A stretch of DNA of 64,000 nt from Labia minor (taxonomy: Eukaryota; Arthropoda; Insecta; Dermaptera; Spongiphoridae). The first letter of the stretch is position 1. Every line of letters starts with the position of its first letter. The stretch lies in contig OY720344.1 in NCBI GenBank assembly GCA_963082975.1, positions 68,476,546 to 68,540,545 of the forward strand, read 5' to 3'. The notes below the pieces were generated by a model that worked only from the letters and a program-made list of their open reading frames with translations, did no database searches and was not told the origin of the DNA. Positions 1 to 64,000 of the stretch are shown here, in pieces. The position numbers and the translations under genes are program-made.

Positions 1-162
1 ACAGTTGTAGATGTTGGTTATAATTTTTTTTTTAAATTTATGTAAAATTGTGTGTTTGACCCACTGTAAACATTGAATTATCATTCCCATAGTAATGAAT
101 AAATATTGTGTTTAATTAAATTTCAAAGATTTCATGGGTTTTTTTTAAAGGAAATATATATA

Positions 163-1183
163 TGTTACGGTAAAAGAGTAGATATTGTGGCAAATGTACA
201 CATTTTCCGGTAAATGTGCACATTAGCCTCCTCATTTGGGTAATGTGCATTCAACTAACATTTACAATTTCAAATAAGGGAAATGTACATTGAATTCACA
301 ATGACCATGTCGTTTTGGTAAATGTGAGCATACGTGGTAAAACGGATCCCAAAAATTTGATTTGCGTTGTTTTGTCTAGAGAAAATTTATATAAATTAGG
401 AACTAAACGGAATTTTAAAACAATCTTATTCTAGGCATGAATTCGCCATTTGTGAACAAAAGTTTATATCATACGAAGATGTTCCTCAAGATGTTGAGAA
501 ATCGGTAAGAGAAATTATAGGAATGCAGTCCCCCTTACTGGTGGCCAAGGTTTTAAAAGATGCATCTGTAAAGGAACATGTTCCTCAAAAAAATGCAGTT
601 GTAAAAATGCTGGAATATTATGTAATTCCAAGTGCCACAATAGCAATTATTGCTCAAATAAATAGCACTTTTTTCATTATGAAATTTCTATATGTTCCTT
701 TATAATTTTATAAAATTTAACTGTTATAATAAAAAAAAGTATATTAATATTATAATTATTTGTTTGATCCCCATCGTATTGGTCCTAAAAAACTAGGACG
801 AAAATAGTATTTATGAATATTGGGATCATAAGCTACGACATATTATATGTAATAAGTATGTTTTGTTTCTCATTCACATTTTTGAATTAAAATAATTTTC
901 GTTATTAAAGCTTTTTGTATTATGTTTATTTAAATAAAATTTTTTTTACTGCAACAACATTTTTAATTTACTTGTATTCCACCTTTCCTTAAAATACGAA
1001 GGTAAGAGTATACATTTACCAAAACGTAAAGGCAGGTGTACACATTTGCCGGGAAATGTACATATAAATTATATTCAGTTTACTTATACCTAACTTTTGT
1101 TACAGTAAATGTACACTCTTGGGAAATGTACACATTTACCGGAAAATGTATACATTTCCCAAGAGTGGACATTTACCGTAACA
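163..1183. mobile_element. MULE-like (Mutator) non-autonomous element
   Basis: The ends are inverted (TGTTACGG at 163, CCGTAACA ending at 1183). The subterminal zones repeat a GTAAATGT-CACATTT-CCGG theme in both orientations. AT-dinucleotide runs on both sides allow, but cannot prove, a 9-bp target duplication. Inside, an open stretch at about 440-705 (+) reads VPQDVEKSVREIIG, then SPLLVAKVLKDASVKEH. This resembles the N-terminal helical zone of invertebrate MULE transposases. No catalytic domain remains. Confidence 0.5.
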
Positions 1184-1375
1184 TATATATATATATATTA
1201 CTGAAGTACTAAGAAAAGTTCAATTTGTATTTTTTTCGTTTAAATAAAATATTTTTCAATTAAATAAAAAAAATTCATTATGAAATGTATATTTAGTTTT
1301 TAAAATTAACAATTATTGAAGTTTAAAAAAATAAATTTTGAAAATCACACTTAATGCATTATCTCAAAGAATATT

Positions 1376-1648
1376 GTGAAGAATAAAGCTGTTAAGAAGG
1401 AATGCATAGAAATCGTTGAAGCTCTTTTGCAACACGATACTGATATTAACGCTAGTGATAAATATGGAAGAACAGCATTGCATTTTACTGCTTTAAGTGA
1501 GAGTGAAGGTTTTTTTGGATTTCTTACTAATGAAGATCCTGATATTAATATTAAGGGAGAAATTGCTAAACTGCTTCTAAGTAAGGGAGCTAATATAAAT
1601 GCTCAAACCAAAAATGGTATTACGACGCTTCAGAACTATTGTTATTAA
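1376..1648 (+). pseudogene. Ankyrin-repeat coding fragment
   Basis: The roughly 90-residue open frame carries ankyrin-repeat signatures: EIVEALLQHDTDINASD followed by GRTALHFTAL, then GEIAKLLLSKGANINAQ followed by NGITTL. That is about two and a half repeats, with an odd insertion between them. There is no ATG at the start (the first possible start is GTG), no clear splice signals, and a stop right after the last repeat. It lies on the strand opposite TMTC. It is probably a decayed gene or transposon-carried fragment; a bacterial (for example endosymbiont) origin is possible but untested. Confidence 0.55.
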
Positions 1649-2789
1649 AATGATTAATAAATTAATAATATAACTCCTATAGAATTCAAACCTATACTTT
1701 GTCATGCCTATATTCATGTCTCCCATGGTAAACTTAATGTTTTTAAAATTGTGTACCTCACTTGACAACTTCTCTCATTTAAAGCAGTCTCACCATAAGC
1801 TTTAACAAATAATGGATACGCCTCAGCTGCTGATTTCTCGAAATTTAAGAAATAAAATAAAACTTTTCCTAAATGTCGCTTTCGCTGAAAAAACAGTTTC
1901 GCCGTACATGTATAATTATTTGATATTGTGTTTTATATCTAACAATTTCAACATTACCTATGAAAAGCATTCTTTCTCAGACTTATTTTTAGACATAATA
2001 ATAATAATATATTGATATTATAAATAACAAATGAAAATAGAAAATAAATTTTAAAGCAATATTTCAAGTGTCAAAATATTAAATTAAATTTATAGTGAAA
2101 ATGAATTAAGATCATAAAACATTGATAAGTATATAATGAGAATTTTATTTTTTATTAATATTTTATTTTAAAAATCATAATATGCAATTATCATCATAAA
2201 AGATCAATAATAAATGGTAGAACATTAAAATGTTGTATACTCATAGATTAATAATATTTCCAAAGTGTTTTCTCTAAAGTGTGTAAAACAATAAACAAAA
2301 ACTACAAGAAAAATAAAAAAACTAAATAAGATTAAGTATGAATTTGAAAAGAAATTAATGTTTTTATCGAATTTAGAAGTTTTCGAAGAAATTTCTATTG
2401 TAAATTGTATTTTATTAATTTAGTTTTATTTGAAAAAGCAATTAGGACTATTAGAATTGGTCGAGCCATTAGGAAAATAAATAAAAGTTAAAGGAGAATT
2501 CATTAAATAAATACGAGGAGCTATCTTTGGACGTGGAAGAATGAACGATCGTAATTGAAAATAGGTAATTTTAAATGTTCTCAACGATATTAAAAGAGAG
2601 GAAGTATAAAATAGCAATAAAACTTAATAAAACAATAATGATTAAAGAAATTAATTATTAATTAAGGGTATCTAAAAATTTTCTAATCAAGTGAATTTGT
2701 CAAAATTTAAAATAAAGTGACATTTCTGGTATTTCTATTTTTCAGAATAACTAATCATTTTTTTTATTATGATATTAAAAAACTCATAT
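1649..2789. other. AT-rich intron sequence, nothing recognised
   Basis: I see no coding signature, inverted ends or RNA gene. Short open frames here have no recognisable protein features. Confidence 0.6.
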
Positions 2790-2925
2790 TTTCTCCCGTC
2801 TTTCTCCCTCCTTACATTATGGACTCCTCTCCTCTTTGGTATACCAACCAGTCGCCTCCCAATCGGTCTTCCTATTCTCGCAATTCTTTCCTCTCCCATT
2901 CTCGCCTAATGGGATATTCTCGGCT
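2790..2925 (-). pseudogene. LINE 3' coding fragment
   Basis: Read on the minus strand this matches the stretch at about 61240-61330, near the C-terminus of a LINE pol (the shared string on the plus strand is CCAATCGGTCTTCC, followed by CCTCTCCCATTCT). It is short, frame-broken and lacks the reverse transcriptase core. Confidence 0.5.
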
Positions 2926-2995
2926 TTATGAAACTCTATCTTTAGAGGTCATGAAATTCTGCCATAAATACTTCGAAGATCCCTATTTTTAAAAT

Positions 2996-5900
2996 TATTA
3001 TTTGTATTATTATTATTTCTGTATAGTCTTAATTTTTGAAATTTATAAATAAACGAAGAGTCAATTTTTATTTGTTTAAATTTTAAAATAATAAAAATGA
3101 TTTTAATGAAAACACAAAGACCGTTAATATCAATTTATAAATGACTCTCTATATTTCTATATTTCTTTCTCTAATGGTCTTTAAAGTGAATCAAACTTCA
3201 GATATTTATAAATATATCTTGGGCAAAAGTGAATGCAGCAGCTATTCCTTTCACCCTTTCGCCAGTTTATCTATTCTCACTTCCCTTACACATTCCTTTC
3301 CCTTATACAAACCCTTAAGTTTTTTATTTCTATTGTGATTAAAAAAAATAATTAAACTATTAATTATTTTGAATTAATTATTAATTAATTAACTCAATTT
3401 AAAAAAAAAAAATTGAGATTCTCAAACCCTAGCCATATAATTTTAAAATTTCAAATTCTAATTTTTATTTATATAGATTTATTATATTCCTAAATATTTA
3501 TATTAATAATAATTCCTAAATATTAAATCTGACATTATATAATAATAATAATAATAATAATAATACAAATATGTTACATTAAAGAAATTTCACATTTACA
3601 ATTTTCAAAATAAATTTTCAATAAATTTCAAATTCAATAATATCTAATTGAAAAATAATATTCAATATTAAATCAAGAAAAAAAAGCAAAATTATGGATA
3701 TATTACAAGTTCAGAAGCTATCTCAATAATAAATGATAATTTATTTTTTAAATGTAAAAGATAATATGAAAATCATAAATATAAATTGGATTTAAAATTA
3801 AATTCTTTCAAAACAAAAGATATCAATGCTAATATGGGTTCTTAAAGTTTTTAAGAATATTTATTTTATTATTATTATGATTATTTTTATAGATCTATTT
3901 AGATTTTATTTTATTTTCTCTAAAATACAAAATGAACATTAACTCTACTATAAAACAGTGATTTAAATAATGATGGGTAAAGTTTTCAAAAACTTTTTAA
4001 ATAAATAGCAATTTGTTGCTTTTTAACAATAATTACTTTTATCTACAAATGAGCGAACAGTCATTTTACTCAATTCTCTATGGCAATTTTATATTGTTTA
4101 CATTCACAAGGAGTTAGAAAAAATGATTTGATAATAAATTCAATTTATATAAATGAGTTAAAATTATATATATATTGTTTATGAATATTTCATTAGTTGA
4201 TAATGAGTATTTTGGCTTATTATCATTTAAAAATATGATTAAATTTTGGCAAATTATTTTAAAATTTAAAGCTTATCTGGAATTTATGTAAATTTAGTAT
4301 GTGTTCAATTTGCCGAATTTGTTTATTTATTTATTTTATTTTACATAAGACGCTTGATAGCTTTGATGACATAATATATGAGATTCTAGGATTCCATTTT
4401 ATCTTCTTTTATTAATGCAGAATTTAAGAAAGCATTTAATCATACTAATTTGTTAAATTTTAGTAAAAATATTTCAATAGTTAATAGAAAAGAACATTTG
4501 AAAAATGAGTAATAAACCCTATCATTGTTGCTCTATTTGAGGTAATTTACCTCGGTTCCCCGACTCTTGTTATTGAACATCCCCAGAAGAAAGTTATAAA
4601 GACTTCCATAAGTTCACTATGAACTTCATTTTTATTTGAAATTCATTTGAATGTATATAATTTTAATTTATTTCTCATTTTTGTTTTGTTTTTTGTTACT
4701 AATTATATTATTTATTTTATTAATCATTTATTCTCAAATATAGTTCTTAATTTTTTTGGTTTCTATTAAATGTATCTATTGAATATTATTTTATTTACAA
4801 TATACTTCTGTGTGATATATATATACATTTATTTATATAACTTTACTTGGGTGCAACTAAATCGACTCAACCCATAAGCGCGTATTCAATGTATATATTT
4901 TTAAAGCTTATTTATTTAGCTTTACTTCTATATCAGACAAATTGGTTGATTACTTTTTAAATTATTTGATATGAATGACTGAATTGGAAAAAATGCCGTT
5001 CTTAGCTGTCGCTACTGTTTATTTCCAATTGCCATATAAAATTCCATACAACCAATTATTCTTATTAATTACATTTACTTTTACTACTATAATTTTTTAA
5101 TTTTATATAATGATCAAGTTAGTTAGTTTTGAGTAAACAGGAATGAATTGAAAAGTTAAATCTTGATACATTTCATTTGAATCGAATATATTTATTTTTG
5201 TTATATACCATCCATTATTATTCTTATTACCCCCGATAGTTGTATTGTAACTCCATTACATGATGTAAAATGTAAACAAATAATTTTTCATTTTAGAATG
5301 ATTCGTACTTTTAAAATAATATTTTCATTCACTTATATAATATTTTATTAAGCCAATCTTAAATAATCCAGAAATGCAAATAATATATAAATAAGTTTGT
5401 GATTTTCTTAATAACTTGACTAATTATTTACATAATTGCAATAAAAATCTTAATTTCACTTATCCACAATAAAAATAAAATTAAAACCAAAGCATTAAGA
5501 CAGTTTTATATGCAAATTTAGCCTGTAGTATCTGTTCTTGGAAATACTTAATTTCATATTTAGATCAAATAAAAATAATGAAAAAAATTATTAAATTTGA
5601 AATTTTTATATGTTCATATATATATAATAATAACAAATGCGAAATATGTATAATCTTAAATATTATATTAATAAATTATTTTGATTATTAAGTAAAAGTA
5701 GTGGGATACTCTCGCACTCAGTTTTATTTTAACTTCTGCAATGTTTTAAAGAAATAAGAAGCAATTTGGAGAAAAGCAAATAAAAAATCTTTAAGACTTA
5801 ACTTCTATGCTTGTACTAAATAAATAAAAATCTATATGAAGAGAGGAAAAAAAGAATAATTTGTCAAATGAGAATTTTTTTATTATGATAAATAAAAGAA

Positions 5901-6639
5901 AATTGAATTATTCAAAATAATGTATTTACATTCATTTTGAAAAAGGAATAAATAAAATAGGGCTTCTATTGTTATAGAACTAACCTAATTTCCAGGGCAC
6001 GTTCATTTTGTAACATAACTGGAATATCAACGAGGTCGCGCTACCAAACGAAAGATTTTTCCAATAGACAATTAATGTTCTATTGATTATTTTTTTTAGG
6101 TTATTTTTGATTCAATCTTTTTTTTATTTTTGTTTTAAATTATTAAATACGAAACTTTTTAAAATATATTATTATTGTCGAAACTTTTGTCAAAAATGTT
6201 AATTTCCGAATTGAACTCAAAACCCCTTTTTTAAATATTAAATTTAATATATATATATATATATATATCGGACTTCGAGTTTTTTATCATAATCATGATG
6301 ATCATCATATCATATTTTTATTTTGTGTAATATGTTTTAATGGCTTGAAAATAGACAAGACAAACCTTTTTCGAGAAATAAACTATCCTTCAAATGACTG
6401 CATTAGTGGAATTAGCAATGATTCTTGAGGGAATTTATGACAAAAAAAAAATAGAAAAATTTTCATGGTGAGTAAATCATCCTAATGACATAGTATATTA
6501 ATATGTTGGAATTATTTTTGTAAAGAATTTAATTCCAAATGCTTCTAATTATATTTTATAAAGGAGGAGATCGTTTTAATAGCACTTTAAACTACCAAGA
6601 GATTGAATATTTAGTAAAAATTTATTTTTTAATACTTAC
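2996..6639. other. AT-rich intron sequence with simple repeats
   Basis: It contains an AAT/ATA triplet run near 3539-3563 and a TA run near 6248-6270. I recognise no genes or elements. Confidence 0.6.
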
Positions 6640-6817
6640 TGCTTCAGTATGAACTGGATGGGCAGCAAAGAGTGCCCCAGCAAGAGCAGCAAATGCTGGC
6701 TGTAAACCAGCCACTCTCAGAGATAATCGTGCCACAAGAATTGAGGATGCTCCATGAAGAAGAACATTAGTACCATGGAACCAGCCCGGACTTAGACCTG
6801 CAGCTTCGTGGTTCCAT
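6640..6817 (-). CDS. TMTC: TMTC-family O-mannosyltransferase, coding exon 2
   Basis: This 178-nt exon is flanked by a TTTTTTCAG acceptor (ending at 6818) and a canonical GTAAGT donor (from 6639). It supplies one base to finish the split arginine codon and then 59 codons. The peptide runs WNHEAAGLSPGWFHGTNVLL and ends FAAHPVHTEA. In TMTC proteins this part covers a luminal stretch, the second membrane helix (hydrophobic, alanine-rich) and the invariant HP.HTE motif. It ends at a codon boundary, and the family normally continues with V-A-G-x-V-G-R-A-D, so the next exon should start with V; it is not in the window. The reading frame is intact and no longer ORF overlaps it, which is why it is easy to miss. 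Confidence 0.92.
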
Positions 6818-7621
6818 CTGAAAAAATAAATTAAAACTCAAATTAATTCTTAAAAAATAATTAAAATCTTTTGGTGAAACAATGTTCCTAGAAAATTCTG
6901 CGGAAAAAATTAAATTTCGCTGAGAATTATTATAATATAAAACCTACCCCAAGTAAAGTTAAAAAAATGTTTTTGAGAAAAAACATTTATCGTATGTTTT
7001 TGAAATAATGAGAGTATATGGATGTCAAAGACATTAATGGTTAGTTTCAAAGAGAATGAATTCATATAGCTCTCATTTGAGATAAGCAAAGAGAATTTTC
7101 CAAGAATACCATCACAGGCAAAAGATAATGACAAGTATGTACGGGATATGCTCTAGATAAAGTTTCTTTTAAAATATTTAATTAAAGTTTTAACTAATGA
7201 AATTAGTTTTTAAAATTATATTGATAGTTCAAATTTTTATCTAAATGTATATATATAATCATTCATATTATAATATTTATACTTATATATATATATATAT
7301 ATATAGTAATATACTATTCATTAGGTGAATGTCATAAAGATGCCTTAAATAAACCTTTAAACAAATATTGGTAACATCACGATCATCTTTCTAGGATAAT
7401 TACAGAAAAGCGAACAATTTAATTGAAATAGGATCGTTTGAAGGTATGGGACATGGTGTATGTTTTCGACATTTTCAAGTGATAATAAATTACATGACAT
7501 ATGTTTCTTAAAATTACCGAGAACGGACGATGGGTCACCTGAATAGATGGGTGAATTAGTTGAAGAGCAGCACAAGGGGTGTAGATTCATTCTGAAGTAT
7601 GGAGTGATCAAGGAAACATTA

Positions 7622-7800
7622 TATTCTCCCGGGACCTAGAAGTTATCCCTGATCGATAGGTCAGTGCTATAACAGTGTCCCACATATGGATGCTGCCCAA
7701 ATATAGCAAATCAGCTTACAACACGACATGTCTTTGATGTAAAGATGACATGGGTCTGAAGAAGAACGCCTGCCCTATCTTTCTCTGATCATTATACACT
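7622..7800 (-). repeat. Possible tRNA-derived SINE
   Basis: On the minus strand, GTTATAGCACTGACC resembles a Pol III box A region and GGATAACTTCTAGGTCCC a box B. They have tRNA-like spacing, in a stretch richer in GC than its surroundings. There is no second copy in the window to confirm it. The rest of 6818-9561 shows nothing recognisable apart from a short reversed piece of the 11237 repeat near 8076-8100. Confidence 0.3.
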
Positions 7801-9561
7801 TTTATTAACAGCTATGTTGGCGACACTTAAAATAATTACAATTGCTAAACAAATATAAAATTTGATATAATTTTAAAATAAATGAACTTTATTTTATAGT
7901 TAATTTATAAGTTATATAATTTCCCATGATACTTATTATAATTATATTAATTTCTTTCATCATTAAATGTTAATATTATTATAATTTAAGATTTTATTTT
8001 AATCTGAATGAATTCAGGTCAACCTCTTCCCTGGTCAACCTTCGATGTTTTATTTTATTATTTTCTATTAATAATAAACAGAGTGCTACCAATTAATTAA
8101 AGGTCAATTTTATTAATTTTAAACCCATTTTTTTAATAACCCAACTCTTACTAAGCCTCCATATACTTACATATAAATAATTCTGATTCTAGTTAGGGAC
8201 CCCCAATTTTCAGGAATGAGCTTTCAAATTTCAGAATAATGATGGATCTTTATAGAATTAATGTAAATAATTTTGGTGTGGGGAGACTAGAAAATTATTT
8301 AAAATCTGCTTATAAAAAGCGACATCGATTTTCTACAAGAAAGAAGTTCTGGCGAGTGTCTTTATTCCCAGCGTGGTATCTCACTATATTTAATCCGATG
8401 CCCCCTCGACCACCTCCCAACCAGGTCTTCTTGTGATTCGCACCAAACGCCTGTCTTTAAGACTATAATTAAGATAAGCTTCTAATTTGTGAACTCTTTA
8501 AATAACCATTTAGATGTCAGGAATGAATGTCAAGAAGAATTTTAGATAAAAGGATTGTATTATGCAAAGAGGATTTTTTTTTTAATAATAATAAATCTCT
8601 ATGGAATTGTAATTATATAGGATAACTCTAGGGCACTCACATATTTTAATTTATAATAATGAAAGAGTTGTCACATTAAATTGTTACATATACCTAGGAA
8701 CATGTACATAAATTATGAAAATAACTACTGAAAATATAATTGGTGGTATTTTGTAATATTATTTTCTTAAATAAATTTATATATTTTATTTAAACTTAAT
8801 TGTAAAAATCAATTTTTGCATCAAAGAAAAAGAATGAAATACAAAGTAAACAAAATTTAATAAAAGTTCAACATATTTTGGAAGTTTTTTGTTTATTATT
8901 ATTATGGTTTTCTGCTTTAATTTGAAGAAGTACATCGATTATTTGTGTAAGTTGCTGCTACTTCTAGTAAATCATGAAAGGAATGGTTTTGTTTACACAT
9001 GTATCCGTAATTTCAAAGAAAAAAATGAAAAATTTAAATAAAATTATTTTAAAAATAAAGGTTTAGTTGTTTTTTTTTTAATTAACAATTATTTCGAATC
9101 AGACTACCAATCAAGCGAACTGCATCAGAGAATCACACAAGAAGTTCCTGATTTAACACGAAAATTAATAATTGTATTCAGCATTGGATTGGAACTTTTA
9201 AATTTCTAATCCTACGCTTGTACAGATTGCGAAGATTAATAATTGCAAGCATTACTTGATTACTTTATTGATAAAAGATCCCAGACATATGCAAAGAACT
9301 TGCAGATTCAAAAATAAATCAATTCTTATCCACAATAAACAGACTGAATTAAGTCGAAACGCCTGTCATGTAGTCTGAAATTGTTTTAAAAATAAAATCA
9401 ATGATTCTTCTTAAAAAATGAAAAATATTTTTTTAATCAAATATCCGTTTGAATCAATTTACTATATTAATATATTGTAGGATTACTTATTTTGTATTTT
9501 TTTTGCTTTAGACCTTTTTTATCATTATCAAGTTTTAACAATTAGATATCTTTTAATTTTT

Positions 9562-9982
9562 ACCGACCGACGATCTTAACAGAAAAAAGTATTTTTAGCA
9601 TGATGTCCGTCCGTCCGTATAGATGTGTACAGCCTGGGTTATTTTCACACCAAATTTCACATGAGGAGATTTTTTTATATATATTACCACGAATCATGCA
9701 CTTTGTATTGGTTTTATCCTCGGGAAAATCATATTTATTAGTTTTTTCTTGATTTAAAATTATATGACGTCATCCAGCTATTTATGACGTCACAGCCTGG
9801 TCTTGCATATATATTATAAATAAAATAAAATTAAAAATGTTTATATTTATTATTTATGTATCCATATCAGTTATTTATTACATTATATAGATATATTAAA
9901 ATTATTTGAAATTGTTTCTGTAGCTGCTAATTAATTTACTTCAAATCGTCGGTCGGTTCGGACTTGGCCACAGGTCAACTTA
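9562..9982 (+). mobile_element. R1 HINE-like element, copy 1 (internally deleted)
   Basis: It begins ACCGACCGACG after TT and ends with the R1 stem-loop and CTTA followed by TT. Compared with copy 5 it lacks about 90 bp after the 5' end and about 150 bp in the middle. The GTCY microsatellite (GTCCGTCCGT) and both TGACGTCA boxes (9765-9772, 9785-9792) remain. Confidence 0.65.
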
Positions 9983-10646
9983 TTTATATTATATTCAATA
10001 TTGTTAATTAAATTTTATTTTACCTGAACTTTGAGAGGTTTAATAAGTATTATTTAATAAAAACGATTTTAGAAAAGAGCTGATTATATTATTATTATTT
10101 TTCATTGAACATTTATAAAAAAGTGAGCATTACAATTTAATTACTTACTATACATCCATATTACTATAAATTTAAGATTATAATAACAGGCTCAGTATAC
10201 AATTATATTACTGATTGTGATATGTTCAAAGTTCATGTTATCAAAATATATAACTAACAACATGACAGGTTATTGTAAATAAAATATATATATAAAAAAA
10301 ATGTGAAAATTGTATCAACTTTCTCTCCTAATTAAAAATTTACATTTGCATATTCTTTTATCACCCTAAAAGAGTAAATAAATAAATGACAAAAATACTT
10401 TTCAATTATTCTTTATCAAATATTTATAAATAGAGTGATAAAAACTTGGGCATCCATTTTATTTATTTATTTTTTCCAATTTATTGTTTTGAAAAGAAGG
10501 AAAACAGACAGGAAATAATATCCTATTGATTTTGCATATATTTTCGGTTTTTGTAAAATGGTTGTTCTCTTTCAACTTTGATAGGAAAACATCCCCCGAT
10601 ATTTGTTCATTTTTTTTTTCAACTAATTAAAAGATACTTTTTTTAA

Positions 10647-10678
<32 letters not shown>

Positions 10679-11204
10679 AAAGTTTATTTTACAATTTAAT
10701 TTAATTGTTTAACAATTTATTTCTTACTTAAACGAGTAATTCCTTTAAGTAATTAAAAAAAATCAGATAAATAAAATATTATATTTTATTTATATTTCAT
10801 TTTAAATAGTTTGTTTAAATTCTAAGCTCTATCTTGGAAATTGTTTGAAATTGATTAATTCATAAATAAATTAACAAAAAAAAAACTTTTTAATATACCC
10901 ACTTTTTAATAAAAAATCCCCGCAAAAATAAAAAATAAAATATTAATTAAACCTTGAATATTATCCTTTACAAGTATAGATATATGAACATAGATTGTGG
11001 CAATAATCAAATGTCAGTCCTAATAATTAACCTCCATTTAGTTAACCAAAATCAAACTTTCACTGCGTTTATATGTAATTTAGTAATAACTTCGAACTAC
11101 CAAAGTTGAAAAACTAGTTTACGAATTAAAATTAAACTTAAAACATATTGAAATCGGTGCACCATTAAGGATTTCAAAGGTGTATATTCAGAAAATCTAA
11201 CAAG

Positions 11205-11236
<32 letters not shown>
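9983..11236. other. AT-rich intron sequence
   Basis: TA-dinucleotide runs lie at 10656-10678 and 11208-11237. I see nothing else. Confidence 0.6.
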
Positions 11237-11240
<4 letters not shown>

Positions 11241-12055
11241 CGTGTATAAGATATATAAGGGTAAGGTATTTTATGAGAAAAATTCGTTGAAAATACGTTT
11301 AATTAATTGGTAGCACTCTGGATTGAATTTAGAATAATTAAAAGGGTTATTGAATCCGCGTAGGTTGATATGGGAAATAATAAAATTGAATAGGTTCAAT
11401 TATAAATACTTATTTAAATTACAACTAAAAATTATTTATTTACTAAGAATATAAGAATTTATTTGATACAAGAGATAATAATAAAATTAATAAGAAATTG
11501 AATAAATTTAATGGTACCGTAAAAAATTAAGAGGAGTATAAATTGTGTGAATGGAATTGAGTTCATAGAATCATTGCAATTATTTATAGATAATAGTCGA
11601 CTACTTAGCTGTTATTCAAATTAATAATGAGTTCGGGGAACACTGGGACTTCAAGTAAGATGATTCTTGGATATTTTCCTCAAGGTATCATGTCGTCATA
11701 TCAGGGCAGGCACAGCTCCCTCGCACACTGGATGATCCTTGTATTTTGTTCTCACTTAGTCAGATGAAGTCGCTTCCCTTACACTCAATCCAAGAATGAC
11801 CAAAAAATGTCTCACTATGTAGATGGTCATTCTCCCCTCCTATGCCACTTGGCAAAATTGTCCACCCTTCTCTCCTTCTTGGGGTAACGAAGAGGTATAT
11901 CCATCCGTGTATTTTATGGGTTCTTTTTAAAACAATCATTTTTAGAAAGTCACCTTTTATACACTCTGCCATGTGCTCAAATAAACAACCCTCTACATTT
12001 CAGTATCATAATACATCCAATATATAAGCATAAAAAAAAGGCATTTTTATATTTA
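11237..12055 (+). repeat. Decayed LTR-like dispersed repeat, copy a
   Basis: It starts TGTCGTGTATA and shares several blocks in order with 46163-46738. These are TTTATGAGAAAAA, TTGGTAGCACTCTGGATT, TTGAATCCGCG, GGTACCGT and CGACxACTTAGCTGT. A reversed fragment with the same GGTAGCACTCTG block lies near 8076-8100. The TG start suggests an old LTR but no element body is attached. Open frames here are antisense noise. Confidence 0.4.
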
Positions 12056-12342
12056 TGTACCGGACAATAGCCCGAGGCCAACTGGGACCCGACCCTTTGG
12101 ATTCTACCTGAGCTTGCTACCTGCGCATGCGCAATGGGCTTTTCTGTACTCTGGTGGGCGGAGCTTAATTTTATGGCGGGATTTATATTGATTCTGGATC
12201 TGAGGCGGAAATTCCATCTGTTTGGACGATCAACTTTATTAGTGGCAAGTTTTTTAGGAGTTTGTGAATTAATGGTTGGAGATGAAGTTGATTGGGTTGG
12301 AGTTTTGACGGGAGGTTGGGAGTGTGATTTCAGAGCTAATTT

Positions 12343-12930
12343 TCAGGACGGAGGGAGGTTCAGGGCGTCGTCCTTTGTGTTGAGGCAATTGGGACGTTTT
12401 TCAATTTCAATTGCTTCACGCAGGAGGGATATTTGAGCTGAATGGGAGCTAAGGTTTTGCTTTCGGAGAAATTGATGTTGTGACCGGTCTCATTGTGGTG
12501 CTTGGTTAAAGCCGAGGCCGGATCTAATCTCCTTAGAGACAGCTAATGCTCATAAATTCTATTTTGTATTTTCCTGTTCGTCTGTCCTATGTATGATCTC
12601 GGGCAGGGAATCTCATAGACACCCAGACACTTATTGGGAACTATGTCTTTGGAAGTTCGGATTAGGTTGGAGAGTTTCATGTGGGTCTTAAAAATGGGTT
12701 TGATCTCATTTCTGGAAAGAATTCGCCCAATTTTGTCCGTGATACCTTTTATGTATGGGAGTACTATTTTATGCTTTTGATCTAAGGGATCTTTTTCTGT
12801 TGGGAGACCTGTTGATGATGGTTTTGCGGTGAGAATCGAGGATATCTGTTTTTGTATATGTTTTGGAGAGTAGCCATTTTGAACCAGAGCACTAGTCGTG
12901 TTGTGATCTCCTGTTTTCTGTATTGTTCAA
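12343..12930 (-). pseudogene. Penelope-like retroelement, RT thumb and GIY-YIG endonuclease remnant
   Basis: The minus-strand conceptual translation runs SALVQNGYSPKHIQKQI, then HKIVLPYIKGITDKIGRIL. This is the segment after the reverse transcriptase in Penelope-like elements. It continues into GVYEIPCPRSYIGQTNR, a GIY-YIG nuclease signature (YIGQT), and SALTKHHNETGHN. An in-frame TAG at 12543-12545 interrupts the nuclease. A frameshift near 12415 moves the end to REAIEIEKRPNCLN, which closes at a stop at 12343-12345, where the family normally ends. The upstream reverse transcriptase is missing. GC-rich leftover sequence down to about 12060 is probably its 3' tail. Confidence 0.8.
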
Positions 12931-13970
12931 CTGTGAGGCGAAGAGAAAACGTCGAGAAAACAATCTCACAAAATACGTGATTATATCTCTGATAAATCTG
13001 ATAGTAATAATAACAATGACACCAACATATATATATTATTATATATATTCATATATATATATTTAAATAAATTCAAAAAATTTAATTATTAATTGGAATT
13101 AAATTTTAAAAGTTTAATTTAATTATTAGTAGATACAGGAATATATGTTTTATCTTACCTTAAAAATTCATATTAATTATTTAATATAATCTATTTATTA
13201 TTTTTAAATATAAAGACCATTTTATTTATTTGTAGAGTTTTCTTGTGTGTGACTAGATCAGTTATTTTATCAAAAACAAGAAGGAAAGAAAACTTTTTTC
13301 AACCAGAAAATGGATAAGAGGGTAAATAACTTCAGGAAAGATTTGATAACGAAACTTGAAAGAGAAAATTCCTTTGAAAGGCTATTTATTGCTTATATAT
13401 AAGGGTCATTGATTCGAGAGTGAAATACTTTTTATATGAACAATTTTATGATTATTTTATTTTATTTTTTATTTTTATTTTTTTTTTTTAGATATTAAAT
13501 AGAAAAACTAATATTTCAAAAAAAAAAAAAAATCGGAAGTATAAAAACGTCAAAATGTGTCACATATCATCCGATAGTATAACACCACTTTCAATTGTTC
13601 TTTGTCAAAAATTGATTAATAAAATAATTAAAATAAAATTTAATTATTAAATATTAAATTAATAAAGTAATATTACATAATTAATATTTCAATTTTTTCC
13701 ATTTTGAAAGTTTCGCATTTTGCGCCGTTCCACTTAAGGAAGATTCCTATGTAACCTTGTGTTATTCATATTAACTTAATATAATACCTGAAATTATACG
13801 CTCTGTTGACTCTTCAGTGTCACCAATCTTACAGACGGTGTTTATAGCTACCAAAATCTATTGGGGAGCATTTCGTTAAAAATCTTTAAAAAAAATGATT
13901 TTGTTTTTAATTCATATATTTCGCAGATAGCTTATTTATATAGTGGTTGGCTAGGCATGATCTGGCTTAT
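12931..13970. other. AT-rich intron sequence, nothing recognised
   Basis: This stretch holds only simple AT-rich sequence and homopolymer runs. Confidence 0.6.
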
Positions 13971-14200
13971 ACAGGGTGTCCCAAAATTGTGGGAGCCTTT
14001 GTATAACACACAGGGAATGTAATTTTTTGAAAAGAGTTGAGTACATTTGTCAAATTGAAATTTATTTTGCTGATTTACGTAGGAATCATACAATTGTACT
14101 TCCAGATATGACCTTGGTTTTAACCTTTAATATCATTCCAAAGGCATTTTTATTGTTTTCAAGCAAAAATTTCTAATTTTAAAACTTATTAATTTTTGAA
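13970..14200 (+). mobile_element. Mariner-type terminal fragment
   Basis: The sequence TACAGGGTGTCCCAAAATT at 13970 is a classic mariner terminal repeat preceded by its TA target. No transposase and no matching opposite end were found nearby, so only one end survives. Confidence 0.45.
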
Positions 14201-14429
14201 TGACCTTAAGGGTCATTTGTAGTGACCTTCATTGTCATGGTCAAAGATCAAGGCTATTTTAGAATCAGCCATAAAAAATCAACGGCGCGTATTTCAAACT
14301 CAAATGGTAACCATGACTTTTTTCCGCGACAGACTAACTGATGACCACGGTACACCAGTGTGCCGCGGCAAACACTTTGCCGAACAATGGTATAGGTTTC
14401 CATGGAAACAATGGGTTTCCTTATGATAT

Positions 14430-16575
14430 TGAGTGATGAAATATTTCATTTTTCTATGATATATAGTAGTTAGATTATTTCTACAGAGGCTGGCTATGGT
14501 CCTCAGGGAGTGGGGAGAGAACCACCACTGTTTCAAGTAGAAATATTTAAAAAGGAACTTAGGTTATGAGAAAAATTATGATCTTGAGTGATTAAATTTT
14601 TATGAGAAAAAAAAATGAGATGAAATATTTCATTTTTATGGGATTTAGTGATTAGTAATTAATTAAATTAAATTAATGTAATTAAATAAATTAATTAAAC
14701 AGATAATTGTATCTCCGCCTCTTGTGGATCCCTCAACCAATCAACAGCTGTGTACATACATACATACATTTCATTTTTATATATATAGATAGATTAATAA
14801 TATATTATTATATATTTTAAAATAAAATTTAATTTTAACTTAGAAATAAATAAAGATTAAAAATATACGTATATTTGGGTATTCATTTTAAATTTTTTAG
14901 TAAGTAAAATTTTATTCGATAATTATTACCACAAATCAACAGCTAAGATTAATTATTTTTCTAAAAAAATAATATTATTAAAACATATTTATACTTGTGA
15001 TAATTTCAAACTTTTTTTTGATCCTATTGTAGGTTCACTTTCGGTATATAGTTATTATAATTAATAAATAATAGTATTTAAAATGTTTATTTAATATCTA
15101 ATTCCTATATTTTGAATCAAAAGAGATTATCCGATCATAGTAATTAAAAACAATTACAAATTGTGAAGAAATGTTATGTCGTAGAAGATTTTTAGGTAAA
15201 AATTTAACTCAAAAGAAGACGTGGATGGTAACTTGAGAAATTTTGAGATCACTTGAGGACTGAATAGATCTCCTCAAAAATAAAAAAGATCTATCCATTA
15301 TCCTGTTTATTTTATTTTGTTTCTTGTGAATGATAAACTTGACTGTTCTTAATAAATTCTTTTGTTTAAAGCTCCAATCTCTTCTCAAGTTAATCTCAAT
15401 TCCAGCAGAGTTTTAAATTTAAAACGAACATTACGTACCACTAAAAGCAGATGAAAATTTTCCATAATCCTTTTTCTTATTCAACACATCCGGGAGACAA
15501 TTGAATTTAATAATTCATCATTTAAATTAGATATTTAAGTCAGTTTATTATTATTATTAATAATAATATTATTAGTATTTTTATTTGACTAATGTGTAAG
15601 AGTTAAAATAGAATTTTTTTTATTTGTTACCTATGAAAACAAAATTATTTAATATTGCTTCAACATGTTTGCATTGATCTTAATAATTAGATTAATATTG
15701 AAAATATATAAAATTTCATTTTTTTGAAATTTATATTTACATGCATATAAATTATTTATGAAAAAATAATAACGAAGCCAAAAGATTTAAGATATCGAAA
15801 GTTTTTTTGCGAGAACATAAATAATACTGTATTTGGTTCTATTTTTTCATTAATATAGCTTTTTTTATATAAAGTTTATTGTTAATATTAAACTACAAAT
15901 CCAAGAAGAGTTATTTAAACAAAACTAAAAGTACATAGAAAATGAGATAAATTTTCTGCATAACTTTAAGTATGGTAATATACAATATCGAGGGGTCTTT
16001 CAAAAGACAAACAATAGACAAACGAGATCCAAATTGTAATGAGTTTCTAAACTAGCCGTTTAAGATATAGTTATTATTATCCACAGAATCATTGTACATA
16101 TATATAGCTAGCTCATGATAAAACTTCTTATCGGGTTTGTTTACAAAATGAGAGTTAATAATAGACAAAGAAGTTGAATTTTTTCCTGTTAAAAATTGAA
16201 TATTTTTTTTTATATGATTTTCTATAATAATATAAAAATAAAAATATTATAATTGAAAAAACAAATCATATAAAGATTTTTGTAAGGCAGACACTAAGGC
16301 AAATTAAGACAAATATGTAAAGAAAATTATTTGTCATTTTACTATTTTTTTTATTTTTAAGAATTGAACAAATAATCAGTAAATTTTTAATTTTGTTAGA
16401 GGAAAGTTAAAATTTTAAAATTTAAGAAGAATGATGATTAGTTCTGAAAATTTTCCCGAATAAACATGAAATGCAAATAAAATTTTTTAAAATTTTAAAA
16501 ATTTATGAAAAAATCCCTTTATATAAAGGAATACTTTAAATAAGTGATGTATACACACTTGAATTTGCTTAAGAA
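14430..16575. other. AT-rich intron sequence, nothing recognised
   Basis: There is a short CATACATACATA run near 14755 and poly-T or poly-A stretches. I recognise no coding sequence or element ends. Confidence 0.6.
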
Positions 16576-17971
16576 TAAGTTGACCTGTGGCCAGGTCCGA
16601 ACCGACCGACGGTTTGAAGTAAATTAATTAGCAGCTACAGAAACAATTTCAAATAATTTTAATATATCTATTAATGTAATAAAAAACTGATATGGATACA
16701 TAAATAATAAATATAAACATTTTTAATTTTATTTTATTTATAATATATACAGTGGCGTACCTAGAACTTTTGCCGCCCGGGGCGATCTCCAGTTTGCCGC
16801 CCTTTTTATTATAAGTCAATCAAATAGTGGTATTTATAAATTAATGCACATAAATAAATTATTAAGTTATTTAATCAATATTAATTAATACACAGAGTAA
16901 ATTTTTTTTACACATATTTGTATGCACTCGTAAACATATTAATATAATATTTACTTTTCTAGCTTTCTTACTAGAAAAATCATGTATAATGCTCTCAAAA
17001 TTTATATTTATATTTTTTCCGCCGGCCCTGCTTTTCAAAAGAAAAATCGATGATTTAAAAAAATATTGGTATATCACTTCAAAGTAATCATATAAACTTT
17101 TCAAAAGAAATGACATTTGTAAACTGATATCAAAAAATTTTAGTTAGGAAAAATTGCTGAACAAAATCGTAAAGATGCGTTTACGAAATCAACGAATTTT
17201 AATGAATACAATAAAATAAAATTATTATCTTGTTCTTGGAATTAGAATTCAAAATTTACACTAAAATGCATTTATATACACCGAGGAATAATATTCGAAT
17301 TCATATAGTTGATCATAATTTATATAAATCAAATAGTAAACTTATAATAATCATAATAATCATTTATTATTCAAGAAAGAAAAAAAATAAATATGAAATG
17401 AATAAGTTGCTCTTTACAACTATAACTAAATATAAAAAATGCCGCCCCAAGATAAGTGCCGCCCGGTGCGGACCGCACCCACCGCACCCCCCTAGGTACG
17501 CCACTGAATATGTATGCAAGACCAGGCTGTGACGTCATGAATGGCTGGATGACGTCATATAATTTTGAATCAAGAAAAAACTAATAAATATGATTTTCCC
17601 GAGGATAAAACCAATACAAAGTGCATGATTCGTGGTGATATATAAAAAAATCTCCTCATGTGAAATTTGGTGTGAAAATAACCCTTCCCTTCCTATCGTC
17701 GATCGCTAATACTACCACTTCCGGTTTCCGGATTTGCACCAAGAGTTGATCAATTCATCCCACTCATGCATTAAGTAAATATACCAAATTTCATCAAAAT
17801 CGGTTGAGCCGTTCAGGCTGTACACATCTATACGGACGGACGGACGGACAGACATCATGCTAAAAATACTTTTTTCTGTTAAGAAAATGCATGATTCGTG
17901 GAGATATGTAAAAATCTCCACATGTGAAATTTGGTGTGAAAACAATACCTCCCTTACTATCGTCGGTCGGT
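16576..17971 (-). mobile_element. R1 HINE-like element, copy 2 (split by a hAT)
   Basis: This is a full-length R1 element in reverse. Its 3' stem-loop (GACCTG/CAGGTC) and TAAG end are at 16576, and its 5' ACCGACCGACG end is at 17971, with AA on both flanks. It is interrupted at 16750-17506 by a hAT element. Both TGACGTCA boxes (17530-17537, 17550-17557) and the GTCY microsatellite are present. Confidence 0.75.
16750..17506. mobile_element. Non-autonomous hAT element
   Basis: It has 15-bp perfect terminal inverted repeats (CAGTGGCGTACCTAG / CTAGGTACGCCACTG), flanked by an 8-bp target duplication with one mismatch (AATATATA / AATATGTA). The insertion point is confirmed by comparison with intact R1 copies, where the sequence is continuous. 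GCCGCCC-rich subterminal motifs occur at both ends. The interior is AT-rich with no transposase. Confidence 0.88.
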
Positions 17972-17978
17972 AAAAATG

Positions 17979-18054
17979 TTATGCCTAATATTCATAAGCA
18001 GTTTGAGGATGATGAGTACTATTATTTTCTGCAAGATGGAGTACCTCTCAGTGG
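17979..18054 (+). pseudogene. Mariner transposase fragment
   Basis: The open peptide reads PNIHKQFEDDEYYYFLQDGV. This is the region around the second catalytic aspartate (QDG) of mariner-type transposases. It abuts the 5' end of R1 copy 2, which probably inserted into or next to the old transposase gene. The rest of the gene is not recognisable. Confidence 0.5.
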
Positions 18055-18288
18055 TTCATGAAACGTAAACATATGCAAAAAAATGTTTATATTCAAAATA
18101 ATTTATAAACATGACTTTATGAAATGACTTCACGCAACTGGAATTTTTTTGTGAAAACACATAAAAGATAAGGATAGCTGTAAAAATTGATTTAATTATT
18201 AACTTTGAGCCATTTTCTTTTGATTGTTTAAAACAAATGATTATCTACAATATACACTTGTATGAATGTCTTTATATATTAAAGAAAA

Positions 18289-18490
18289 CTAGCTGCTCCG
18301 AGCGCCTTCGGCGCTCTTAACACCTAGACGGGGGCTCCGCCCCCTGTACCCCCGAGTGATACATAGTATTTGGTTGAAAGTCTGTATGTAAAAGGTTTTC
18401 ATCCATTTTGTTTCAATCAGTATAAGTAGATAAGACATTTATTTGTTTTCTTGTAAAATATATTTTAATTTAATCAGTAAATTAATTATA
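18289..18490 (-). mobile_element. Helitron 3' terminus, family A, copy 1
   Basis: On the minus strand the end is a 7-bp hairpin (GAGCGCC, 3-nt loop, GGCGCTC; 18300-18316), then GGAGCAG, then CTAG, with host T following. This is the Helitron arrangement of hairpin, short spacer, CTRR and T. A second GC hairpin (GGGGGC/GCCCCC, 18330-18344) lies just inside. Copies at 57497 and 60894 end identically. The 5' end is not identified; LINE sequence adjoins on the inner side. Confidence 0.6.
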
Positions 18491-18900
18491 TATTATTATT
18501 GTATATGTTATATTTATCTAACTCTGTGTCTCTACAGTTTTCGAAAGTTCTTAGCCGCAGCATCCACATCTCTCTAAGCGTCCCTATCCTGAGCTACAAC
18601 CAAATCCTACCCTGTCCCATCTCTCCCATGTCCCTTCCTTCATTGTCCACCCACCTTGGTCTTCCACCGGATGTTTCCCAATCGGTTTCTCCCAATTTCT
18701 AGTTTCTCCAATTCCAACCACGTCCCCTTCCCATCCCAGCCTTCTTGATTTTATAACCTTAACTATATCTGGACATTATTTCTCGTTATGCCATCTCCGC
18801 CATCCCCCTGTGATCTCATCTTCTTTTGGCTTATAACTGCTGCGAACAATATTAATCTCACAAATACTCCAAATCTACTCTCGTCTCCCAGGGTCATCGA

Positions 18901-19726
18901 TAGGGTGACCAAACGTCCCGTCTTTAGGTGCTCTGTCCCAAAAATGTCTTCGGGACACCCTACTGTCCCGTTTTTTCAATATTTAGGACATTTCGTAATT
19001 TTTTTTTCAAAATTTTTTCAATTTAGTTCTAAAATAAGTTGACCTGTGGCCAGGTCCGAACCGACCGACGGTTTGAAGTAAATTAATTTCCAGCTACAGA
19101 AACAATTTCAAATAATTTTAATATATCTATTAATGTAATAAAAAATAGATATGGATACATAAATAGTAAATATAAACATTTTTAATTTTATTTTATTTAT
19201 AATATATATGCAAGACCAGGCTGTGACGTCATGAATGGGTGGATGACGTCATATAATTTTAAATCAAGAAAAAACTAATAAATTTGATTTTTTCGAGGAT
19301 AAAACCAATACAAAGTGCATGATTCGTGGTGATATGTAAAAAATCTCCTCATGTTAAATTTGGTGTGAAAATAACCCTTCCCTTCCTATCGTCGATCGCT
19401 AATACTACCACTTCCGGTTTCCGAATTTGCACCAAAAGTTGATCAATTCATCCCACTGATGCATTAAGTAAATATACCAAATTTCATCGAAATCCGTTCA
19501 GCCGTTTAGGCTGTACACATCTATACGGACAGAGGGACGGACGGACGGACAGACATCATGCTAAAAATACTTTTTTCTGTTAAGAAAATGCATTATTCGT
19601 GGAGATATGTAAAAATCTCCACATGTGAAATTTGGTGTGAAAACAATACCTCCCTTACTATCGTCGGTCGGTAAAAAAGGTATACCGTTTGTCCCGGTTT
19701 GGTGTTTTCGAAATATGGTCACCCTA
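18901..19726. mobile_element. Non-autonomous hAT element with perfect 8-bp duplication
   Basis: The ends are TAGGGTGACC and GGTCACCCTA. The flanks are GTCATCGA at 18893-18900 and 19727-19734, an exact 8-bp duplication. Inner ends share an ACGTCCCG / GTCCCGG motif typical of this hAT group. It sits inside a LINE fragment and itself contains R1 copy 3, so the order of events is LINE, then hAT, then R1. Confidence 0.92.
19035..19672 (-). mobile_element. R1 HINE-like element, copy 3 (nested in hAT)
   Basis: This is a full-length reversed R1 with the stem-loop end at 19035 and the ACCGACCGACG end at 19672, AA on both sides. TGACGTCA boxes lie at 19224-19231 and 19244-19251. Confidence 0.8.
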
Positions 19727-20115
19727 GTCATCGATCAACATGAAAAATAATTGTTTTATATATTTTAATTTTGATCCTCTTTGATGAGCCCCTTTACTGT
19801 ATAATAACAGGCGTTACTCAATTACAACGTCGATTTAAATTCTTCTCGAATATTATTATCCTTCGTGATTAGAGATCTTAAGTATTTAAATATTTATACT
19901 TTTTCAAATTCTACATTTTGTATGTTAATTGTATGTAAGTCGTATCCGTATCATAATTCTTGAATTTTTTTGTTTAATTACATTTCGGTTGATTTTTCCC
20001 CAATTTCTCTAATCACATGTCTCCTCTTCCAGTCCGATTTATTTACCTGGCTAGAACACTCCATTTTTTAAAATTTTAAATAGAGGGAGAGAGAGAGGTT
20101 CTAATTATATATATA

Positions 20116-22369
20116 TCTGTTTCTATGACAACAAAAAAGTAAACAAATTACATTCATACATTCTCCTTTATGTATATTTCTGGAAAATGGAACACCCGCA
20201 GCTCAGCTCAGGAGTTACCTAAGATTCTAATTTCTTTTTTATTTTTCATCATTTGAGGTACCCTTCACCTCAGAAAAATTTGGTTACCTTACTCCTTGTA
20301 GTTTAGGCTCTGGAGTTTTTTGCGTACAGACGGACACTATCGTATTAAATATATAGATTTGATTTATTTAAAGAGTAATGAATACCTTTAATGAATATAA
20401 TATGTATTTATTTCTAGTAAATAAATTCTCAGCAAAACACTTGTTTGATTCTTCAATATTCAGATATAGTCTATTATTTAATTCCTATTCCATTATCAAC
20501 AACAAGCCCCATGGGTATTATATTTCGAAATTACAAGTTGGTGTATATGACCAATGTTAATATTTCCTTATCATTGAATCGCATATGTATTAATAAAGTT
20601 TGTACAGTTAAATCTTTTAAAGGTATAATCTTGATAATAAATAAAAATTAAAAATCCGTGGTACAAAGAAAACGTAAATATCTTTTATTCTTATTAATGG
20701 GATGAAAAACAGGGCTCATTATCCGGAGTTTGATAACATCTATGTATGTTTAATGAATTTAGATGTAATGAAGTTGTTTCTCTGGATTAATTTATAAATA
20801 AAGTTATAAATTGGAAAGTTAACGAGCTTTTTAATGGTAATCAAGAGAAAGCCAGGTTTGGGATTAGACCAAAGCCCGGCCGGGGAGATGAAACTTTAAC
20901 TCGAGCAAGGACAGTGGGTGTTTTCCGATGAGGGTTTGAAAGCATTTCTGGGAGTAGAACAACTGAAATGAAACTTAGCCACCTGCACGCTTATTATTCA
21001 ATTAGATTTCTACACACTCTCACTTTAACTCAAGTTAAGAATCGCTAACACCTCTCTTTTAGTGAAAATAATTGAAAACATGAGAATAACAACTTAGATA
21101 TAAAAATATTTGGTTGCTTTATATAACATGGGTGACCACACTTGGTGATACTTAGATTCATATTGAAAAATCGGAAATGTTTAAGAGCTAAATAATTGTA
21201 ATAAATAATTAAAGATTGTATATCAATATATTTTAAAGGGTCGAGCGAGAGCTCGGTGTCCCAGGTACTAATATCTTGTAGAATATAATCAATTCTTTCA
21301 CTAGACTATTTGTATCTATTTGAATGAAAAAAATAATTTAAATAAATTATTTAATATAAAACATTTCAAAGAAGTTCTTTTAAACATGTTTATAATAAAT
21401 ATATTCTTAAAGCATCATTTCTTACAAGTGACCTCTTTAACTAAAACAAATTTTCACAGAATAGCATCCTCTTTTTTTAGGGAATTTTTTTTATTTTAAA
21501 TTATTCATATCACACACACATGCGTTGGTGGAGTTAAGTTGTTTGTGCAATGTTCTTTTGCATAGTTGATGGGATCGTTTCCTATCAGAATCAAGAATCT
21601 CAATGTTGAAGCTAAGAATTTAGAAAAAAATTGGTTAATTAAAATAAGAATATAATATTGAAATAAGATATGTATTAAATAAATAATTTATATTATAATA
21701 AATGGAATAATATATAATAATTCATATTATTATCTTCGTTCATAATTTTTTTTAATGTAGTATTATATTTAATTTTATTCTCTATTATTTAAATATTATA
21801 AACAAATAAATAATTCATTCAGTGAATTTTATTACAATATCCACTCATGTCAACTGAAAAATATTTACAAATTTTAATAGATCATATGAAATTAAAGTTA
21901 ATTTTTTTATTATTAAATAATTATTCCTTATTATATATGAATATTAAACTAGTTTTAGGTTTTTTGAAGGAAAACGATCAGGAAAAAAAAGTTGGAATGA
22001 ATATGAATAAATGAACTTTTGAGCTAGAATAATGAAATTTCGTATACGGGTATAATTCAAAAAATACGTTGTTTTCTATCAACTTTTAAGAAATGTAGCT
22101 AATTCGGAAGAGGAATGGTATAAAAATCAAGTTTTTAAAAAAATATTGTCGCCTCCCCTAGCAATATTCGTGCCTCCCTAAGGAGGCAAGACTCGGAGTT
22201 TGGAAACCGTTGATATAAAGCTAGATTTAAGGGAATTAAGAGAAGATCGAAACTGGGTATAGGTGGTTATGAATAGTAAAGGTTAGGTATAGGAAAAAGG
22301 AATTTGTTTACTGAGGTCAACAATTTTCGAGTCGAATATTACCACAAACAAAAATAAATAATAATTATA
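20116..22369. other. Mostly AT-rich intron; unexplained GC-richer patch
   Basis: About 20850-21000 is richer in GC than its surroundings but shows no gene or repeat signature that I recognise. Near 22150-22215 the minus strand reads CAACGGTTTCCAAACTCCGAG, like the end of a hAT element, but no partner end was found. Confidence 0.45.
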
Positions 22370-22800
22370 CTATCTCTCTCTCTCTGTGACTCTACGGAAG
22401 TCGAAACTTCTTAACCGCAGCGACCACATTTCTCCAAGCGTCCATATCCTGAGCTACACCCATCCAACTACTATATTCTCCGATTTCTCTTACGTCTTTC
22501 CTATATTCAACGCCCACATAGCATTTAGAGCGCCCTGGGCAATAGAATAAATTACCGCCACTATATATATACCTATATACCTTTATTTAAGATACAATTT
22601 AATTTAATTGTAACAAAAATGTGTATATTTTATAAGATTATAGATGCATAAATTTATAACCAAAATGCCGTCCTTCATATTTACCGGCTCGGACAAATGC
22701 CCGGTATGCCGCCCTCTAGAGTGGCCCTGCTACATTGTCTGACCTCTGCGTCATCGTTTTTTCTAATCGGTCGTTTCCCAATCGGTCTCCCCACAAATAA
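22370..22800 (-). pseudogene. LINE 3' fragment split by a small hAT-like insert
   Basis: The sequence matches the LINE stretches at 18530-18690 and 61130-61290 on either side of an insert at 22508-22729. The LINE 3' end here is a CTCTCT / AGATAG simple tail, unlike copies joined to Helitron ends. Confidence 0.5.
22508..22729. mobile_element. Short hAT-like MITE
   Basis: The right end reads CAGGGCCACTCTAGAGGGCGG inward on the minus strand. The left end (CAACGCCCACATAG) is a decayed partner. Flanks CTATATT and CTACATT are a near-perfect duplication, and the LINE resumes on each side. Confidence 0.45.
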
Positions 22801-23496
22801 ACTTTACGCCAGTCATAATAATTATATTCCAATATTTTTATTCTACTTCAGTTTTATTATTCAAAATCAGAAATGAAAATAGTATGATACACACTCATAT
22901 TAATTATATGTCCTATAGCTTGGTTCCCTTACCACTTGTTCTTTCTGTGTTCACAAATACTTGTGCAAATGAAGCATAATGTAATAGCATTGCATTGCCG
23001 TTATCAATGAACATTTATCTAGCTTGTTCCTTTATACCTTTAAGCCAAACAACGGCTCGTTGATCCGGGACATCTGTTTTATTGAACGGATTTTTATGAT
23101 ATCATGGAATTTCCATTTCATGTTTTTATGAGACTAATTTGGAAATATAAAAAAAAGATATTTATATAAATATAATCTCTTGTCCATGATAAACCAATAA
23201 ATTTTCATTTTATACTTTCATTTGGATTAATACGTATAATATTTTCAATCTCATAAGATGTTTTGAAGATATGATAACGCTGTAGATTATAATTTTATTA
23301 TATAAAATAATACACACGTAAAAACATTTGACTCATTAAGCTACTAGATCATTAGTTAACGAATTATAAACATAATTAAATCATAAATAATTTATAAAAA
23401 TTTAAAGAATATACGGGACAAAAAAATTACCTAATATTAAAAGCATACCAACATTTGTTAATTATTTTCCTATGGAGTTGCCTTCTAATTCTATTT
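22801..23496. other. AT-rich intron sequence, nothing recognised
   Basis: I see no coding or repeat signature. Confidence 0.6.
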
Positions 23497-23844
23497 TTAG
23501 GTTGTAGAACAATATTTTTTTAATCTCTCATTATAGACTTCTCCAGCCATCTCTTTTTTTTCAGATATGCGAGTATCAGGGAGATAAAAAAATGAAAATC
23601 TAACGGTGAGTAAGCAGGGTAGTTCAAAATGTTGCAACCAATTCAGCTGTTTAATGCGTGATCGAGTCCCACTTTTGAATTGATTTGTTTGAAACATTTT
23701 TAATCCCACCCTGCAAACTCTCCTGCCTTCAGATCTCACCTTTTCACCTCCCTGAAGATTCGCATGACTGAAAAAAAAAATGTCAACCATTGAGGATGTG
23801 ATAAGTGAGGTCATTATGAGGAGAAAATCAAAAAAACTTAGCAT
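23497..23844 (-). pseudogene. Mariner/Tc1-like transposase C-terminal remnant
   Basis: A 115-codon open frame on the minus strand contains NWLQHFELP. One frame over it continues YPAYSPLDFHFFISL, the signature around the third catalytic aspartate of mariner-like transposases. A frameshift therefore lies near 23620. The downstream KKEMAGEVYNERLKKYCSTT is the usual helical tail. The N-terminal half is unrecognised. Confidence 0.5.
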
Positions 23845-26295
23845 AGAAAGGCAACTAAAATGATAAGTAATATATTCCTATAAAACTTTAATATCAAATA
23901 ATTTAAATAGTCACTAGTTGAAACATTTTAGTAAATTAAGTTTGGTATTAATTTACTTAATATTTAATGAGATAGATAGATTTAATTAAAAGTCAGAAAT
24001 CAATAATATATATAAAATAAATAATGAAACTTTTTAACATTTTTAAAGCTCATTACAACAAATTTTTAAGAAAAAATTATTATTGTTTAACTTTAAAAAG
24101 TAATTTAAACTAATTTAAAATGAAATTAATCATAATTAGGCATATACATATAATTTTTGGTGTAATAAAATTAAAAATACCAAAGAAAAAAGTTAGGGAT
24201 GGCACCACTTTACAAGCCAATTTAAGATTCTATGGAAATACCAGAATAAGCGTGTGAAGAGAAAATGAAGTCAAATAAATAAGAATAAATCCCAAATGAT
24301 ACAATGTGGAGGAGATGATGATAGTGATTTTTAAAAGTAGAAATAACTTTAAGTTTTTCTATGAAAATTTTCCAGAAACAGTTAATTTATGTAATATTAT
24401 ACACATAATATAAATAAAATAAATGTTTAATTAAATCAAAATATATACGTAATATCAAAATTCGTGGTAAAATCTTTAAAATATCCTTTTGTAATTTGAA
24501 AAATTCCTTTTGTATGTAATTTGTTGTCACACAGAAATTCTTTAAATTCCAATATTTCTGGAATTATTTGATCTCTTTAAATATAATAATATTATTTTAT
24601 TATTATAAACATTTATCGACCTGTTTAATTAATGAAATGGATAAACATATATTTCGCTAAAATAGACAAAAAAAAACAAACAAATTTGAAATTAATAAAA
24701 CGAATAAAATTTTTTTTATAAAATTCCTTTTTGTTTTATGCGCACTTCATTGAAGACTTCATCATTGGAATATCTTAACAAAAATATTAATTGAAATGTA
24801 GAGGAAGTTAAAATTGTTAGTTTTTTTTTATTTAAAGTCATCTAGAATCTAGACGATCGATTGATACGCAGCAGATGGTGCAAAATACCATTTCGGGTGA
24901 AATTCATTTTAAAAAACATATTGAATAATATGCATGACAGATTTATATGATTACTATTTTTAATTAATGAATATTCAATTTCCGATTGATTTTTTTTAAT
25001 ATCTATCCGTGAATATATCCGAAAGAGTAGAATTAAAATCCCTGCAGAGTATTAAAATCTTTATAAAATAGAATATATATATATATATATATTACTTAAA
25101 TAGGTTACATTTCGATCTCTATCTATCTCTATGACGTTATTTTGACTTAAGTTACAACAATCGTCAAGCATTTCTTATTCTCAGTCAAAAATCAGTCAAA
25201 AATCCATTTCGATCTTCTCACAATTTAAAATGACTCTACAACATTCACAATTCTTTTATAAATAAACGTTGATGATGTAAAAGAAATAAACCTTCATTGG
25301 TATTATGAGATTCGCCATATAAAATTTCTCGACTGAAGTGATTATTACTTTATCTATTGAACTACTGCATTTCCACCTGTGTTATAATCATTGTGAAGAT
25401 TGCAATGTTAGTTATTGTATTGTTATTATTTTTATTATTAATTTATAAAATAAATTCAATTTCAATTTAACTTTGAAAAAAAATAATTATTATATATTTT
25501 AGCATGAATATTATTTATTAAGTAAAATTCTCTTCTATAATTCTAATCGTAATAATACCCGTCAAGGTTTATTTTTTAGTTTTTATATAAAAACTGAAGA
25601 TCTTCAAACTTAAAAAAATACAAGATTTATTAAAAAATATACTTTTATAATAAAAACAGGTGATCTTGTTTTTAGAATTTTATTATTCTTATTATAAGTG
25701 ATTGATTTCAGAGAAGGAGGCTCTATATACTATATTTTACAAGGAGATGTAGTTTCGACTCTAGAATGGATCTAATTTTTTATATATTTTAATAATTATA
25801 AAATATAATAAGCAAAACTAATATGAAAATCAATTATTTTCTATCCAATTTTCTAAATAGAAAATTTAAAAATATATTTTTAAAAATTTGTTGTAGGTAG
25901 TATCTAATAAATATTTATTAAATGTTCCAAAAATAAAAAAATGATAGTTCTAATTAAGATAGAGATCTTAAATTGAAAGATTAAATCCATAGGGGTTAGT
26001 TAATCTAGTTGACAAAGACAAAGTTCTTACTGAGGATCAAACAAGATGAGGATCATTGTCATCAATAATTAGTAGTCCTACTTAGACGTTTGAGAGGTTA
26101 TATTGAGCGGTTTCCAATAATAATAACGCTGATCCTCCAAACTGAGATGTTACCCCTTCAAGTCCACTTTGACAGCTTAATTGACATATGAATTACTTGA
26201 ACAAATAATATAAAAATAAAACTTTTTATGGAAACATTCAATTATTTAAAAGATTATCATAATATATAAATATATATATATATTTATTAATATAA
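23845..26295. other. AT-rich intron sequence, nothing recognised
   Basis: It contains only simple repeats (TA run at 25075-25091) and scattered homopolymers. Confidence 0.6.
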
Positions 26296-26915
26296 TTAGC
26301 TGGAGTGTCTCCACTCGACTATCTCGCAATTTGAATTGGATTAAATTACATAATATATTATATTTAAATTTAATTTAATTATAAATTATAAATTAAAATT
26401 AATAAATAATATTTATTAAACAATTGTTTAACAATTTATTTGGCTTTTTGTTAATGGCACCACGTCACATGTTGGCGCGTGAGATTTGCAGTGTTAAAAA
26501 ATTAATTCCGGTACTTTCAGCGATTCAATCGAGCTGAAATTCAATAAATAGCAGTTTTATACAGTTTTTAATCATGTGAAAAACTATCAAACATATATCT
26601 TTATTTTTATAGTCAGTTTAGAGGTAAAACAATGAAAACGTAGTAAGTAATGGTCCTCTTCCGAAGGAGCTATATTTCGCAAAAGTTAAAAGAAAACTAG
26701 AAATTTTGAATATAATGCCTGAGTACCAAATTTCATTTTTCTAGCTCAAACCGTTTTTGCGTAATCTTGCCTACATACATACACACATACATACATACAC
26801 ACATACACACATACACACACACATATATACACACACAGACATTTTCTCAACCTTAGTGAAAATGATTCAGGAACCTTCAAAACGTATAAAAACATCAAAA
26901 TCTCAACATCGAAAA
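26296..26915 (-). mobile_element. R3 HINE-like repeat, copy 1
   Basis: On the minus strand the 3' end is GAGTG-GAGA-CACTC stem-loop, then CAGCTAA, then TT. It shares GCAGTGTTAAAAAATTAATTC, the CACGTGxxGTGGTGCC-type block and the 3' end with copies at 44172 and 57385. An internal ACAT/ACAC microsatellite lies at 26774-26836, and the far end shares ACGAAAATTTTCG with 44172. Confidence 0.45.
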
Positions 26916-27119
26916 TTTTCGTAAAAAAGGAATGTAGCACAGTGGTAAAATGATGAATAAATGAATTTGAAGATAAAAGTTCACGATTACTTAAAATATA
27001 ATATATAATGTGATGGGATCAAAACAAATAATTGCGTCAATATAGGCTTAGACCACACATAACAAAAATTATATAAACAAGAAAAATATTGATTATCTAT
27101 TTTTTTTATATATTCCTCT

Positions 27120-27445
27120 CAGAATTTGGGCCAAAGAAAAATTAGGTGAATGGAGAATGACGAAGACTGTAACGAGGAATTGCTTGACCTCTATGCGTCT
27201 CCAGACATACTTAGAGTAATAACATCGAGATGGTTGCGAAGGGCAGGACATGGGGTAAGAATGGGAGAGGAAAGACATGTGAAAAGTCTATTTGACGGGA
27301 AAGATATCGTTTGGAAGATACACGGTGGGTAGACAATGTAGGAAGAAAGGAGATGAGAGAAAATAGGAGTTGGATGGGTAACTAAGGATAGAAACATTTA
27401 GAGTATTGTGCTTTGGTCAAGAACTTTCGAGTTCGGTAGAGCAAC
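27120..27445 (+). pseudogene. LINE pol C-terminal fragment
   Basis: The open stretch 27150-27332 reads NEELLDLYASPDILRVITSR, then WLRRAGHGVRMGEERHV. This is the conserved C-terminal region (in intact LINEs RWAGHxARMGEER). Then a frame-broken ENRSWMG, VKNFRV and an AGATAGATA tail follow. It is 5'-truncated, as usual for LINE insertions. Same family as 18491, 28730 and 61110. Confidence 0.72.
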
Positions 27446-27639
27446 AGAGATAGATAAATATTAGTAATTTCGTTTTTCCACCATGGGATTTAATTATATT
27501 TTTCCGAACTCAACTTCACACTTAAATCACATAATCATTAAATGTTTTAAGAGCTGATATAATCAGGGACGTGTGCGTAAAAGTTCAATTGAATCTATGT
27601 AATAGTTTTTGGTTGGTCAAGAATTTTTACTTTTTTACT

Positions 27640-27912
27640 AAAAAAAAAATTAAAAATGCTGTTCAAGCCAGAAAGAACTTAACCGATGCGTATGGAGAAA
27701 ATGAGTTTGCAGTATATCAGTACCAGAACAGATTTGCGAAATTTCAATCCGGAAATTTTGATGTTGAAGATGCACCAGGTACACACCACCACCAGATGCA
27801 CATGGTAATGGAAGATCAGTTGAAGCTGACAAAGACAAGATAAAGGCATTAGTTGATTTTTGGACAATAAATCCTTTACTTCAAATGAGGAAAAATCACC
27901 TGGATTAAATTT
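27640..27912 (+). pseudogene. Mariner transposase N-terminal fragment
   Basis: The peptide NAVQARKNLTDAYGEN, then NRFAKFQSGNFDVEDAPG, is the second helix-turn-helix region of mariner (SETMAR-like) transposases. The following GRSVEADKDKIKALVD is in a shifted frame after a small insertion near 27790. No catalytic domain follows. Confidence 0.72.
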
Positions 27913-28729
27913 TTGCCAGCAAACATTTATTCATTATAGAAAAATTCTCTTTTTCACAAAAAAATAAATAACGAAATTCGTTTCCGAACAACCTAATATT
28001 TTTATATAGTATCTACAATATGTGCTAATGATTACGAATATTAATACATATATTCTAATAATCAAAAATGGGTCAATGGTAATCAACGGGAAATATATTT
28101 TAAAAAATCCCCAAGAAATATTATATGATGAAGAAGGATTAATAGATGACAGGTTCTATATATTTATTTTTTATTTAAATAAATGATATCGAAAAATGAG
28201 AACATGTATAGCAATAATATTAAGCTCCCCTAAGGGATTATCTTCATTTCACATTCACGTCATTTCAGCGATGAATCCATCATATTTAGGATTCAACTAT
28301 CAATCATCAATCTTAATATTAATATTGCTTCTTTATTCAAATTACGACTTACAGGTCTCTTTTAAGATGGCAGAGCCTATTTATCATGTAAAAAAATAGT
28401 TGTAAAACATAATCTTTGTTAAGCTTTGTCAAATACAATTTCTCAAAATAATAATTTGTGTGTGTAGGGTTTAGGATAACGATATAAAAAGGAATAAATT
28501 GGTATATGAAATTGAATTTATTTATAATAAAAAAGGGGAAACGGAAATGAGTACCAACGTCTCTTTGAATTTCAAACCAATTTTTGAAATTATTGAAGCG
28601 AATTTTCACTTATTTCACTTATGACTTCTTTAGTAATCTTTTTTAATGATCGATTAAATTGGTTCCTTGTCATAAATGAAATGTATATTTGTTTAATTCA
28701 AATTATCTGTAGATTATACTCTGTAGAAT

Positions 28730-28998
28730 TTACGGGTGGAAAAATGATGAAATTATTGGCGAATGACAGTATAACAAGAGATTGTAAGATCTCTAGGCTT
28801 CTCCAAATATGGATAGGGTCACAAAATTTAAAAGGTTGCGAGGAACTTGAAAAAAACTAGCGAGAAACTTCTCCGAGTTGAGATCAATTTAAAGGCAGGT
28901 GAGGGAGTTAGGAGAGAATAGAAGATGGATGAAACTCAGAATAGGAAAAATTAAAAAAATATGTTATTTTTCGTCCAAAAACTTTCGAGATCCAGATA
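28730..28998 (+). pseudogene. LINE 3' tail fragment
   Basis: It contains decayed ITRDCKISRLLQIWIG, then RENRRWM-like coding and an ACTTTCGAGATCCAGATAGATAG tail. It parallels the end of the 27120 copy. Confidence 0.45.
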
Positions 28999-30454
28999 GA
29001 TAGTTCTTCTGAATAAACAGAAAAGATAAGAATAGGGTAAAACACTCCCTCCCTTTTAATTTATTCTTCTGGTCTCTCCAATATTATATTAATCTTTTAA
29101 TTATGAGTTTTTTAGATTATATTTAAAAATGAGAAACCTAACAGATCAAGTCTCTTAACTTTCTCAAGTTTTATACTTGATTAATATTATATATATTAGA
29201 AACTACAAAGATTGTTTAAATTAGATTAATTTAATTAACTAAAATAAATAATAAAAGATAGAATAGAACATAATTTAAAAATTATATTTTTCAATTTTCA
29301 GGATTTTTAATGGCACATCGGAAGTTTCAACGATATTTGTGTTAAAACACTAACAGAAATAAATATAGTTACTAGCAAGGCTATCCCACTCCTGGGCAGC
29401 CTTTGAACCCATGTTTTTAGTGTGTCCTGGGCATGAATAGTTGGCGCTGCAGGCATCCAATTTTTAACTCCCCAGGCGCTCTCGAGATCGCACTACTGCA
29501 GAAGTTAAAATTTGAATTTATTTTCTTGGACTTGTAAAATCATCCCCCAGTTGTGAGTCCATGTGTGTCATTGTCCCATCGCCACAGACTACATCGTGCA
29601 TAAAAATTCGAAATCCGAAGGCAGCAATTGCAAACATGCCTACAGTAAGTAAAATTTTATTATATAAATTATTTTATATTAATATTAAATTTATTAATAT
29701 ATTATTAAATATTTTTTTTATTTACAAAATTTTACATATTTGCCATATTAATTATTATTATTTATATTTACATTAATAATCAGTATTACTGAATTATGTA
29801 CATATAAAATAAAATATTTGAATATATTATTATTATATGTTGTCTATTGAAAATGAACGAGTTTCTTTCTAATTTAACTATTCTTCGTATACCTGATCCA
29901 AGACAATAGGCTAAGTTTTTATTAAACAGACCATATTTATAACCTGTCGATCAACCCATGTACTTAAAATTCGATATTCCAAACATATATATTAAACTAT
30001 TTTAAAATTATTTGTTATCATTTCTCAGATGGATTAATCATGAAAACAGCGATTTTACAACAAGCAAGAAGAAAAAGTTAAACCGTGGAGTGATACCTCA
30101 GAAAGTAACCCAAGATAATATGTTTTGTGTTTTTAATAATAAAACTATTTTCAAAGGTGTAAATTTATACGTCTCACAATATATGAAAAAACAATATGTA
30201 AATAAGATATGTTTAATAGTGAGATCACATAATTTGTAAATATAATTTTATAATTTTTATTAATTTTCAAATATATATTGTTTATATACATAAAAAATTA
30301 TTCGTTTCTTTTAGATATGTTAATTACATAAAAAGATTGTAGAAAATTTTCAGTTTAATTAAAAATTATTTATTTGGAAATTAAACCAATATTTATCTCC
30401 AAATAGATAATTTTTCATTCTACAATTTTTTAATTCCCAACATTCACAATATTC

Positions 30455-30497
<43 letters not shown>

Positions 30498-31645
30498 CAC
30501 ACACGCACACACACTAGCCCGATTTTTTATAAAATTAGTTAGTCCTGGGCGATACCAGGTGGCGCGATGTGCTAAAACTTTGCTTCAAAATTTAACCCGG
30601 AGTGGGGGCATCTTATAGATAGTCTGTGGTTACTAGTTTCATAATGAAAAGTGACACATAATAATTGAAATTTTTTTAAAACGACTTTTAGTTGAAGTTT
30701 TGTCCAAAAATATCCCTGATGAGTTATATATTATATATATATTTTACTATTATTCATATTATCGATTTATTGATCTTTAAATTTTTTGACATTGCTATTT
30801 TAATTTGATTCTCGTCAAATGCAAAGTTCCTTTTGAAGTACTCTATATTTTTTTATTAGCTAGAGGACCCTGATGACATTATATATATGTTTCTTCTATT
30901 GAATTTCTTGGAATCAACAAAGATAAATAGATTAGAAGAGAGGCTGTTGTGAAACATCACATTGACTAATTAAAATACAAATTTAATTACTCTACCCCCT
31001 TTTTTTACAATAGTTGAAAAAACACAATAGACCTTGATAAAAACATTAAAAATACCATTAGAGAATATTAAACTAGAACATGAATGTGGTGTAATGTTTT
31101 CTTGAAACAGGCTTTGACAATTTTGGAAATATATTTATATTTATTTATTTGTCCTTATGACACTGAAACACCCTTTAAAATAGAGAAAATATCTATATAT
31201 ATATATATGTGGATATATATTCTTACTCTAAATAAGTATAAGTATTTATAAAAATTATTATGTTAAAATGTTCATTATCTATTAATAATATGGGATACAG
31301 GACTAGGAATTTTGCTCTTTATTATCCAATTGTCTAATATATATATATATATATATATATAATTTTAAATTAATGGTTTTTATTTACATTTTATATACAT
31401 TTACCTAGATAACCCATTTATCTAAATTTATACTTAAAAGAGGGTTTCATTGGGATAGATGTTGTGTAGAGGGCAGCTTCGCCTGGTACGTTTTTCCTCA
31501 ACAAACCAATTTATTAATAATAATAATAATATTTTTTTAATAAAACAGAGTATATGGAACATGAATTGGGTTTAAAATATTTATAACCACACACTAAGAA
31601 TTATTTTTGTTGAAATTTATAATTAATGGTTATTTTTACATTTTT
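28999..31645. other. AT-rich intron sequence with a long poly(A) run
   Basis: A 37-A run at 30458-30494 is followed by a CA-rich repeat; it could be a retroposed tail but nothing upstream is recognisable. A TA run lies at 31338-31360. Two mildly GC-rich patches (29380-29520, 30530-30640) show no gene signature. Confidence 0.5.
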
Positions 31646-31782
31646 ACTTTCCCGCATACTTCGTATAAGGGAAGTATTGGAATCGTCAAAAATTTCGACT
31701 TCGAGATTTCGATAGATCTTGACGTTTTAGACCTCCCTGAGTCGGAAAATACCATTTTTCGAATTATGTCTGTGTGTGTGTA

Positions 31783-31828
31783 TGTATGTATGTATGTATG
31801 TATGTATGTATGTATGTATGTATGTATG

Positions 31829-31859
<31 letters not shown>
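31783..31859. repeat. (TGTA)n microsatellite
   Basis: About 19 tandem TGTA units lie inside the R2 element. They explain the repetitive YVCM open frames on both strands, which are not genes. Confidence 0.95.
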
Positions 31860-32159
31860 TGTCTGTAAGCAAATTTACTCAAAAACTAATCAAGCTAGGA
31901 CTTCGAAATTTGGTACACCGATATTATTCACAGTTTGTAGATTTCTATCAAAATTTCGTCAAAATCGGTTAACCGGAAGTGGTACTTTACCTACACTGGT
32001 TGCGTTTACCTTTCATGTAAAGTACCAGTTTGCTTCGAGATATTTGCTTCATATTTTGTATATAGATTTACAAATATGAAAAAAATTGAGATACCAAATT
32101 TCATCATGATCTGACTACCGGAAGTGACATTTTACCTATACAAGTAGCGTTTCTTTTTT

Positions 32160-32670
32160 ACCAACGATAGTAAGGGAGGTATTGTTTTCACGCCCTAATT
32201 TCACCTATGGATATTTTTAGGTACATATCTCCACGAATCATGCATTTTCTTAACAGAAAAAAGTATTTTTAGCATGATGTCTGTCCGTCCGTCCGTATAG
32301 ATGTGTACTGCCTGAACGGCTCAACGGATTTTGATGAAATTTGGTATATTTACTTAATGCATCAGTATGATGAATGCATCAACTTTTGGTGCAAATCCGG
32401 AAACCGGAAGTGCTAGTATTGCCGATCGAAGAGAGGAAGTGAAGGGTTATTTTCATATCAAATTTCACGTGAGGACATATCTCCACGTGTTATGCACTTT
32501 GTATTGGTTTTATCCTCGAGAAAAATCATCTTCATTAGTTTTTTCTTAATTTAAAATTATATGACGTAACCCAGCACTTCATGACTTCACAGCCAGCCCT
32601 TATATATTATAAATAAAATAAAATTAAAAATATTTATATTATATCCATATCTGTTTTTTTTACATTTAAA
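32160..32670 (+). mobile_element. R1 HINE-like element, copy 4 (truncated, nested in R2)
   Basis: It starts ACCAACGATAG (four bases lost from the inverted repeat) after a T run. The body matches R1 including the GTCY microsatellite. The CRE-like boxes are decayed. It lacks the 3' stem-loop; R2 sequence resumes near 32675. Confidence 0.65.
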
Positions 32671-32870
32671 ATATCAGTTAACCGGAAGTAGCACTTTATT
32701 CTATATATATATATATATATATAAATGTTACCAAATATCAAATTTGACACCAATAAACTAATACGAACTGGCTCTTTATCAATACCAAGTTTACACATTC
32801 TAAATATTCATTCACAACTCTTTATACCTATTTATATGCGGGAAAGTCTAGGGGAGGACACTCCCGCTTA

Positions 32871-33794
32871 TTATTATAATATTACTTTTTAAATGAAAAA
32901 AACTACTTCTAAGTAAGTTGATATTTCTAGAAAATATTAAAGTATTTTGTGAGGGCTTATATCCTTACATCCCCTTCTCTTATACCAATCAGCCAAACAT
33001 ATCAAATTTAACTTAACACAGCTCCTTCTCTAAAGTACTGGAATAATAAAAAAATAAAACAATCATGTTTTTTAAATAAATAAAATCTTAATTAGGAATA
33101 AAGGTTTACTTTAAAGAGAACATTCTTTCTTACTCTAAGATAATCTTAAATTCATCAAAGATTAAAATTGTTTATCATATTTCATTTTGAGATTTCTTAA
33201 AACGGAACTTGTTACAATCATGTGGAAGTTATTATTTTTTCGTCTAACTATACTTACAATTCAACTTTAAATATTAATAGATTAAGATATTTATTTAATG
33301 AAAAATTTATAGAAAGCTCAATACAACAGCTCAACACAATATTGTTAAAGTTATCTCTACCCATATATGTGGTTTTTATAAATCCCTCTCTAGACATACA
33401 AAAATTACATTTTAATATATAGTATATCGGAAAATAAATAGTATTTATCAGGTTAAATTTAATAAATGTTACTTAGAAATTCAATATAATTTACTTTTTG
33501 TATGTTGTAAAGTAAGGTAGATTTTTGAAACCTAAAATGAAATTTAAAATTAAACAACTTGAATTCGAATATATTTATATAAAATAAAATAAAAAAATAT
33601 GTAAATTTATAATTGTAATATACGCTTTAAAAAAAAATTGTAGACTAAATCAATATTTTTAATAATTCAAATTTATCTAAAGTTACAATGAAACATCGAG
33701 GAAAGGTTTTATTTAATATTATATAAAATTTCAGTACAATTTTAGTTTTCCACTGACTAATTTTATAAAAAAATTGTATAAATATAAAAGATGA
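32871..33794. other. AT-rich intron sequence, nothing recognised
   Basis: There are short open frames only, without protein signatures. Confidence 0.6.
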
Positions 33795-34025
33795 CTCGAA
33801 AGGTGTTGGTTAACTGTATTAACCCACATTCTCGTGATCCCGGCTTCAAATCCCGGGCCTGGCAATGCCAGAATCAACCCGGCCTTAGGGATCAAAATTT
33901 TTAAAGCTACTTGATAAAAAGTAGCGCCTCCTTTTAAGAAAATCAAGATAAATGTTGATAAGACCCTTACTACTAATCATAGGACACCTAATTAATCTGT
34001 CCTAGGATGTACAAAAGTCAGAGGT
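33795..34025 (+). repeat. tRNA-derived SINE, copy 1
   Basis: A Pol III box B-like GGCTTCAAATCCCGGGCC follows a tRNA-like head with GGTTAACTGTATTAACCC. The body (CTACTTGATAAAAAGTAG, GCCTCC, AGAAAATCAAGATAAA) is shared with 41278-41580. Two diverged copies with a tRNA-like head and common body support a SINE family. Confidence 0.6.
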
Positions 34026-36462
34026 ATAAATTTAAAAGGACTTTAAAAGGTGTAATTATTTATTTAAAAATATATATTCATACGTAAATGATCATAAGTA
34101 TATTTTCAAATTATATAGATGTATTTAAAAGGATGGTGTCATTTTTTAATCGAATTTTTTTTTTTTTTGTATCCATCTAATTTTTCAATCAAGCAATTTG
34201 ATTGATGATTTAACAAATGTGGGGGTTGGGCCGTGAAGAGGTTAATTGGGGCACTTAAAAACAAATGAATCGGTAATTTGGTAAACTCGCGTTACCATGA
34301 AAACAAACTAGGGTGAATGTAAATAAAAAAATATTTTTTTTTAGAGTTCAAATACCAGAAGAATTACTTTGGTACAAGTATTATACGAAAAAATGTTTCT
34401 CAGTATAAAACTTCGAAGAATGAATTATTATTTAGATTGTATACCTATCTAATACTAGAAATTAAATGCTGCCTCATTCCAAACTCCTTTTCTTTTCTTT
34501 TTAAGAATTTATTTGTAAATTTCTTTAATTCATAACGCGATACTTTAATTAACTTACAAACTTTTTAAAACATAGAACAATTCGGCTTTATATCAATTCA
34601 AACATTTAAAAAGAGATTGAAATTTATTATTTTTTTTGTAAATAAAAATAATAAATTAACTAAGTTTAATATAATATTTTTAAAAATGTTAAGTATATCA
34701 TTAAAATTTAAAAAAAAATACTTATTTCTAACATGAGAAGGGGGAGGGGGTGATTTAACATTTTTCTAACATATTCTTCTAAGGCCATATACAATTCAAC
34801 AAGCACTATGTATCAAAGAATCTCCCCCCTCCCCCACCTTAAGAAACAAAATAAGGTTATAATTACTAAAAGATTCTACGATATACACTCGTTGAAACAT
34901 TTCAATATATATATATAAGTTACCTAAACTAAACTAATACTTCATAAATATAAATCTTACTAAGAATAATTTTTAATTAAACATTCGATGAAGTTTGATA
35001 TTGGTATATTTGCTTTATGCACATTTCGGTTGTTTCACCATTTAGCTATTTTTTTAACTTTAATTAATTTTTAGTTTCATAAATCATTTTCTTAAAATAT
35101 TGGTTTTATTCTCTTTTTCAGCTTTAAAATGTTACAATCTGAAAGACACTGACTTGTTCCCCCCCTAATTTTGATCCTGGGTACGTGCCCTCTATGTATT
35201 GAATTATTCAACAATGTTCATAAATATTATATATAGAAATTTTGACTAATTTGTAGGCGTATATAATTTCTAGGGAGGAAAGAGGGACACAAACATTAAT
35301 AAATAAATAGGAAGAATAATAAATATATAGTCTTTCTCTAACATCAAAAGAGAGAGATTAGAAAGAGAAATAAAGTATATGCAGAAAGGGAAAATAAATG
35401 GAAACTTATATCGAATATATACCAATGAATTTCCGTTTATTGCAGTTTTTATTTTTAAGTTATCAATTTTTTAGCTCCTCCGATCACATTAATTTAAATT
35501 AATTCTTCCCCTTTATTTAAAAAAAAATCATCAAAATTGAAAAATTGTATATTACCATCTAATATTAACATAACATTATAAATTTAATTAAATTAACATC
35601 ATTTGCATCATATAAACATTATTCATTATTTCTCTCTCCCTATCTCTTTCTCTCTTCATCTATGTAAATTAGTAATATGATATAGCTAATACGAAAAATT
35701 TATTGAAAGCTGATGTTTATCATGTAACATGTGTGAATATATATATATCAAAATTTGTTGTAATTTCAAAAGTAGCCGTCATTCTTCAATAAATGATCCT
35801 ATCACATTCTATTGAAATTTTCAGGGAGATAGATTTAAAGAGAGATATATACATATTAAAATGAAATAAAACCCGTTAATTAAAAAAAATTGGGTGAAAA
35901 ATCAAATGAATTTAAAAAAAAAACATTTTAAAAATTTGAAAAATAAATAATTCCTCTTTAAAGCTCTCCCAAAATCCAAGTTATTTATAACTGTAAAATG
36001 ATTAACAGCCCTTAGGATATTTAATTCTACGCTTAAATCAAATATTATGATCCTGTACTTGAGGCTGTGTGACCCTGAAGAATCAAGATCAAGATTCAAT
36101 GAATTCGGGTACTCCTCATTAATTTAATGATGGTGAGAAGTAATTAATTTTATTCATGACTACACATCAATATCAAGAGTTATAATAATTATTATATCAA
36201 TCAATAAGAAGTTATAAATATTTATTCATCAAAATTTAAAAAAAGTCTAATATTGATAAGGGAAGGATAAAAAGTTAAGATTAAACTTTTAATTAAGTTT
36301 TGTTGTAATAATAATTAATTTATAGATATGGATTAATTAATTTGAAAATAAAAATATATTTAAAAAATATTAATAAAAATAATATAAATAATAATAATAA
36401 TATATAATAGTTAATTTTTCTATTGATTTTTGTTTATAAAATATTAAAAGTTGTCAGTTTAC
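34026..36462. other. AT-rich intron sequence; one G/C inverted pair
   Basis: GGGGGAGGGGG near 34740 and CCCCCCTCCCCC near 34826 form a spaced inverted pair. No genes or element ends are recognised otherwise. Confidence 0.5.
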
Positions 36463-36755
36463 CTGAATGTCAATGTAGTCAAAGGCCGATACGATTTGTG
36501 ACTATTAAGATCGGCCATTGGTGTACCCCAAAAATCATTTTTCAACAGATTCCCGATTGGCGCAGTGCCTAGGACATCTTTGTTTCTGACAATTGCTGGT
36601 ACGTCGTCGTGCACCCAATAGCCATCCAATGCATTGAGATAACAGATGAGAGTCGTGACACCGGCAGGAGCATAAATGGACCAACGATCACCCGAATCAG
36701 ATTTTGGAATTTCCGTGACACGCGGTTCGCGACGAGGTCTTCGACGTTTAGCCAT
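36463..36755 (-). CDS. TMTC: TMTC-family O-mannosyltransferase, coding exon 1
   Basis: This is the first coding exon of a TMTC protein (transmembrane and tetratricopeptide repeat; ER membrane, O-mannosylation of cadherins in animals). It encodes 97 residues plus two bases. A basic N-terminus (MAKRRRPRRE) precedes a first membrane segment at about residues 27-43. Then comes the luminal acidic motif WVHDD (D50, D51), where the family carries its conserved DD, then NDFWGTP and the family signature HKSYRPLTTLTF. The exon ends in CAG followed by a GTAAA donor at 36462. Its split AG/A arginine codon joins in frame to the exon at 6640-6817, giving TLTFRWNHEAAGL, which matches the family across the junction. 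The start is the first ATG after a GC-rich leader. I cannot tell TMTC1 from TMTC2-4 with these two exons. Confidence 0.93.
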
Positions 36756-37010
36756 CGGTAAGATAAAAAAAATTAACGAATTTTTAGAATAATTGAAATA
36801 GATGAATTGGAGAAGGTATCTTTATTGGAATGACCAATTTTGGACAATGGTACCCGTACCCCGGCCAAGGCCGCACTGACCGCGAAAATACAGGCGCCGC
36901 CCGAGAGTAGAAATGCTTTAAACCATCACCACCCCAAAACACACCCCCTTCCAACATTATACTTGCACGCATGCGCGAACTTCGCGTCAACCCTCAACAT
37001 TCCAGCCCTT
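36756..37010 (-). promoter_or_regulatory. TMTC 5' leader and GC-rich promoter
   Basis: A GC-rich, CpG-containing island sits directly upstream of the TMTC start codon in otherwise 25-30% GC sequence. It contains an NRF1-like palindrome core GCATGCGC (36969-36976) and an overlapping inverted repeat CGCGAACTTCGCG (36974-36986). No TATA box is obvious, which suits a housekeeping-type initiation region. The transcription start itself is not visible. Confidence 0.55.
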
Positions 37011-37592
37011 TCTTTTAATTTTTAATCGGAAAAAAAAAATTAAAAAAATGTCTTATCATCGAAGAATGCAATAGAATAATTGTTTAATATATAATTAAAA
37101 TATGATTAACAAAGAATTAGTTAATATTAATGAAAAGCCAAAAAAAAAACAAGTCTCATTTACTTTGTTATTTAAATTCTAACAAAATTTTTCACATATG
37201 AAATTTGTAAAATAAATTTTTCTATAAATTTTTTACAATTTAGAAAATATAGCCATTTTACTTTTTTGATTTCTATTAATTTATTTATTTATGAAGGTAT
37301 TTAAGTCGTTAGCACCCCAATAAAAGCAAAAATATAAAATTTAGACATAATCGGTTTGAGTAGAATTTTATTCACAAAATTTCTGACACATAAATATATT
37401 TCCCACCCCGACAAGAACAACTAAAAAAATCCCGATTTTTAGTTAAGTTCACTGGTGAATGGATCAGTTATACAACTACGAGCACAAAAATGTCATAACT
37501 GTAACTCTAGATTTGTCCGCAGTTGTGTCATCTTTACTTTTAGACTAGTTGACACTTAATTTTCTTTAAAATTGTATAAATTCAAGGTTTTT

Positions 37593-38227
37593 ACCGACCG
37601 ACGATAGTAAGGGAGGTATTGTTTTCACACCAAATTTCACATGTGGAGATTTTTACATATCTCCACGAATCATGCATTTTCTTAACAGAAAAAAGTATTT
37701 TTAGCATGATGTCTGTCCGTCCGTCCGTCCGTCCGTATAGATGTGTACAGCCTGAACGGCTGAACGGATTTTGATGAAATTTGGTTTATTTACTTAATGC
37801 ATCAGTGGGATGAATTGATCAACTTTTGGTGCAAATCCGGAAACCGGAAGTGGTAGTATTAGCGATCGACGATAGGAAGGAAAGGGTTATTTTCACACCA
37901 AATTTCACATGAGGAGATTTTTTTATATATCACCACGAATCATGCACTTTGTATTGGTTTTATCCTCGGGAAAATCATATTTATTAGTTTTTTCATGATT
38001 TAAAATTATATGACGTCATCCAGCCATTCATGAAGTCACAACCTGGTCTTGCATATATATTATAAATAAAATAAAATTAAAAATGTTTATATTTATTATT
38101 TATGTATCCATATCTGTTTTTCATTACATTAATAGATATATTAAAATTATTTGAAATTGTTTCTGTAGCTTCTAATTAATTTACTTCAAACCGTCGGTCG
38201 GTTCGGACCTGGCCACAGGTCAACTTA
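37593..38227 (+). mobile_element. R1 HINE-like element, copy 5 (full-length reference)
   Basis: This is a 635-bp element. The 5' ACCGACCGACG is matched by CGTCGGTCGGT near the 3' end. The order after that is TCG, stem-loop GACCTG-GCCA-CAGGTC, AACTTA, then TT. Inside are GTCTGTCCGTCCGTCCGTCC (GTCY microsatellite), an AATCCGGAAACCGGAAGTGG block and a TGACGTCA box whose partner is mutated to TGAAGTCA. It has no coding capacity. The architecture matches Helentron-associated interspersed elements such as Drosophila DINE-1. Confidence 0.75.
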
Positions 38228-39404
38228 TTTGGTTGTGTCACTGTTCGGGGTGCGATATATTTGAATTTAGAGAAATGAAGGTGTATCAATGTGTTTGTGC
38301 AACAAAAAGTACAACAATCATTTATGTAAAGATAATTAACCAACCATTTTTACATAATCAATTGTTATAATCGATTGCTGGTATTCTGTTTGTTTATTGT
38401 CATGATTGACATCAACAACCGTAAAATTTAAGCGTATTCTGTGGTATATAAATAATTTCGTAGTTTAATTAAATCTTATTCCAAAATTATCTTACCTTAA
38501 AAAAATTTAAAGTAAATCTGTTTTATTGTTAAATTGTATATACGTATTTATAATTGATCTTTAGATCTAAATAAATTTAGAATCTTATATAAAATATTAA
38601 AATCAAAAATAAATTAAATGCAATATACTTAAATATATTTAAAATAAATAATATTTAAATGTGATTTAGTAAAACATTAGAAATATAATTTATTTAATTT
38701 TGTTTAAACGAATTAAAATTAAGATTTGAATCGAGGAGTATTTATATTTTGCGATTTCTCTGTTATATTTTTACAAATGAATGAATATTTGAGTAGAAAA
38801 AAATGAAAGAAAATATTTCAAATGTAAATATAGAAAAAGTAAAGAATATTCAATAAAAAGTTAAGTAGATAATAAAACTTTATAATAGATATTTATTGAT
38901 TGAAAAGAAAATTTATCCATGTCAAAAGGTTTTTATATTTCAATAATTTAAGCTTAGAAAATTGACTGAAATTAGAAGGAAGTTTCTAATAAAAGAAAAT
39001 CGTTTCTTTCTAAATGATTAAAATTTGTATTACTAGTAAAATGATTTTAAATTGCTTTAAATTATTTGAAAAATATTATCTAATCAAAAACATACCTGTT
39101 AAAAAGGGGGTCAAGTTCCTATCGGCTATTTGTTTGCCTAAAAAAGGGTTCAAATCTATCCCAATGGCAAGTTTAGATGCACTTTAAAATCAATCATAAT
39201 CATTTTCATCAACAGCCTGATCCACTGGTAAACAAACATTTGGCATTCCCAAGAATCGCCATCACACCCAGTCCTCCGCCTCCTGCATCCAGGCACGCCA
39301 CTTTATTCGCGTCTACGATCCATCTGGCCGAAATTCACTTTACCATACACCCAACTTAAAATATGATATAGTTGTTAAAATACGTAGGTACATGGTTTAA
39401 AATA
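38228..39404. other. Intergenic AT-rich sequence; one coding-like patch
   Basis: About 39180-39370 is GC-richer. On the minus strand it gives a LINE-end-like IKWRAWMQEAEDW with stops. The class is unresolved. Nothing else is recognised. Confidence 0.4.
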
Positions 39405-39549
39405 TCTAAAATTATAATACTTAGAAATTTGAACTTGGCAGGTTAATTTATATATATAAATAATAAAAATATAATTATACAATTAATCTAGTGTTACGTA
39501 CAGCACAAAAACCTGCCAAGTTCAAATTTCTAAGTATTATAATTTTAGA
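39405..39549. repeat. Perfect 38-bp inverted repeat
   Basis: The arms are 39405-39442 and 39512-39549, exact reverse complements with a 69-bp AT-rich spacer. Inner ends are GGCAGG / CCTGCC and outer ends TCTAAAA / TTTTAGA. Perfect identity suggests a young foldback or MITE-type event; no clear target duplication was seen. Confidence 0.85.
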
Positions 39550-39650
39550 GCCCTGAATGGTTAATTCTCGGCATTGAGATCGATGGGTCTCTGGACTCAT
39601 TAATAAATTTATTTTAGTTTTAATCATTCTTAGTGATAATGACTATTATT

Positions 39651-39988
39651 ACCGACCGACGATAGTAAGGGAGGTATTGTTTTCACACCAAATTTCACAT
39701 GTGGAGATTTTTACATATCTCCACGAATCATGCATTTTCTTAACAGAAAAAAGTATTTTTAGCATGATGTCTGTCCGTCCGTCCGTCTGTCCGTATAGAT
39801 GTGTATAGCCTGAACGGCTAACCGGATTTTGATGAAATTTGGTATATTTACTTAATGCATCCGTGGGATGATTTGATCAACTTTTGGTGCAAATCCGGAA
39901 ACCGGAAGTGGTAGTATTAGCGATCGACGATAGGAAGGGAAGGGTTATTTTCATACCAAATTTCACATGAGGAGATTTTTTACATATC
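39651..39988 (+). mobile_element. R1 HINE-like element, copy 6 (3'-truncated)
   Basis: The 5' ACCGACCGACG follows TT. The body matches copy 5 through the GTCY microsatellite and stops near the GAGGAGATTTTTTACATATCA stretch. The CRE-like and stem-loop portion is lost. Confidence 0.7.
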
Positions 39989-40126
39989 ATAAAATTATTA
40001 TTGAAAACTGGGTCACGAATACTGAAAGGTTTAGAAACGCTGAGATAATTTATGTATTTTATAATAAAATGAATAAATTGAAAAATCTTACTTTTTTTAT
40101 CTTGGTCATATATCGTATAAATTAGT

Positions 40127-40200
40127 AATTCTCAACCTTTTTTTTACCGGGGCACACTTTTAACGGTTTAAAAATTTGGCGGCACACAAAGAAAAAGATC
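40127..40200 (+). repeat. hAT-like terminal fragment
   Basis: The sequence TTCTCAACC followed by CCGGGGCACAC and GGCGGCACAC resembles widespread hAT 5' ends. No partner end or duplication was found. Confidence 0.3.
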
Positions 40201-40404
40201 TGTGTTAAAGTTTACCATATTGAAAAAAAGTAGTCCCAAAAACGGTTTACCTTTTTATTTTTTGAACCAAATTTAAAAAAAAAATTATCAAAATAAATAA
40301 ATAAATAAAAAAAATTCGAAAACATTTAATATTATGTATCTTAATTATGAATAAAAATTATATAAAATAAAATATTTAATATATTTAATATAATTATTTC
40401 CCCC

Positions 40405-40439
<35 letters not shown>

Positions 40440-40448
<9 letters not shown>

Positions 40449-41258
40449 TCTTCTTCTTCTTCGTTGTCGATAACTTCCTAGCGGAAGTGCCGTGGCCCTA
40501 ATAACTCCAGGCCCCAACGGCCCGTACTTTGCGAGTCAGGGTTCGCCATCTAGAACGATGACGAGCGCTCGCTGCAGCCGACTGAAGGTTGGTGCCCAAG
40601 CCATCCCGAACTTGATCCGTCCATCTGGCTGGTGTGGTGGTGATCGGCCACGTCTCCTCGAGCCTTCAACTCTTCCCTGAATCACTATTCTCTCGATGCT
40701 GGAGTCTGAACGGGTGAGGTGGCCAAAGTAACTGATCACCCGCCCCAGCACTACACTGGAGAGGCGCTGTCCCGCACGGGCTTCCTTAAGTACGGAGATG
40801 TTTGTCCGGTGCGCCGTCCACGGAATACGCAGCATCCTTCTCCAACACCACAGCTCGAATGCATCGAATTTTTTGCAGATGTTCTGCTTCAGGGTCCAGG
40901 TCTTGGATGCGTAGAGCATGATGGGAAAAACCAGAGTGGTGACAATTAATTTTTTTGTGTTCGTGGTCAGGTTGCTGGATTGCCATATTCTTTTCAGCCT
41001 TACCATCGCTGACCTTCCCATCTGGATCCGGCGAATCACCTCACCATCACAGCCACCCCCGTTAGTGATCATGGACCATAGATAGTTGAAGCGATCCACT
41101 ACCTCGTATCCTGCGATATATAAGGCCTCCGGACTGTTATTATTGGCACGGTCAAAAATCATCACCTTGGTCTTGCTTTTATTAATGAGAAGCCCAAATT
41201 CTCCGCTCGTTTTTTCCAGCTTGCAGAGAAGGCGGACTATTTCTTCTTCCGAGATATA
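40440..41258 (-). pseudogene. LINE (RTE-like) reverse transcriptase C-terminal fragment
   Basis: A 209-codon open frame, open further upstream to about 41258, reads EEEIVRLLCKLEKTSGEFG, then INKSKTKVMIF, then FNYLWSMITNGGGCDGEVIR. It ends ELWCWRRMLRIPWTAHRTN. This is the RT thumb and C-terminal region of RTE/BovB-like LINEs. A frameshift near 40610 moves the true end to another frame (RHRSRWRTLTR, stop near 40508). A short 3' tail ends in a GAA repeat (CTTCTTCTT on the plus strand) and a TA run. It is 5'-truncated at a TA microsatellite. It is better preserved than the other LINE fragments. Confidence 0.8.
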
Positions 41259-41277
41259 TATATATATATATATATAG

Positions 41278-41580
41278 GTAGAAGACGTCCCATAGTATCA
41301 GGGGCAACATGCTTGAATCTCAATATTATGGGCGAGGGTTAAAGTTCTAGACCTGGCAATAGAATTTCTCTATTTGACGACGTCCATCCAGCCTATGTGA
41401 TCAAAAGTGAGAACGTACTTGAAATTAAAAGTAGTAGCCTCCAATCAAGAAAATCAAGATAAAGGTTTGAGGATCAGTTGTACTGATCATACAAGATCTT
41501 TACCACGCTTGGCAACCGACTTGATGGGGCTGTCTACTTTCATAGATTTTACAAAAATCAGAGGCTTTGTTATTATATGT
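41278..41580 (+). repeat. tRNA-derived SINE, copy 2
   Basis: GGGTTAAAGTTCTAGACCTGG resembles box B. The body shares GTACTTGAAATTAAAAGTAG, GCCTCC and AGAAAATCAAGATAAAGG with 33795-34025, and both end with a CAAAAxTCAGAGG block. The open frame across it is not a gene. Confidence 0.55.
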
Positions 41581-41853
41581 AGAAGTATATTCAGTCTAAT
41601 AAGAGAAAAAGATAAAATACCAGTTGATTATTATGAAAACCTTAAGTTCATAAGGGCATTATTGTTTTACTTATCAAAGTACTTTACCATAAAGAAATTT
41701 TGAATTAAATAAAACGGTAATTCTTCTATAATTATCTTTTCTTCTTTTGGTTTACCATTTCTCAGACGTTAAGGCGCTATGAAATATGGACTGTCGTAAA
41801 TTGTCTATTTAGTTTTAACTTTTATTCAGAGCGTTTCCCTAAATAGCATCGGC

Positions 41854-41859
41854 TATAAA
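41854..41859 (+). promoter_or_regulatory. Candidate TATA box of a rightward gene
   Basis: CTATAAAT in a locally GC-richer setting is followed about 100 bp later by a pyrimidine-rich stretch and a consensus splice donor. This could mark a promoter, but AT-rich DNA makes chance matches common. Confidence 0.25.
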
Positions 41860-41883
41860 TCACAGATTTTATCGCTCCACTGG

Positions 41884-41997
41884 CTGAAGCATGATTCATG
41901 CTCAAACAGAATGCAATTCGTGCAAAACGGAACAATCATTCATTCATTGTTTCACCTTTCTTGATCCTTTTCTTTTGAAAACTTCATCTCAAAATAG
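41884..41997 (+). other. Candidate 5' non-coding exon
   Basis: GC content is higher than the flanks. A CCTTTCTTGATCCTTTTCTTTT tract resembles translation-regulated leader starts. The segment ends AATAG with the donor GTAGGTATT at 41998. It has no ATG-initiated frame of note. It pairs with the candidate ATG exon at 42312. Confidence 0.25.
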
Positions 41998-42311
41998 GTA
42001 GGTATTTTCTTCATAATTTCTTTTTATTCTTTTCAAATTTTTTTTTTTATTTATTTATGAATCAAATTCTATAAAAATTAAATTTATTCAAATTGTGAAA
42101 TATATTCCTATCTTTCTATCTAGTATAGATATTTTTTTTAATTTTTCATTCTTTAATTTATTTTATTTTTTTTTTGCAATTGTGAATTCAATTCTCTGGA
42201 AGTTAATTTATGTTAGTTAGTTTAGACTGTTAGTTATTTGCATATTTTATGGGATGTACAATTTTTTTTTGAATAAGTAATTACTCTAATTATATTTATT
42301 TTCATTATTAG

Positions 42312-42330
42312 AATGGTATTTCGACAAAGG
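42312..42330 (+). CDS. Candidate 19-nt start micro-exon
   Basis: The segment between TTTCATTATTAG and GTAAGCAATT reads A-ATG-GTA-TTT-CGA-CAA-AGG (M-V-F-R-Q-R), phase 0 at both the acceptor and the GTAAGC donor. The MVFR start recalls ribosomal protein L14, but I found no continuing L14 exon in the window, so no name is given. A possible later exon (43488-43672, after CATCTAG, 61 codons with YTCLYCGSKSH) joins in phase but is unrecognised. Confidence 0.22.
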
Positions 42331-42766
42331 GTAAGCAATTAAATAATATTTATTTTTTTTATTTTTCTAAAGGATGCATAAAATTCCTTTAGTATAAAAC
42401 AAGCAGTTTGTTCTTTTTTTTTAGAAAAATATATTATTAAATGTTTTTGTATTATAAAATAATGAAAAATAACTTACAAACATATCACATTTTAATTAAA
42501 GTTTTTAAAAAATATCCCTTTTAAGGAAGAAAGGATGCTTAAGCTCTTGATTCATTCTTTTCAAATCCATTATTATGATATATTCTCTCAATTTCTCTAC
42601 TATTTTCTAGAAAACTTTTATAAAAAAAGAAACGATGTTCGTTTTTAAGCTTCAAATGAATTCAAAACACTAAACTAATATTTTATTTTTAATGTATTAA
42701 TGTTTTAACTTTAACAATAATTGAATTTACCAGTTGATCAATAAATAAAGAGATGAATAATAATTT

Positions 42767-42806
<40 letters not shown>

Positions 42807-44171
42807 ATATATAAATATAAATTGAAAAATTGAAAACTTATATTAAAATTTCTAATCAATCAAAAATAAATGGAATAAAAGATTATTTTCAATATATCTT
42901 GAAAGCAATAACAAGAATCAATTACGTTCATGTTATTTAGAATTTAACATTGCGTTATTTTTTTTATTGGCCTATTTCCGTTTTTCATTCTAGAAAGGGA
43001 TTAAAATACGAACGGAGGGAGTTTAGCAAACTGTCTCGAGACAAGGAGTTTAATATAAGTGTAAAATATTTTCCTAGTATCGTATATATATATGCGAATA
43101 AGAATTTCCCCAAGAGAACAAGCGCTTTTCATAGAGTATCCCATTTTATTTCTATTTAAGCCTTCATTCTATTCAAATCTGTCTTGAATAGAATGAAAGC
43201 TTAAATACCATTAAAATTTAATTTAAATAATCAAATTAAAAATAAAATATAATGAATATATATTATATATGAATATATACTACATGGAGTCAAGTCCCCA
43301 ACAACACCTCTGACGTGTGGTCTAATCATACGGATGGTCTGTGTCAACGAAATGGTTTTTATATAGGATCATCACAAATGTTGTAATTAGTATTTTGTGA
43401 TTTTAATCAATTAATTTATTAATTTTTATTTATTTTTAAAAAGATATTAATTGATATTAATATTATTGATTTGCTTGTTTCATCTAGATGTGTAAATTCA
43501 CTAATTTATTTATTAAAAATACCGGACAGTATACTTGCCTATACTGCGGATCTAAAAGCCATCAATTGGGAACGGACTTTATTATAAGAAAATCAGTAGC
43601 CACTGCAATTAATAGTATAGAATTCATAAATGATAAGATATCCATTTTAGAACTCAACGACAATATATTATAATATTCAAATACAACTTTCAAATTAATA
43701 ATTATTATAGGAAAAAATTTGAAAAATTACTTGAATATTTGTAAGTATTTAATAATTTAAAATACCTAACCTACCTACTGTTTAGATTTAGATAATAAAT
43801 TCAAATATAATCATTGCTTGTCTATATTTATTTAAAATTAAATTTTTAAAATAAAATCATTCATAAACTTATTTTTATTGTGATCAAAATATAATATAAA
43901 TCTTGAAAATTGATTGAAAATTTAATCAGGTATAATGACATTATGTATGTTTTTCTTATTTATTACTCATTAAGTTGTAGTGCTTTGTCTATTGGAGAAA
44001 ACAGGAAATTATTCAGGTACTGGTTGAAAATAACAAGAATTAGCTATTTTAAAAGACCAAAGGGGGATAACAAAAAAGTAAAGCTCTTATATCTAGATAA
44101 TGTAATTAAACTCAGTAAAGTTATTACATTGATGATAGTATTATAAATAATTTTGTTGATAGTATTGCGAT
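42331..44171. other. AT-rich sequence; weak exon-like ORFs only
   Basis: There is a TA run at 42771-42800. Open frames at 42950-43159 and 43488-43672 each follow plausible acceptors but match no family that I recognise. Confidence 0.4.
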
Positions 44172-44372
44172 AACGAAAATTTTCGTTGTCGAGATTTTGA
44201 TATTGCAAATCACGCGCCAGCACGTGAAGTGGTGCCATCAACAAAGAGCCAAACACGCGCTGGATTAATAAATATTATTTATTAATTTAAATTTATAATT
44301 TAATTATAATATATGTTATTTAATCCAATTCAAATTGCGAGATACTCGAGTGGAGACTCTAGATTTTTCTTA
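44172..44372 (+). mobile_element. R3 HINE-like repeat, copy 2 (internally deleted)
   Basis: It shares ACGAAAATTTTCG, GCAAATCACGCGCCAGCACGTG and GGTGCCATCAACAAAGAG with the other R3 copies. The 3' end GAGTGGAGACTCTAG is a decayed version of the stem-loop. The microsatellite-bearing middle is missing. Confidence 0.4.
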
Positions 44373-46162
44373 TTCTCCCATAAAAGAAAAATAAATTTTT
44401 CAATCCTTCTCTTTTTGTTGGTTATTAAAATAAAAAAAGGTACATATTTAAAATGTTTGTGACATATTTAAACATAAACTTATTCAAAGCAAACAACTTG
44501 AAGGAAGGGGAGAGTGGCAACGTGTGTTGGAAGCAACGACATCTTATTGGTATTCTGAAAATATTTGCGGCCTAGAAAGAGTAGGGAGCCCTTTTGAATA
44601 TAAGCCCTTGTTCGCATCATCTCCTTTCATGTTTCTCGGTACTCATACTTTGCATTAGCACAACTGGAAAATTTTCAACAACTAACTTTGAGAGTGGCTA
44701 ACTTTTTTTCTTCTTATGAATGTTATATTATTATTATTATGTATTTTTTATTAATCGCTTTTAATTTTCATCATATTTTTGCCGTCCTCTTTTTGAATGC
44801 ATCATTTATTATAAAAAGAAATTATTGAATTTTACAACTTTTGAGCTCTTTGATCCCCTCATCAGAAAGTTCGAAAGTTCTGAAAATTCTTGGTCGTTTT
44901 AAACTCATCATCCCCTTGAAAGAAATATTTTACTTTAAATACTATCTATGTACTTTTGTTGAAAATTTTGATTAAAATATAGAAATTCAACTTAAGTAAT
45001 ATTGCGAAGAAATAATAATAGTAATAATAATATAAATATACCTATTATATTTTATATCAACACAGGAAAAGAATGGGTGATGATAGACTAGAGAAGAAGG
45101 CGTGAAAGAGAAGGGAGAAAATAGGAGTTGGATGAGTGTAGCATGTTCTTTGACGCATTTATCACATTCCTTCTTAATCACCTCCATCCAACATCTATAC
45201 TCTCCCAACACCATATCCCTTTTTAGATTTTTATATTCTCTACTAATTGGTTTCCACAAAAACAATTTTCTCGATACTTTTATATAAAATATCAATATAT
45301 CTATTAAATAACTTAATATTTCTAAAGTAAATTTGTTTTCGTAGCTAGACAAGATAAGACTTATTGCAGGTTTACTACTAACCATACAAGTTCTGAAATA
45401 CTTAACAACAATCATTTTAACCATTAGTTGTACTCACACCTTATATTCTATGAGAAATCTCTTCCTGTAGAAACGGTCAGCACAACTTATCTCATTTCCA
45501 TATGACCGCAAGTTTTGTTTACATCCATAATTCCGTTTAAAATTTTATCGCATCCCACACGCAAACATCATTTTGCCAAACATCCTATTAACAAGATGAA
45601 GATTTAATTTAATATTGAAAATTCTATTGAATAGTAGTAAAAATAGAATTAGAAAATTGAATGAAAGCGACAAAACTAATTAGTAAAAAATTTAAATGAA
45701 TGAATAAAAGATTAAATTCTAAAATTATAAATAAAATCTTAGTCAATAAGAGTATTTCTAAAATTTTTCTAATTAAATTAAATTATAACTTTTAGGAATA
45801 AAATAAACCCAGGCAGGCTGAATTTTTTCTATTAATTCTTTATTTTCCATATTTCCGAATTATAAGTTTTTAATGAATGTTAAAAAATCATATGGGTGTC
45901 AGTTAATATTTGTTGAATGATATAAGTATATATAAATGAACTCGATTTATTGTTAAAATTAATGAACTCGCGGCGCGCTGAACAAATTTGTACGACTCGC
46001 CAATCCTAATAGTAGAATATCATTATATTGGTATCCTAAACTTTTTACAGACCATTGGATTACTGTTAAGTATAATATATATTATAATAATCGCTACGAC
46101 AATGAAACAATTTTTTTAGGTCATGAAAAAGACATTTATGTATTATGTGAATTGTTCAATAA
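44373..46162. other. AT-rich sequence with LINE scraps
   Basis: About 45065-45165 (+) reads GENRSWMSVAC and about 45165-45235 (-) reads GEYRCWMEVIKKECDKC. These are two pieces of LINE C-terminus facing each other. The 145-codon minus frame over this spot is otherwise low-complexity. Nothing else is recognised. Confidence 0.4.
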
Positions 46163-46738
46163 ATATTGTCGTATATTGGATGACTTAGGTATGGTGGTTT
46201 ATGAGAAAAAATGGGTTGAAAATAAGATTAAATTAATTTGGTAGCACTCTGGATTAATTTATGAAGAATAAATGGATAATTGAATCCGCGAAGGATGATA
46301 AGGGAAATGATAAAATTGAATTCGTTCAGATTAAAAATGCATATATAAAATTAAACTAAAATTATGTATTTAATAAAATAAAAGAATTAATATTATAAAA
46401 ATAGATAACAAAGAAATTATAAAGAGTTGATATGGTACCGTTTTAAATAGGAATATTAGAAATGAAATGAAATTTAATTTCATTAAGCAATTACAATTAT
46501 TTTAATAAGCAAGGGTCGACCACTTAGCTGTATGTGAAAAAGAAAATGAAAACTCTCCATTCCTACCCCCACCTTGAATACACGGATGGGTCTCTGTATA
46601 TCTGTAGACCACATGTATTATGACCAAATGTCCTTCATTCTCCAATTTAGCAAAATTCTTTATATCATCCACATGTGCTAAAAATATCTTTCTAGGTTTC
46701 CGCACCATTGAATATATAAAAATGCATTTTTATGCTTA
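46163..46738 (+). repeat. Decayed LTR-like dispersed repeat, copy b (gypsy target)
   Basis: It starts near TTGTCGTATAT and matches 11237-12055 in scattered blocks (TTTATGAGAAAAAA, TTGGTAGCACTCTGGATTxA, TTGAATCCGCGxAGG). The intact gypsy element is inserted at its right end. Confidence 0.4.
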
Positions 46739-47489
46739 TGTAATATTTTAATCTATAAATATTTTTATATATTATATATAATATATAAAAATAAATATAA
46801 ATCGATTTTTTAATTAATAATATTTCTAAAATAATCGAGATTCGCAGAAGAGGGGAGTAAGGTGAACAAAGTACTTGAGGGGTCGATTGGTAGGTTCTGG
46901 GTGCGTGGAGGACATTCAAGGAGGAATCGTCTGTGAGTGCGGGCTTACCTGTGAGTGTGACCCTTTTCCCTTCCCCGCTGCACGTCTGGCCTATACTCAG
47001 AGGAGTGCGTATATATATTTGGTTTAAAAGTGATTATTTGTGAAGTGTTACAATAAAATTTATATTATTTATCAAACAATATTAAATTAAGTGTTAATTA
47101 GAATTTATATTTGTACTTATCAATTAATAAGTAATATAAATTCACAAGTTAAATAGTGTTAAGTGAAGATTAAAACTAAGTCAAGAAATCAAGTTAATTT
47201 GATTGGTGTTATAAATAAATAAGTTATTTTTATAGAATTAAACTATATTGTATTATATTAAGAGTAAATATTTATAGTTGTTAATTTTAGTAATATATTA
47301 GTTAATCAATTATTTGTATGTATAAAATATATTAAATTAAGTGTATCATTTTAGTTATAAGGATTACAACTAAATGTTAATTTAAAATTTTATTAATTTT
47401 TTTATTATTAAATCAAATAATTTAATAATATGTACATTAATAAAAGTTAGTGGTGTCTTAATTTAATAACAATATTTTCCCACATTACA
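46739..47489 (+). repeat. 5' LTR
   Basis: It begins TGTAAT and ends ATTACA (6-bp inverted ends). A TATA-like GTATATATATTTG lies at 47009-47020 and AATAAA at 47052-47057. A GC-richer block (46850-47008) upstream of the TATA is a likely promoter region. It is the same length as the 3' LTR, with no difference seen. Confidence 0.95.
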
Positions 47490-47491
47490 AA

Positions 47492-47509
47492 TGGTGTCAG
47501 TAGTGAAAT
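47492..47509 (+). other. Primer-binding site, probably tRNA-Leu
   Basis: Two bases after the 5' LTR, TGGTGTCAGTAGTG complements the CCA end of a tRNA. TGGTGTCAG fits a leucine tRNA 3' end; the rest fits imperfectly. Confidence 0.6.
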
Positions 47510-47593
47510 CTTTGCAACAAGAAGTGTTAATAGAACCCATCACAAAAAGTAAGTGCAATTAACTTTTATAACTTATTATACCATTAAATCACA

Positions 47594-48568
47594 ATGCCGC
47601 CAAAAGTTGACCCTGAAACAGTCTCGGATGTATTAAATGAATTGAAAGATCATCTTTCGAAAATAAGTATTCAATCAACTAGTACTATGTCTGCAGCTCC
47701 TGATTTGTCCCTACAAGCCCTCGTTCCATATTGGTCCGGTTCATCCGAGTCAGAACCTATTGAGTCATTTTTATTAAACTTTGATAGAGTTGCACAGTTA
47801 GGTGGATGGTCAATAGTTCAAAAGAAGCTTATTCTTCTAATGAAATTGAAGGATAGAGCAGCTTTGGGTATTAAAGATGAATGGACATATGAGGAATTAA
47901 AACAAGAGTTAACTAAGAAATTTGAAAGACCTTCAACTAAACTTTTATTGAAAAAGAAACTACTAAATCTATCACAAAACCCTGAGGAGAGTGTACGGGA
48001 GTTCGCAGATAGAATTATTAATGTTCAGAGTTTAGCATCCAAGGAAGGAGTAAAGGAAGATGAAACAACTATGTTAGAAATTTTTCTATTAGGTTTAAGA
48101 GGAAAATTAGGAGTGGAGGTTAGATGTAGTTCACCCACTACTTATGAAGAGGCGTTAGATAGAGCTATAAAAAGAGAGCGCGAATACAATGAAATTTCTC
48201 CTATAATGGGAGTAAGTGAAGCTTCTTATATAAATGAGCAGCAATGTATTTGTTGTGGCTTGAAGGACCATTGGATGGCCGATTGCAAGAGCCCAGTTGC
48301 AGTTGCTTTGTTAAAAACAAATGAACTTAGCAATAACTGCCAAGTTACGGGTTTATCATCAATAAGATGTTTCAATTGCAATCAGGAAGGCCATGTAGCA
48401 AGAAACTGTAATAAAAAAAAACAGGTTGTGAGCGATAAGCAATGTTTTATATGTGGGAGCCCAAGACATTTAACTAAAGAGTGTTCTCGTAGATTTGATA
48501 GAAATTCTAATCGCATCCCTCGAGGTACTAACAATAACCAACGATACCCAAAAGATCAGGGTCGTTAG
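47594..48568 (+). CDS. gag: Gypsy Gag polyprotein
   Basis: The 324-residue structural protein packages element RNA. Residues about 60-200 form a retrotransposon Gag capsid-type region (pieces such as WTYEELKQELTKKFERP, then SVREFADRI). It is followed by three CCHC zinc knuckles with CX2CX4HX4C spacing at 218-231, 259-272 and 284-297 for nucleic acid binding. The ATG at 47594 lies about 100 bp after the primer site and is the first long frame. The stop TAG (48566-48568) lies inside the stem of the frameshift signal, so most ribosomes should end here and a minority continue into Pol. Confidence 0.93.
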   Translation: MPPKVDPETVSDVLNELKDHLSKISIQSTSTMSAAPDLSLQALVPYWSGSSESEPIESFLLNFDRVAQLGGWSIVQKKLILLMKLKDRAALGIKDEWTYEELKQELTKKFERPSTKLLLKKKLLNLSQNPEESVREFADRIINVQSLASKEGVKEDETTMLEIFLLGLRGKLGVEVRCSSPTTYEEALDRAIKREREYNEISPIMGVSEASYINEQQCICCGLKDHWMADCKSPVAVALLKTNELSNNCQVTGLSSIRCFNCNQEGHVARNCNKKKQVVSDKQCFICGSPRHLTKECSRRFDRNSNRIPRGTNNNQRYPKDQGR

Positions 48569-48589
48569 GATTCCCTGACCGAACGACCC
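48547..48589 (+). promoter_or_regulatory. -1 ribosomal frameshift signal (gag to pol)
   Basis: The heptamer CCCAAAA at 48547-48553 reads C-CCA-AAA in the Gag frame, fitting X-XXY-YYZ. Five bases later an 8-bp stem GGGTCGTT / AACGACCC (48559-48566, 48582-48589) closes a 15-nt loop. An alternative stem TCAGGG / CCCTGA (48556-48561, 48573-48578) overlaps it. The Pol frame is open only from 48538, so the heptamer is inside the 31-nt overlap where a shift must happen. Confidence 0.8.
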
Positions 48590-48657
48590 AAAATAAGGAG
48601 AACAGTAGACGAGTTCCGTCTGTTCTGAAAGGGAAACCTGCAGGGGTCATACTGACA

Positions 48658-51600
48658 ATGTTATGCCAAGATAAAGCCTATCATTTATTGGTGGATACAG
48701 GAGCAGATATTTCTATATTAAAAACTCCCATTGCGGGGGTGAAAATTCATCAATCAAATATAAAAGCTAAAGGGGTTAGTGGAGAAGTATTAGTGGTTAG
48801 AGGAGAACAAAATGTATTAGGTAAGATAGATAATGTGGATATCGAACATAGATTTCTAATTGCATCTATAGAAACACAACATGATGGACTCGTTGGACTG
48901 GATTTCCTAGAAGCGGTAGGAGCTGTTATCGACTGCACTAACAGAGAAACCAAAATATCCAAAATAAAAACAAACCGTTCTCCTTATAACGAGACTGGGC
49001 AACAAGTATGTTTGATTGAAAAAGTAATTTTACCTCCTTGGAGTGAATTTGTTTGCTCCGGAAGGTTAACTAAGGGAAGGGGCAAGAATATTGCAGGTGA
49101 CTATATTCTAGAGCCTCAAAACGAAACTCTTATTCCGATGAGAGTTGCACGGTCAGTAATCCGATTAAAGGATAATAAAATTCCAATCAAATTAATAAAT
49201 ACTAGTAATAGTAGCATTACTCTCCCCCGAGGTAAAGTAATCGGAACACTTAGTAATATAGCCGAAACATTAAGCGATTTTGGACCTGGTGTAGAAGAAG
49301 AAAACTTGAGAGATATTGCCAAGGAAAAATTGAAACACTTAAACAACGAAGAATATAGGACTATGATTAATCTCTTAGAAAAATATAATTCAATTACCTT
49401 TAATCAAAACCTTAAACAAGGTACCAACATCAACGTTTTTCACAACATAAGAACAGGCGATGCAAAGCCGATTTATAAGCGAGCCTATCCAATTCCATTT
49501 CATCTCAAAGAAGAGGTCAAAAGTCAAGTTTCAGATATGTTAGAAAATGGAATAATTAAACATTCGACGTCTCCATGGTCTGCTCCTGTTGTCCTGGTTC
49601 CAAAAAAAGATAATGGCGAAGGAGTTAAATATCGTTTTTGTACTGATTTCAGAGAATTGAACGCCGTAACGAAACCTGATGTTTATCCTTTACCTCGGAT
49701 TCAAGAGACTCTTGAACAGTTAGGGAAGGCCTCTATATTTTCTACTATAGACTTGGCATCTGGATACCATCAAATACCAGTTGCCAAGGAAGATGTGGAA
49801 AAAACCGCCTTCTCTACTCCAGATGGACACTACGAATATGTTCGATTGCCATTTGGATTATCTGGAGCACCCGCCACGTTCCAACGAACAATGGATTCCA
49901 TTCTTGTTGGACTTAAAGGAACAGAATGTTTTGTCTATTTAGACGATGTGATAGTCTTTAGTGAGACTTTTGGAGAGCATGTTCAACGTTTGGACAGACT
50001 CTTAAATACGTTAAGAATGGCTAACTTAAAAATAAATATAAGAAAATGTGAGTTTGCTAAAAATAAAGTCAAATATTTAGGCCATATTGTGACGGATAAG
50101 GGCGTACAACCAGATCCTGAAACAGTTAAAGCAATTAAGGAGTACCCTCGACCTAAAACTGTGAGGCAAATCCGAGCCTTTTTGGGATTAGCAGGTTGGT
50201 ACAGGCGTTTCATCTCTAGGTTTTCTGAAATAGCTAAACCTCTTCATAAGGTAACTGGAAAACATGCAAGGTATGAATGGAATGAAGAGCAGGAAACCGC
50301 CTTTACGTCATTACGACAACTAATACAATCAAAGTTAATTTTAGCATATCCGGATTTTAGCCTTCCTTTTATTTTAAATACAGATGCATCAGATGTCGGA
50401 CTAGGAGCGGTCCTTTCTCAAATGCAATATGGAGAAGAAAGGCCCATTTGTTTTGCAAGCCGAACGCTTAGGAAAGCAGAGAAAAATTATACAACGACTG
50501 AAAAGGAATTGCTTGCTGTTGTATGGGCTACGCAGCAATTCCGTTGTTATATATATGGACGAACCTTCAGATTGATCACCGACCATTCTTCTTTAAGATG
50601 GATGCTAAACCTCAAAGATCCTTCGTCACGGATACATAGATGGGCTTGGAAACTATCACAATACTCATATACCGTAGAACACCGTCCAGGAAAATTACAC
50701 CATCATGCGGATGCCCTGAGTAGAGCCGTATTAGTTACAGGGGTAGAAGTCGTTCCCCACTGGGATATATCTCATATCGCTCAAGAACAACTAAATGACA
50801 CGTTCTGTCAGCGGATAATAAATGATCCCAACAGGGAGACTATTCAATATGAAACGCTGTGGTATGTAAAGCAGAAAGATAAATCCGATGAGAGATATTG
50901 GTACAAATTGTTGATGCCCAAGAAATTTGTTCATTTTATCTTGGATACATATCACTCAGAACCATTAGGGGGTCATAGAGGAATTGAGTCCACATTAGAA
51001 CGATTGAGAAAAAGATATGTCTGGGAATCTATGCGTCATGATATTGAAACGTTTGTTAAAAATTGTTCCTCTTGTGCTCAACGGAAGAGTCCAGTAAATT
51101 TATCCGCCCCGATCGGTCTCCCTTACGAATCAGTCAAACCAATGGAGATGATATCCCTAGATATCGTGGGACCTCTACCCTTAACAGACCGAAAAAATAA
51201 ATTTTTATTAACAGCCATTGATCATTTCACTAAATATGCCTCTGTAATTCCACTACCTGATCAATCTGCTAGGACTGTAGCCAAAGCATTTGTGGATCAC
51301 ATTATTTGCAGGTACGGTACACCTGAAAGGCTCCTTACTGATCAAGGAAGAAATTTTATCTCAATCTTGATGTGCGAAGTTTGTAGATTTCTAAAAATAA
51401 AAAAAATTAATACTACAGCTTATCATCCTGAAAGTAACGGAATGATTGAGAGGTTCCATCGAACACTGATAGAGCAGCTAGCTCATTTTGTTAAGGCAAG
51501 TGGTCGTGATTGGGATGAGTGGACTGCCATGGAGGTATTTGCCTATAACAACACCCCTCATTCCTCTACTGGATTCTCACCTCAATTTTTATTTTTTGGA

Positions 51601-53013
51601 AGAGAGGCTGGTATGCCTAATGAACTTCCCCAACCTCCCTTGGGAACAGAAGAAGAATATTTACAAAAGTTGCGACAGGGAATGAATAAAATACATGAGG
51701 CAGTACTTAAACGTGAACAGAAGCAAAGAGAACGAAGAAACATATTAAGAAACAGAGGCAGAAAGGAAAGATCTTTTGTTAGAGGCGATTGGGTTTGGCT
51801 TTACGTTCCGTCTATTAAACCGTCAGAGGCAAAAAAATTTCGGAAACCCTGGAAAGGACCTTTTCAGGTAACAGAGAAATTGTCAGAGCAAGTTTACGAA
51901 ATAGAAACATCCCCAGATAATCGCTTAAGAGTTCACATCAACCGATTAAAACTCTCCACAATCAAGGGTAAATCTACTAGTCCGATTTCAGAGAAAAATG
52001 AAAACCTCTTTAGTCATCCGACTAATGAGCCTATTGGAGTCTGCATTGGTGCTGATTTGATTATGACCAAGGGCTTAGCTCTCGAAGTTAGAGAGAAGTT
52101 CAATGGATTAGACACTCTTAAAGCCCAACAACCCGAAGAGGGTAAAACCCTAAAATTAAATAGAGGAAGTAGAAAAATATACTACTTGGTTACCAAAACC
52201 CGAAGCCATGAAAGGTCAAATTATGGCAATCTTAAAAGAGCATGTGAGTCAATGCTCAAACATGCAGAAGAGTTAGGGGGTAGCCTGATAGGCCTCTCAA
52301 AAGAGGATTTAGTAACAGATAGACTACGTTGGAACGTAATTAAATCTATCCTTACTAAGTTATTAAAAAGATATTCCTCAAAAATAATTATATATATGAA
52401 ACGGAATTCTGACGACAAGGAGAAAGAGTCTTCTAATGAAGTACTGAATTATGATCCAGCAATTGGAGGCAGAAGAACAGAGAGAATGGGTTGGAGGAAT
52501 ACAATGGAGTTTCTAGAGAGGGAAAAACCAATTGACGTGGAACAGTTAGAGAAAGAACCTAATTCAGAGATGGAGATGGAAAGGGATAACGGGAGAGCAA
52601 TCAGCGATGTTGATAACTCCAGTTCAGAAATAGAACCTCAGGACGAGCAGGTGTCATCATCGGAGCGAGAAAATAATAACTCCTATGATCACCCGGCTAT
52701 TCTAGATTCGGAACAAGAGCCTAGAAGAGGTAAGAGACGTGGTCGCCCTCCTAAGAGGAAAATATTTAATTTCCACAAACGGAAAATTATCCCAATAGGA
52801 GGTGAACCCTCTGAAACCCCAGCATTTTTGGAAACGGAAGATCATCAATACTCAGAGGAAGATGATCCAGGTACATTATCTGATTGTGTAATTCCACACC
52901 AAAGTGAATTGGGTAAAGATATTGTTCCCAGGAGAGGAAGAAGAGAGGGTCTAAGGAGCCAAACTTATTATAGTTCTCAAAGGCACCATTCCAAAGCAGT
53001 ATTTTCTTATTAA
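48658..53013 (+). CDS. pol: Gypsy Pol polyprotein (PR-RT-RNaseH-IN-macro-tail)
   Basis: The first ATG is at 48658, but the frame is open from 48538 and is probably entered by frameshifting, adding about 35 residues. Numbering from 48658: protease VDTGAD (D13); reverse transcriptase with D365 (TIDLASGYH) and YLDD (427-430); RNase H D576, E617, D642; integrase zinc domain H766, H773, C803, C806; integrase core D835, D895, E931 with 35 residues between the last two; GPY/F module WKGPF from 1065 to about 1100. After that come a macro-like domain (about 1112-1249) and an acidic tail with RGRPPKR (1361-1367). At 1,451 residues it is several hundred longer than plain gypsy Pol. All catalytic residues are kept. 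No chromodomain is seen. Confidence 0.95.
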   Translation: MLCQDKAYHLLVDTGADISILKTPIAGVKIHQSNIKAKGVSGEVLVVRGEQNVLGKIDNVDIEHRFLIASIETQHDGLVGLDFLEAVGAVIDCTNRETKISKIKTNRSPYNETGQQVCLIEKVILPPWSEFVCSGRLTKGRGKNIAGDYILEPQNETLIPMRVARSVIRLKDNKIPIKLINTSNSSITLPRGKVIGTLSNIAETLSDFGPGVEEENLRDIAKEKLKHLNNEEYRTMINLLEKYNSITFNQNLKQGTNINVFHNIRTGDAKPIYKRAYPIPFHLKEEVKSQVSDMLENGIIKHSTSPWSAPVVLVPKKDNGEGVKYRFCTDFRELNAVTKPDVYPLPRIQETLEQLGKASIFSTIDLASGYHQIPVAKEDVEKTAFSTPDGHYEYVRLPFGLSGAPATFQRTMDSILVGLKGTECFVYLDDVIVFSETFGEHVQRLDRLLNTLRMANLKINIRKCEFAKNKVKYLGHIVTDKGVQPDPETVKAIKEYPRPKTVRQIRAFLGLAGWYRRFISRFSEIAKPLHKVTGKHARYEWNEEQETAFTSLRQLIQSKLILAYPDFSLPFILNTDASDVGLGAVLSQMQYGEERPICFASRTLRKAEKNYTTTEKELLAVVWATQQFRCYIYGRTFRLITDHSSLRWMLNLKDPSSRIHRWAWKLSQYSYTVEHRPGKLHHHADALSRAVLVTGVEVVPHWDISHIAQEQLNDTFCQRIINDPNRETIQYETLWYVKQKDKSDERYWYKLLMPKKFVHFILDTYHSEPLGGHRGIESTLERLRKRYVWESMRHDIETFVKNCSSCAQRKSPVNLSAPIGLPYESVKPMEMISLDIVGPLPLTDRKNKFLLTAIDHFTKYASVIPLPDQSARTVAKAFVDHIICRYGTPERLLTDQGRNFISILMCEVCRFLKIKKINTTAYHPESNGMIERFHRTLIEQLAHFVKASGRDWDEWTAMEVFAYNNTPHSSTGFSPQFLFFGREAGMPNELPQPPLGTEEEYLQKLRQGMNKIHEAVLKREQKQRERRNILRNRGRKERSFVRGDWVWLYVPSIKPSEAKKFRKPWKGPFQVTEKLSEQVYEIETSPDNRLRVHINRLKLSTIKGKSTSPISEKNENLFSHPTNEPIGVCIGADLIMTKGLALEVREKFNGLDTLKAQQPEEGKTLKLNRGSRKIYYLVTKTRSHERSNYGNLKRACESMLKHAEELGGSLIGLSKEDLVTDRLRWNVIKSILTKLLKRYSSKIIIYMKRNSDDKEKESSNEVLNYDPAIGGRRTERMGWRNTMEFLEREKPIDVEQLEKEPNSEMEMERDNGRAISDVDNSSSEIEPQDEQVSSSERENNNSYDHPAILDSEQEPRRGKRRGRPPKRKIFNFHKRKIIPIGGEPSETPAFLETEDHQYSEEDDPGTLSDCVIPHQSELGKDIVPRRGRREGLRSQTYYSSQRHHSKAVFSY
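51991..52407 (+). other. Macro domain (TARG1/OARD1-type) within Pol
   Basis: Pol residues about 1112-1249 resemble the ADP-ribose-processing macro domain of TARG1/OARD1. Landmarks in order are NLF, GVCIGADLIMTKGLALEVR, EKFNG, KIYYLVTKTRSH, YGNLKRACESMLKH, TDRLRWNVIKSIL and KIIIYMKR. The lysine of YYLVTK (K1180) aligns with the TARG1 catalytic lysine and D1221 in TDRLRW with its catalytic aspartate. The glycine-rich phosphate loop before that aspartate is replaced by SKEDLVT, so activity is uncertain. In cells the family removes ADP-ribose from glutamate; here a role against host ADP-ribosylation or in integration is inference. Confidence 0.8.
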
Positions 53014-53055
53014 AAATTTTCGGAAAAGATTTTAACTAACTATAAGCTTAAATCT

Positions 53056-53074
53056 TTTTTAAAGGGAGGAATAG
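53056..53074 (+). other. Polypurine tract
   Basis: AAAGGGAGGAATAG lies immediately before the 3' LTR TG. It primes plus-strand synthesis in LTR elements. Confidence 0.85.
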
Positions 53075-53825
53075 TGTAATATTTTAATCTATAAATATTT
53101 TTATATATTATATATAATATATAAAAATAAATATAAATCGATTTTTTAATTAATAATATTTCTAAAATAATCGAGATTCGCAGAAGAGGGGAGTAAGGTG
53201 AACAAAGTACTTGAGGGGTCGATTGGTAGGTTCTGGGTGCGTGGAGGACATTCAAGGAGGAATCGTCTGTGAGTGCGGGCTTACCTGTGAGTGTGACCCT
53301 TTTCCCTTCCCCGCTGCACGTCTGGCCTATACTCAGAGGAGTGCGTATATATATTTGGTTTAAAAGTGATTATTTGTGAAGTGTTACAATAAAATTTATA
53401 TTATTTATCAAACAATATTAAATTAAGTGTTAATTAGAATTTATATTTGTACTTATCAATTAATAAGTAATATAAATTCACAAGTTAAATAGTGTTAAGT
53501 GAAGATTAAAACTAAGTCAAGAAATCAAGTTAATTTGATTGGTGTTATAAATAAATAAGTTATTTTTATAGAATTAAACTATATTGTATTATATTAAGAG
53601 TAAATATTTATAGTTGTTAATTTTAGTAATATATTAGTTAATCAATTATTTGTATGTATAAAATATATTAAATTAAGTGTATCATTTTAGTTATAAGGAT
53701 TACAACTAAATGTTAATTTAAAATTTTATTAATTTTTTTATTATTAAATCAAATAATTTAATAATATGTACATTAATAAAAGTTAGTGGTGTCTTAATTT
53801 AATAACAATATTTTCCCACATTACA
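53075..53825 (+). repeat. 3' LTR
   Basis: This 751-bp copy matches the 5' LTR throughout by eye and is followed by the CTTA duplication. Confidence 0.95.
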
Positions 53826-53829
53826 CTTA

Positions 53830-54637
53830 TATATTACAATATTTAATGTTTAATAATTAATTTTATTAAGTTATATTTTTTTTCTGCTGCCAGCCAAGAA
53901 ATGTCAAACTTTCGTTTGGCCCTTTAATAAAAAAGATTTCGCATCTCTTATATATAATCATTTTTATTAAATTAAAGAGTGTTTTCAAAACTAAATAGGA
54001 ACACATAACTTTAAACTTGTCTATTGATAAAACTTAATAATGATTATAATTAACAACTGTTCACAGGCAATTAATAATTAGAAAAATAATTCAAAATAGA
54101 AAAAGTTTTAATTAATTAAAAAAACATTAGAAATTTAGTTCTTTTTTAATTTAGTATTAAATTTAAACTTGTTAATAATTGGTATTAAATTTAAAATAAT
54201 ATTTTTAAAATAAATGTATTTTTTTATATTAATTTATAAATTTCTATATAAATTATAGGTACTTGGAAGTCGTCACATTTGCATCACGTCACTTTCAGTA
54301 CTCGTCAAAAATTTCGTCAGAAATTCACACCTTGTTCTCGTCGTTAACTTCAGTCCTCGCTAAGATTGGAATATAATTTCATTTTGATCCCTGAAAATTT
54401 TGGCAAAAGAATCATTTGCCCTTGATTTTTTAAGGTTAATGAACACTCTGCAGAATAATAGATTGATAGATTTTGTATTTATTAAAGCTTTTGTGGTTAT
54501 TTTAATAATTATTAAGGGAATTTTTATTAAAAGGCCACATTGTTTGAATAAAATTATTTATTAAATTAAAATAACTGTACAACGTAATTTAATTAGAGAA
54601 TTCAGAAAAACAAAAAAGACAGAAATCAAAAATGAAT
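53830..54637. other. AT-rich sequence, nothing recognised
   Basis: It continues the sequence displaced by the gypsy insertion. I see no coding features. Confidence 0.55.
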
Positions 54638-54890
54638 GAACCCGGAGAATTATATAAACTTTAAAAATTTAATTTCTGCGGGTATCGATTAGATATTAAT
54701 AAAATTTATAGCCTATGTTATTAAGAATATTGTCATGTAATTTCATAGAAATCGGTTGAGCCAATTTTGAGTCTATAACATCCTTATTTTCCGGACAGAC
54801 AGACATGAAAAATTCTAAAGTCACTTTTGGATTCTAGAGGTCATGAAACGCGAAGATATGCAAAAAATTTTAAATTCTGAGCAATGTGCA
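54638..54890 (+). repeat. Dispersed repeat R4, copy 1
   Basis: CGGAGAATTATATAAACTTT, TTTCTGCGG, TTATAGCCTATGTTA and AGAAATCGGTTxAGCCAATT recur in the same order at 63847-64000. A GGTCATGAAACGCGAAGATATGC block is echoed near 18055-18090. No ends are defined. Confidence 0.55.
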
Positions 54891-56457
54891 GACAAATACC
54901 TTTTTTTATATAATATATTATATAGATTTAGCAATAATATTGTTAAAGTCATGGGGAAAATAGCATACTGATTGATATTGGGGTTCATGGAAGGGATTAC
55001 TTTGTTTTTAGTTATTTCATGGGAAAATTAAATTTGCTTCTTGTCGTTGATTTTCCTGGAACGAATTAACGACGCAACCGAGTATCCCTATACTATATTC
55101 TAAAAATATTTTTTTATCAAATATTATTAATTTTAATAATATATACAAATGACAAATTACTGAATAAATATTTTAATGATTTGATATTAAAAAAATACAA
55201 TTTACGTTTTTTTTATGATTATATTGGAATCTAAAGTAAGATAGAAAGTAATCCGAAATACCTAATTTGAATGATCTTTGGTTAATGGCAAATCAATTCA
55301 AATAAACAATGATGGAGGAGAATGTTAGTAGTGACGTTGATGAATATTTGTATTTCTATAATTAGCGTTTTCTACTAGCTAATCAAAATAATTAAATTTG
55401 GGGTCCTCAGAACTGTGACATGGAAGAGTTTTAATTCTTAAAATAAACTCTTATGATCTCAAACACTAAAACTACTACCATTAGTTTCTTACAGCTACAA
55501 TATTAGTCATTTAAAGTAAAAATTATTTTAAAAAATTATTAATTTCAAAAATAATTTTTGAAAAGAGAATCTATAGAGGTACCGTCATTATTGTCATATA
55601 TAATATTTTTCTCGTGTTGAATTATGAAATAAAATTATAACATTTTAGATATATGCTATTTGATGAGAGAGGGTCTGAAAATGAGAAATTTTCGAGAAAG
55701 TTTCTACTTTACGATACATAAAATGAAGAATTACAATTTCCCACGGAAAATTTTAATCAAATTATTTCTAGTAAAATGACAAGAGAAATCCATTTGCAAA
55801 TATAAATGGTTCGTTTCAATATTACAAATTAAAATAGACATAAATTTGGAATAAATATATAAATATTAAAATATAGTAAAATAATTATCCCTTACTCTCT
55901 CTCTCACTCTTTCTCTATAAATTATTTAATTAGATATCAAAAATAACACTCATATAAATATGTTAAAACTAATGATAAATTGATAATAATTATCAGTAAT
56001 ACATATAAAAAAATATCCCACGTTTCAATCAACTTACTATATTTTGTACATATTTATTCTTAAGATTTTAGTAAATGGATTTTTCTTTGAAGCTTTCATT
56101 TAAAGAGCAAGCTAGAAATGGCAATTTCTTTGAAGAGCCACTCAAAAAATCGAAGCAATTTAATGTCGTTAAAATCAAATTTAAAATCAAATTTCACTCA
56201 TTCAAAGGTTTCTTTTCCATTAAATGTTACATAAATTTCCATTAAAAAAAAGTAGAATGTAATTTGAACTTATTAAAAATATCAATTATATATAAACGCC
56301 TAATGATAATTTATATCTATAGTACAATTATCGAATTAGCTGAAATATATATTCGATTAACAAAGTATACATTTTGTATTTGTTTGAAAATTATTTGATA
56401 AACGTCTGTGTGTGTGTAGAAGAAGGAATTTGTAAATGTGATAAAATTGTCATCAAA

Positions 56458-56497
<40 letters not shown>
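54891..56497. other. AT-rich sequence, nothing recognised
   Basis: There is a CT-rich run near 55893-55915 and a long TA run at 56459-56497. No genes. Confidence 0.6.
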
Positions 56498-56499
<2 letters not shown>

Positions 56500-57158
56500 G
56501 GTGGCGCAGATGGATCGGGTGGTTTTAAACTACTTGTCATACTGTCAATTTTTAAAGATATTGGATTGAAATAAAGTGCAAAACGTGTAATTACAATGGA
56601 AGTTTATTAACAAAAAATTACTAAAGTTAGTTTTTAAAAATTACATCTATCAAATGCCCTCCTTCTCGAGCGACGCATTCTTGGAGTCGGTCCTTAACGT
56701 TCCCCATTGCCCGCTCAAGCACATCACCAGGAATTGATGTGATTTCGTTGTGAATTGCTGCCTTCAACTCCTGAATAGTTCGGGATTTGTTCATGTAGAC
56801 CCTTGCTTTTAAATAGCCCCATAAGAAAAAGTCACATAGCGTGAGGTCCGATGAGCGAGGGGGCCAATGGATATCTCCATTATGGGAAATCAAACGGCCA
56901 GGGAACACAGAGCGCGTACAGCTTGCATTGATATTCTAGCGGTATGTGCAGTTGCCCCGTCTTGTTGGAACCACATATTGTCTATGTCGCAATTGTTCTC
57001 TTCAAGTTGGGGGAGGAGAAATTCTTCAATCATGTTCACATAACGCTGCGAATTTACATTGATTTCCATTGGCCCACTCGCCCCACCGACTCGAAGAATG
57101 CGTCCCTCGAGAAGGAGGGCATTTGATGGATGTAATTTTTAAAAACTAACTTTACTAA
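56498..57158 (-). pseudogene. Mariner-like transposase remnant with inverted duplication
   Basis: The minus strand reads YVNMIEEFLLPQLEENNC, then WFQQDGATAHTA (second catalytic aspartate). After a frameshift near 56905 it continues FPGRLISHNGDIHWPPRSSD, then CDFFLWGYLKARVYMNKS (third aspartate region), ending at a stop near 56627. TACAGGGTGGCGCAGATGG at 56496 looks like its 3' terminal repeat next to a TA run. The C-terminal coding segment (56619-56690) reappears inverted at 57086-57158, replacing the N-terminal half. Confidence 0.78.
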
Positions 57159-57384
57159 TATATTCTTTATCATTTTTACTTTTATTTAAAAGTGAATATA
57201 TAGATAAGAATAATAATTATTATACTCGTAATAATATATGTATAAGGAAACTTATTATTGGGTGAAAGACTTTGAAATCAATATGCGAAAAGAAATATTT
57301 GTTTTAAAAATATGTTTGATTTGAAAAAAAAATATTTCTAGGTATCTCTATCTTCCCCCCCCTCTCTCTCTCTCTCCCATATAA

Positions 57385-58089
57385 GTACCAGAATTAATTT
57401 TTTAACACTGCAAATCACACGCCAGCACGTGACGTGGTGCCATCAACAAAGAACCAAACACGCGCTGGTTTAATAAATATTATCTATTAATTTTAACTAG
57501 CTGCTCAGAGCGCCTTCGGCGCTCTTCACACCTAGACAGGGGTCCGCCCCCTATACCCCCGAGTGGTACATAGTATTTGGTTGAAAGTAGTAAAAGGTTT
57601 TCATCCATTTTGTTTCAATCAGTATATTACATAAAACATTCATTTATTTTTGTGTTCTTATTTAAAATATATTTTAATTTAATCAGTAAATTAATTATAT
57701 ATTAGCTGACCAGTGTGAGAGCCCTCACACACAAAGAAATTGAAACACAAAAGATTGAAAAATATTATAAGATATAAGAAGCACTGGATGTGACGTCACA
57801 AATGACGTCAAAAATAAGAAAAAGTAAGAAAAAAATTATTTTTTCACTTTTTTCAAAAAGTATTTATTGTTTTCCAATGAATTTCACGCTATTAATAGAT
57901 AAGCCAGAGGGCTATCAAATGGCATTGGAATGGCTCAAATCGCATAAGTCGTTTAGGAGAAGTATGTGATAGAAGTGTCTTTTAAATATATGGATTTATA
58001 ATTTATAATTAATTAAATTAAATTTAAATATATATGTGTGTTAATTAATTCAAGTTTGCGAGATAGTCGAGTGGAGACACTCCAGCTTA
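57385..58089 (+). mobile_element. R3 HINE-like repeat, copy 3 (hosts a Helitron)
   Basis: It shares GAATTAATTTTTTAACACTG, GCCAGCACGTGACGTGGTGCC and GCGAGATAGTCGA with the other R3 copies. It ends GAGTG-GAGA-CACTC stem-loop (58069-58082), CAGCTTA, then TT, the same CTTA/TT end as R1 and R2. A Helitron is inserted at 57497-57994 between A and T. Confidence 0.5.
57497..57994 (-). mobile_element. Small Helitron with two 3' terminators
   Basis: On the minus strand it starts TCCATATATTT after host A. It runs to a hairpin GTGTGAG-GGCT-CTCACAC (57713-57730), TGGTCAG, CTAA (57702-57705), T: a complete Helitron 3' end (family B). It then continues about 205 bp to a second end, hairpin GAGCGCC/GGCGCTC, TGAGCAG, CTAG (57497-57500), T (family A). 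R3 sequence resumes on both sides with no duplication, as expected for an A/T rolling-circle insertion. It carries TGACGTCA at 57791-57798 and 57803-57810. Confidence 0.6.
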
Positions 58090-59460
58090 TTTTTATCTCT
58101 GCTCTTTATTTTTATAATTATTTTTTTAATTTACTTTTCTCTAAATATTTTCAGGAACAATATAAGGGTCCAAATTGGGTCTATGCACCTGTGAATTTCT
58201 AAAAAAATAAGTAAATACATAAAATATGGTATTCAAACTGGATGGCGCAGTGAGTGGCCAACTACTAGCGCAAATTTTTTTTTTAAATATTCTTACTCAT
58301 AGACTTTTTGAAAATAAAGTTATATGTTAATTGTTCATAATTAATTGGTGTTTAGACTATCGATATACGTTATATCATCCAGCACATACACTGATAAACA
58401 ACATAGCTAGCGTTTATTAACGGTTAAAAACTGCTTGAGTGGCCATCTACTGGTGCTTTTACCTTATATTTTAATAATAATTTCAAAGATCTATAAAATT
58501 ATATTTTCATTCTGTTAAAATTCATATTAAATTTATAAAAATTAAATATAGCCTAAACTTCTTAAAGGTAAAAATAAATAAATAAAACAAGATATTAATA
58601 GATGGTTAGTTTTGAGGTTAGTGGGACGATTCTGACTTTTAAATAGTTTTAATTAAAACTTATTTATAATAGTTATCATCTAAATCTTGCCTATAATTTT
58701 AAATAAATTTAAAAATGTCTGTTAATTATGCGAATGCCCCCATTAAAGAAGATCCATAAATCCAATCATTAAAATTAAATAAATAGTATCCTTTTAAAAG
58801 CGTTTGATCTTTTATTAGAGAAAGAAAGCAAATAAATTAATAAATGAATATACCTACTTATTTAAAATTGTTTATAATATTCATATAAATATTTTTAATT
58901 AAATAAATCTAATTAATTTTATTTCAATAATTTCAAAAATCTCATTTCATTTTTTTTTATTTACTAAATTAATTTATTTTTAATAATTTCAAAAATCTAT
59001 TTAGAGAATAGGTAAATAAGAAAATAAGTAAAAAGTAATATATATATAATTTAAAATACATTTTCAGTTATGAATAAAATGATCCATTTATCAATTAATT
59101 AATAAAAAAAATTAGATACTTTTTTTCCTTTCTCATTATATGAGGAGAGTCACGTTTCTCGACGAAGTTAGAAAATTTTGGAGTAAATACCTAATCTGAA
59201 TAAGAGTAAAGTATAAAAGAATAAAAAATATTTAGCTTTAAAAAAATAATTTGCCTAAAAAGAACAATTGAATTAAAAAAAAGTTGCTTATATAGAGGTT
59301 GCTTATAAAGAATGTGACTTATAGAGAGGTCGCTTATATAGTACGTTCACTGTATTTATATTATTCGACTAAAATAAATTATTATTGTTCAAAGAAATAA
59401 TTATCATAAAATAGTACCTTATTTAAGATTTTATTGTTTTAACCCTTTAATAATGCGCAG
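58090..59460. other. AT-rich sequence, nothing recognised
   Basis: There is only low-complexity AT sequence. Some of it may be the eroded 5' part of the hAT element at 59461. Confidence 0.5.
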
Positions 59461-59693
59461 GGAGACGAACAAAAAGACTTATTAAAAATTATTAAAAGGG
59501 AGGTGAAATTCTTTGAAGACGAAGGCGTTCGAAGAAAATATTTAGAATTAATATATCGTTCCCTCCATACAATTCGACCTACTAGTGTTGAATCGATGCG
59601 AGCATTTTATGCTCAAAAATACGCTCGCGACTCAACGATGAGACAATAGACGCACTCTGTTTTTTGAGATCTCATTTTAAAAATAATGTTTAA
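59461..59693 (+). pseudogene. hAT transposase C-terminal (dimerisation) exon remnant
   Basis: Following a polypyrimidine/AG acceptor-like site, the frame reads KREVKFFEDEGVRRKYLELI, then TIRPTSVESMRAFYAQKYA. After a one-base frameshift near 59625 it continues RLNDETIDALCFLRSHFKNN and stops at 59691-59693. This is the hAT C-terminal dimerisation region (PTSVExxRAF ... ALCFLR). CCGGTATTGCAATCATTA near 60002-60019 looks like its right terminal repeat. The catalytic part is not seen. Confidence 0.78.
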
Positions 59694-60055
59694 TTCTATT
59701 CATACGATATTTATTTTTCATTGGTCTATTATTACAAGTAATTTTCTTTATGTTCCTATTTTTAAATTGTTTTTTTTAGTTTATGTGATTATTTACAATT
59801 ATTGTTATATATATATAGGTTAATATGTATTATTATTAATATTGATAACTGATAACGTATTGATTCTTTTATGTTAAAATGAATAAAAATTTGGAAAATT
59901 GATAACAGAATGGTTTATTAAAAAAATTTCTGCAACTCTCTAATACCAGTATTCTGGTATTTGTTTGAAAAAATACCAAATACCAGTATTATAGATTTGG
60001 TCCGGTATTGCAATCATTAATTATAATATTAATATTAATATTAATTACAAAAAAT

Positions 60056-60579
60056 GGTAATAGTCAACAATACTAATAACCTTTAGGATTTTGATGAAAC
60101 TCCACCAGTTGATTCCTTGATTAATTCTAAGAAACTTTTTCCTTAGGCAATTATGGGGTCAACTTCTAGTTTTCGAGATAAAAAGGATTAAATAAAGTTT
60201 GACTGACTAGCTGGTTATGAACGTCGAAATGTGCGGCCTTTAAGTAATGTTTTATTGACTACTTCACTAATTGTTCACTTATTCACTAATTTTCAGTTCG
60301 GTTCGGATAATGCGAAATTATTTAATTAATTAATTTTTAAATATTTCTAGATACAATTTGAAAAAAAAACAGAAAATTAGTGGCGCCCTAGGTTAGCCAA
60401 ACGGATAAATCATGGTAGCTAAATAGAATATCAAAGGATTTACATATATCGAAAAATTAAAATTTTATCTCGAAAAACATAATTGCCTAAGGAAATAGTC
60501 TCTAAGAATTAATCAAGGAATCAACTGGCGAAGTTTCATCAAAATCGTAAAGGTAACAAGTCTCTCTCGACTATTACCC
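60056..60579. mobile_element. Foldback element with about 130-bp inverted arms
   Basis: The left arm 60056-60190 and right arm about 60455-60579 are reverse complements with scattered mismatches. Shared strings include GGTAATAGTC, GATTTTGATGAAAC, CCAGTTGATTCCTTGATTAA, TTCCTTAGGCAATTATG and TTTCGAGATAAAA. The loop is about 270 bp without coding. No clear target duplication was found. Confidence 0.65.
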
Positions 60580-60893
60580 AAAAAATAAAACAAGAAATAA
60601 TATAAATAAGAAAACTTGAAAAAATAATCAAAGAAACCTGGATTTTATTTTGTTGTTTTTTAACCATTGTTAACACACTTGTCCCTCCTCCAAATAAATA
60701 AATAAATAAATATAATTCATCACTGTACTCAAGCCAATTAATATTTATAATTAATTAATATTTTTATATTTATATTATTGACTAAAGATACTTAATTTAG
60801 AAAAATTCTAAAAAAAAAAAAAGAAAATCGAAATAAATAAATATTTTTTTTTGTTTATTTTTGTCAGAATGAATGATCATTTTATATATAATA
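60580..60893. other. AT-rich sequence
   Basis: It contains an AAATAAATAAAT run near 60698. Nothing else. Confidence 0.6.
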
Positions 60894-61105
60894 CTAGCTG
60901 CTCAGAGCGCCTTCGGCGCTCTTCACACCTAGACGGGGGCTCCGCCCCCTGTACCCCCGAGTTGTACATAGTATTTGGTGGTTGAAAGTATTAAAAGGTT
61001 TTCATCCATTTTGTTTCAATCAGTATATTACATAAAACATTCATTTCTTTTTGTGTTCTTATTTAAAAAATATATTTTAATTTAATCACTATATTAATTA
61101 TATAT
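60894..61105 (-). mobile_element. Helitron 3' terminus, family A, copy 3
   Basis: It has the same two GC hairpins and a TGAGCAG-CTAG end as the 57497 copy, with host T after CTAG on the minus strand. The inner side joins LINE sequence at the same point as in the 18289 copy. Confidence 0.6.
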
Positions 61106-62880
61106 ATTATTATTGTATATGTTATATCTATCTACCTATGTGGCTCAAAGATACTCTAAAGTTCTTAGCCGCAACAACCACATTTCTCCAAGTGTCCCTA
61201 TCCTGAGCCCTTATTCCATCTCTCTTACGTCCCTTCCTACGCGTCATTGGTTTTCCAAGCGGACGTTTTCCAATCGGTCTTCCCACCAATATCTTTTTCC
61301 TCTCCCATTCTTGCCACGTGCCCTGCCTATCGCAGCTTTTTCCCTTTTATAACCCTAACTATTTCTGAAGATGCAGAGAGGCCATGCAATTTCTTGTTAG
61401 ACAGTCTCCCTCATACCCGGTGACCTCATCTTTCTTTGGCCAATAAATGCAGGGAAGAATCCTATTCTCAAATACTCTGAATCTACTCTCATCTCCAAGG
61501 ATCATAGACCATGCCTCCCACCCATATAATGCAACAGGCAAAATAATCTTTTTATATATTCCCTTTGATAATAATTTTGAAGAGATAAGCCTCTTTATTG
61601 CAGATAACAGGCGTTTCCCGATTGCAACCCCGATTTAAATTCTTCTCAAATATTATTATCCTTCGTGATTACATTCAATTTTTCTACATATTCAAATTCT
61701 ACATTTTGTATATTAAGATTTTGTATGTTAATACTCTTCCTCTTTGTTACTAAATATTTTTTCTTATCACTATTAATTTCAAACCTCCATTAAATTTTCC
61801 TCGCTATCTGTAATTGCAATTGCCGAATCTCCTATTATATTTAAGTCGTCTGAGTAACCTAATATTTTACAATTGATTTCCGCATCTTATTCTTTCTTTA
61901 CTACCTTCAAGAGAAATTTGAAGATTGAAAATTTGAAAAAGTTTATCCGGATCTATTGAGTTATGCGTATGTTTTACTAAAGTCTACAAATAATTAGTGA
62001 ACAGAAATATTGAATTCGCGGTTTTGTTCCTAATATCTGTCATAATGAAAATATCTTAATTAATGTTGGTCGATTTGGCCTGAACCCGCAATGATATCTC
62101 CTAATATTTCCTCCGCCTATAGTTTATAAGTATTGTATATGTTATAATAGAGTATAATATTTCTTGATCATTACATTTTGGTATTTTATTTTCATTGCTA
62201 GATTATTATTGAATATTTTTAATTATAATGAAACTTGAGAAAATGCAAAAATAGAGACTTGAGACAATTTATAAAAATTAACGGTATAAAACTATAGATA
62301 AATGACCAATATATACATTCATTAATAGTATTAATTTAAATTAATTGATTTATTTGTTTTTTTTATTATTAAGTTCATTTATTAATTTTTTTAGATCATA
62401 GTTATTTTCCTTAAAAGAAACTTAAATTCTGTGGTGCTAGGGGATTTGAAAATTATTCGTCGCAATATGAAGATTTCGCTTACAGTTTCTGTCATGTCCG
62501 ACCTCCATCCAACAGTTATTTTCTGTTAAGTTTTTTGCTTCTCTTAATCATGTGATCTATATATTTAATTTTTTTTGATTCATTATAATAAAATTTAAAA
62601 AAATAAAAATTTTTACTTTGTTAATTTATATAAATTTCAATATAAACTGATTGTGAGTGATACGCTTAGCCAATACTCTGAATATTTTGTGTACAAAAAT
62701 ATTGAATGTTCTTAGCGAGATTTGATATAATGTTGTACGATTTGTCCTAAATCTGAATTAGAAGAAAATTATAAATTGCCTCCTCTTCCAGCCCAATTCA
62801 TTTACCCACCCATGTTGCATATGGCATCTAAATTTCTTAAAACTCCGTTTTTTTAATTTAAAATAGAAGGAGAGAAAGAG
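61106..62880 (-). pseudogene. LINE reverse transcriptase remnant
   Basis: The minus strand contains GYSDDLNIIGDSAIAITDSE at about 61810-61860, with YSDD (61845-61856) in place of the usual YADD catalytic motif. Downstream are NIQNVEFEYVEKLN-like pieces, then KKIILPVALYGWEAW and FENRILPCIYWPKKDEVTGY (61359-61560). The C-terminal tail runs to about 61130. Multiple stops and frameshifts. Upstream sequence to about 62880 matches the fragment at 20000-20115. It is the longest copy of this LINE family in the window. Confidence 0.7.
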
Positions 62881-63846
62881 TTTTAAATTATATTCGAATA
62901 GTCTATATATTCTATATATCAGTATTTTTTTTCTGAATTTAATAGCAAGTTGATTTTAAAAATTTTCCATTCTTAATGCATATGATTGATTACATGTGTT
63001 AAAATTTAAAAAAATTCAAATATTCTAATTTTTATATTTATATATACAATTTAATATTATTTTTTATTAATATCATATCAAAAAAAGAGAATTTATTAAA
63101 AATTAAAAATAAAAAAAGAAGCCTATTAATAAAAAATTGAATGGTGATTTAAATATTTTATTAAATTAATTAAAATGAGACCTTTTAGAATAAATTATTT
63201 AATTGAAATGATATTTAAATATAAGAATTTAAAAAAATATTATATTCTTTGTTTGGCAATTGTTATTTAATTATGTGCAACATGATTCGACTTGCACAGA
63301 GCATCGTTATTTTTTATTAATATCACATAATAAAAATGAATCTTTTAAACATAATAAATAAAAAAGACATTTTAATAAATTTAAAAAATATACCCAATTT
63401 AAAAATGTCAAAAATTTAAAACAACTTTATATCATCATATTTTAATTTTATATATAATATATATATATATTTAGTAATTAATAATAGAGTAATTAAATTA
63501 AAATAAAAAACAAAGATAATATAATTCAGTCATTTTAATTCAGGTTAAATAATATTTTTTTTTATTATTCAATGATAAAATTTATATATTATTATATATA
63601 TATTATAGAAAAGAAGAAATATTCAATTAAATAAAAAATAATTTAAGATAAAAATATGATCTAATAAATATTTTAATTAAATTGAGAACTTTTAGAATAA
63701 ATTATTTAATTGAATTGATATTTGTATATTAGAATTTAAAATAAAAAGGGAAATATTATAATAATTCTTCGATTGGGAAACTCTATGATAATTCATTGTT
63801 TGAAATGATTCCGCTAGGCCGACAGTGAGCCGCGAGCTGCTCTTGA
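62881..63846. other. AT-rich sequence, nothing recognised
   Basis: It is extremely AT-rich, with some internal near-repetition (TTAATTAAATT...TTTTAGAATAAATTATTTAATTGA at 63163 and 63673). No genes. Confidence 0.55.
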
Positions 63847-64000
63847 ATGAACAACACGGAGAATTATATAAACTTTAAAAAATTAATTTCTGCGGTTATT
63901 GATAAGATATTAATAAAATGTATAGCCTATGTTACTCTAGAGGTATATAAGAATATTGTGATGTAATTTCAAAGAAATCGGTTCAGCCAATTCTGAGTCT
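63847..64000 (+). repeat. Dispersed repeat R4, copy 2 (runs off window)
   Basis: It matches 54638-54790 from CGGAGAATTATATAAAC through CCAATTxTGAGTCT, with an extra CTCTAGAGGTATA insertion. Confidence 0.55.

What the first reader, a model, noticed from the sequence alone, without database searches (positions are those of the whole stretch)
51991..52407. TARG1/OARD1-type macro domain captured in gypsy Pol
Seen: Pol continues in one open frame past the integrase GPY/F module into about 138 residues with the landmarks of an ADP-ribose-processing macro domain, including KIYYLVTK (K1180) and TDRLRW (D1221) at the TARG1 catalytic lysine and aspartate positions. The glycine-rich phosphate loop is replaced by SKEDLVT. 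Known: macro domains of some RNA viruses remove host ADP-ribosylation. I do not recall one as a standard part of Ty3/gypsy Pol. Inference: the element may reverse PARP-mediated modification during reverse transcription or integration, or use the fold as an ADP-ribose reader that targets PARP-marked chromatin.
Basis: partly seen in the sequence, partly recalled or inferred. Interest (0 to 1): 0.92.

Follow-up and report, generated by a model that had tools for sequence, protein, structure and literature searches.

The report
TARG1-like domain in gypsy retroelements
A jumping element related to retroviruses carries, fused to its integrase, a relative of the cellular enzyme TARG1 that strips ADP-ribose tags off proteins; a sister family in the same genome keeps the active-site pattern and looks selected to do so, while the copy in this window seems to have lost much of the pocket.

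The parts
46735..46738 (.). target-site duplication CTTA (5' copy)
   Evidence: read from flanks printed
46739..47489 (+). 5' LTR (TG...CA)
   Evidence: 751 bp identical to 53075-53825
47492..47509 (+). probable primer-binding site, just inside the 5' LTR; tRNA not identified
   Evidence: position only; inference
47594..48568 (+). Gag ORF, 324 aa: Retrotrans_gag and zinc knuckles
   Evidence: Pfam 1.6e-08 and 4.9e-06
48658..53013 (+). Pol ORF, 1451 aa
   Evidence: Pfam domains
49597..50091 (+). reverse transcriptase (Pol 314-478)
   Evidence: RVT_1 1.6e-34
50353..50664 (+). RNase H (Pol 566-669)
   Evidence: RT_RNaseH 1.5e-40
50917..51090 (+). integrase zinc-binding domain (Pol 754-811)
   Evidence: Integrase_H2C2 6.6e-19
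51136..51429 (+). integrase core (Pol 827-924)
   Evidence: rve 2e-12
51856..51951 (+). integrase C-terminal module (Pol 1067-1098)
   Evidence: Integrase_p58_C 8e-09
51991..52407 (+). TARG1/OARD1-like macro domain (Pol 1112-1250), family A form
52195..52197 (+). K1180, TARG1 K84 equivalent
52297..52317 (+). SKEDLVT (Pol 1214-1220), degenerate diphosphate loop; TARG1 has PRIGCGL
52318..52320 (+). D1221, TARG1 D125 equivalent
52720..52785 (+). AT-hook-like motif with IFNFHK block in the Pol tail, similar block in family C
   Evidence: the name AT-hook is recalled, not from a call
53061..53074 (+). polypurine tract before the 3' LTR
   Evidence: sequence
53075..53825 (+). 3' LTR
53826..53829 (.). 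target-site duplication CTTA (3' copy)

Best explanation
A lineage of Ty3/gypsy retroelements in this genome carries, after the integrase C-terminus, a captured TARG1-type macro domain (shown). Most likely it was captured once, before families A, B and C split (inferred). In family C the domain keeps the published TARG1 pattern and is under purifying selection (shown); its likely job is to remove ADP-ribose that host enzymes put on the incoming Gag/Pol/integrase complex, on chromatin factors that silence or receive the element, or on DNA ends (inferred). In the window's family A the fold and the Lys/Asp pair remain, but the diphosphate loop and several ribose and adenine contacts are gone (shown) and constraint looks weak (small counts), so here it most likely no longer hydrolyses ADP-ribose: it is decaying or serves as a structural or interaction module.
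For: Homology and fold. One B copy and one C copy, searched in pieces: RT, integrase and Macro in one open frame (Macro 7e-10 and 1.1e-07; RVT_1 2.8e-36 and 1.5e-34), TARG1 best PDB match (1.7e-14 and 3.9e-20). Same junction after H(I/V)NRLK in A, B and C; RT identities 65-70%. Of 14 further gypsy loci fetched on RT hits, 10 (L101-L110, RT 45-53% identical to the window's, some of them near-copies of each other) have no macro match, 2 (L099, L112) have one, 2 (L100, L111) have early frame breaks and are undetermined. Integrase tree: A, B, C and L112 on one side of a branch (70/80, not a strong support); RT data do not reject one clade of A, B, C, L099, L112 plus the two undetermined (p-AU 0.474); nor do macro data reject one clade of all 7 retroelement rows (p-AU 0.197). 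Pattern TKx(30,35)Px[IL]GxGxD: 14 of 15 fetched C pieces (the other, L050, ends before the loop) and host OARD1; 0 of 15 A pieces (one, L032, is frame-broken); 0 of 9 B pieces, though 9 of 9 have the loop PRIGCGSD. Selection, nonsyn:syn and omega: C macro 17:23, 0.22, P 3e-6; C integrase 30:54, 0.16; C tail 85:35, 0.68; A macro 17:9, 0.52, P 0.09; A integrase 6:9, 0.18; A tail 25:13, 0.50. C macro against C tail, Fisher P 0.002. A host precedent: SIRT6 mono-ADP-ribosylates KAP1 to silence L1 retrotransposons (PMC4695847, passage).
Against: A macro against A integrase is not significant (Fisher P 0.19), nor A macro against C macro (P 0.08). K and D are kept in all 12 family-A copies and in B, C and D. 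A sits on a very long branch in the macro tree (5.8 changes per column) apart from B+C+D (100/98), so a separate capture in A is not excluded; the RT tree leaves A unresolved. No activity was tested for any family. Family B lacks the T83, D20, H32, C33 and S35 residues. Host OARD1 itself has Ala at the S35 position (sequence), and C lacks 5 of the 16 contacts, so single losses are a weak argument. Counts treat related copies as independent.
Confidence: 0.68

Rival explanations
1. The window's domain is an active TARG1-like hydrolase in spite of its altered loop.
For: K1180 and D1221, the TARG1 dyad, are kept in all 12 copies, and the predicted fold is TARG1's. SCO6735, a related macrodomain, works without the dyad (PMC9411070, passages), so the active site is plastic.
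Against: Both GxG glycines and the P118, D20, H32 and S35 positions are replaced; the TARG1-type pattern is absent. In SCO6735 a glycine change (G128E) partly abolished hydrolysis (PMC5087735, passages); that this glycine lies in the same loop is my reading of the passage. Constraint looks weak.
Confidence: 0.1
2. The domain is a reader: it binds ADP-ribose or PAR without cleaving it and steers integration to PARP-marked chromatin, with the AT-hook-like tail.
For: Placed directly after the integrase C-terminus, followed by an AT-hook-like motif; macro domains can be readers (general knowledge).
Against: The positions lost in A include those that hold the diphosphate and adenine, which a reader needs, while the catalytic pair is kept: the reverse of what a reader would show. 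Four of ten macro-less gypsy loci also end in GRP(K/R) motifs (L106-L109), so the tail does not depend on the macro domain.
Confidence: 0.12
3. Two captures: family A took its domain from an OARD1 gene separately from the B/C/D lineage.
For: B, C and D form a well-supported clade (100/98) with a shared YPRH block that A lacks; A is 25-29% identical to B and C while B-C are 39%.
Against: Same insertion point after HxNRLK, similar tail block in A and C, A+B+C on one side of the integrase tree (70/80) and one clade not rejected; A evolves fast, which by itself would pull it away.
Confidence: 0.25
4. Host gene fragment trapped by chance and evolving neutrally in family A, with no role.
For: Family A omega about 0.5, like its tail; older A copies with stops or frame breaks in the domain exist (L032).
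Against: The domain is in 25 family-A loci and in two further families; no stop codon in it in the 10 family-A copies measured, which I chose among the fuller ones; C is clearly constrained.
Confidence: 0.15

Closest known systems
Human TARG1/OARD1 (C6orf130), ALC1-like class macrodomain hydrolase
   Different: Here fused to gypsy Pol; family A lacks the GxG loop and D20; family C keeps the TARG1 pattern
Host OARD1 gene of the same genome (L062)
   Same: TARG1 pattern; 29% identity to the window's domain over the exon-2 frame
   Different: Cellular gene whose two matching stretches are separated by non-coding sequence, an apparent intron
Macro-domain ORFs of epsilon-like fish endogenous retroviruses (Basta et al. 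2009, as cited in PMC4977317; passage seen; original not held)
   Same: Macro domain captured by an LTR retroelement
   Different: There described as additional ORFs in retrovirus-like elements; here within gypsy Pol after integrase. I did not see which macro class the fish cases are
Ectocarpus Gypsy elements with a NADAR domain in Pol (PMC12477816, passage)
   Same: Gypsy Pol with a captured domain of NAD/ADP-ribose pathways
   Different: NADAR domain, N-terminal in Pol, brown alga
Orchid Ty3/Gypsy elements with an AlkB-like demethylase (PMC9289625, abstract and passages)
   Same: Gypsy element with a captured modification-removing enzyme, reported active there
   Different: RNA demethylase in an additional ORF; plant
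Macro-like domains of arthropod-linked viruses: Kadipiro virus VP8 and a Frankliniella flavi-like virus polyprotein (BFVD)
   Same: Best viral structural matches (E 8.7e-14, 29% identity; E 9.2e-13, 21%)
   Different: RNA viruses without an integrase (recalled); whether they are TARG1-type was not tested

Membership tests
Ty3/gypsy LTR retrotransposon | Identical LTRs with TG...CA ends and short target duplication | tested here: met
   751 bp identical, CTTA duplication
Ty3/gypsy LTR retrotransposon | Gag, then protease-RT-RNase H-integrase order | tested here: met
   Pfam order; the protease matches (gag-asp_proteas 0.0022, RVP 0.0062) are below Pfam's cut-offs
TARG1-type macrodomain (window, family A) | TARG1 fold | tested here: met
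   the model used an OARD1 alignment, and the unaligned control never got a machine
TARG1-type macrodomain (window, family A) | Catalytic Lys84 and Asp125 | tested here: met
   K1180, D1221
TARG1-type macrodomain (window, family A) | Pattern TKx(30,35)Px[IL]GxGxD of PMC6397177 | tested here: not met
   0 of 15 family-A pieces, window included; one of the 15 is frame-broken
TARG1-type macrodomain (window, family A) | Adenine-binding Asp20 and distal-ribose Ser35 | tested here: not met
   Asn and Gly
Pfam Macro PF01661 (window, family A) | Score over the gathering cut-off | tested here: not met
   No match at E<=1; absent among 92 genome matches
TARG1-type macrodomain (window, family A) | Hydrolysis of ADP-ribosyl-glutamate/aspartate | not testable with these tools
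   Bench assay needed
TARG1-type macrodomain (family C) | Pattern TKx(30,35)Px[IL]GxGxD | tested here: met
   14 of 15 fetched pieces; the other ends before the loop
TARG1-type macrodomain (family C) | Pfam Macro over cut-off, TARG1 best PDB match | tested here: met
   32.2 bits against 22; 3.9e-20
TARG1-type macrodomain (family B) | Pattern TKx(30,35)Px[IL]GxGxD | tested here: not met
   Loop PRIGCGSD in 9 of 9, but Leu-Lys in place of Thr-Lys
Env-bearing (errantivirus-like) gypsy, family C | Env ORF after Pol | tested here: met
   Baculo_F 2.6e-11 in L059 5956-6699, one copy, ORF cut by the end of the piece; the window's element has only 61 bp between Pol and the 3' LTR

The most novel reading that the evidence does not exclude
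A clade of animal gypsy/errantivirus-like elements carries an active TARG1-type ADP-ribosylhydrolase fused to its integrase, kept by selection because host ADP-ribosylation restricts or silences retroelements; family A shows what happens after the activity is lost or replaced.
Probability: 0.4. Interest if true: 0.85.

Novelty: new variant of a known kind. Interest (0 to 1): 0.72.

Why it matters
ADP-ribosylation is an antiviral signal that several RNA viruses erase with macro domains (general knowledge), and mono-ADP-ribosylation of KAP1 helps silence L1 elements (PMC4695847, passage). A TARG1-type domain built into integrase-bearing Pol, with more than a hundred matches in one genome and constraint in one family, would point to the same conflict between animal hosts and gypsy elements, and it can be tested with isolated domains. 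The genome supplies a natural series: full pattern (C), partly altered (B) and degenerate (A) pockets.

Tried and rejected
Searches with no result: protein searches with the window's domain found nothing (545 candidates of Pol length, 7 candidates); they need shared 5-residue words, so they say little about absence. IMG/VR scans with the window's domain, the junction, the A+TARG1 pair, the integrase, C alone and C+B found no relative. A scan of GTDB contigs with the window's domain found nothing; with a TARG1 alignment it gave 16 bacterial loci, 8 of which I used in the tree. No tRNA and no Rfam family over threshold in the window.

Considered and rejected: a chance match (whole-domain homology and fold); a single-copy accident (118 rows); the domain as a general feature of gypsy in this genome (10 of 14 further RT loci lack it).

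For the selection counts I used 10 of 25 family-A loci plus the window (leaving out copies identical in protein, truncated or broken ones), 8 of 58 family-C rows plus a reference, and 7 of 31 family-B rows plus a reference; for B, integrase and tail rest on a single diverged copy.

Best-explanation confidence went from 0.70 to 0.68 and the chance-fragment rival from 0.08 to 0.15, because the broken family-A copies had not been weighed.

Full report
What is there. The window is part of a 604-Mb genome held as G000. At 46739-53825 lies an intact LTR element: two LTRs of 751 bp without a difference, TG...CA ends, a CTTA duplication on both sides, a Gag ORF (47594-48568) and a Pol ORF (48658-53013) with RT, RNase H and integrase. 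The identical LTRs mean a recent insertion. Only 61 bp separate Pol from the 3' LTR, so there is no env gene.

It is widespread in this genome. Searching the genome with the domain gave 118 match rows. By identity band, and by sequence for the 40 pieces fetched, these are 27 rows of the window's own family A (25 loci, two being split into two rows; 10 rows 100% identical, the window's included), 31 of family B, 58 of family C, one relic (D, L049) and one exon of the host's own OARD1 (L048). Pfam Macro finds 92 places: 31 of B, 57 of C by position, four rows from three other loci (L009-L011), none of family A. In one B copy and one C copy examined piece by piece, the frame holds RVT_1, integrase zinc finger, integrase core and then Macro, with TARG1 the best solved structure. 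The C copy has a Baculo_F-type envelope ORF after Pol. The D relic has an integrase-end-like stretch upstream by eye (Pfam found nothing in it, and Macro only below its cut-off).

One capture or two. In A, B and C the domain starts shortly after the same integrase motif H(I/V)NRLK. RT is 65-70% identical between them, the integrase C-terminal part 38-46%, macro 25-39%. An RT search (150 of 1406 candidates scored, so a capped list) gave RTs of 60% identity or more, which belong to A, B, C or near kin, and RTs of 53% or less in other groups. I fetched 14 further loci: the 10 of the more distant groups (several of them near-copies of each other) have no macro match within about 3.7-4.2 kb after RT, L099 and L112 have one, and L100 and L111 break early and cannot be judged. 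The RT tree leaves A unresolved, and one clade of A with the B/C group is not rejected (p-AU 0.474); the integrase tree puts A, B, C and L112 on one side (70/80). The macro tree joins B, C and D (100/98) and leaves A on a very long branch, but does not reject one clade (p-AU 0.197). One capture is the simpler reading; two remain possible.

Active site. PMC6397177 (passages) gives TARG1 ligand contacts and a pattern for TARG1-type enzymes, TKx(30,35)Px[IL]GxGxD. Family C meets it in 14 of 15 fetched pieces (the other ends before the loop), host OARD1 meets it, B has the loop but Leu for Thr before the lysine in 9 of 9, and A meets it in none of 15, one of them frame-broken. Of 16 tabulated positions A keeps 7, B 8, C 11, D 8. 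In A both loop glycines, P118, D20, H32 and S35 are replaced. In SCO6735, a related macrodomain, a glycine change (G128E) partly abolished activity (PMC5087735, passages), while the same enzyme works without the Lys/Asp dyad (PMC9411070, passages).

Selection. Counting changes against a reference copy: family C (8 copies) integrase 30 nonsynonymous to 54 synonymous (omega 0.16), macro 17:23 (0.22, binomial P 3e-6), tail 85:35 (0.68, plus two stop codons). Family A (10 copies) integrase 6:9 (0.18, plus one stop codon; 446 of 2710 codon cells missing), macro 17:9 (0.52, P 0.09), tail 25:13 (0.50, P 0.035). Family B macro 17:12 (0.40, P 0.015; 7 copies); its integrase 12:13 (0.25) and tail 12:3 (1.04) come from one diverged copy. 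So the domain is constrained like integrase in C and resembles the tail in A; within A the differences are not significant (Fisher P 0.19 against integrase). Counts treat related copies as independent, and the copies were chosen, not drawn at random.

Mechanism. Shown: homology, fold, position, spread over families, intact pattern and constraint in C, degenerate pocket in A. Inferred: in C the domain acts with integrase as an eraser of ADP-ribose, and in A it is a relic or a re-used module. Which substrate is open: viral proteins, chromatin factors or DNA ends. One host precedent is SIRT6, which mono-ADP-ribosylates KAP1 and so helps silence L1 elements (PMC4695847, passage); an eraser carried by the element could work against a step of that kind. 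A GRP-type motif in the Pol tail is shared by A and C, and 4 of 10 macro-less loci (L106-L109) end in a similar one, so the macro domain may have been set between an older integrase end and tail (inference).

Known or new. In the held library, searches on macro domain with retrotransposon and TARG1, gypsy and LTR retrotransposon, OARD1 with retrotransposon, macrodomain with transposable element, integrase and RT, Ty3/gypsy with ADP-ribose, endogenous retrovirus, errantivirus, and LTR retro- gave, among the listed papers, one passage on macro domains in retroelements: ORFs of epsilon-like fish ERVs (PMC4977317). Of the other listed papers I opened passages of five (PMC12477816, PMC9289625, PMC4695847, PMC7796338, PMC5434184); the rest I saw as listings only. 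Ectocarpus Gypsy elements with NADAR (PMC12477816) are the closest case in gypsy Pol. I therefore call this a new variant of a known kind. Subscription papers and preprints were not searched, and similar domains may be annotated in repeat databases that I could not see.

Noticed in passing
L059 5956-6699 (G000:C1): One family-C copy carries a baculovirus-F-type envelope ORF after Pol, so it is an env-bearing, errantivirus-like gypsy; many family-C rows share one domain score and a 1662-aa open frame.
   Followed up: partly
window 52720-52785; L106-L109: An AT-hook-like GRP(P/K)KR motif in the Pol tail is shared by families A and C, and four macro-less gypsy loci of the same genome end in similar GRP motifs.
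   Followed up: partly
window 17507-17976, 19032-19677, 37588-38230, 39645-39989, 9636-9985: A dispersed repeat family at about 94-97% identity, in both orientations, a few hundred bases long, not characterised.
   Followed up: no
window 40536-41165 (-): 209-aa frame that looks by eye like the end of a non-LTR retrotransposon; Pfam gives only a sub-threshold DUF6451 match.
   Followed up: partly
BFVD: The best viral matches to the model are in arthropod-linked viruses (Kadipiro virus VP8, Frankliniella-associated viruses), a hint that related macro domains were captured by such viruses too; their class was not tested.
   Followed up: no
L061 2483-3043 (-) (G000:C10): Relic of a fourth, divergent family (D) with an integrase-end-like stretch and a macro domain, next to frames that look by eye like a non-LTR reverse transcriptase.
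   Followed up: partly
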